Shown here: positions 1 through 33,237 of the stretch, piece after piece | Numbering within the stretch: position 1 is the stretch's first letter | How the letters are laid out: each line of letters starts with the position of its first letter | DNA from: a virus | IMG/VR virus record: IMGVR_UViG_3300037963_004562 | Location: 1-33,237 of that record | Reading direction: 5' to 3' (one strand) | DNA: 33,237 bases | The notes under the pieces: generated by a model | Databases searched by the model: none | What the model was told of the DNA's origin: nothing | Seen by the model: the letters and a program-made list of their open reading frames with translations, nothing else | Program-made: the position numbers and the translations under genes

Positions 1-116
1 TGTTCGCCTCCCGTCATCGGAGCAAGCTCTGCGCTCATCTGCTCTTCTTCGGGTCTGTCTCGATTTTCGTTCCACTTTGGGACGTATACCCTTACGTCTT
101 CCGCGTTGTATGTCAT
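1..116 (-). CDS. Tail assembly chaperone, 5' fragment (duplicate of the right-end gene)
   Basis: This is the first 38 codons of the gene that is complete at 32642-33001, repeated here because the window ends overlap. It reads from ATG at 116 towards position 1 and is cut by the window edge. Position 1 itself differs from the other copy, so the match starts at base 2. It should not be counted as a second gene. Confidence 0.85.
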   Translation of the reverse strand, partial: MTYNAEDVRVYVPKWNENRDRPEEEQMSAELAPMTGGE

Positions 117-352
117 CTTGGTTTCCTTGATTAAGTTTTTATTTAGCCTTGATTCCAGGCAATTCTAAATTCATCCCCACCGCTGCTCGATGCCAGACCA
201 GTGAAGGGGATGCTCAAGACCGCCTCCTCTGCTTCAGGTATCTCAATCGCGGCGAAGTCTAGCTCTGCCGTCGGCACGTATATCGCCACGATCTTTCCTG
301 CCGTTGTTCCAAGGTTCACCTGGATAGGCACGGAGCTAAAAGTTGGACTGGC
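2..352. repeat. Terminal redundancy, left copy
   Basis: This segment matches 32887-33237 over 351 bases with three differences: T233/C33118, C293/T33178 and C302/T33187. It carries the 5' end of the tail chaperone gene and the 3' end of the tail tube gene, so the window closes into a circle of about 32,885 bp. The three differences are all C/T and all at third codon positions of the tail tube gene. That suggests population variants joined in one assembly rather than random error. A true physical terminal repeat (as in phages with direct terminal repeats) cannot be excluded from sequence alone. Confidence 0.9.
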
Positions 353-1324
353 CGTGGCCGTGGTCTGCACGTAACGCTGCGCCAGTGACTTGATGAAGTC
401 TTTTCGGGCTCGTACTGAGATGTTCCCCTTGACCGAACGGAAGCCGGCCACGAAGTCAGAAGTGCCTTTCTCAAAAGCTTCATCCGACAGCGCCTTGATT
501 CCGTTAGTAACCGTCACGTCAAAAGAGGTAACAGGCAGCGTCACACTGTTCAGCGTCAAGCTTCCGGTGATTCCGTTTGTAGGGTTCCCTGCCGTTGTCT
601 CCGTGTATGTGGACGGCGTGATATCAGCGTCATCGCTCCAAGAGTGGTTTGACGAAAGGGTTAAGGCATCGGCGCCGGTCTTGGCCGTGATAACTCTCTC
701 CGCTCCGTTCAAGGTAATCACAGAGCCAACCATGAAGTTGACGCCCTCGCCGGAATGAACTGAAAGAGCTGACGTAGAAGAGCCCGCCCCGTTGGCTTCT
801 CCGGTTCCGGTCAACGCATAATTGAAAGCCCCGCCGCTGAATGAAATGCGTGGCTCTTCACCGCCGCTCGCGGATATGCTCATCTCTTCAACATAGCACC
901 CGAACAAATCCTCACGAAGAACCCCACTGGTCGTTCTTGCCATATGGACGGTCGGCAGTGCGTTGCTATCAGACAGGTTGTAAGTTTTGGCCACTGAGCC
1001 GCCGAAGGATCCGCCCATTGCCGCTTCAATCAACGGATCAATATCAGGTGCAGTGGTGCTGCCGGCAGGCAGGATATAGCTTTCACACGACCAGCTGATT
1101 TCTTGCTTGCCTGTGATTCGCTCCTGTATTGACCGCGTTGGTCTTGAATCTGCTCGGTCGTTGCGGGTAACCGAAAACTCAAACGAGGTTGTAAGAACCT
1201 TTGCGGCATCGGAGCCGACCAGGGCCTCCTGGCTCGCTGTTCCATATGCGCCGCCCGCGGCACTTTCTTTCTTGCAGAAGAATCTTAAGTTTCTTCCTAA
1301 AGCGTGATCAGTTGTAGCGCCCAT
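143..1324 (-). CDS. Major tail tube protein
   Basis: A 393-residue protein placed between the tail terminator region and the tail assembly chaperone, exactly where siphophages encode the tube subunit. The N-terminal part (a motif near residue 70 reading ITGKQEISW) and the beta-rich, Ser/Thr/Gly-rich body fit the Phage_tube_2-like tail tube families. The protein should polymerise into the hollow tube around the tape measure. The ATG overlaps the upstream stop as TAATG. Its 3' 70 codons are repeated at the right end of the window with identical translation. The family is assigned from motif and synteny, not from a search. Confidence 0.8.
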   Translation of the reverse strand: MGATTDHALGRNLRFFCKKESAAGGAYGTASQEALVGSDAAKVLTTSFEFSVTRNDRADSRPTRSIQERITGKQEISWSCESYILPAGSTTAPDIDPLIEAAMGGSFGGSVAKTYNLSDSNALPTVHMARTTSGVLREDLFGCYVEEMSISASGGEEPRISFSGGAFNYALTGTGEANGAGSSTSALSVHSGEGVNFMVGSVITLNGAERVITAKTGADALTLSSNHSWSDDADITPSTYTETTAGNPTNGITGSLTLNSVTLPVTSFDVTVTNGIKALSDEAFEKGTSDFVAGFRSVKGNISVRARKDFIKSLAQRYVQTTATASPTFSSVPIQVNLGTTAGKIVAIYVPTAELDFAAIEIPEAEEAVLSIPFTGLASSSGGDEFRIAWNQG

Positions 1325-1518
1325 TATTCAGCTCCCTCGCTTGGTGTCTCTTCAGCCTTTGCGGCTTTCTTCGCTTTCTTTTTAACAGCCTCGAATCGCT
1401 CTGACTTCAAGAGCTGCCTTGCGTCTTCGTCTGGTAGGTCTAGAACGTCGCCGTTTTTTAACAGGCTGTCACCATATCGAATCGACGCTGTCTCGTCGCC
1501 CACGTATTTGATTTTCAT
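1324..1518 (-). CDS. Small structural-cluster protein, unknown role
   Basis: A 64-residue protein. The first 45 residues look like a compact alpha/beta module of the kind seen in small proteins of phage head-tail clusters, with an LPDEDARQLLKSERFE segment. The C-terminal 20 residues are a Lys/Ala/Glu-rich tail. It lies between the tail terminator and the tail tube gene, with stop/start overlap to the latter, so it is probably co-translated and virion-related. A HeH/LEM-like fold is possible, but I cannot confirm it. No catalytic residues are visible. Confidence 0.6.
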   Translation of the reverse strand: MKIKYVGDETASIRYGDSLLKNGDVLDLPDEDARQLLKSERFEAVKKKAKKAAKAEETPSEGAE

Positions 1519-1520
1519 GA

Positions 1521-1976
1521 TTAGCTCGCTGCCGTTGTTCGGATGTATTTTATCTGTGTTTGCAAAACGAAGCTACCATCCCCAAATGCGTCAGGGTCTC
1601 CCTCATCCGTCTCAACCCCAACGGCCGTTGTGCTGATGGCGTTTGATCCCCGAGTGGTGTCCACGTTTAAAACTGCAATCACGTCGTCGATTAAATTATT
1701 TATTTTTGTCTGACGCTCTGTGAGCGTGTTTCCAGATATATGACCAATCACCGTGACGTTCATTGTGCTGTACATATTGCCGCCGGGCTGATGCTGGAAG
1801 CTTTCTGACGTTGGGACAAATCCCACAAAAGGACGCTCGCCAGTTTTGACGTCAAAATATCCACGGGCCAGTGCCTCGACGGTCTGCACTGTTGTTTTGT
1901 ATCCATTGCCTGTGGTGATGCCTGCAAGGGTCGTTTGTAAATTCTCAAGAATGAGTTTTCTGACTGGAGTACCCAT
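1521..1976 (-). CDS. Tail terminator protein
   Basis: A 151-residue protein of the size and pattern of siphophage tail terminators (gpU/Gp17/DUF3168-like). An N-terminal helix (VRKLILENLQTTL) is followed by alternating strands. A middle segment (residues about 75-105) would read as the conserved strand and helix that pack in the terminator ring. It sits directly after the HK97 gp10-like gene and before the tube gene, the standard order. Such proteins cap the finished tail tube and join it to the head. Start ATG at 1976, 1 base after the preceding stop. Confidence 0.7.
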   Translation of the reverse strand: MGTPVRKLILENLQTTLAGITTGNGYKTTVQTVEALARGYFDVKTGERPFVGFVPTSESFQHQPGGNMYSTMNVTVIGHISGNTLTERQTKINNLIDDVIAVLNVDTTRGSNAISTTAVGVETDEGDPDAFGDGSFVLQTQIKYIRTTAAS

Positions 1977-1977
1977 A

Positions 1978-2574
1978 TCATCCCGCCTTGCCCATTGCGG
2001 TGACGACGGCGCCTCCGGTGATCTCCAAGATGCTCGGCACGGCCTCGTCGATTGCTTTTGTGATGTAGCTTGTCGGTTTTATTTTTACGTGGGCCATCAG
2101 TGTATAAGCCAGCTGCCCAGTCTTCTTATCGACCAAATATCCTCGAAGTTTGCCTGGCATGATAGCAGGGTAAAACTTCAAAAGCGTTCTGCCTGGGTCA
2201 TACTCTCTAGGTGCTATAGCAGCGTTATTTTTCATGATCGGACTGTAGCTCCGATTGGGAACGGCCAGTGCCTTCACGCGCTTGGGTCGTATCACACCAC
2301 CTGTCTCGTGAATGGCGGCATAAGGAACGCGGCTGAACACATCGACTTCAAAAGCATTTGAGGCAACTTTTATTGGACTGACTGTCCAACTCCGCTTCAA
2401 GGTTCCCTTTGGGTTTTTAAACAAGTTTTCTGAAGTTGAGTCTTGAAGAACAGTTTGCAAAACCTGAGCGGCAAAAATAAGCTTTTGCCCCATCTCTGCG
2501 CTGAGGGCATCTGTGAACTCTTCCGCAAATTCTGCGAACTCGTTATCCACATCTAGCTTAAAACTTTGCGCCAT
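1978..2574 (-). CDS. HK97 gp10-like head-tail/tail completion protein
   Basis: A 198-residue protein. The segment YAAIHETGG (residues about 105-115) is the hallmark of the HK97-gp10/Mu gpG-like neck and tail-completion family. It is preceded by a helix-rich N-terminus that ends in LKRSWTVSPI. It is encoded between the connector and the tail terminator, as in many siphophages. The expected role is joining the head connector to the tail. Neighbouring genes are separated by only one to three bases, so the whole segment is one translational unit. Confidence 0.75.
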   Translation of the reverse strand: MAQSFKLDVDNEFAEFAEEFTDALSAEMGQKLIFAAQVLQTVLQDSTSENLFKNPKGTLKRSWTVSPIKVASNAFEVDVFSRVPYAAIHETGGVIRPKRVKALAVPNRSYSPIMKNNAAIAPREYDPGRTLLKFYPAIMPGKLRGYLVDKKTGQLAYTLMAHVKIKPTSYITKAIDEAVPSILEITGGAVVTAMGKAG

Positions 2575-2577
2575 AAC

Positions 2578-2982
2578 TCAGTCCTCATTGTTCGTGAACT
2601 GGTCAAGCCGAAACGGCGTGATAGGCGCATCAGCGTCTTCAAGGTTTGATTCTTTTTCAGAGATAGAGCCGCCACCGAAGAAAATGCTTGTATCGCCTCG
2701 AGCGGCTTCCGCCCTTAGCTCCTTTAGCAGATCTCTATAGAACTGCGTTTTTTGGGAGCGAGCTCCACCCATGCCCAAAGCGCTGCGGTCTATATCTCGT
2801 GCAAACTGCGCAAGGATACCTTGAACGGCATCAATGGCAGCCAGTGTTGGACTGGCCCGAGTTGTCAAAAGCGCATCAAGGAGTTCGTTGCTGAGCAGCT
2901 GTTCATTTGTATCGGTGTCTCCGATCCTGAATCTCAGCTTATCTCGGTCAGTGCTCAACGCGTCACTGTATGACCAGCTCAT
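2578..2982 (-). CDS. Head-tail connector (adaptor) protein
   Basis: A 134-residue, mostly helical protein. The N-terminal run DKLRFRIGDTDTNEQLLSNE and the following ALLTTRASPTLAAIDAVQGI pattern are typical of gp6/gp15-type adaptors, which bind the portal ring and extend the neck. The gene follows the capsid gene pair, and its ATG overlaps the stop of the preceding small gene (ATGA). The C-terminal 35 residues are acidic and probably flexible. Family placement rests on the N-terminal signature plus synteny. Confidence 0.75.
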   Translation of the reverse strand: MSWSYSDALSTDRDKLRFRIGDTDTNEQLLSNELLDALLTTRASPTLAAIDAVQGILAQFARDIDRSALGMGGARSQKTQFYRDLLKELRAEAARGDTSIFFGGGSISEKESNLEDADAPITPFRLDQFTNNED

Positions 2983-3188
2983 GCTTCAACCCTCTTCCGG
3001 GGCCTCCCCCGCGAACGCTTCTCTTTCTTTGGTTTCATCTGTTTCAAGAGAAGATGGTCAGGCACCTCTACAAGTTGTCCTGACCGAATCATTCTCTGAA
3101 ACCCCGGCCATTGTCGAGCCTCTGGTAGTGGAGTCCATGGCTCGACAACGCCGGTGTTGGTCTTCACTCTTTTGAGAGCGAATATCAT
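2979..3188 (-). CDS. Small basic protein after the major capsid gene
   Basis: A 69-residue protein when started at ATG 3188, which overlaps the capsid stop as TGATG. An alternative upstream start at 3200 would lie inside the capsid gene and is less likely. The C-terminus is strongly basic and ends in an RGRPRKR stretch that resembles an AT-hook-like DNA-binding motif. The middle (GFQRMIRSGQLVEVPDHLLL) is a short helix-strand unit. Small genes at this position often encode head accessory proteins, but no known family is recognised. Confidence 0.6.
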   Translation of the reverse strand: MIFALKRVKTNTGVVEPWTPLPEARQWPGFQRMIRSGQLVEVPDHLLLKQMKPKKEKRSRGRPRKRVEA

Positions 3189-4126
3189 CAGCCCACGCAC
3201 TCGTTGAAGAATACGCCGAGGTCTGCGCCAGTAACTTTGAAGTCAAAGGTTGAGACCGCTTCGATTCGCTCGGAGTGGTTTTGATCCATGCGGTAGCGCA
3301 GTGTTCGAAGATTCTCAAATTCAAACATATAGCCACCCGCTGGAGTCATAAGACCTGGGTTCGGTGGACGATAAACAAGCAAAGCATCGTCTGGATCGAA
3401 GATATAGCTATAAGAAGCCGTTGCGCCTTCGTTCGCAGAGTTAACGATGCTGCCCGCAACCATAACTTCATCAACATCAAAGAGTGATGCAAGAAGATCG
3501 GTTGTGATAATTCCTCGCTCGGTGAATTTCACTCGATCAAGGATATCTTCCGAGTCTCGGAGGACGGTGTAAACGTCGCGACCGAGCACAAGCACGTTAG
3601 GCTTGCGGCCAGTTTTAGAATATACCGCATCCTGCTGCTCTTGGATGTCTTTGATTGGGGTACCACCCGAGGCGCTCCAGAGCGTTCCCGGTGTGATGTC
3701 TCCGCCAGTTGTAGAGCCAGTCCAAGTGCTCGTCGTAAACGCTGCAGCAGCGAACTCTTGATCACGCTTCTGAAGGAGCTTCTCAGTAACATACTGAGCT
3801 GCGCTCGTCAGAATATTCACGCCTTCGTCAGAGTTCTTTGCGACCAAGTCGTCAACGTCCATATGAACACCAAACTGGTCACAGCTATAGGTATCCTGGC
3901 TCAGCGTGAAGTTTGCGCCCGCGGTCGGTGAACCCGGAGCACGCAACTCAGCAACACCACGGAGGTAGTCAGACTTTGTGAAGACATGGTATTTATTGGA
4001 AAGCTTATCGACGCTCACCTTGTTAAATACACGGTCAGCGATGAATGTGTTGGTTTCTTGTGCATAGGCCAAACTGATATTCGTCAGGGCCTGATCCACA
4101 TGTACTTCTGATGTAGTAATTGGCAT
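3188..4126 (-). CDS. Major capsid protein (HK97 fold, inferred)
   Basis: A 312-residue protein. The N-terminal region (VDQALTNISLAYAQETNTF, then ADRVFNKVSVDK) matches a widespread phage coat-protein family. The C-terminal part has the P-domain-like strand order (YSYIFDPDDALLVYRPP, then MFEFENLRTLRYRMDQNHSERIE split over residues about 270-295). It has no long N-terminal delta domain, which agrees with a separate scaffold gene upstream. It lies after the scaffold and decoration genes. The HK97 fold is inferred from family and context. Confidence 0.85.
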   Translation of the reverse strand: MPITTSEVHVDQALTNISLAYAQETNTFIADRVFNKVSVDKLSNKYHVFTKSDYLRGVAELRAPGSPTAGANFTLSQDTYSCDQFGVHMDVDDLVAKNSDEGVNILTSAAQYVTEKLLQKRDQEFAAAAFTTSTWTGSTTGGDITPGTLWSASGGTPIKDIQEQQDAVYSKTGRKPNVLVLGRDVYTVLRDSEDILDRVKFTERGIITTDLLASLFDVDEVMVAGSIVNSANEGATASYSYIFDPDDALLVYRPPNPGLMTPAGGYMFEFENLRTLRYRMDQNHSERIEAVSTFDFKVTGADLGVFFNECVG

Positions 4127-4138
4127 CGCTAATTCTCC

Positions 4139-4513
4139 TTATGCCTGCTTGCCGTTTTTCTGAAGCAAGATGGAGACGATGTCCCCGTTTGCGGTTGGGT
4201 CCTCGAGAGCGACGCCCATGCGGAAACTGCCGGTGTCGCTGACCTTGCCCGCTGAGTTTGAGTCGCAACCAACGTTGTATCCAGCGCCGAGTCCTGACTC
4301 AGTGCCAATATAAAGCTTGGTGACGCCGTAAACGCAGATGCTTGCTGCCTGTCCTGCCGTCGGCTTGTTCTGTAAAACGCCGATCGGGTTGCCATCGTCG
4401 CCGGTCAAGACAGCCTTGCCTGCGGTATCGACTGCGACAAAGTAATACTGCTTGGCTGACAAGTCTGCGCCTGCCTCAAGCGTAATAATTGTTTTTGACT
4501 GTTCAAAAGCCAT
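4139..4513 (-). CDS. Capsid decoration/stabilisation protein (DUF2190-like)
   Basis: A 124-residue beta-rich protein. It has the pattern of the DUF2190 and related head-fibre/decoration families: an N-terminal strand followed by a GADLSAKQYYFVAVDTAGKA segment, then Gly-rich turns around PIGVLQNKPTAGQ. Members sit on the outside of the capsid lattice. It is encoded between scaffold and major capsid genes, the usual place. The assignment is from sequence pattern and synteny. Confidence 0.7.
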   Translation of the reverse strand: MAFEQSKTIITLEAGADLSAKQYYFVAVDTAGKAVLTGDDGNPIGVLQNKPTAGQAASICVYGVTKLYIGTESGLGAGYNVGCDSNSAGKVSDTGSFRMGVALEDPTANGDIVSILLQKNGKQA

Positions 4514-4515
4514 GA

Positions 4516-5466
4516 TTATCGTCCTCCGACGTTTTTACGCTCTCGTTCAGCATTATATGCTTCGTAAAGAGCTGGATTGGTTTGGATGGTTTTTGCAATT
4601 GCTTGAGGCATCGAGAGAGATCCGTTCGCTTTCTGAACCTCAGACTTTGCAATCTGCTGAATCTTTGACCACGGGTCACCCGCGCTCATGTCTGGAACAT
4701 TGCGGCCAGCCTCAACAAGAAGCGGTCCGCCCTGCATTGCGGCGCTTGCAGCCTCAAGAGCCTTCTCGACACGGTCGCCCAGATCAGCGTCTCTCGCCTT
4801 TACGTCAATCATCAAGTCAACGACTTCGTCCAAGCTGTGTCCTGGAATATTGCAGAGAGTTTTTTCTGCCTTGGCCAGATACTCGCGGCGGGCACGCTTG
4901 GCGATTTCTACGCCCAGCTCCTTCTCGCGGTCATCCAGTTTTTTGGCTAGCTCTTCGCTCCGCTTCCAGATGGCTTGCATGGCTTTTTGAGCAGATTCAG
5001 GAAGATCACCGAGGGACTTCTTAAGCTCCTCCTCTTCCTTCATCTTTTTGGTCTTGTCCTCGTCGTCTTCGTCAGCCTTCATGTAGTCTTGAGGTCTCCC
5101 TTCAGGCTTCTCGATTTTTTCTTCGTCTGCTTTGTCGGCTTCTGCTTTTTCTCCAGACGCAGAACGCAAAGCCGCAAGAGCCTCGCCGACTGGCATCATG
5201 TCAGAATACGCTTCAAGAAGTTTCATTGCCGCCATGACCGCATTTTTTGCATCGGCTGGCATGTCCATCTTTAGAATGCTTTCAAGCTTCTCAACGGCTT
5301 CACTCTGCCCCTCAGCTTTCAGCACTTCCACAAGGATCTCATCCATTTGGTCGCTCCGTGATTTCTTCATAATAGGAAATCGTTTCTTTTGGTTTGCGCC
5401 TGATTCGACGAGAGAGACTTCAAGAGTCTTTACGTCTTTAAGCGCAGTAATTCGGCGCTTGCTCAT
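4516..5466 (-). CDS. Capsid scaffolding protein
   Basis: A 316-residue, highly charged, helix-rich protein with long stretches suited to coiled coil (residues about 95-215, dominated by Lys, Glu and Asp). The N-terminal segment VSLVESGANQKKRFPIMKK resembles the sequence that often links XkdF-type proteases to scaffold regions, and may be a maturation site. It lies between protease and capsid genes. It should act as the internal assembly core that is removed during maturation. Start ATG at 5466 is preceded by a GCGGGG stretch and, further upstream, by a strong promoter at 5541-5569. Confidence 0.75.
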   Translation of the reverse strand: MSKRRITALKDVKTLEVSLVESGANQKKRFPIMKKSRSDQMDEILVEVLKAEGQSEAVEKLESILKMDMPADAKNAVMAAMKLLEAYSDMMPVGEALAALRSASGEKAEADKADEEKIEKPEGRPQDYMKADEDDEDKTKKMKEEEELKKSLGDLPESAQKAMQAIWKRSEELAKKLDDREKELGVEIAKRARREYLAKAEKTLCNIPGHSLDEVVDLMIDVKARDADLGDRVEKALEAASAAMQGGPLLVEAGRNVPDMSAGDPWSKIQQIAKSEVQKANGSLSMPQAIAKTIQTNPALYEAYNAERERKNVGGR

Positions 5467-5514
5467 TGCTTGCCCCGCTTTCTGATTTTGTGATTTTTGC
5501 CCTGGCTCGGGTCT

Positions 5515-5536
5515 GCAGGTCAGATTCTCGACCTGC
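5515..5536 (-). promoter_or_regulatory. Stem-loop at the 5' end of the scaffold-capsid transcript
   Basis: GCAGGTC (5515-5521) and GACCTGC (5530-5536) form a perfect 7-bp stem with an 8-base loop. Given the -10 box at 5541-5546, the hairpin would be almost exactly at the predicted mRNA 5' end. Hairpins there commonly protect abundant structural mRNAs from 5'-end-dependent decay. It has no following T run, so it is not a terminator. The protective role is inferred. Confidence 0.5.
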
Positions 5537-5540
5537 TCGA

Positions 5541-5569
5541 ATTATTGCCTATTCGTAAGATTGGGTCAA
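5541..5569 (-). promoter_or_regulatory. Sigma70-type promoter for scaffold, decoration and capsid genes
   Basis: On the minus strand the sequence reads TTGACC, a 17-base spacer, then AATAAT. Each hexamer differs from consensus at one position and the spacing is ideal. The -35 box overlaps the last codons of the protease gene. The 99-bp gap before the scaffold gene is unusual in this otherwise tightly packed block. It could boost expression of the most abundant structural proteins. Confidence 0.65.
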
Positions 5570-7344
5570 CCACTTATGAATTCAACCTTGGGCATCTCGC
5601 TGGCTTCCATCGGCTCGCGTGTCCCAAAGCCTCCAATTGAAAAAGCATTCAACTCACCCGACTGGACCTTGGCCCAATTTTCAGGGCTCAGCTTAACGCC
5701 AAGGATCCATGAGCCCGAGTGGACCACGTCGTCTCCAAAGGGTTTTTTATGGGCCTTATGCGCTTCGCCGTTGATGGCTTTTTTATAGTCTTCATCGCTT
5801 GGGTACTTCTCAACCCACGATTCCACCACCTGTGCGTCCGTGGCTCCGTTATGGTCTAGGCCGATAGTTCGGCTCGAAATCATAAAGTTGTGAGCAGTCT
5901 CTTCAATTTCTTTTGGGCTGATATAATCATCGTGGGCATCCACAATGTAGGGGTCCAAAACCACGCCGTATACGATGCGCTTTGCCTTGTCGGCTTTGTA
6001 AATACTGACCGCCTTCTTGGCTTGTTCTCTCTCGTATTGTCTTAAAATTTTCTCGGCCCATCGGCGTCCTGGAGAGCCGCCCCAAAGCAGATGCGCTATT
6101 AAGCCTGCCCCAGGGTAATCTTTATCCCTGGGGTTTTTGTTGGATGGCACCTCTAAGTCCTTGGCGTGACGAGTAAAAAAGTTCACCATCCGCTTTACTG
6201 TATCGATTGAAACGCGGCGCCCGTTTTTCAAATCACGAGCCCGCGCCACGCCCACCTCAGTCCCGCCTCGACCGTGCTTCGCCCTTAGCATCAAACCTCG
6301 CGCCGCGGCATCTTGAACACCCAGCGGCGGCTTATAGCTTTGCTGTTTTTCGAGGATTTGGTCGATGCGTTTAAACTTACGAGCTAGCTCTCCGCGCTTG
6401 TCACCGCTCTTACGAATTGACCAAGGGTGCGGCAAACTGAAATCGGCGACTGGCCCAAGCGCAAGACGGGCTGCTTTACCCAGTGCAATGACCGCTGTCG
6501 GCTGAGCCTCCTGGTGTTTTGCCAACTCGCTCATATCGATCACGTCGACAGCATCGCGCTCGAGCCCCAGGGGGGTTAAGTACTGCTCTATGAAAACCCG
6601 ACCCTCGACGCCGCAAAGCTGAGACTTTCTAACGCGGTCAAGATTACTCTGCTGGCTGACTACAAACAGAAGACGCTTTTCTGTTTTCTCTTTCTTGCTC
6701 GCTTTCGGGTGCCCCTCTGGCAGTAGGTCGTAGTCCGTCGTGTATTTGGGGTTGGAGGGTCTTCCGCTCCTAAGAAGCTTTAAGAACGCGTTTACCCTTG
6801 CCATCGCCCACTGGTCTCGGCTTTGCACGCTTGGTCTATGACTTACCGAAAACGCACCGGCTCCTCGCCTGAACACGGCTTTGAGGGCTCCAAGATTCGC
6901 CCTTTTACTTTTGGCGTCTCCAACTTTCTCATTGTGCTCATCGCGCTTTCTTTCCAATGCTTTTATATTTGCCTCGCTAAGCTTGATGCCCCCTCGCTGC
7001 CCGCCAGCTGATCCTTCAGGGTTTCGAGTGCTCCCTCTTCGTCGCTCGCTCGGCTTTGCTGGGGTTTTGGGGTCATCATTTTTATCAAACCGTGAGCCGG
7101 CTCTTGCTGTCGCAGTCGCAGCCGCTAGCTCCTTGTTTCCGGTCCTCTCAAGGATGGCATTGTAGATCTTATCCCACTCCTCGCCTTTGGCCAGTCTATC
7201 CGGATCGTGCTCTTCGATGACTTCAAAGGGCACCGACTCGGCCGCGCCCTCATGGGGCACATAGTCTCCAACCATCAAAACCGGACCACCCTCATACTCC
7301 ATCCAGTGGTATCCATCAGGTGCTGCTATATTAATCGTCTTCAT
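5566..7344 (-). CDS. XkdF-type prohead protease with UDG-like and other fused domains
   Basis: A 592-residue protein from ATG 7344; an upstream GTG at 7353 is an alternative. Start 7344 has GAGGG eight bases upstream. The C-terminal part (about 450-592, with IVYGVVLDPYIVDAHDDYI, IGLDHNG and FSIGGFGTR) matches the XkdF putative serine protease domain of phage head clusters. Residues about 345-430 (HGRGGTEVGVARARDLKNGR to LLWGGSPGRRWA) form a small module seen in other phage protease-region proteins. Residues about 222-335 resemble family-4-type uracil-DNA glycosylases: a QLCGVEGRVF stretch, VIALGKAARLALG, and LPHPWSIR. The N-terminus has two more short modules (WDKIYNAILERTGNKELAA; QWAMARVNAFLKLLRSG). 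The gene overlaps the portal stop by 14 bases. Normal XkdF proteins are much shorter. Confidence 0.7.
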   Translation of the reverse strand: MKTINIAAPDGYHWMEYEGGPVLMVGDYVPHEGAAESVPFEVIEEHDPDRLAKGEEWDKIYNAILERTGNKELAAATATARAGSRFDKNDDPKTPAKPSERRRGSTRNPEGSAGGQRGGIKLSEANIKALERKRDEHNEKVGDAKSKRANLGALKAVFRRGAGAFSVSHRPSVQSRDQWAMARVNAFLKLLRSGRPSNPKYTTDYDLLPEGHPKASKKEKTEKRLLFVVSQQSNLDRVRKSQLCGVEGRVFIEQYLTPLGLERDAVDVIDMSELAKHQEAQPTAVIALGKAARLALGPVADFSLPHPWSIRKSGDKRGELARKFKRIDQILEKQQSYKPPLGVQDAAARGLMLRAKHGRGGTEVGVARARDLKNGRRVSIDTVKRMVNFFTRHAKDLEVPSNKNPRDKDYPGAGLIAHLLWGGSPGRRWAEKILRQYEREQAKKAVSIYKADKAKRIVYGVVLDPYIVDAHDDYISPKEIEETAHNFMISSRTIGLDHNGATDAQVVESWVEKYPSDEDYKKAINGEAHKAHKKPFGDDVVHSGSWILGVKLSPENWAKVQSGELNAFSIGGFGTREPMEASEMPKVEFISG

Positions 7345-8710
7345 TTTCTTCACCCTCTCCGAATGCCTTAATGGATTCCTCGGTCATCGCCACGGTGTCT
7401 GGTTCCTCTTCTCGCGACGTCATAGAGTCGACCGCAGGAAGATTTGCATACTCTCGCACGAACTCCTCCAGCTTGTCGTCTGGTGTCAGGATCCCAGATC
7501 CAACTAGACCAGATAGGGCTCCAGTCAACTCAGCAAGCTCTGGCGTCTCGATGTCGTCATACCCAAGCGTTGGGAAGTCTTTTTCTTGAAACCCATTGAG
7601 GCGCATCAGTTTTGGGATTGCCTGGTTGTTAAATTCCGAGCTGATGGAGTCGAGGTACGTTCCGAGTGCCTGCGCAAAAAGCGATGTTTTATTATCGGCA
7701 AGAGCAAAGCTTCCCACCGATTCAGAGCCGAGCAAAATGAACTCGCCTAGCATCGACATCGCAATTCGCGACTCGTAGCGCTTGATGATTTCGTTGACGT
7801 CAATTGGTCGCCGGCCTCCGGCGCTGAGCAATTTGAGACGATATCCGCTTGGAGATCCGTCGGCCAGTTGCTCGCTGGGTACGACCAGCCCTTCGAATTC
7901 ATCTCTGCCGACTCTCTGCACCATCGTTTTCATTGCAGCGAGGACAGCCTTTTCGCTTGGGCTTGCACTGCTGCTTAGAATCTGAAGAGGAACTTCAAGG
8001 ACAGGTAAGCCCGCAAGATCCCTGCTGATGCCGATGCCCTCGTAGGTCTGTATCTTCTTCTTATAAAAATAAGATATGTATGCCCCCCGCAGAACGCTTC
8101 TGCCCTCGGGGTTGTTCTTGTGAGCGTCGGCTCGAAACAACAAAAACTTATCACGAGGAATATAGCGGGTGTCGTAGTTTGGTGGCGGCTGCTGGTAAAC
8201 TCCAAGGATTGAACCGTCCTCGCTATCTATATCCCACTCCTCGACGCTCTCTTGAGATCGAATCGGAAAGCCACGCCAGCCTATGCGGTTGTCTGTGAAT
8301 TTTGACTTGAAGCGCTTGTCCTCTTCAGTTGGTCCGCGTCTTATTTTATACGTGATTTCATTTACGGAAAAACCAAACGTTAAGAAGCTCAGAATTTCGC
8401 TGAGCGTATCTGACCAGGTGTGTTCCATATCTTCAAACAAACACTCCGAAACAAACTCCGCTGCTGCTTTTGCCTCTGGCGTGTCATCGGCCTCTCGAAC
8501 TTCCCAGCGGGTCTGACGTACTAGGGTCCTGATGGCGTAAAGGATGCCGGTGATGACCGGCTCGTTCATGCTCATCTCTTTGTACATTCGGGCGGCCTTG
8601 TCGCCCTTTAGGTCCGTAAGGAACTCTTCGTATATTCTGCCGCCGTACTGCTTGAGGCCACTGGCCCCCAAGATGTCCAAGGTCTCGTCTCTGTTTGATT
8701 CTTCTGCCAT
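7331..8710 (-). CDS. Portal protein (DUF935/Mu gp29-like)
   Basis: A 459-residue protein. It shows the DUF935 portal pattern: residues about 40-75 with MSMNEPVITGILYAIRTLV; about 195-240 with FLLFRADAHKNNPEGRSVLR followed by FYKKKIQTYEGIGISRDLAG; then a Gly/Ser-rich stem region around LLSAGGRRPIDV. Twelve copies would form the ring through which DNA enters and leaves the head. It is encoded between the Mu F-like minor head protein and the protease, which fits Mu-like head modules placed in a siphovirus. Confidence 0.85.
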   Translation of the reverse strand: MAEESNRDETLDILGASGLKQYGGRIYEEFLTDLKGDKAARMYKEMSMNEPVITGILYAIRTLVRQTRWEVREADDTPEAKAAAEFVSECLFEDMEHTWSDTLSEILSFLTFGFSVNEITYKIRRGPTEEDKRFKSKFTDNRIGWRGFPIRSQESVEEWDIDSEDGSILGVYQQPPPNYDTRYIPRDKFLLFRADAHKNNPEGRSVLRGAYISYFYKKKIQTYEGIGISRDLAGLPVLEVPLQILSSSASPSEKAVLAAMKTMVQRVGRDEFEGLVVPSEQLADGSPSGYRLKLLSAGGRRPIDVNEIIKRYESRIAMSMLGEFILLGSESVGSFALADNKTSLFAQALGTYLDSISSEFNNQAIPKLMRLNGFQEKDFPTLGYDDIETPELAELTGALSGLVGSGILTPDDKLEEFVREYANLPAVDSMTSREEEPDTVAMTEESIKAFGEGEENEDD

Positions 8711-8730
8711 CTCTTAAATTCCTTTTGTGA

Positions 8731-9651
8731 CTATAGCTCAGTCACTTTGCTCGGAGTAATGCCCATCCGTCGTTCATAAGCTCGAACTTGGGCTGGGGTT
8801 GGTGTGCCAATGCCGCATCGGCAGTTTGCAACGTGCTTGATAGGAGCGGTGGGGTCACCCGGAAACATCATTTTAGTTCCATCGGGTAGCTCAAACGGTT
8901 CATCGACTGGGGCAATCACGCCTCGCATCTCTTGGTGCCCCCTGCCGCCGTCGCTTCTCTCTGGCATCCACACCTTGTACTTTCGGCCAGTCGCCTTCAG
9001 GGCTTCAAAGTTTCCTCGGTTTTGTGCTTTGCCCATCTCAGTTCGTGCAATCAAAGAGGCTCTTGAAAAAACGTCCCTTGTAATCCTTGGGCCTCTCTCC
9101 AGCGGCTCAAGAATTCCTCTGCTTGGTTTTTGGTTCGGTGCCAAAACCTCAGCGCCATCAGCATAGAATGAAAACCGTATTCTTCTAGCAAGCTCGGCTT
9201 GCGTGATGCCTGGGTCTTCACTTAGCCACTGAGCCAAGAACTCTCTCATCTTGCTTTTGAACTCTTCATCCACATTGGCGAGAAGAGCGGTGGCTTCATT
9301 TTTCTTCTCATTGAAATATTGTTGAAAAAAGCTCGGAGCGACCGTGAACTTGGGATCTGTTTTTTTGCCAGCGTCTTCAATTTCCCTGATGCCTGAGATC
9401 GTTAAAAGCTGAGCCAACTGCTCGATGAACCTTTCGCGGTCGGCAGCGCCTTTTTGAACCAGGCCCTTCGTCCGCTTAATCTCTTCATCCACAAGGATCT
9501 TGTAGTACCTATCGAAGATAGCTTTGATTCTTGGAGCCAGTGCTTTGCTCCGCGCCTCCGCCTGCCGGGCCCCCGGGCCTCGACGTGTTCTTCCCACGGG
9601 TGCGAATCTACGTCGCGCTTTTGCTTTTCTTACTTCTCGCCTCATAGCCAT
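8731..9651 (-). CDS. Minor head protein, Mu F/SPP1 gp7-like
   Basis: A 306-residue protein. The C-terminal half (about 195-285) has the family signature: SLIARTEMGKAQNRGNFEA, then KVWMPERSDGGRGHQEMRG, an LPDGTKMMFPGD stretch and a closing HVANCRCG. That last motif is the usual H-x-NCRC end of the Mu F-like domain. The N-terminus is very Arg/Lys-rich and may bind DNA or RNA. Family members attach near the portal and help head assembly. ATG 9645 would give a 4-base overlap with the terminase stop and is an equally plausible start. Confidence 0.8.
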   Translation of the reverse strand: MAMRREVRKAKARRRFAPVGRTRRGPGARQAEARSKALAPRIKAIFDRYYKILVDEEIKRTKGLVQKGAADRERFIEQLAQLLTISGIREIEDAGKKTDPKFTVAPSFFQQYFNEKKNEATALLANVDEEFKSKMREFLAQWLSEDPGITQAELARRIRFSFYADGAEVLAPNQKPSRGILEPLERGPRITRDVFSRASLIARTEMGKAQNRGNFEALKATGRKYKVWMPERSDGGRGHQEMRGVIAPVDEPFELPDGTKMMFPGDPTAPIKHVANCRCGIGTPTPAQVRAYERRMGITPSKVTEL

Positions 9652-10976
9652 GCACTCGCGACAAACCCGTCATCCGGGTTGATTGAGATATCGAAGCTCG
9701 GCAGCGTGTCTAGCTCGGTGCATGCCCATACAAATGCGTCGAGCCGGTCCGGTGATTTTTTACTCAGCCCTGGGACGTAGTTTGTAAGTTGGTCTTCCAA
9801 CTCTGGCCAAATACCAACGAAATGTATGCGGCCTTGTTCCGTCCTGCTGGCGATGGGCTCGGCCCTGGCGTGCTTGCCCCGACTCGCGTGAACTAGCTTC
9901 ACAGCCGCGTTTCTGTCGAGCTGAGCGGTAATGCTGCGCCAAGTCTCGCCGCCTTGGTTTGACTCAAAGACAACGCAGTCGGCTTGGTGAAACCGATAAG
10001 CCTCTAAGGCTCGCCTACACACCGCATCGGGGGTGCCGCGCATGCTGATATCATCAAGAACAAACATATGCCCACCATCGCCCATACCTGCGACAATAAT
10101 ACCAGACTCGTCTGCCTCGTCTGAACTAGTCACGGCTGGGTCTACCGCCACGACAATACGTCGCAAGTTCGGTGCTTCCTTTACTCTATGCTTATCAATA
10201 TCGGTGCGCATAAAAAGCGCACCAGGCAGCTGACTCAAAAGCTCTCCATCAAGCTCCTGTCTTCCCAGCGTGCTGCCTTTGTATCTATCGTGAATAGCGC
10301 GAATAAAGTCTCTGCTTAGGTTTTGAGCGTTGTCCATCGTGGCGCCGCGGGTCACGTGGGTTCGGGGGTCCTCGGCTAATCGCTTTAGTCTTACCAGCGG
10401 CCTGGGTGTTGTAGTGACGACGCATCTAGGATTGTCTCCAAGCCTCAAACCAAACTGAAGCTGATCCCAGGTATCCCACCGCCTCCATGCCGCCAACTCG
10501 TCGGCCCAACATATATGGTGTTGAGGCCCTCGAAGCTGGTCGGGCTTGTCCGCAGAATACGTGGTCGCTATGCTGCCGTTTGACCAAGTGACGCGTCTCT
10601 TACTTGGCTCATACTCTGCCCGGTCGGCGCCACCGCACGCCAATATTCCAGACTCGCCTTCCACCATGACGTCCCTCGCGTCAGCGGCACTTCTCGCCAC
10701 GAGGGCAATCCTGATGCCGGGATTCGTCATCGCCATCGCGTGAACCCACTCGCTTCCGCATCTTGATTTGCCCCAGCCCCGTCCTGACATAATCAACCAG
10801 GTCTTCCAGTCTCCGTCTGGGGGCAGCTGCTCAGGCCTGGCTGTAAAGAGCCAGTCTTTCTCCAACGCCTCTAATTCGTCGGCGTCCAGTGACTCAAGAA
10901 ACGTCCTCCGACTTTTCTCGGGCAGCGAGATCAGCCAGTTTGTCCAAGAGCCTCTCGCGGGCATCTTCGATTTCAT
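9642..10976 (-). CDS. terL: Terminase large subunit
   Basis: A 444-residue packaging motor with both expected domains. ATPase: Walker A at 63-72 (SGRGWGKS core), Walker B HICWADE at 154-160, and coupling motif TTTP at 188-191. Nuclease: Asp279 in VVAVDPAV, Glu338 in VVFESN and Asp413 in SPDRLDAF, the three acidic metal ligands of the RNase H-like fold. It cuts concatemers and pumps DNA into the prohead. The start lies 83 bases inside the small terminase gene, preceded by a G-run (GGAGGGGGG). The family resembles Terminase_6 proteins. Confidence 0.93.
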   Translation of the reverse strand: MKSKMPARGSWTNWLISLPEKSRRTFLESLDADELEALEKDWLFTARPEQLPPDGDWKTWLIMSGRGWGKSRCGSEWVHAMAMTNPGIRIALVARSAADARDVMVEGESGILACGGADRAEYEPSKRRVTWSNGSIATTYSADKPDQLRGPQHHICWADELAAWRRWDTWDQLQFGLRLGDNPRCVVTTTPRPLVRLKRLAEDPRTHVTRGATMDNAQNLSRDFIRAIHDRYKGSTLGRQELDGELLSQLPGALFMRTDIDKHRVKEAPNLRRIVVAVDPAVTSSDEADESGIIVAGMGDGGHMFVLDDISMRGTPDAVCRRALEAYRFHQADCVVFESNQGGETWRSITAQLDRNAAVKLVHASRGKHARAEPIASRTEQGRIHFVGIWPELEDQLTNYVPGLSKKSPDRLDAFVWACTELDTLPSFDISINPDDGFVASAWL

Positions 10977-11373
10977 GTTTTATCGGTCCCCCCTCCGGGC
11001 CTGATATTTCTTGTTGTACCTTGAGCGTCATTCCCCTGCGTCGCTCCAGCTTCCAAGCTGCCGCTTGCCAAGTGCCTGACATGGCTGCCTTTTCAACCAT
11101 GGCTAGCCACCGGTTTGTAGCCTCGCCTTCTACCTCTTTTATGCGCTCCAAAAACTCCAAAAAACGCTTACTCGCCTCTAGTCTGGGATTGTCCTTTGCT
11201 CGGCTTTTCTCCTCGTAAAACCACGCTTCGCTGAAGCCAGCGCATCCGCATGCGTCTTTGATTGGGCAGCCGAGACGGATAGCCTTGAGAAACTTATCCT
11301 TTGCCTCGTCCGTCAAAACCTTCCGCTTGCGACCGGGCTTTTTTCTCGGCTTGGCTTTTGACCTTTTAACCAT
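10894..11373 (-). CDS. terS: Terminase small subunit (probable)
   Basis: A 159-residue protein directly upstream of, and overlapping, the large terminase gene. The N-terminus is very basic (KRSKAKPRKKPGRKRK), followed by a helix-turn-helix-like region (AIRLGCPIKDACGCAGFSEA). A long helical middle (residues about 65-125, with RFLEFLERIKEVEGEATNRW) suits oligomerisation. It should recognise phage DNA and start packaging. The ATG overlaps the methyltransferase stop by 8 bases. Confidence 0.8.
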   Translation of the reverse strand: MVKRSKAKPRKKPGRKRKVLTDEAKDKFLKAIRLGCPIKDACGCAGFSEAWFYEEKSRAKDNPRLEASKRFLEFLERIKEVEGEATNRWLAMVEKAAMSGTWQAAAWKLERRRGMTLKVQQEISGPEGGPIKHEIEDARERLLDKLADLAAREKSEDVS

Positions 11374-12559
11374 TCACCAGCTCTGCAGTCTGCCCCGTGA
11401 AGTCTTCCCATCGTTTGATTACCACGTCACAGTATGCCGGCGACAATTCCATCCCATAGCATTTGCGGCCAGTCTGCTCTGCGGCAATGAAAGACGTGCC
11501 GCTGCCCAAAAAGGTATCCAGAACAACAGATTGAGGCGCCGAGCTGTTTTTAATTAAATAAGCAAACAACTCAACCGGCTTCATTGTTGGGTGCTCGCCG
11601 TTTCTATCAGGCCGGTCAAACTCTAAAATGGTTGTTTGCTTCCTGTCCGAGTACCATCCGTGAGCTGCTCCGGCTTTCCAGCCATACAAGCAAGGCTCGT
11701 GCTGCCAGTGGTAATCCTGCCGACCCATGACCATTTTCTGCTTTTTCCAAATTAAGCACTGCCTGACTGTCTGCTCTTGGTCCCTTATTGCAGCCCTGAA
11801 GTTGTAGCCCTCCGAGTCGGCGTGCCAAACGTAAAAAGATGCGCCGGGGGCCATGCTTTCGAAAGCCAATGAAAACGAATCATTTAGAAAGTTTCGAAAG
11901 GCCTCGTCCTTCATAGAGTCGTTTGCGACCTTCATCGCGTCTTTTGTTTTGCCTGTGTAATCGACGTTGTATGGAGGATCCGTCAACCATAGGCCCGCCT
12001 TCTCCCCGTCCATCAGAGCCTCAACGTCCTCGGCACAAGTCGAGTCCCCGCACATCAACCTGTGATTTCCAAGTCTCCAAATCTGCCCCACTTGAGTGCT
12101 TGGCTCTTTAGGTAGCTCGGGAACTTCGTCCGGATCTGTGTTGCCCTCAGTAAGCCCTGTCACCTCATCAACTAAGGCAGAAAGCTCTGCCTCAGAAAAA
12201 CCGGCAGCCTCCACCAGTGCTTCATCTTCAATCTGCAAAGCACTAAGTTGTTTAGCCAAGGCTTCATCGTCCCACTCGGCAAGCTCGGCGGTCCTGTTGT
12301 CCGCGATTGCATATGCTGTAGCCTCTGCCCCAGCGAGCTCCGTTCGGACAATGTTGATTGCATCCCAGCCAAGGGCCCTTGCCGCGGTAAGGGTTCCGTT
12401 TCCAGCAATAACAACTCCCTTTTCGTCCACGACAATAGGTTTTTGCTGTCCAAATCTTTTTAGACTGGCCTTGATTGCATCAAGGTTTTTCCCGTCGTGA
12501 GCACGAACGTTTGCGGGATCGCACGCTAAGTCTGAGATATTAATTCTTTGGGTTTCCAT
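11366..12559 (-). CDS. ParB-like/adenine-type DNA methyltransferase fusion
   Basis: A 397-residue two-domain protein. Residues 1-130 are a ParB/Srx-like domain (DPANVRAH near 14-21; VIAGNGTLTAARALGW at 50-65). Residues 155-390 are a beta-class methyltransferase: catalytic DPPY at 194-197, a target-recognition stretch, HPTMKP at 323-328 and the S-adenosylmethionine motif DTFLGSGT at 348-355. DPPY suggests N6-adenine methylation. Phages use such enzymes to modify their own DNA against restriction or to mark packaging sites. Its start overlaps the preceding gene (TAATG). The target sequence is unknown. Confidence 0.85.
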   Translation of the reverse strand: METQRINISDLACDPANVRAHDGKNLDAIKASLKRFGQQKPIVVDEKGVVIAGNGTLTAARALGWDAINIVRTELAGAEATAYAIADNRTAELAEWDDEALAKQLSALQIEDEALVEAAGFSEAELSALVDEVTGLTEGNTDPDEVPELPKEPSTQVGQIWRLGNHRLMCGDSTCAEDVEALMDGEKAGLWLTDPPYNVDYTGKTKDAMKVANDSMKDEAFRNFLNDSFSLAFESMAPGASFYVWHADSEGYNFRAAIRDQEQTVRQCLIWKKQKMVMGRQDYHWQHEPCLYGWKAGAAHGWYSDRKQTTILEFDRPDRNGEHPTMKPVELFAYLIKNSSAPQSVVLDTFLGSGTSFIAAEQTGRKCYGMELSPAYCDVVIKRWEDFTGQTAELVNG

Positions 12560-12861
12560 TAAAGCACCTCAATGATTGGCTGTCGGGCTCGGTCTTTCCA
12601 TACCCACACCTCTCGGCTGCAGTTTTCCGGCGCCACAAAAGAGTTCAGCGCCTCCATCTCCACGCTTCCGGGGCGGCGGTTCGCCTTTACTTGAACCAGT
12701 CGCACGTTAGTCGGACCCACAGCGATAACGTCCCACTCGCCAAGGCTTGCTGCACTGCGGCAGCATTTGTACCCAGCTGCCTCCAGAACCTTCATAGTTC
12801 TGTGCTCCAGCCGAGTGCCTTTCGCCTTAGCGTTGATTCTTTTCTTCTTCGGCTCTGCCAT
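12559..12861 (-). CDS. Hjc-like PD-(D/E)XK nuclease
   Basis: A 100-residue protein from ATG 12861, chosen because it has GGGGG six bases upstream and begins the conserved part. A longer form from 12906 has no such site. Expected catalytic residues of archaeal Hjc-type Holliday-junction resolvases or RecB-like nucleases are present: Glu19 in GTRLEH, Asp44 in GEWDVIAV, and Gln57-x-Lys59 in LVQVKA. The N-terminus is basic. It may resolve replication or recombination junctions before packaging, consistent with its place just upstream of the terminase genes. Confidence 0.75.
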   Translation of the reverse strand: MAEPKKKRINAKAKGTRLEHRTMKVLEAAGYKCCRSAASLGEWDVIAVGPTNVRLVQVKANRRPGSVEMEALNSFVAPENCSREVWVWKDRARQPIIEVL

Positions 12862-12923
12862 CGTTCCCCCTGCTTCGCATTGTAAAGAAAATCGAAAAAA
12901 TAACAACCAACCCGAGACGGGGT

Positions 12924-13100
12924 TTAGTTATCGTGCCGTGTGTCTTCAGGCATCAAAGTCAGAATAAGTTGAAGGTAATCTTCATACAGGGCCTCGTTGA
13001 TAGGCTCGCCAGTGGGTTCTTTGCATTCGGGGCAAAAAATGGTCCCGCGCCAAACGCACTCGCATCGCTCGCAATTTCTCAGTGTTTTGTCCTTGATCAT
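12924..13100 (-). CDS. Small zinc-ribbon protein
   Basis: A 58-residue protein starting at ATG 13100. The start is chosen for GGGGGTAT just upstream, the same motif used by several other genes here; an in-frame GTG at 13145 lacks one. CERC and CPEC pairs near residues 9-12 and 24-27 form a four-cysteine zinc ribbon. The C-terminal half (EALYEDYLQLILTLM) is a helix. It is the first gene after repeat array A and leads into the packaging genes, so it could be a regulator, but no family is recognised. Confidence 0.6.
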   Translation of the reverse strand: MIKDKTLRNCERCECVWRGTIFCPECKEPTGEPINEALYEDYLQLILTLMPEDTRHDN

Positions 13101-13157
13101 GGCATACCCCCGCAAAACTTTATCAATCACAAGACCCAAAGTCACATGGGTTTAATA

Positions 13158-13181
13158 GGCCCCAAAAAGGGGTCTATTTTA
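13158..13181 (-). promoter_or_regulatory. Possible activator-dependent late promoter next to array A
   Basis: Minus-strand TAAAAT (13176-13181) is one base from the -10 consensus. At 17-base spacing the -35 position falls on the first TGGCC unit of array A instead of a TTGACA-like box, as expected if a protein bound to the array recruits polymerase. A GGCCCC-A5-GGGGTC hairpin (13158-13174) lies just downstream. On the plus strand this hairpin is followed by TATTTT and could equally be a plus-strand terminator. Confidence 0.3.
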
Positions 13182-13199
13182 TCCATGCAATTTTTTCAC

Positions 13200-13557
13200 T
13201 GGCCGTCCCTGGCCGTCCCTGGCCGCCGCTGGCCTCCCCTGGCCATCGCTGGCCACCTCTGGCCGCCCCTGGACCTTAAAAAATTTTTTTCAAATATCTG
13301 TCAGAAAACATCGTTCAAAGCCGTCTTACATCTGGCCATCTCTGGCCGCCCCTGGCCATCTCTGGCCTGCCCTGGCCATCCCTGGCCGCGCCTGGCCATA
13401 ATAATTTTATCCATGACGCGTTGAGCCAAGAAATCACTGGACTCGTCTGGCCATCCCTGGCCGCCGCTGGCCATCGCTGGCCGCCTCTGGCCGGACCTGG
13501 CCACCTCTGGCCTTCAAGATTCTGGCCGCGCCTGGCCTCCCCTGGCCATTCCTGGCA
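13200..13557. repeat. TGGCC array A: 24 cores at 10-bp spacing in blocks of seven
   Basis: Exact TGGCC cores start at 13200 and then every 10 bases to 13260 (seven). Further cores start at 13333 to 13393 (seven), 13448 to 13508 (seven), and 13523, 13533 and 13543. Degenerate TGGAC or TGGCA units lie in register at 13270, 13438 and 13553. Bases between cores vary (loosely RYCNC) while the core is invariant. AT-rich spacers (13275-13332 and 13398-13447) separate the blocks. The core is always on the same strand and the same helical face. This looks like a multi-site protein-binding array. Confidence 0.9.
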
Positions 13558-13962
13558 AAAATAAAATGTGACTGCCTGCGTCAAACGTACATTTTACCGA
13601 TAAAACTTTCGTCCCTTTTGTCCAAGAGCTGGGCCAAAAGTTTGGCCTTGAGTTTATCTGTTATCCATTTGATTTATATATGTTTATTAATTCATTTCTT
13701 TTACTTCTGTCATCTGTCCGGGGGATACCCCCTTACTTAGCTCGCCAAACCTCTCGGCTTTTTCCAGCATCGCGCAGACTGGGAGGGGGTAGTCACCGTG
13801 CACAAGGGTAAAAATGATTCAAAGCTTTGAAAGTTAAAAGAAACTTCTGTCCGAACTTCTGTCCCGGCTCCGGACAAAAGTGCCACAAGTTTTAGATATT
13901 TGGTTTAATTCTAGGCCGAAGGCATCGGCTCTAAGAAATTATACCATGATAAGCGTTTCAGC

Positions 13963-14745
13963 TCAATCTTCGAGGTCTCCGACGAGGCAAGAGCATCCGC
14001 CCCATTCGAGAAGATTTAGCTGGGGGTCTTTCGCCACCACTCTCTTTCTGAACTCAGTTAACGGCAGCGGCTTGACGGTTCCGCCAGTCCTGTCTCGAAG
14101 GATTGCCACGTCTGCTTCAAGGTATTCACGAAGTTCTTTTTCCTTCGCCTCGTGGTGAGCATACCTATCCGGCATCACTCTAAGCAGGTGCTCAAATTGA
14201 CCTTGACCGCTTCGAACGCAAAACCCTCCACAATTATTGTGCGCAAAGCCCAGCTCATAGAGCCGCGGTATTCGGATCCCCTCTTCCTTCAGCTTCTCTT
14301 TAATCTGGCCGTAACTTACAAACGGCGGCTCGCACAGCGGGCTTACGACGGTGTAGGGCTGCCACCAGTTTGCTGCACGGTCGTGCCTGTGTGATTCCAT
14401 CCCATCAATACCCAGATACATCACGCACTCGTCGGGCTTGTATCTTTCTTCAATCCATTTTCGAATAAACTCTCTTTTCAATATCTTAGAGCAGTTTCCA
14501 ACTCGCGAGTTTCCTAAGAAGCGAGTGTCGAAAAAGACCTGCCAGGGTGTTCGTCCTTCAGCGATTCTTAAAAACTCGCCCCCAATGCTCTCGGCCCCCT
14601 CCTCCAAAAACCTGTAAAGGTCCTCGTCCTCGATAAGGGTATCGGCGAATAAAAGAATCAAATCATCGGTGCCGTGACGCTCCGCGACAATCTTCCCAGT
14701 CATCCACGAGCCAAGCCCGCCGCTGAACATAACTATGTGTTTCAT
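13963..14745 (-). CDS. PP-loop ATPase, phage PAPS-reductase-like family
   Basis: A 260-residue protein with the PP-loop motif SGGLGS (8-13) and FADT (33-36), typical of the adenine nucleotide alpha-hydrolase superfamily that includes PAPS reductase and DndC. Cysteines at 85, 172, 176, 251 and 253 (NCS, NCGGFC, GCSC) could bind an iron-sulfur cluster or carry sulfur. Phages often carry these proteins without sulfate metabolism, so a role in nucleic-acid modification is more likely than sulfate reduction, but this is inference. The ATG overlaps the primase-helicase stop as ATGA. No dnd partner genes are seen. Confidence 0.7.
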   Translation of the reverse strand: MKHIVMFSGGLGSWMTGKIVAERHGTDDLILLFADTLIEDEDLYRFLEEGAESIGGEFLRIAEGRTPWQVFFDTRFLGNSRVGNCSKILKREFIRKWIEERYKPDECVMYLGIDGMESHRHDRAANWWQPYTVVSPLCEPPFVSYGQIKEKLKEEGIRIPRLYELGFAHNNCGGFCVRSGQGQFEHLLRVMPDRYAHHEAKEKELREYLEADVAILRDRTGGTVKPLPLTEFRKRVVAKDPQLNLLEWGGCSCLVGDLED

Positions 14746-16940
14746 GCCTCTTCCTCCACGGCCACAAATGCGACTCGCTTTCTTCCTTTAGTTTGAATTT
14801 CAATCAGAGCAATTTCCCCCGCGTCCACCAGGGCCCGGACAACCTCTGCGTGCTCTTTCGGCTTAAGATTCCTAAACCTTCTTTTTATTTCTCTTTCCGT
14901 CATCCCTCTCTCGCCCGCGGCCAACACTGCTTCGAGTACAGCTTGACGCCTTGCGCCAAACTCGGAGCCTGTCATCTGCGTGCCCACGGCCTTGACCAGC
15001 CCGTTGAATGCGTGCCCGCTGTACGCAACGGCCCACTCCATCGCCTCCCGGTCTATCTTGGGCGATGTCTTAGAGCAGGCCACTATTGCGGACAGCCGCA
15101 TCGCGATTTCGACCGAGCGAGCCAAAAGGACATCCATGCCACTGTTCGCGAGCTTTCGGCGCCTCTTGACGGTCTCAGCCTCGAAGGCATCCAGCACCTC
15201 ATATGCCTCTGGGGCAAACTCTAGCTCCACTGTCTTCGGCGCCACATCGTGCACCTCGACGCCGGGCAAATTTCCTCTTCCGGCATCGCGCATCGATTGT
15301 GCCCACCGGACGACTCCCGCAGGAGGAGCTGCTTTGGTCTGGCCCCTCTTTCGAGCACCGCACTCCGCCGGAGAGTTGACGACAAGAAACCGTCCCAACA
15401 TACCGGCCTCGATATCAGCCTCCCCAATCGCGGAATAAAACTGCTTTGGGGTCGTCATCGAATACAAAGTAATCGCAGGCCTGGTTACCTTGAGCCTCTC
15501 AACGTCCCCGCGCTGCTTCTCTGTCAAACCCATCGAGCTATATGCCCGAGGCCTAAGTGTTCCATCTAGTCGCCCGAAGGCCTCGACTAGCGTCGTCACC
15601 GCTTCCTGCAATTGGCTGTTACCCGATGCGCTGCAGGCCTGCAGGTACTTTCCAAACTCGTCGATGACCGTAATATGCGTTGGCCTGTCTCGCAGCTCCG
15701 AATAGACTGCTCCAGGGCTCGTGTAACCGCTGCCCCCGATCAATTCATCAAGACCCGCGGCATCCAGAATCTTCTCCACCGCTTTCTTGCCATACTCTTT
15801 ACCGGTCCCACTTTTGGCGACGGTTAGAAAATAAAGGCTGGTGAAGTTTGACTCGGTCGTCACATACTTTCGGCCCAACACCACGCTTCCCAGCGCAAGG
15901 GCTGACTGTACTGCCATCTCTACGTGTGGCGCCGGTGCCGTTGTCATGTACCAGCGCACGAAGTCCCCCAAGACCCCAGGGATAGTGTGCAGCTTCGCCG
16001 GCAGCGCACTGATTACTGTTTTCGGCTTTTTTATACGAATAGGTTCAGCGGCAGGCTCGATGGGCTTGTCTTCGGGATGATTGCGTTGATGCGTTTTAAA
16101 AACAGAGGCCACCGTTTTATGGAGCTCCCTGCCATCAAGAGGCACCGGGTTAGCATCATTCCATTCTGCCACCTTCTTAAATGCCTTATTGAAGTCGTCG
16201 CCTTCGTGAATGAACTGGCCAACGAGGGAGGCCGCGGCGTTATTTCTCCCCTCGTTCTCTCCGACCGGGCTTCCGTCGTGAGGTATCTTGACATCCGACA
16301 CATCAAATATGTTTCTTGGAAGCTGGGCCTTAGCTGGAAAACCCGGCCCATTGGGCCCATTGGTCCCAATAGCTTTCATGAGTTCAAAGATTACATCCGG
16401 CGAGCGGTAAGCAAGGTCCTCGAACTCATCAATCCCATCAAAGACCACCAGGTCATATACCGCTCGCTCTACCCCATAACCTTTCAGCTTAAGGTCCTGA
16501 TCCGCAGTCCTCACGCTGCCCGGCGCCACCACGTAACTGCCTTTGTTACTATCGCCGCTCGGGCTGCAGAAGATATCAACTCCTCCCATAATTCTAGATG
16601 GAATCTTAGCGCCTGGGTCCGTTCTAAAATAAAGGTGCCGCCCCCTTGGCGTTTGGACTTCGAAATTACTGTGCCCCACGATGCCTCGAATCAAAGGCTC
16701 TTTTTCAGGCTTATCAATATCGACGACGACGAGCCCGCGGCCAGTCCGAATTCCTAAGTTAAATGCAGGCGCCTCGCCGTCAATTGTCTCTAGCTCTTCC
16801 GCCGAGACAGTGTTTCCGGTGCTGAATAGATTCCAGCCTTCCGTCTTGATTGCGTTTGTGCCTCGCTCGCCGCGCAGCAAGCGTCCATCAAATATTGCAG
16901 CCAGTTCGCACCACTGCGCTGCCGTGAAATTTGCCATCAT
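14742..16940 (-). CDS. PrimPol primase-helicase
   Basis: A 732-residue replication protein. The N-terminal domain (1-165) has archaeo-eukaryotic PrimPol motifs: VVVDID at 71-76, a RGRHLYFR histidine motif with His102, and VDIFCSP with Asp122. Residues about 228-290 resemble a PriCT linker domain. The C-terminal ATPase (about 315-560, DUF3987-like) has Walker A AKSGTGKE at 375-382, Walker B ITVIDEFGKY at 423-432 and LGRFLV near 515. It probably primes and unwinds DNA for a host polymerase, as no phage DNA polymerase is present. The start is preceded by GAGGGGGTAA. Confidence 0.85.
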   Translation of the reverse strand: MMANFTAAQWCELAAIFDGRLLRGERGTNAIKTEGWNLFSTGNTVSAEELETIDGEAPAFNLGIRTGRGLVVVDIDKPEKEPLIRGIVGHSNFEVQTPRGRHLYFRTDPGAKIPSRIMGGVDIFCSPSGDSNKGSYVVAPGSVRTADQDLKLKGYGVERAVYDLVVFDGIDEFEDLAYRSPDVIFELMKAIGTNGPNGPGFPAKAQLPRNIFDVSDVKIPHDGSPVGENEGRNNAAASLVGQFIHEGDDFNKAFKKVAEWNDANPVPLDGRELHKTVASVFKTHQRNHPEDKPIEPAAEPIRIKKPKTVISALPAKLHTIPGVLGDFVRWYMTTAPAPHVEMAVQSALALGSVVLGRKYVTTESNFTSLYFLTVAKSGTGKEYGKKAVEKILDAAGLDELIGGSGYTSPGAVYSELRDRPTHITVIDEFGKYLQACSASGNSQLQEAVTTLVEAFGRLDGTLRPRAYSSMGLTEKQRGDVERLKVTRPAITLYSMTTPKQFYSAIGEADIEAGMLGRFLVVNSPAECGARKRGQTKAAPPAGVVRWAQSMRDAGRGNLPGVEVHDVAPKTVELEFAPEAYEVLDAFEAETVKRRRKLANSGMDVLLARSVEIAMRLSAIVACSKTSPKIDREAMEWAVAYSGHAFNGLVKAVGTQMTGSEFGARRQAVLEAVLAAGERGMTEREIKRRFRNLKPKEHAEVVRALVDAGEIALIEIQTKGRKRVAFVAVEEEA

Positions 16941-16958
16941 TATTACCCCCTCTTTGAG

Positions 16959-17141
16959 TTATTTTCTCTGAGCCTCAAGTGCATCCAGACCCAGGACGAT
17001 AGCAAGACGCATCACGTCAGCGCGACCGGCGTCTCCACTCGGGAAACGTCTCACGTCTTTACTTAAGTCCACGGCCATCTTGTCCGCTCGCTCTAGAATT
17101 TCAGTGGAAATTTTAATTCCGTATACCGTACTTTCAGCCAT
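16959..17141 (-). CDS. Ribbon-helix-helix-like regulator
   Basis: A 60-residue protein. The layout is a strand (STVYGIKIS, residues 4-12), helix (TEILERADKMAVDLSK), loop with Gly/Asp, then helix (RADVMRLAIVLGLDALEA). It fits ribbon-helix-helix DNA-binding proteins, although the loop between the helices is longer than usual. It is the first gene of the leftward block, with GGAG at proper spacing, and faces the divergent promoter region with its palindrome. Autorepression is likely, and binding to the TGGCC arrays is a speculative alternative. Confidence 0.65.
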   Translation of the reverse strand: MAESTVYGIKISTEILERADKMAVDLSKDVRRFPSGDAGRADVMRLAIVLGLDALEAQRK

Positions 17142-17171
17142 AAAGGCTCCTTTTGTTTGTGTTTTGTTTGT

Positions 17172-17199
17172 TTTATCATGCTAAAACGTTTGACGTCAA
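17172..17199 (-). promoter_or_regulatory. Leftward promoter for the regulator and replication genes
   Basis: On the minus strand TTGACG (17194-17199), a 16-base spacer, then GATAAA (17172-17177). The -35 hexamer forms one half of the perfect palindrome TTGACGTCAA (17190-17199). It would drive the regulator gene beginning at 17141. Four of six -10 bases match consensus. Confidence 0.45.
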
Positions 17200-17221
17200 A
17201 TGCAATACATGAAACTATAAT
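17190..17221 (+). promoter_or_regulatory. Rightward early promoter with palindromic operator
   Basis: A perfect TATAAT lies at 17216-17221, 41 bases upstream of the first rightward gene. TTGACG at 17190-17195 is the nearest -35-like box but the spacer is 20 bases, longer than usual, so the promoter may need an activator or use a weak -35. The 10-bp palindrome TTGACGTCAA (17190-17199) covers both -35 boxes and is a likely operator. Confidence 0.5.
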
Positions 17222-17261
17222 GATGTCAGGCGGAGGCGCCGAACCGAACGAAGGAAAGAAG

Positions 17262-17456
17262 ATGCACTTAGACAAAGAAACACTCGCCAAGCTTAACGAA
17301 GCCAAGAAACTTGTTGGTCAAAAAGTCCGGTCCCGGGCTTACGAAGCTCCAAAGACAGTATCGGAAGTATTCATTGCAGACAAAGACGACTGCGGCTTGG
17401 TGATTTGCGTAGACTTCACCGACGGCACCTATAGCGATCTCGCCGATATCTACTAA
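17262..17456 (+). CDS. Small hypothetical protein, first rightward gene
   Basis: A 64-residue protein. The start ATG 17262 is chosen because AAGGAAAG precedes it, as in the next two genes. A longer reading frame from 17157 would overlap the promoter. The sequence has a basic helical N-terminus (MHLDKETLAKLNEAKKLVG) and a strand-rich C-terminus (VFIADKDDCGLVICVDFTDG). No family is recognised. Position suggests an early gene, often a host-takeover or anti-defence protein in phages, but nothing direct supports a function. Confidence 0.6.
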   Translation: MHLDKETLAKLNEAKKLVGQKVRSRAYEAPKTVSEVFIADKDDCGLVICVDFTDGTYSDLADIY

Positions 17457-17481
17457 GCCAGAGCCAAAGGAAAGAACGAAG

Positions 17482-17736
17482 ATGAAAGCATTTCTAAGAA
17501 ACCGGTATTCATTGCGCCACCTGCTCAAGAACATAAGTCCAGTTGAAGTTCGCTGCATCGCGCAGGGAGACAGCACTATCGCGCCTTGGTTGGTATCCAA
17601 GGTGTTCGGCGGCCTGACAGACACCCAGGCCGAAGCCCTCGCGATAGACCTTGAAACTGAAATCAGGACTTGGAACGCCGGCACAACAGACGAAGCCCGG
17701 GAGAGCCTCCGGGCTGTCCTGGGACTTATAAAGTAA
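17482..17736 (+). CDS. Hypothetical early protein
   Basis: An 84-residue protein with AAGGAAAGAACGAAG before the ATG, nearly the same leader as its neighbours. Mostly helical, with a basic N-terminus (RNRYSLRHLLKN) and an acidic second half (LAIDLETEIRTW). No catalytic motif or transmembrane span is visible, and I do not recognise the family. Confidence 0.6.
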   Translation: MKAFLRNRYSLRHLLKNISPVEVRCIAQGDSTIAPWLVSKVFGGLTDTQAEALAIDLETEIRTWNAGTTDEARESLRAVLGLIK

Positions 17737-17755
17737 ACAAAAGAAGGGAAGAACG

Positions 17756-18334
17756 ATGCAAAGGAACCAATCAATCAAATCTTGGCAAGACCTCAGTCAT
17801 AGCGACCGAGAGCAAATTGCCGAGGACCTTTTTGAGGACGAAGACTACCACGTCAAAGTTTTTCGATTCAAATATCAAGGTGCTTTTTACCAGACTCTGC
17901 ACGGCGTCGAATTAATTGTCGCCACACATCAGCGTTACCATAAGCCACTTAGAGCGATGCAACTGATCACCAAGTTAAGGGAGGAGGTTGAGGTTTGGAA
18001 GGCGCGAGCCAGAATCGCGGAAGACGAGCTGCAGGCAGAACGCATAGATCACCGTGAGGCAATGGCAGACCGACAACTCTTGCTCAATCAAATAGAGCAC
18101 GAGCGATACGAACGCCAGGCTGCACAGCGCACCATTTCGCGACTGGGCGGCGATTTCGAGACTGGCCCCGACAAGTATAGAATCGATTGGGCCTGCAACG
18201 ACGTGTACGAGTACCGGCCACATTCAGACGCATATTTTTTTATCGGCGATATTCGTGGGTATGGAATTACTCACGCCGACAGCAACGCACAAGCGATTGC
18301 TAAAATTGAACTTAAAAAACAAGGGGTATTATGA
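17756..18334 (+). CDS. Hypothetical protein with central coiled coil
   Basis: A 192-residue protein, with AAGGGAAG before the start. The N-terminal region (1-70) is mixed. Residues about 72-130 form a long charged helix with heptad-like spacing (LREEVEVWKARARIAEDELQ) that should be a coiled coil. The C-terminal 55 residues are a compact domain rich in Tyr and Asp. The stop overlaps the next start as ATGA. The function is unknown. Confidence 0.6.
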   Translation: MQRNQSIKSWQDLSHSDREQIAEDLFEDEDYHVKVFRFKYQGAFYQTLHGVELIVATHQRYHKPLRAMQLITKLREEVEVWKARARIAEDELQAERIDHREAMADRQLLLNQIEHERYERQAAQRTISRLGGDFETGPDKYRIDWACNDVYEYRPHSDAYFFIGDIRGYGITHADSNAQAIAKIELKKQGVL

Positions 18335-18687
18335 TGGGTAAAAAGAGGGCACCAAGGCGCTGCACGTACTGTGGGCAGCTGGGTCACGACAGGCGAAACT
18401 GTCCACACCTCCAAATCTTAAAAAAACTAGAACAGTCAGCGGAGGAGAAGCCCAAGGAGAAGACTTTTGAGGTAGTCGAAAACATTGTGGCGCTTTTAAA
18501 CGAGGCGATGAGCGATGTGGAATCTTCATCGATGAACGCTTATGGGCATCCGACTCTCAACGTAGACAATAACGGCGAGATTTTTGTGGAGGAGACCCCA
18601 GTCATAACAGGGCTGATGGCCTTGGGTGTGTGTCGTTTTTATCTAGCAAAAGCAAGAGGAGGCAACGATGGCTCTAATGGCGTATAA
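18331..18687 (+). CDS. CCHC zinc-knuckle protein
   Basis: A 118-residue protein. Residues 11-24 read CTYCGQLGHDRRNC, an exact C-x2-C-x4-H-x4-C zinc knuckle preceded by a basic patch (KKRAPRR), the arrangement used by retroviral and eukaryotic nucleocapsid-type RNA or ssDNA binders. The rest is acidic and helical, with no known domain. AGGGGTATT precedes the ATGATG start. A nucleic-acid binding role during early infection is inferred. Residues after about 80 overlap the next gene at the DNA level. Confidence 0.65.
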   Translation: MMGKKRAPRRCTYCGQLGHDRRNCPHLQILKKLEQSAEEKPKEKTFEVVENIVALLNEAMSDVESSSMNAYGHPTLNVDNNGEIFVEETPVITGLMALGVCRFYLAKARGGNDGSNGV

Positions 18688-18859
18688 GATGCGACGCTCT
18701 CGCGGCAAGGTCGAGGTTTTTCACATAGTACACGGCTGGGTAGAGGCGCTGAGCATCAAGCCCGATGTAGTTAAGATTAAGCGCTACGATGCAAACGACG
18801 GTGGCTTTGTAGTTCACAATGAATCTCACGACAAATTCAGACTGACCGGCGAGGCTTGA
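18668..18859 (+). CDS. Small basic hypothetical protein
   Basis: A 63-residue protein. The ATG has GAGGAGG seven to nine bases upstream and overlaps the end of the zinc-knuckle gene by 20 bases in another frame. The sequence alternates strands (KVEVFHIVHGWVEALSI, then GGFVVHNESHDKFRL), suggesting a small beta fold. The function is not recognised. A terminator-like hairpin follows at 18882. Confidence 0.55.
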   Translation: MALMAYKMRRSRGKVEVFHIVHGWVEALSIKPDVVKIKRYDANDGGFVVHNESHDKFRLTGEA

Positions 18860-18881
18860 ACCCTTCGGCTTAACTGGTCAG

Positions 18882-18917
18882 GCCCCGGTCAGTCGCGCAA
18901 ACTGGCCGGGGCATTTT
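18882..18917 (+). terminator. Intrinsic terminator or attenuator within the rightward block
   Basis: GCCCCGGTCAGT (18882-18893) pairs with ACTGGCCGGGGC (18901-18912) over 12 positions with one G-T wobble and a 7-base loop. ATTTT follows. It separates the small early genes from the Sak4-SSB-nuclease module. No promoter is seen in the 20 bases before the next gene, so partial read-through (attenuation) is more likely than a full stop. Confidence 0.75.
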
Positions 18918-18936
18918 AACTGCGCAAGGAAACTTT

Positions 18937-19611
18937 ATGAAGATAACTAGAACCAACGATTTGCTTCGGCATTTCCTAAAGATGACAGTTTACTCGGGCA
19001 GCGGTGGCGGTAAGACAAGACTTGCTGCAACGACCGGTGGACCCACGGTGGTGATCAGTGCTGAGGGAGGCCTGCTTTCACTTCGGGACCATGACCTGAT
19101 TGCGATAGAGGTAAAAAGCATCGCAGACATGCAAGAGGCCTACAAGTGGCTGGTCAACTCAGATGAAGCCGCGGGAATAGAATGGGTTTGCATAGATTCT
19201 ATTTCTGAGATTGCAGAGGTTTCTCTGGCTCATCACAAAGAAGAAAATAAGCACGGCCCAAGAGCTTATGGCCAGATGGCTGACACGATGACCTCTATCA
19301 TTCGGGCGTTTCGAGACTTGCCTGAGAAACACGTTTATATGACTGCCAAACAAGAGAGGCTGCAACTCGATGACGGTTCGATGGTCTACGGCCCAAGCAT
19401 GCCAGGCAAGAACTTGACTCAGCAACTACCCTATTTCTTTGACGAGGTATTTGCTCTTCGCGTCCACACCGATGAAGAGGGCAACGTTCAGAGATGGCTT
19501 CAAACCGGAGCGAATGGAACGCACACCGCTAAAGACAGAAGCGGTGCGCTTGATCTTTTTGAACCATGCGACCTGTCGCATATTAAAACTAAAATTCTAG
19601 GAGAAAAATGA
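18937..19611 (+). CDS. Sak4-like RecA-fold recombination ATPase
   Basis: A 224-residue protein with a single P-loop ATPase core. Walker A is GSGGGKT at 21-27 and Walker B is VCIDS at 84-88, followed by a KHVYMTAKQER strand region. The length and the pairing with an ssDNA-binding protein gene directly downstream match phage Sak4 proteins (annotated AAA_24 or 'nucleotide-binding protein'). These promote single-strand annealing with the partner SSB. AAGGAAAC precedes the start. Confidence 0.75.
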   Translation: MKITRTNDLLRHFLKMTVYSGSGGGKTRLAATTGGPTVVISAEGGLLSLRDHDLIAIEVKSIADMQEAYKWLVNSDEAAGIEWVCIDSISEIAEVSLAHHKEENKHGPRAYGQMADTMTSIIRAFRDLPEKHVYMTAKQERLQLDDGSMVYGPSMPGKNLTQQLPYFFDEVFALRVHTDEEGNVQRWLQTGANGTHTAKDRSGALDLFEPCDLSHIKTKILGEK

Positions 19612-19612
19612 A

Positions 19613-20185
19613 ATGGCAAACTTATCACACATTGACATGTCTAACGTTGAGATTGGACCGGATGCAGGCTCGGGCTATGATCTTCTGCCCGAGGGCAAGT
19701 ACCTGGCTAAGGTGATTGACTCTAAGCTAGTGCCAACCAAGGGGATGTATCAGCCAGTTGACAAAAATGGGAAGGCGAAAGGCAAGCCTGTGCCAAAGGG
19801 CTACCTTCTTGAGCTGACTTGGCAGATTCAAAGCGGTCCACACGAGCGGCGCCTCATATGGGACAAAATTACTTTGATTCATACGAGCGATGACGCTCAA
19901 AGAATTGGAAGAGAGACCTGGAGAAAGGCCGTTCGAGCCGCCGGGCTTGGCGCGGCGCCTCAAGACTCTAGCGAGATTCACCAAAGGCCAGTCGTGATTC
20001 TGGTTAAAACTAAGCCTGCAAGTAACGGATACGAAGCAGCAAATTCCATTAAGTCTTATTACCCAGCTCCGGCTCAACAGGGTGTTATGAACCAACCAAT
20101 GCAGGCAAACGCACCGATTGCGGGCGAGCCTCAAGCAGCTCCACCATGGGGCGGGAAAACAGCTCAGGGCGACGTCCCATTCTGA
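19613..20185 (+). CDS. ssDNA-binding protein, DUF669-like
   Basis: A 190-residue protein. The N-terminus (GYDLLPEGKYLAKVIDSKLV, residues 21-40) followed by an ELTWQIQSGPHERRLIWDKI stretch fits DUF669-type OB-fold proteins of phages. The C-terminal 40 residues are Pro/Ala/Gln-rich and end in GDVPF, very similar to the C-terminal tip by which bacterial SSBs recruit partner proteins. It is one base downstream of the Sak4-like gene, supporting a shared recombination or replication role. Confidence 0.75.
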   Translation: MANLSHIDMSNVEIGPDAGSGYDLLPEGKYLAKVIDSKLVPTKGMYQPVDKNGKAKGKPVPKGYLLELTWQIQSGPHERRLIWDKITLIHTSDDAQRIGRETWRKAVRAAGLGAAPQDSSEIHQRPVVILVKTKPASNGYEAANSIKSYYPAPAQQGVMNQPMQANAPIAGEPQAAPPWGGKTAQGDVPF

Positions 20186-20199
20186 AAACTATCTAGGAG

Positions 20200-20226
20200 C
20201 CGGTGGGTGTGATTCGCACCCACCGG
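20200..20226 (+). promoter_or_regulatory. Hairpin next to a ribosome-binding site
   Basis: CCGGTGGGTG (20200-20209) and CACCCACCGG (20217-20226) form a perfect 10-bp stem with loop TGATTCG. The G-rich ribosome-binding motif GGGGGTAT follows within a few bases, then ATGATG. There is no T run, so this is not a typical terminator. It may bind a protein or limit translation of the nuclease gene. Confidence 0.55.
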
Positions 20227-20236
20227 CCGGGGGTAT

Positions 20237-21112
20237 ATGATGGCGAAACTTCCGAAGATGCAGCCGCCAACCATAGCTGAGATCTATCACCAAATTCATC
20301 GAGCCGCTAGCCCGTGGCAGCGTGACCATTTGGGCTGTTCTGGTTTAGGCGACGACTGTGAAAGAAAGATTTGGTACAGCTGGCGATGGTGGCGTCCGCC
20401 TGAATTTGACGGCAGAATCTTGCGTCTCTTCCGTCGCGGCGAGATTGAAGAAACCTGGCTTATCTCAGACTTACGTTCGGCGGGTGTCCAAGTAAGCGAG
20501 GGGCCAGACTTAGGACGGCAGTGGCGCACCAGCGCCTTAGGTGGCCACCTGGGAGGCTCAATGGACGCGGCCCTATTGGGCTTGAAAGAGGCTCCTAAAA
20601 CTTGGCACTGCGCCGAGTTCAAAACTCATAACAAAAAGTCGTTTGACGACCTTGAAAAGAAGCGAGTCAGAAAATCAAAGCCCATGCACTATGCACAGAT
20701 GCAGCTTTACTGTCATTTGTTTGGACTGAGCCGATGGGCCTACTTTGCTGTCTGCAAAGACGACGATCGAATTTATTACGAGAGAGGAGAATATGACAGA
20801 TACTACGCAGGGGAGCTGGTTGAAAAAGCTCGAAGAATCATAGAAGCGTCAGAGCCTCCGGCTAAAATTTCAGAGCGAGAGGACTATTATCAGTGTCGTT
20901 GGTGTCATCACCGCGAGGCATGCCAGCAAGAAATAATTGGCCCTGTGAAGACCTGTCGAAGCTGCAAGCACGGCAGGCCAATAATTGAGAGCCAAGGGGG
21001 AACTTGGGTTTGTCGCTTAAGTGGCGACCCACTCAGTGGGGAGGAGCAGCGGAAGGGCTGCGCCAAATATAACCAGATTGGGAGCCAGGCGCTTCCTGTC
21101 TTTGGGGGATAG
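20237..21112 (+). CDS. Cas4-like PD-(D/E)XK nuclease with Fe-S cysteines and zinc ribbon
   Basis: A 291-residue protein. The nuclease core has Asp110 (GGSMDAALLG), Glu127-x-Lys129 (CAEFKTH) and Gln154 (YAQMQLYC), the RecB/Cas4 catalytic set. Cysteines 34 and 41 before it and 220, 223 and 229 after it (CRWC, EAC) match the split iron-sulfur cluster of Cas4/AddB. A separate C-terminal part has Cys240, 243, 259 and 275, suggesting a zinc ribbon. It may make the single strands used by the Sak4/SSB pair. There are no CRISPR genes. GGGGGTAT precedes the ATGATG start. Confidence 0.75.
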   Translation: MMAKLPKMQPPTIAEIYHQIHRAASPWQRDHLGCSGLGDDCERKIWYSWRWWRPPEFDGRILRLFRRGEIEETWLISDLRSAGVQVSEGPDLGRQWRTSALGGHLGGSMDAALLGLKEAPKTWHCAEFKTHNKKSFDDLEKKRVRKSKPMHYAQMQLYCHLFGLSRWAYFAVCKDDDRIYYERGEYDRYYAGELVEKARRIIEASEPPAKISEREDYYQCRWCHHREACQQEIIGPVKTCRSCKHGRPIIESQGGTWVCRLSGDPLSGEEQRKGCAKYNQIGSQALPVFGG

Positions 21113-21113
21113 A

Positions 21114-21287
21114 ATGGAAATTTTTATTTATACCGTGGGCATCATAGGCACCGTCTTATGTGCTTTTGCGGTCTGGGAGCGTCGACAGAATCGAGCAATG
21201 CTTGATCGCCTGCGTTCGGAGGTTCTTAATCACCAGCGCAAGAATGCGATGCACGAATACCACGAGCCAGGAAGCTGGCGGCGGTGA
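21114..21287 (+). CDS. Small single-span membrane protein
   Basis: A 57-residue protein starting at ATG 21114, preceded by GGGGGAT; a longer frame from 21021 lies inside the nuclease gene. Residues 3-20 (IFIYTVGIIGTVLCAFAV) form one membrane span. A basic segment (ERRQNRAMLDRLR) follows, so the C-terminus is probably cytoplasmic. The stop overlaps the next start as TGATG. The function is unknown. Confidence 0.6.
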   Translation: MEIFIYTVGIIGTVLCAFAVWERRQNRAMLDRLRSEVLNHQRKNAMHEYHEPGSWRR

Positions 21288-21481
21288 TGTTAAAAAAAAC
21301 ATCTTACTGTCAGGGATGTATTCGCACCGATGTAACTTTGAAATTAACAAAGGCTGATGGGAAACCATACTGGCTTTGTGAAAAGTGTTTGAATCCTCTT
21401 CCTCGCAAGGCTTACGAGTTAGGTCGGGCCAATAGTCGAAAAAACTGGTCCGGCGAGGAAGAGAAAGAAAAGGCCAAGTAA
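21287..21481 (+). CDS. Small zinc-ribbon protein
   Basis: A 64-residue protein from ATG 21287 (TGATG overlap with the upstream stop). Cysteine pairs CQGC (near 8-11) and CEKC (near 31-34) define a four-cysteine zinc-binding fold. The C-terminus is highly charged (SRKNWSGEEEKEKAK). It is similar in design, but not in sequence, to the other small zinc ribbon at 12924-13100. The function is not recognised. Confidence 0.6.
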   Translation: MLKKTSYCQGCIRTDVTLKLTKADGKPYWLCEKCLNPLPRKAYELGRANSRKNWSGEEEKEKAK

Positions 21482-21502
21482 GGCCAAAAAAATAAGGGGT
21501 AT

Positions 21503-21739
21503 ATGATGAGAGATATTGGAGAGCGGCGCCTCGGTGCGCCTAAGCAAGAGAAGATTGATGATCTTTGGTGGTTTAAAGGACTGCTGTTTGTTGCCGCTGT
21601 CGCGATGACCGTCGCGCACTTTGGGCTTCAAAGGAGCTTCGCCCTCGAACGGGCTGCGGTCGGTGACCGGCATGAGCTTGAACAGATCAGTGAAGAGGAC
21701 CGCGCCGGACTGGCCGCCATAATTGCGGGAGCTGAGTGA
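21503..21739 (+). CDS. Small single-span membrane protein
   Basis: A 78-residue protein with AAGGGGTAT directly before the ATGATG start. Residues about 25-43 (FKGLLFVAAVAMTVAHFGL) form one membrane span. The C-terminal 30 residues are acidic and helical. It could be involved in superinfection exclusion or lysis control, but there is no specific evidence. Its stop overlaps the next ATG (TGATG). Confidence 0.6.
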   Translation: MMRDIGERRLGAPKQEKIDDLWWFKGLLFVAAVAMTVAHFGLQRSFALERAAVGDRHELEQISEEDRAGLAAIIAGAE

Positions 21740-22041
21740 TGGGTAAAAACAAGGAATCAAAAGAACAAATAGACCTTCAAAACATCCAAAACCTTATGCA
21801 GGTCATCGAGCAGGCCTGCAACAACTCCGCCGCCCTTGGATCTGAGTTTGTTGGGCGTAGTTGGTGCATCGACAACGAAGATTATGGTAAGGTGGCGGAA
21901 ATTTACAGGGAGTCGGTGGACACTTTGCGAGCAGCTTTCCGCGGGCTCAGTGTCGCCGAAGAGATACTAGAGCGATCGGCAGCAAGCCAGGCGCCAGCTC
22001 GGCGTCCCGGGGTAGTTCGTCGCTTGCTTTTGATGGGGTAA
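21739..22041 (+). CDS. Hypothetical helical protein
   Basis: A 100-residue protein from ATG 21739, translationally coupled to the gene before it (TGATG). It is predicted mainly helical, with an amphipathic middle (NIQNLMQVIEQACNNSAALG) and a basic C-terminus (RRPGVVRRLLLMG). No family is recognised. Confidence 0.55.
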   Translation: MGKNKESKEQIDLQNIQNLMQVIEQACNNSAALGSEFVGRSWCIDNEDYGKVAEIYRESVDTLRAAFRGLSVAEEILERSAASQAPARRPGVVRRLLLMG

Positions 22042-22044
22042 CAA

Positions 22045-22176
22045 ATGGGGAGTTTTATTGGCTGGATGCTTGGATTCTTTGGAGCCGTTGGCGTCGCGAT
22101 GTTGATCAGAGAGGGATATGAAAAGTATGCCCGGGAGAACTTGCGACGTAAGATAGAGGCGGCCTATAAAGAGTGA
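22045..22176 (+). CDS. Very small single-span membrane protein
   Basis: A 43-residue protein, ATG 22045 to TGA 22176, with GGGGTAAC just upstream as in other genes here. It begins MGSFIGWMLGFFGAVGVAML, a membrane span, followed by a basic amphipathic tail (REGYEKYARENLRRK). It is the last gene of the rightward block, three bases after its neighbour. It is real by spacing, ribosome-binding motif and composition; the function is unknown. Confidence 0.55.
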   Translation: MGSFIGWMLGFFGAVGVAMLIREGYEKYARENLRRKIEAAYKE

Positions 22177-22181
22177 TTACC

Positions 22182-22264
22182 GGCCCCGCCCGCAAGAATG
22201 TGAAGTTTTGCGAATCCCTCAAACAGATTCAAGATTTTATAAACTTAGGGCGGGGCCATTTTTT
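22182..22264 (+). terminator. Long-loop intrinsic terminator at the end of the rightward block
   Basis: GGCCCCGCCC (22182-22191) and GGGCGGGGCC (22248-22257) are perfect 10-bp inverted repeats, followed by ATTTTTT (T run 22259-22264). The 56-base loop is far longer than usual but contains smaller stems (GAATC/GATTC and GCAA/TTGC). It begins six bases after the last rightward gene and ends just before array B. Confidence 0.65.
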
Positions 22265-22270
22265 CGAGAG

Positions 22271-22520
22271 ACTGGCCAAACCTGGCCAAACCTGGCCGAA
22301 CCTGGCCAAACCTGGCCAAACCTGGCCGAACCTGGCCAAACCTGGCCGAACCTGGCCGAACCTGGCCAAACCTGGCCGAACCTGGCCGAACCTGGCCAAA
22401 CCTGGCCGAACCTGGCCGAACCTGGCCGAACCTGGCCGAACCTGGCCAAACCTGGCCAAACCTGGCCGAACCTGGCCGAACCTGGCCGGACCTGGCCGGA
22501 CCTGGCCGGACCTGGCCGGA
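22271..22520. repeat. TGGCC array B: 25 perfect 10-bp units
   Basis: TGGCC starts at 22273 and recurs every 10 bases without a break to 22513. The units are CCTGGCC plus AAA (9), GAA (12) or GGA (4); the first unit begins AC instead of CC. The four GGA units are all at the right end and AAA units are enriched at the left, which suggests stepwise local duplication. Same core, strand and period as array A, but much more uniform. It lies between convergent transcription units, downstream of the endolysin gene. Confidence 0.95.
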
Positions 22521-22574
22521 CCCATCAAACGATTGCGCAAACGTATCCGTTGCAAATGAAGTATTGAGCAAGAC

Positions 22575-22994
22575 TCAACGCGGCCAACTGTATTTGGACC
22601 ATCGTGCCATCCCCCCGCCAAGCTCTCCTCTGGTGTCGATGTGACACCAGGAGCTGTATAAGCCCAGTCCATAATTCACGCCCCGGCGCCTCGCCACATT
22701 CTCCAGCTCAATATACAGCCTTAAAATATGCTCGCCGTGCCGCCGTGTATGATCTGAATAAGTCACGTCGGCCGCATAGCCAACTCCGTCCCGCGGCAAA
22801 TGCCACGAGAGCGACGCACCCCCGACCGCCTGGTTTCTTGCAGGGCATCGGACACCGCTGCTGATCCTCAATGGCACGCCCAAAGACTTTCTTGTCTCGT
22901 CTAAAATGCTGACGAGCAGCTGGCTTGGGTTTGATATCTTGCAGCAAGGACAAGCGAACTCTGATGAATTGAAATATTGGCCAACTTTGCCCAC
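22575..22994 (-). CDS. Endolysin, M15-family peptidase
   Basis: A 139-residue protein with the zinc ligands of M15 (VanY/PF08291-type) peptidases: His65 in SLSWHL, Asp76 in YAADVTY and His118 in WCHID. Ser45-Gly47 with Arg49 (ISSGVR) and the NQAVGG segment are also typical. It should cleave peptidoglycan peptide bonds at lysis. There is no signal peptide, so release needs the holin-like partner. It starts at GTG 22994, one base after the preceding stop, with AAGGTGGAG upstream. Confidence 0.85.
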   Translation of the reverse strand: MGKVGQYFNSSEFACPCCKISNPSQLLVSILDETRKSLGVPLRISSGVRCPARNQAVGGASLSWHLPRDGVGYAADVTYSDHTRRHGEHILRLYIELENVARRRGVNYGLGLYSSWCHIDTRGELGGGMARWSKYSWPR

Positions 22995-22995
22995 G

Positions 22996-23211
22996 TCACC
23001 ACTCCACCTTCAATCCAGTCATTGCCTGCCAATTCTTAGTCGTGTCCACGCTTCCGCTGGCAAAGAGAGACACGCTTTCATTAATTCGAGTGCTAAGAGA
23101 AGCATTAAGCTGCCCGACATCAGAAACAACGCCCACGCCAACCGAAAGGAGTCCCGAACCCGGCGCCATCGCGGCAGCTTTATTCGCCCCAGAGACAGCC
23201 GCATCTATCAG
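22996..23211 (-). CDS. Unrecognised small protein in the lysis cassette, CTG start
   Basis: A 71-residue protein if started at CTG 23211, which overlaps the holin-like gene's stop as CTGA and has AGGAG eight bases upstream. ATG 23169 is a shorter alternative (57 residues). The reading frame fills an otherwise empty gap and ends one base before the endolysin GTG. It is Gly/Ser/Val-rich with alternating hydrophobic residues (LLSVGVGVVSDVGQL, then ESVSLFASGSVD) and ends in LKVEW. This suggests beta strands, possibly membrane-inserting. A competing frame (23019-23204) is discussed as rejected. Confidence 0.55.
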   Translation of the reverse strand: MIDAAVSGANKAAAMAPGSGLLSVGVGVVSDVGQLNASLSTRINESVSLFASGSVDTTKNWQAMTGLKVEW

Positions 23212-23453
23212 CTCTTGGGCTCCTGCTTTTTTACAAGCTCACGAGCTGCCTGAACCTGGGCTGCTCCAATAGCCTCTTTGCCTTTAACCAGGCTGCGGCC
23301 CATTGTATAGCTGGAGCCGCACACGGCTGCCAGGATGCCCCCAATAATTTGAGTGATCTCACTGTCTCCGAAAACTCCGCTGCCCATTAGGCAACCGCTG
23401 ACCAGTCCCAAAATAGTAATGACCATCTCACTCGTTTTGATTCCAGGTTTCAT
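23208..23453 (-). CDS. Holin-like membrane protein
   Basis: An 81-residue protein with two membrane spans (about 9-27, VITILGLVSGCLMGSGVF; and 33-52, with IIGGILAAVCGSSYTMG), followed by a charged C-terminal helix. Size, topology and position next to an M15 peptidase suit a small holin that permeabilises the inner membrane. Its ATG overlaps the preceding stop (ATGA). Confidence 0.7.
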   Translation of the reverse strand: MKPGIKTSEMVITILGLVSGCLMGSGVFGDSEITQIIGGILAAVCGSSYTMGRSLVKGKEAIGAAQVQAARELVKKQEPKS

Positions 23454-23737
23454 TTTAGCATCTCCCGTCTCATCTCTTCTCGCGTCTCTTGTCGGGTCAG
23501 GAATATCCTGAATTCCTCTCTGAACTCACATACATCTCTGTGAGTTTTGACCAGCTTCTCATTGGCAGCTTTCAGCTCCTCTTGGAGCTCGCTCACCTTA
23601 TTTTCTAATATAGTGATTCTAGTGTATGTGCTGCCGCCGTTGTTCTTTTCTTTGTGCTGTTTGATAGCCGCTGCAACTCCCCAAATGGCAGCGATAAGAC
23701 CTGCTGTTCCTCCGCTTTGGATGAGTGCATCTTCCAT
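23450..23737 (-). CDS. Membrane-anchored coiled-coil lysis protein (XhlA/Rz-like)
   Basis: A 95-residue protein from ATG 23737; a longer frame from 23812 has a poorly structured His/Lys-rich extension that runs into the upstream gene. An N-terminal span (about 11-26, AGLIAAIWGVAAAIK) is followed by a long coiled coil (about 42-95, ILENKVSELQEELKAANEKL and on). This is the architecture of XhlA haemolysin-type proteins or inner-membrane spanins. The Ala-rich span lacks a clear signal sequence. It is likely to act with the holin-like protein. Confidence 0.65.
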   Translation of the reverse strand: MEDALIQSGGTAGLIAAIWGVAAAIKQHKEKNNGGSTYTRITILENKVSELQEELKAANEKLVKTHRDVCEFREEFRIFLTRQETREEMRREMLK

Positions 23738-23738
23738 T

Positions 23739-24005
23739 TTAGCCTGCCTCTTCTTCTTCTGGTGGTGGAGGTGGTGGAGGTGGCGCGTCGACAACTTCGT
23801 GCTTGCCGCCATCAGCCATGTGTTCCTTCATTGCATTTATTGCATCTTCAATAATCGAATCAGCTCCTCCGATTGGCATCGATACCATGAACGGCGCCTC
23901 CAGGTCTTCACTGTAGCAATAGGCCTTCACCTCGCCAGCGGTTTGGCCGGTGCTGATATTTTTTACAAGGATAATTTCAATTTGATTAAGCTGCTTCTTT
24001 GCCAT
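23739..24005 (-). CDS. Small protein with poly-Pro/poly-Glu tail
   Basis: An 88-residue protein. Residues 1-70 form a compact alpha/beta domain (QLNQIEIILVKNISTGQTAG). The last 15 are a run of eight prolines followed by four glutamates and AG. It lies between the tail fibre and lysis genes, two bases from each, so it is co-expressed with them. It may be a fibre-associated or tail-tip protein. The tail would be extended and solvent-exposed. The function is unknown. Confidence 0.6.
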   Translation of the reverse strand: MAKKQLNQIEIILVKNISTGQTAGEVKAYCYSEDLEAPFMVSMPIGGADSIIEDAINAMKEHMADGGKHEVVDAPPPPPPPPEEEEAG

Positions 24006-24006
24006 T

Positions 24007-26331
24007 TCAATTCATCCAATCTGGTTTAGGTTGAGCAACGTAAAGCTCGGGCCTTGGTTTTTCGCCGCGTTCTTCCGGTGCTTCGTTTTCCCACTCGTCA
24101 ATCGCCGCTTGCGACTTTGCAACACGAGCCTGTTCTTCGGTGTCCCAATCTCTGCATTCGGCGGGGTCTAAATCACGCTCTTGAATAAAGGTTTGGCCAG
24201 ACAGCTGTTCAACTGCTTTGACCACTGCCAGCATATCTACGTTGATCTCTTTACCCACGAATGGGTTTTTCCCATAATGCGACCACGCCATAGGGTCGGA
24301 GCGCTCTGTCATTGAAAAGTTGTGAGGCGATAACGTGGTTACGTTTCCGGCTTCATCCCTTACCTTTAGTTCGCTGCTACTGGATACATCTTCGGCGTAG
24401 AGGATAACGCCATCTGTGACGCTAGAAGATGGTACGGCGTGCCCATTATAAATTTGAAACCCTGCATCAGATGCAAAGTTGAACCGTTGCACGTAATTAG
24501 CGTGAATAGAAAAGTTGGAATTATTCCCGCCCTTTGTTACGAGCATGGTTATGCCGTTAGTATCGGTTCGCAGTGCTCCATAGTTTGTAACCGACCCGCT
24601 CAACCAACGGTCAAGACCCAACAATTGAGCTGTATCAGTTTTGAAGGCTGGTTGCCCTAGGTCATCAATCACTAAACGCTCCACCATATCGCCGAGGGTA
24701 TGACCTCCCGTGGTGGTGTTGGGAGACGTTGAGAAAACAAGGTCACCCGGCATTTTACCATCTGCCGGGGTTCCGTCCACCCTGCATTTAATAGAGGCCG
24801 CTCCTTCGAAGCTGTCACCATCAGAACCGCTGAACTTAATTTCCCCCAACACATCGTCATCATTTACAATGGTGTGCGAACCATCCCCAGCGTGTCTTGA
24901 TTTGCGAAACTCATAGCTTGCGCCAACTGCATCGGCTGAATTCTTGGCGTGAATCGTTGCCAAGTCTTGAACGTTGAAGTTTGAAGCCCCAACGCTGATG
25001 CGGGTAGCACTATCGGATTCGCTTTTGATAACGAGCGTATCTTCGGCGATGATCGATTGTTCTGATGCAGTTGCTTGTATGTTTAGTTTACGGTCATCGC
25101 TAACAAACATATCAACTTGACAGCCATTGCCACCGTCGGCATTCATCAGCAAGGTGCAGCGATCGGACGAGTTGGCTGTGCTTGATTCAAGAAAAAGCAC
25201 AGGAGCACCTGCACCAGTTGGAGCAGCCATTCCGGTTGTTCCACCCGGGCCAGTCAGCTGAAGAAGTGCCGCGCTTGCATCAACTTTTGCCACTTGAGTT
25301 GATGATCCGTTGTAAATAATTACATCACGCCCATCACCGTTATTTATTTTTACATCACCCGACGCACCCGCGCCTAATAGGTGAACATCTGAAGCAATTC
25401 CGGGAATACCTTGGAACTTACGAGCGCCAACATTTCCAGCGCTGTTAATAACAAGCTGTTCTTGCAACCCTGAGCCGGTGTTTGTGCTGATTGCAAATTC
25501 GCCCAAAGTATCATCACTAGCGCCATCGTGACGCGATTCAATTCGTGCCGCTTCAGAATATTCGTTTCCACTTTGGCGCCGCTGAAAATCAATTCGGGTT
25601 TTACCTGAAAGATCAGAATCACTAGCCGAAGAGTTTCTAATAAGCATACCGGGGTTCGAATCGTTGCCGTTAAGCGTTAAGCGGTAACCGTTTTGAAATG
25701 AACCGTTAAAACCAACGTTGGCTGATGCGCCGTCGAAATAATGATAGCCCGAAAGACTAGTGCCACTTGAGCCGCTGTTTAACTTGATTATAAGCTGGCC
25801 GTTTTGGTTATCACTTGAGCCTCTATGTGAGCCCACAATTTCAGCAAGATGGTGCGCGGTGCCATCGGCTTTTTCGCCAGACCAAACGATGGTCGATTCG
25901 CGCCCGCCGTCCGTATTCTCATGCGTGGGATTGCTTAACTTAAGTCTGTGATCAGCGTTGAACGCAGCAATAACTCCATCCCCGTTTTTTATGGTCATAA
26001 CGTCAATAGCAGACGAAGTTGTGCCGCTTGAAACATCAAGCGCAACTCCTGCTCCGGTGTTTTCGATAAGCGCTAACGAGTCGGCCGTATAGCTTTGGCG
26101 AACCCTAAAAACTTCGCCAACGGTTCCAGGGTTTGCACCGATGGAAACTTTGCACACGTCGCTAGTCCCAGAACCGGAACCGATTTCCATCTGCTCGCTG
26201 CCATCGACGGTGTTTATGATCAGATAATCTTTACCATCCGAGCCCTCAATTTCCAGGGCTGCCACCTGATTGTCTGCCAGTTGGGTAACGGTTCCACCTG
26301 GAGGCAAATTGTATTGTACTATTTTTGGCAT
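24007..26331 (-). CDS. Tail fibre/receptor-binding protein
   Basis: A 774-residue protein rich in Gly, Ser, Asp and Asn. Related segments of about 55-90 residues recur (near 135-190, 250-305 and 480-570), each with a charged strand pattern ending in a QLVINSAGN- or RLVIDDLGQ-like turn. This is the pattern of trimeric, beta-helical fibre shafts. The end (about 660-700, with ELKVRDEAGNVTTLSPHNFS) followed by KNPFVGKEINVDMLAVVKAV matches a C-terminal module common in marine phage fibres. It should bind the host receptor. TAATG overlap with the upstream gene. Confidence 0.8.
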   Translation of the reverse strand: MPKIVQYNLPPGGTVTQLADNQVAALEIEGSDGKDYLIINTVDGSEQMEIGSGSGTSDVCKVSIGANPGTVGEVFRVRQSYTADSLALIENTGAGVALDVSSGTTSSAIDVMTIKNGDGVIAAFNADHRLKLSNPTHENTDGGRESTIVWSGEKADGTAHHLAEIVGSHRGSSDNQNGQLIIKLNSGSSGTSLSGYHYFDGASANVGFNGSFQNGYRLTLNGNDSNPGMLIRNSSASDSDLSGKTRIDFQRRQSGNEYSEAARIESRHDGASDDTLGEFAISTNTGSGLQEQLVINSAGNVGARKFQGIPGIASDVHLLGAGASGDVKINNGDGRDVIIYNGSSTQVAKVDASAALLQLTGPGGTTGMAAPTGAGAPVLFLESSTANSSDRCTLLMNADGGNGCQVDMFVSDDRKLNIQATASEQSIIAEDTLVIKSESDSATRISVGASNFNVQDLATIHAKNSADAVGASYEFRKSRHAGDGSHTIVNDDDVLGEIKFSGSDGDSFEGAASIKCRVDGTPADGKMPGDLVFSTSPNTTTGGHTLGDMVERLVIDDLGQPAFKTDTAQLLGLDRWLSGSVTNYGALRTDTNGITMLVTKGGNNSNFSIHANYVQRFNFASDAGFQIYNGHAVPSSSVTDGVILYAEDVSSSSELKVRDEAGNVTTLSPHNFSMTERSDPMAWSHYGKNPFVGKEINVDMLAVVKAVEQLSGQTFIQERDLDPAECRDWDTEEQARVAKSQAAIDEWENEAPEERGEKPRPELYVAQPKPDWMN

Positions 26332-26636
26332 TAGTGACCTCGACCTTCCGCGTTAATTGTTCCGCCGCTGCTCGTCCCTTGGTACGCAAGCCTGACTCGT
26401 GAGATGGGAAAGTTAAACGTCACCGTTGTCAAATCGTTGGCCGCGCAAGCTGTCGTCTGCATTGTCCGAGCTGTGCCATCTGGCTCGATATAGCTGAAGG
26501 TAGCTGTGCCGACCGTGCTCGGATAAAGGAAGAAAACCACGCCGCGCTTTGATGTGTGCGGACAGTCAAATTCCATAATCGTAGTTGCGGATGTAGTGTA
26601 AGCCTTGCTGGATTCAGTAGTGCCTCTTGATGCCAT
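26331..26636 (-). CDS. Small beta-rich virion-associated protein
   Basis: A 101-residue protein with Thr/Ser-rich strands throughout (SKAYTTSATTIMEF, then GTATFSYIEPDGTARTM) and few charged residues. It lies between baseplate hub and tail fibre genes, so a structural role at the tail tip, for example as a fibre connector, is likely. GGAGGAGATG-like bases precede the ATG. The family is not recognised. Confidence 0.6.
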   Translation of the reverse strand: MASRGTTESSKAYTTSATTIMEFDCPHTSKRGVVFFLYPSTVGTATFSYIEPDGTARTMQTTACAANDLTTVTFNFPISRVRLAYQGTSSGGTINAEGRGH

Positions 26637-26708
26637 CGGTCATCTCCTCCCTTACGGGTTAAAAGTTGCAGCGGCTGCCGACTGCCTTGCAACAGTTAGA
26701 TTGTAGTG

Positions 26709-26751
26709 GGTTGGGCAATGTAAGGAAACCAAAAAAAAGCACTGCCCAACC
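26709..26751 (-). terminator. Inverted repeat between hub and fibre genes, possible attenuator
   Basis: GGTTGGGCA (26709-26717) and TGCCCAACC (26743-26751) are perfect 9-bp arms separated by 25 bases. On the minus strand an eight-T run lies inside the loop (26731-26738), not after the stem. It sits in the 146-base gap after the hub gene. Partial termination that sets fibre levels is possible but weakly supported. Confidence 0.35.
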
Positions 26752-26782
26752 CTGGCGCAACCGGGTATTTTGCTGCGCCTGT

Positions 26783-29770
26783 TCATGAAATTTTTCGTCC
26801 ACTAAAATAACTATCGTCCGGGTCTGCTGCGAGCGTTGCATTTCGGTTTCCAACAAAAACCGCCGGCGTAATATAATCGCCTTTGGCCAGTTCCATCGGG
26901 CCACTTGCCACGGTGACCGACGCCGAGAAGGCACCGGCGCTGTGCGTTCCGCCCAATGCAACTGCAAACTTCGACCCGTTTTTAAAGAGATATCCGGCTA
27001 TCATGGAAGCTTCGCCGCCGGTGCAAGTAACCTGCACCGTCAAATTAAACTCATAGAGCCCTGCGCTTGGCGCCGTGAATCGACCGTTTGACGTGTCGTG
27101 TACCGCCCCATAATCATGTATATCGGTGCCAAAAATTAAATCAGTGTCCGTGTCTTTTGTGATGCTTGAGCCGCCGCCAGCTGACGGAGCACGCGCTCTG
27201 AAACTCGGCGCCTCCGGACGAAGCGTCACGTCATCCCAGTAGCAGTCAGCGCCAGGGCTCAACGGCCGCGTCAGCTTAATTTTTGCGTAAGCCACATCAG
27301 ATCCCGGCGTCAGAATCGTGCTTCTGTTTTCCCATACGTTGTTTGCGGAGTTTGCTGCGTTCGTGATGCTCGCTGAGCTAGTAGAAGCTGCCACCTTGGC
27401 TGACGTGTACCAAAAAACGTCAGACCTCATTGTTACGCTCCCCGTCTGCCTCACCCACAGACTCGCTCGATAAGGTTGCGAGCTGTCAATTGGTATGAAG
27501 TCGCTGAAAAACACCAGGCTCTCGCCGGTATTCTTCATCTTCAAAGACACGCCGCCGGAGTGAACAACGCTGGTTTCTCGTGCGAAGTCTGTGACCGCCA
27601 CACCGTCGCCGGTGTTCTCCCATGCGGTCGGGTCTTTTCCAGGGTCTGGCCAATCCTCAAAACCGCCATTCCATAAAATTCCATCGCTTGGTGACAACAG
27701 CTCCCGATTGAACTGGCTCGATGTGATGGCGCCGAGGCGCCGCAGGTCAACCACCGATGTGACGCTGCTGCCGTCACTCACGACCTTGGCCAGTCTAATT
27801 TCATTAGGAGATAGAATTGGCTCATCGGCCGACGTTGCCACTTCGTTAAACATAACGACGCCACTTGAACCATCGATTCCGATGTATGTGTGCTTGCTGG
27901 CGGTCGCCGTCATCGTCAGGGTTTCAGAGGTTTCCCGAACCGTAGATCCAGTGGTCAAAGCCCCGGCGGCAATAGAGAATCCAAGGCCGCTCGTTGCTGC
28001 AACGTTCAGCCCATTTAAAACTGCGTGATCCATGCCGGCCTTGATTTCTCCGGCCCTGACCAGCGAGTCGCTGAGCAGTGACTGCTTAACGAATGGAGGC
28101 GTAATCACAGAGATTGATGTACCTGGCGCAGAGGACTTGGTCGCATATACGCAGTGCAAAACGATGCCGACTTCGTCTCCAACCGGCAGCACCTCTTTGC
28201 CTACAACTTCAAACTTAACGCTTGAATCAAGAGAGTTAAGACGCAGCTCAGGAGATACGAAGAAATTATTGTCAATTGAGATAAGATCGCCAAGCTCAAC
28301 GTTTACAAACTCGAGGCCCACGGTGAACTTAATTTTTGGTGCGCTGTTGCTGAAACGCGTCAAAGTATCCACGCAAAAGTTGTATACCGCGGTGATGTCA
28401 ACAAAGAGCCCTGCAAACTGGTCCTCTGTAGCCTCAGAGCCCGCAAATGGCCTTGTGGCCATACCTTTCAAGTCAATTGATACCGAGGCCACAGATGCTG
28501 AGATCGGCGCCCCGTCTTCGTTGTATTGGCGATAGGAGGCGCGAGGAGAGTTGATCGTGCCCTCGACCGTGTTGCTGGTAAACTTTAAGACCTCGCTTCG
28601 AAAAAGCCCGAAAAACGGATTATCGGCGTCCACCTTGTCGGCAGCCACCTGAGACGTCGTCAGGTTTCGAGTCCCAGCGAATCCACTGACTCCGGGGCCA
28701 GTTATAGAAGCGTCGCCGGTGGATGGCTGATCGATCCGGTTAGCAAACTCCCCGTGCACCGAGGGGCAAAGATAAACGCTTTCGATTGATGCGACGTGCT
28801 CGCCGTAATTTGTGATTGAGGTGGCATCCTTCAAAATGAACGGCGTTTGCCTAGAGCCCCTGCCAAGGTTCACCTCTACCACGTTGTACAGAGCCGGCTT
28901 GGGGTCCTGCTCCAGACTGTGATACTCATCCACGGTGAAGTGGTGAACCACCGAAGCGCTTGAGTCAAACTTCAGCATCTTAAGCGTGCCCGTCGATGAG
29001 ACCGAAAGAATTGACTGAGTCAGCTGACAATATTCTTCGAGGAACTTATCGGGTAGAACCCTTGCGACGCCCGACTGTGGAATAGTTGCGAGCCATCCGC
29101 CTGTCCATGCTGTGTCATCTTCGCTTGGCCTGACTGGCAAAGCATCCGCATCCTCTGCGGTCATGAAGCCATTCAGACCGTATGAGCTGAAGCAATAGTG
29201 AGAGATATCGGAAAAGTTGCCTGGCGAGAACGTTGTGCTGTCAATCTTTGCGGAGTCGATGCCCACGTCTTGCAGTGCTTGATCAATAACCTCTAGGGGG
29301 TGCTTGCTGATGTATGTTCTGCTGCTTTTGTGATTGTCCAGTTTGCTCTGATATTCTGTGATTTCAAAAATAATCGAGCCTTCTTCAGCTCTTACTGATT
29401 CAACGCGTCCTCGAAAAATCAACACCGCATCGGTCGTAACGACGGATGGCCCCAGCAGGTATACGAGACAGTCTGCGTTATAGAACGAAAAGTTGCTCAT
29501 CAGATCGCGGGTGTAGTCGTTATCGATGACATCAACCTGGAGCGTTCCTACCTGCACCTTTCTTTCAAAGGCGTCAAAGGTCTGCGTTACAGATGTAATT
29601 TGCTGAAGCACCGGGTCACCCTCGATAGTCGAGTCAACGCCGTTGTGGCCGTTATGAAAATAGACAGCCTTAGTGCTTGGCACTGATGTTTGAATGGCAA
29701 CTTGAACGATTGGCTCTGGTGAGGCCTTACGCATCTCTTCAAGATATGCCGATGATAAGCTGAACGTCAT
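26783..29770 (-). CDS. Baseplate hub/tail tip protein with carbohydrate-binding and C1q-like domains
   Basis: A 995-residue protein. The first 550 residues have the beta-rich hub pattern seen after distal tail genes (VQVGTLQVDVIDNDYTRDL; LIFRGRVESVRAEEGSIIFE). Residues about 560-695 are fibre-like. Residues 699-853 (LWNGGFEDWPD at the start, CYWDDVTLRPE at the end) look like a CBM4/9-type carbohydrate-binding module. Residues 854-995 (GRFTAPSAGLYEFNLTVQV; LAKGDYITPAVFV) match a C1q/TNF-like jelly roll. The last two would contact cell-surface sugars. It starts one base after the preceding gene. Confidence 0.75.
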   Translation of the reverse strand: MTFSLSSAYLEEMRKASPEPIVQVAIQTSVPSTKAVYFHNGHNGVDSTIEGDPVLQQITSVTQTFDAFERKVQVGTLQVDVIDNDYTRDLMSNFSFYNADCLVYLLGPSVVTTDAVLIFRGRVESVRAEEGSIIFEITEYQSKLDNHKSSRTYISKHPLEVIDQALQDVGIDSAKIDSTTFSPGNFSDISHYCFSSYGLNGFMTAEDADALPVRPSEDDTAWTGGWLATIPQSGVARVLPDKFLEEYCQLTQSILSVSSTGTLKMLKFDSSASVVHHFTVDEYHSLEQDPKPALYNVVEVNLGRGSRQTPFILKDATSITNYGEHVASIESVYLCPSVHGEFANRIDQPSTGDASITGPGVSGFAGTRNLTTSQVAADKVDADNPFFGLFRSEVLKFTSNTVEGTINSPRASYRQYNEDGAPISASVASVSIDLKGMATRPFAGSEATEDQFAGLFVDITAVYNFCVDTLTRFSNSAPKIKFTVGLEFVNVELGDLISIDNNFFVSPELRLNSLDSSVKFEVVGKEVLPVGDEVGIVLHCVYATKSSAPGTSISVITPPFVKQSLLSDSLVRAGEIKAGMDHAVLNGLNVAATSGLGFSIAAGALTTGSTVRETSETLTMTATASKHTYIGIDGSSGVVMFNEVATSADEPILSPNEIRLAKVVSDGSSVTSVVDLRRLGAITSSQFNRELLSPSDGILWNGGFEDWPDPGKDPTAWENTGDGVAVTDFARETSVVHSGGVSLKMKNTGESLVFFSDFIPIDSSQPYRASLWVRQTGSVTMRSDVFWYTSAKVAASTSSASITNAANSANNVWENRSTILTPGSDVAYAKIKLTRPLSPGADCYWDDVTLRPEAPSFRARAPSAGGGSSITKDTDTDLIFGTDIHDYGAVHDTSNGRFTAPSAGLYEFNLTVQVTCTGGEASMIAGYLFKNGSKFAVALGGTHSAGAFSASVTVASGPMELAKGDYITPAVFVGNRNATLAADPDDSYFSGRKIS

Positions 29771-29771
29771 T

Positions 29772-30704
29772 CTATTCCCTTGAGAGGTATGGCGGCTGCT
29801 CCGTCATAGAGAAAGTCAGAACTCTCTCGAACGGTCCGACAAGTGGAAAGTTCAGCGCCGTGTTATCCAAAATCATCAGGTAAGGTTCAGCTGCGCTTGA
29901 TGGCGTCTCAACGTACAGAAAGGGGTTTGTTCCCTCGTTGATACCGTTGAACCAGTTTTCTATAACTGTGATTTCTGCGCTTGCAGATATTGACGCTCGA
30001 AAGCTTCTGACGGCTTGGCCCCTGTAATGAACATACCTTCTCGTCAATCCGCTCAGGGCCTTGAACTCAGTCACCTCGGAGAATTCGTCTTTGTTGTTCC
30101 AAGGCACATCAGGATTGCGTTGCAGCTGGTAACGCGTGCCCAGCCATACCTCGCCGATCTTTGCTTGTCGCGCTGTGCCTGCTGATGCCGTTATTTTAAG
30201 CCGAACAAAACGAACGCTTGAATACCTTTGAGCGGTGCCGTTTGCATCATATGTGCTCGACCCTCCGGCGCTGTTTAGGTTTGTGCATAGCAGTCTATCG
30301 TCATCGGTTCCGCTGACGGTGTACTTGAATATCTCGATCAAGTTGCTTGAGAATGCGGCGTTGTCTGCAATCTCCAAGGATACCGTTGCAAAGCCGCCGC
30401 TGTTCAAGTTGTGGTTCAAAATAAGACAGGTATCAAAACTAATCGTTGAACTGGCCCCGATATCAAAAACAAGATACCGCGCCGTTAAGTCTGCGCTGGT
30501 GTCCTTCGTTTGCAGGCTGCCGATATTATCATAAGCCCGGACCGCCGGACCATCGGCGGCAGTGGTGGCTGCGTCAGTTGTTGTTCCTGCGTCGTTCCAT
30601 CTTGCTACAGTTGGAGATACTAGGGACTGAGAAACCAGCATAGGCTTATCAGCATTGAATCCAGTCGTCTCTGCCGTTGCTAGGTTTGCCGCCGAGTAAG
30701 CCAT
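29772..30704 (-). CDS. Distal tail/minor tail protein
   Basis: A 310-residue protein directly after the tape measure, where siphophages encode the distal tail protein. The N-terminal part has a discoidin/galactose-binding-like pattern (RYLVFDIGASSTISFDTCLI, then VRFVRLKITAS). The C-terminal part (about 195-310) has strands ending in PFERVLTFSMTEQPP. It should close the tail tube and hold the hub. TAATG overlap with the tape measure stop. Confidence 0.65.
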   Translation of the reverse strand: MAYSAANLATAETTGFNADKPMLVSQSLVSPTVARWNDAGTTTDAATTAADGPAVRAYDNIGSLQTKDTSADLTARYLVFDIGASSTISFDTCLILNHNLNSGGFATVSLEIADNAAFSSNLIEIFKYTVSGTDDDRLLCTNLNSAGGSSTYDANGTAQRYSSVRFVRLKITASAGTARQAKIGEVWLGTRYQLQRNPDVPWNNKDEFSEVTEFKALSGLTRRYVHYRGQAVRSFRASISASAEITVIENWFNGINEGTNPFLYVETPSSAAEPYLMILDNTALNFPLVGPFERVLTFSMTEQPPYLSRE

Positions 30705-32248
30705 TAAAACATTCCTTGATTTCTAAGATCCTTAAGCGCAGGCACAACGTTTTGACGGACGAAGCGCTTGATCTCTGCGCGACCTGCAGGGATCTGGGAG
30801 TTCATTTCAATCGTAACTTGACCGCCTCCGTTTAAGCCACCCTCTTGTCTCATGCGGTCCACTTGGTCACGGGTTAAAACCATCTCGCCGGCTTGTGCCA
30901 TAATAGGAACAGAGTCGTGGCCTGGTATCCCGCCTTTGACCAAACCACCCTCAGCAAAGCTTTGAAACCCCAGGGATATGAAGCCACGAACAAGTCCGAA
31001 CATGAGAGACGCTGCGCCTGCGGCGAGTGCCGGCCCCACGACAGGAATTGCAGATTGCGATGATGCGGCTCCCGCAGCTGCTTCCGCGGCTCTGGCTGTT
31101 ACAACTTTCTGCATGACCAAAAGAACCTGATCAATAATTTCACCAGATAGCGAAATGAATCCCTTGGCTACTTTGTTCTGCCCCTCTTCAGCCGCTGAGA
31201 AGCCAGACAGAAAAGCACCGCTCAAGCTGTCTCCGACCGCTTGAAATTGGCCAGCCTGTTCTTGGAACTTTGAAGCTGCATCTTGGAGCCGCTTTTTCTC
31301 TTCTTCAGCTCGTTTTTTTCTCAGGTCTGAGGCTTCTTTTTCTTTTCTCTCGTTTTCATCTTTGATGGCTTGCTGCTGCTCCAGGGTCTTGTTTGCCAAC
31401 ACGGTCTCACCGGTGAAGGCCTTCATCGCTTCCGATGCCACCACTCCAATTCCCTCGTAGACAGCCTGAGCATTTTTCGCGACCGCCTTCTCAAACTTCT
31501 CCTGCCCTGCAATTTGCTTCTCAAGCTCCTTCATTGATTCGTCTGAAGTCTCCTGGAAAACCTCGCCGAAGCCTTTGACTTGTTCGGCGCCACTTCGAAA
31601 CTTACCGGCCAGTCCGTCCATTCCGACGGCCTCTGCAAGGCTTGCCATTTTTTCCAGTGCCTTGGCTCCGTTGTCCATAATGGCAGAGAGGGCAGAGTTG
31701 ACCACTGTTTTTAGGGTCGGCCACAACATGGACCAGCCGCTGGTAATTTTAGAAATTAAGATCAGGCCCTTCGCAGCGACAACAAGAGAGAACTTGGCAA
31801 AGCGCTCGGTGTATTCAACTATCTTTTGCCCTATCAAGTTTTGGTTTGATTGGAGCCATTTTTGCGTTCTGTTGATGACGGGCTGCAGCGCCTTGGCTGC
31901 TCCGTTCAGCGCTTTGATTAATATAACGCCGACCCCGGCATTGAGTCTTTTCACACTGTTGGAGGTTTGCTCGAAGCTTTTCAGCAACGGATCGTTCGCG
32001 CCTACAAACTCCTTCGTTGCCTCAATTGCTATCAGGCCGACGTCTCGAAACTTCTTAAACAGTTCAATGGATTGGTTTGCTACCACAAAGGTTGCGCCGA
32101 GCTTCGAAAAGGCAGAGGCCGCTCCGGCGCCAAATCTTTTGACGGCCGACATGGACTCCTTCGATTCCTTGCCAACCTTTTCAATTTTGTCACTGGCCTC
32201 ATCGGTGGCCGTGAGCTTGACGTTAACGCCCTTTTCAATATCAGCCAC
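30704..32248 (-). CDS. Tail tape measure protein
   Basis: A 514-residue protein. Helical throughout, with a coiled-coil stretch around 290-345, hydrophobic segments near 95-165 and 395-435, and the C-terminal signature FAEGGLVKGGIPGHDSVPIM (about 440-460) common in tape measures. At about 0.15 nm per residue it predicts a short tail of roughly 75-80 nm. It starts at GTG 32248, overlapping the frameshifted chaperone frame by 8 bases. Confidence 0.85.
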   Translation of the reverse strand: MADIEKGVNVKLTATDEASDKIEKVGKESKESMSAVKRFGAGAASAFSKLGATFVVANQSIELFKKFRDVGLIAIEATKEFVGANDPLLKSFEQTSNSVKRLNAGVGVILIKALNGAAKALQPVINRTQKWLQSNQNLIGQKIVEYTERFAKFSLVVAAKGLILISKITSGWSMLWPTLKTVVNSALSAIMDNGAKALEKMASLAEAVGMDGLAGKFRSGAEQVKGFGEVFQETSDESMKELEKQIAGQEKFEKAVAKNAQAVYEGIGVVASEAMKAFTGETVLANKTLEQQQAIKDENERKEKEASDLRKKRAEEEKKRLQDAASKFQEQAGQFQAVGDSLSGAFLSGFSAAEEGQNKVAKGFISLSGEIIDQVLLVMQKVVTARAAEAAAGAASSQSAIPVVGPALAAGAASLMFGLVRGFISLGFQSFAEGGLVKGGIPGHDSVPIMAQAGEMVLTRDQVDRMRQEGGLNGGGQVTIEMNSQIPAGRAEIKRFVRQNVVPALKDLRNQGMF

Positions 32249-33001
32249 GGCTTCGACTCCTTTTCATTGCTCGTTCCATTTCGGCCTTTTGCCGCTTAGC
32301 GGCGTCGGCTTCAATCTCTCGAATAACAGTGCTTGCGTGACGAATCACATCGTACACATAAGCGGGCTCATCCAAAAGCCTATCACTACCAAATGGCAAG
32401 ATCTGATAATCTCGCCAGTCGGTAAACCACTGAATGACCATCATGGTCTCAGCGTCAATCTGTGACCAAGGGCACCGCCGAAGCGATGGGGCAAAGTCGA
32501 AAGCTATATTCTGCGTCGTCTCACCGTCGCAGTTTCTAAACTCTCGCTTATGGTCATGCTCTGCCGCATCCGGCCCCCTGCACAATGAGCACTTCCATTT
32601 TAGAGAAGCGTGGCCACTCGAAAAGAATCGAGCAGCCAGTTCTATTTTTTTCGGAGCCCCTCCGACAAAGTCGAAATTTCCGTTATTGCGCCATACAACT
32701 CATCGATTAAAGATTGCTCTCCACGATCCCAAAGCTCTGCGCCGTCGGCGATTGGCTTGTCTAAGATGTCGGTGGCGCCGTTCAGTGAGACCACTCGCGC
32801 CTTGATGATTTTTTCAATGGCAGCCTCTGCCGCCTTGATGCTCACCTTGCCATCTTTTCCAATGCTTGCTCGCTGCGCCTTTCGAAGTTCGCCTCCCGTC
32901 ATCGGAGCAAGCTCTGCGCTCATCTGCTCTTCTTCGGGTCTGTCTCGATTTTCGTTCCACTTTGGGACGTATACCCTTACGTCTTCCGCGTTGTATGTCA
33001 T
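32241..33001 (-). CDS. Tail assembly chaperone, -1 frameshift fusion product
   Basis: The shorter chaperone ends CGA AAA AAA TAG. A -1 slip on the heptamer A_AAA_AAA (32645-32651) bypasses the stop and continues without any stop through the downstream frame to 32241, giving about 253 residues. The added 134 residues start IELAARFFSSGHASLKWKCS and include CSLC plus a later NC, possibly zinc-binding. The downstream frame has no usable ATG or ribosome-binding site. This mirrors the lambda G/GT system placed between tube and tape measure. Efficiency cannot be judged from sequence. Confidence 0.75.
32642..33001 (-). CDS. Tail assembly chaperone (short product)
   Basis: A 119-residue protein encoded between the tail tube and the tape measure. 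Helical, with an acidic, Glu-rich early segment and AEAAIEKIIKARVVSLNGA in the middle. It ends in GLRKK at the frameshift site. By position it corresponds to lambda gpG, which coats the tape measure during tail assembly and is not in the virion. Its 5' end is repeated at the left end of the window. Confidence 0.75.
   Translation of the reverse strand: MTYNAEDVRVYVPKWNENRDRPEEEQMSAELAPMTGGELRKAQRASIGKDGKVSIKAAEAAIEKIIKARVVSLNGATDILDKPIADGAELWDRGEQSLIDELYGAITEISTLSEGLRKK
32645..32651 (-). promoter_or_regulatory. Programmed -1 frameshift slippery site A_AAA_AAA
   Basis: Seven adenines on the minus strand are positioned as A AAA AAA just before the TAG stop of the chaperone frame, the ideal X_XXY_YYZ arrangement. 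The new frame has no stop until 32241. No strong pseudoknot is evident by eye downstream. Confidence 0.75.
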
Positions 33002-33237
33002 CTTGGTTTCCTTGATTAAGTTTTTATTTAGCCTTGATTCCAGGCAATTCTAAATTCATCCCCACCGCTGCTCGATGCCAGACCAGTGAAGGGGATGCTC
33101 AAGACCGCCTCCTCTGCCTCAGGTATCTCAATCGCGGCGAAGTCTAGCTCTGCCGTCGGCACGTATATCGCCACGATTTTTCCTGCTGTTGTTCCAAGGT
33201 TCACCTGGATAGGCACGGAGCTAAAAGTTGGACTGGC
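32887..33237. repeat. Terminal redundancy, right copy
   Basis: Second copy of the 351-base terminal overlap at 2-352, with 348 of 351 identical positions by eye. It shows that the gene order continues from the tail chaperone across the window end into the tail tube protein. The split copies at either edge are therefore not extra genes. Confidence 0.9.
33028..33237 (-). CDS. Tail tube protein, 3' fragment (duplicate of the left-end gene)
   Basis: The last 70 codons of the gene that is complete at 143-1324, repeated by the terminal overlap. It is open at the window edge. The encoded residues are identical despite three nucleotide differences, all at third codon positions. Not an additional gene. 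Confidence 0.85.
   Translation of the reverse strand, partial: ASPTFSSVPIQVNLGTTAGKIVAIYVPTAELDFAAIEIPEAEEAVLSIPFTGLASSSGGDEFRIAWNQG

Follow-up and report, generated by a model that had tools for sequence, protein, structure and literature searches.

Two intergenic arrays of the six-base unit CTGGCC, set at 10-bp intervals and in one orientation, were found in a phage genome of marine type. With little more than even confidence, they are read here as recently acquired binding rows for one cooperative protein that would recognize CTGGCC and act, at array A, on the origin or the late operon. The window (the whole stretch of DNA analysed) is the 33,237-base virus record IMGVR_UViG_3300037963_004562. 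Leftward genes run from about 16940 to the left end and then, by circular permutation, from the right end to 22575, and a rightward set occupies about 17157 to 22176. Since genes at the opposite ends of the window are neighbours in relatives, the record resembles a near-complete genome that is circularly permuted and opened within tail genes. A 62-residue ORF at the right end (33028-33216) is similar to the C-terminal portion of the left-end tail tube gene (143-1324), and both match the same stretch of the relative L056; a domain duplication or a junction effect is possible. Array A lies between a small Cys-rich ORF and an origin-like stretch, and array B at the meeting point of the two transcription directions. 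The features are listed below; the inverted repeats were read from the sequence.

10894-11373, - strand: terminase small subunit (TerS), considered as a binder of the arrays and rejected
11366-12559, - strand: ParB-N plus N4/N6 DNA methyltransferase, considered as a binder and rejected
12924-13103, - strand: small Cys-rich ORF left of A, zinc-ribbon-like by eye, conserved in relatives
13145-13187, no strand: inverted repeat directly left of A; the same hairpin is present in relatives
13199-13274, + strand: array A block 1, seven exact CTGGCC units at 10 bp, then a decayed CTGGAC at 13269
13332-13397, + strand: array A block 2, seven exact CTGGCC units at 10 bp
13437-13512, + strand: array A block 3, an in-phase decayed CTGGAC at 13437 and seven exact units from 13447
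13522-13557, + strand: array A block 4, three exact units and the edge unit CTGGCA, offset by 15 bp relative to block 3
13560-13950, no strand: probable replication origin, to the right of A, with a layout shared by relatives and iterons that are swapped among them
13963-14745, - strand: phosphoadenosine-phosphosulfate-reductase-like (PAPS-reductase) gene, the sole A-side gene not found in close relatives
14742-16940, - strand: primase-helicase (Prim-Pol/PriCT-1/DUF3987), candidate initiator
22182-22257, no strand: long inverted repeat GGCCCCGCCC...GGGCGGGGCC followed by a T-run, between convergent transcription units, conserved
22272-22522, + strand: array B, 25 units CTGGCC(R)(R)AC, every one at 10 bp

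Array anatomy and the conserved core

The counts of exact TGGCC cores given in the preliminary description, 24 in array A and 25 in array B (22273-22517), were reproduced exactly. Those of A are all on the + strand and are distributed as 7+7+7+3, at 13200-13264, 13333-13397, 13448-13512 and 13523-13547. The common orientation and near-constant spacing it had reported were also found, with 20 of the 23 intervals in A and all 24 in B measuring exactly 10 bp. The blocks of A are mutually out of phase, with 73, 55 and 15 bp from core to core between successive blocks, and decayed edge units keep A's phase (CTGGAC at 13269 and 13437, CTGGCA at 13552). The conserved unit comprises the six bases CTGGCC, which are present in 20/20 internal units of A and in 25/25 units of B.

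The proposal that the bound protein would line up along one face of the DNA needs a correction. The DNA helix repeat is approximately 10.5 bp, so a row bound at 10.0-bp spacing would wind slowly round the DNA and, over 25 units, would not keep strictly to one face.

The pair TGGCCN5TGGCC occurred 49 times, against 0.15 expected from dinucleotide shuffles. Among the 20 internal units of A, the six core columns showed no change at all, whereas columns 7-10 carried only 0.54-1.25 bits and 12 different spacers were counted. A neutral model of uniform mutation and unit turnover, matched for unit number and divergence, was run 1500 times; it produced at most three adjacent invariant columns, and none of the 1500 runs reached the six observed in A. 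This simulation is simple and the register was picked after the data had been seen, but the gap is large all the same. Because the neutral simulations never gave a fixed core together with free spacers, selection probably acts on the core of A, in the way expected of a binding site, and the earlier argument from fixed cores and varying spacers thus goes beyond the neutral expectation. Codon selection cannot hold the core, since 10 bp is not a multiple of three; a coding function for the arrays was rejected, the core being held in every frame, and the ORFs that span the arrays are by-products.

Array B varies in columns 7 and 8 only (A/G), and its units, of three types, are sorted along it. It is near-uniform, as recent amplification would leave an array and as had been proposed, and by itself it is almost without information on selection. 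A and B have core, phase and orientation in common, and their spacers are mostly different. B ends in four copies of CTGGCCGGAC, and one unit in block 3 of A has this very sequence; B may therefore have been seeded from A, and the sharing of CTGGCCGGAC means that the common core of A and B is not fully independent evidence.

Relatives without arrays and the origin-like region

Relatives were gathered by terminase and primase protein searches; their TerL is mostly 75-92% identical and their primase reaches 92% identity. Array A was absent from its readable site in L053, L054, L055, L056, L057, L058, L059, L061 and L069, so that it is missing from no fewer than nine close relatives (TerL 75-90% identical), and it was likewise absent from the readable site in L342 and in the more distant L073 and L076. 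Array B was absent from its readable site in L066, L067, L070 and L072. There, the M15 peptidase gene ends right next to the terminator-like inverted repeat, except that a small ORF intervenes in L067. Because relatives join the inverted repeat directly to the next gene, B reads as a clean insertion of about 260 bp, beginning 15 bp past the conserved inverted repeat at 22182-22257. This repeat carries a compensatory change in relatives, CCC/GGG to CTC/GAG (GCTCGC / GAGCGG).

Four of the relatives without array A could be read across both sites and had neither array and no substitute, and no compensating phased arrays of other cores were found in the relatives. These sites show largely the pattern that the preliminary description had named as evidence against its own proposal. 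We read the missing arrays as refuting a general, needed role in the phage group, and not binding as such. Since the closest relatives lack them, the arrays are best regarded as a recent, dispensable gain. The comparison also bears on how fast such arrays appear, since they are missing from relatives whose primase and terminase proteins are about 90% identical.

Several other differences were noted near the site of array A. The Cys-rich ORF (12924-13145 region), which had no Pfam match, stands beside a VRR-like gene in the window and beside the primase in L053-type relatives, and the origin region is inverted between the two. Three relatives carry an HTH_17 (excisionase-like) gene near the site and no array: L054 (locus 405-1443, between the primase and VRR homologues), L055 and L059; the protein of L054 matches PF12728. 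At the corresponding place in L056 (3105-3131) and L057 (50-74), three 9-bp TGGGCCGNT repeats lie beside the hairpin.

To the right of A, positions 13560-13950 form a probable iteron-type replication origin, containing AACGTACATTTT, an AT-rich stretch, direct and inverted iteron-like copies of (A)CTTYTGKCC, and GGGGGATACCCCC. TGKCC was found seven times in this region against 1.3 in shuffles (P about 5e-4). The repeats are CTTYTGTCC-like and irregularly spaced, at 7-12 bp. The layout, with direct and inverted iterons, an AT-rich stretch and a GGGGTACCCC-like palindrome, is conserved in L053, L054, L061, L069, L073 and L342. The iteron sequence, by contrast, is swapped among close relatives and does not track primase similarity: the origin repeats are TTCTGTCC in L069, TTCTAGCC in L342, ATTATGGG in L054 and L061, and TTTTCACAC in L073 and L076, and GGGGTACCCC often comes next. 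A link between the initiator and the TGGCC arrays through the TGKCC enrichment is possible but not strong.

Candidate binders and competing explanations

Neither the domain searches of the window nor the gene comparison with relatives showed a dedicated binding protein accompanying the arrays. No integrase (PF00589) was matched in the whole record, and no excisionase or directionality factor (PF12728, HTH_17), ParA, RHH or HTH_3 gene in the window. Nearly all of the window genes have homologues in array-less relatives, and the comparison with these relatives showed no new DNA-binding gene arriving with the arrays. The ParB-domain methyltransferase was discarded as a partner, as it is not enriched near TGGCC arrays relative to control loci, and so was the PAPS-reductase gene, whose relatives at 31 other phage loci show no TGGCC arrays. 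Because array-less relatives share nearly all of the window genes, the binder would be supplied by the host or else be a conserved phage protein that can do without arrays.

The occurrence of the form elsewhere was surveyed over 2.9 million viral contigs. A series of four TGGCC cores spaced by 10 bp was found in 44 contigs or stretches, which does not exceed the control scans of the same contigs (48 for the reversed core, 61 for an 11-bp period), so there is no general enrichment of TGGCC at 10 bp in viruses. The matches were mostly decamers of identical units, and the matches in bacterial genomes were likewise mostly identical-unit repeats, including 10-bp tandem units with CTGGCC. At least seven exact cores combined with a spacer diversity of at least 0.4, as in A, were found nowhere else across three viral scans. 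Among sequenced phages, B had no similar DNA and A had two short, insignificant matches; plasmid matches to A consisted of one partial match at 7e-4, the rest being weak. In another phage group, six ACCCC cores at exactly 12 bp with variable spacers (L333:7080, L334:7080, L336:6519) form a similar kind of pattern, with another core and period.

These figures bear on the runner-up, neutral minisatellite expansion, which we regard as less likely and which is most plausible for B. Under this explanation, a 10-bp unit captured beside a hairpin or terminator would have spread by slippage or unequal exchange, first as A and then as B from an A unit, with no protein involved. It is consistent with the self-complementary GGCC, which favours slippage, with the decamer arrays of identical units, built on many cores, that viral and bacterial genomes contain, with the counts of 44, 48 and 61 just given, and with the relatives that lack both arrays. 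The near-uniformity of B, the identity of its end units with one A unit, and the start of both arrays directly past a hairpin and T-run also fit. The fixed core and free spacers of A, however, were not produced by uniform mutation and turnover, and the scanned viral contigs contain no second array of its kind; changes spread evenly across the unit, as a neutral minisatellite would show, were not seen in A, and B is uninformative in this respect. An assembly artefact is scarcely credible: B (250 bp) exceeds common short-read lengths and its copy number may be off, but its flanks are conserved on either side, and A has a unique spacer order assembled within conserved flanks.

It is unlikely that the arrays are extra iterons of the phage's own initiator, probably the primase-helicase, serving as second and third cis elements that titrate or stimulate initiation, in the way that P4 alpha uses ori1 and crr and plasmid P1 uses incA. 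Array A does abut the origin-like region next to the primase-helicase gene, the TGKCC core enriched there is one base from TGGCC, and CTTCTGTCC iterons are common to the window and L069. Against this, we estimate that chance alone would match a six-base core to a repeat with one mismatch in about 1 case in 10; the origin repeats are irregular, and iteron type ignores primase similarity, L053 (91%) having other repeats and L069 (71%) the same ones; the arrays are absent where the primase is 89-92% identical, and relatives replicate with no arrays. A structural action, through phased GGCC curvature or through transcripts folding into chains of GGCC hairpins, is very unlikely. Compared with shuffles, folding was better on both strands (z from -1.7 to -3.2 in A and from -5.6 to -6.4 in B), as would be expected of any GGCC repeat, and Rfam gave no match. 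Pairing or bending of GGCC would leave unaccounted for the leading C and T of CTGGCC, which are as invariant as GGCC itself, and column 7, the would-be partner of T, varies freely in A. A role as pac or centromere sites, read by the terminase small subunit or by a Par system, is most improbable, although A lies about 1.8 kb upstream of terS and plasmid centromeres have short phased cores. TerS is about 87% identical in L055, L060 and L061, of which L055 and L061 are readable at site A and lack the array, and a centromere finds no ParA or RHH match.

The binding-row reading would work as follows. One sequence-specific protein would read CTGGCC and bind head to tail, each turn of the helix taking one subunit. 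Single sites would be weak, but cooperativity would be strong enough for a run of at least seven neighbouring sites to start a protein filament, which would bend or coat the DNA. Array A would set this filament against the left edge of the probable origin, upstream of the leftward late genes, and the likeliest effect there would be on origin or late-operon activity. Array B, probably a later copy seeded from an A-type unit and then amplified, would set it where the two converging transcription units end. Against binding stand the array-less close relatives, the missing integrase, HTH_17, ParA, RHH and HTH_3 matches, and the unphased blocks of A.

Comparison with known systems

An instructive parallel is provided by two related contigs, G001 and G002, which carry CTGKCC arrays at exactly 10 bp (L303:3203-3297 and 10261-10372; L306:3243-3337 and 9284-9395). 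Ten units lie between a YdaS-like gene and recT, and a second set, upstream of a tyrosine integrase, consists of five forward and four inverted units that surround a putative att-like core; in G002 an HTH_17 gene is nearby. When the two contigs are aligned, the cores are kept, bar G/T at one base, while spacers and flanks diverge, which speaks for binding, and these arrays are likely directionality-factor or integrase-arm sites. They resemble the window in the core (the same up to G/T at one base), the 10-bp phase, the free spacers and the presence of several arrays per genome. They differ in belonging to temperate phages with an integrase and an HTH_17 gene and in having one array set inverted, and their gene kinship with the window is limited to a distant methyltransferase.

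Origin and partition systems offer partial likenesses. P4 (ori1/crr) and plasmid P1 (incA) have direct repeats at the origin and at a second site, near a primase-helicase; the window likewise has repeats adjoining an origin-like region, a second locus and a primase-helicase nearby, but its array core is one base and its spacing also off its own iterons, and array-less relatives replicate. Plasmid centromeres (ParG/parH, ParR/parC) consist of tandem short fixed cores with variable spacers that are read by an oligomeric protein; their periods are different, and the window has no ParA-type or RHH gene. Decameric minisatellites of bacteria and viruses share tandem 10-bp units with CTGGCC, but their units are mostly identical, in contrast to the fixed core and diverse spacers of A.

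The preliminary description had stated that no standard phage element has this form, but directionality-factor sites (Apl/Cox/Xis) already share it, as do G001 and G002, and a new kind of phage element is not upheld; the nearest known counterpart is the one-turn operator row. Sites of directionality factors are direct repeats spaced by one turn of the helix and located at two places in a phage genome; for Apl of phage 186, seven lie between the early promoters and five more at att (PMC7498355). The Apl sites are direct repeats 10-11 bp apart that are bound cooperatively, three adjacent operators being needed, and the DNA is bent (PMC7498355). Phased one-turn arrays at two loci are thus a known phage device, because the Apl layout of phage 186 has that form.

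The arrays of 186 Apl, P2 Cox, lambda/Gifsy Xis and P4 Vis resemble those of the window in their short same-orientation repeats, one-turn spacing and two loci, so that the direct-repeat arrangement of such operators is present here. The window arrays may work like them. Binding in the directionality-factor systems is cooperative and head to tail. The window has 24 and 25 sites, strictly at 10 bp and with a rigid six-base core, against seven and five in 186, and its arrays are not at att. No tyrosine integrase, attP or att site, HTH_17 gene or other wHTH directionality-factor gene was detected in it. Filaments of RdfS, Cox and BldC are, like the Apl rows, precedents for the binding reading. A bolder version, which we consider unlikely, is that a non-integrating phage recently recruited a host filament-forming protein through two long, strictly phased CTGGCC arrays, the first set against its replication origin and the second where its transcription units meet, a DNA-organising element with no described counterpart at such length. 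If they are protein-binding, the arrays would offer ready DNA bait for a filament-forming protein, and they would represent unusually long, rigid versions of the one-site-per-turn operators of directionality factors, in a phage with no sign of integration.
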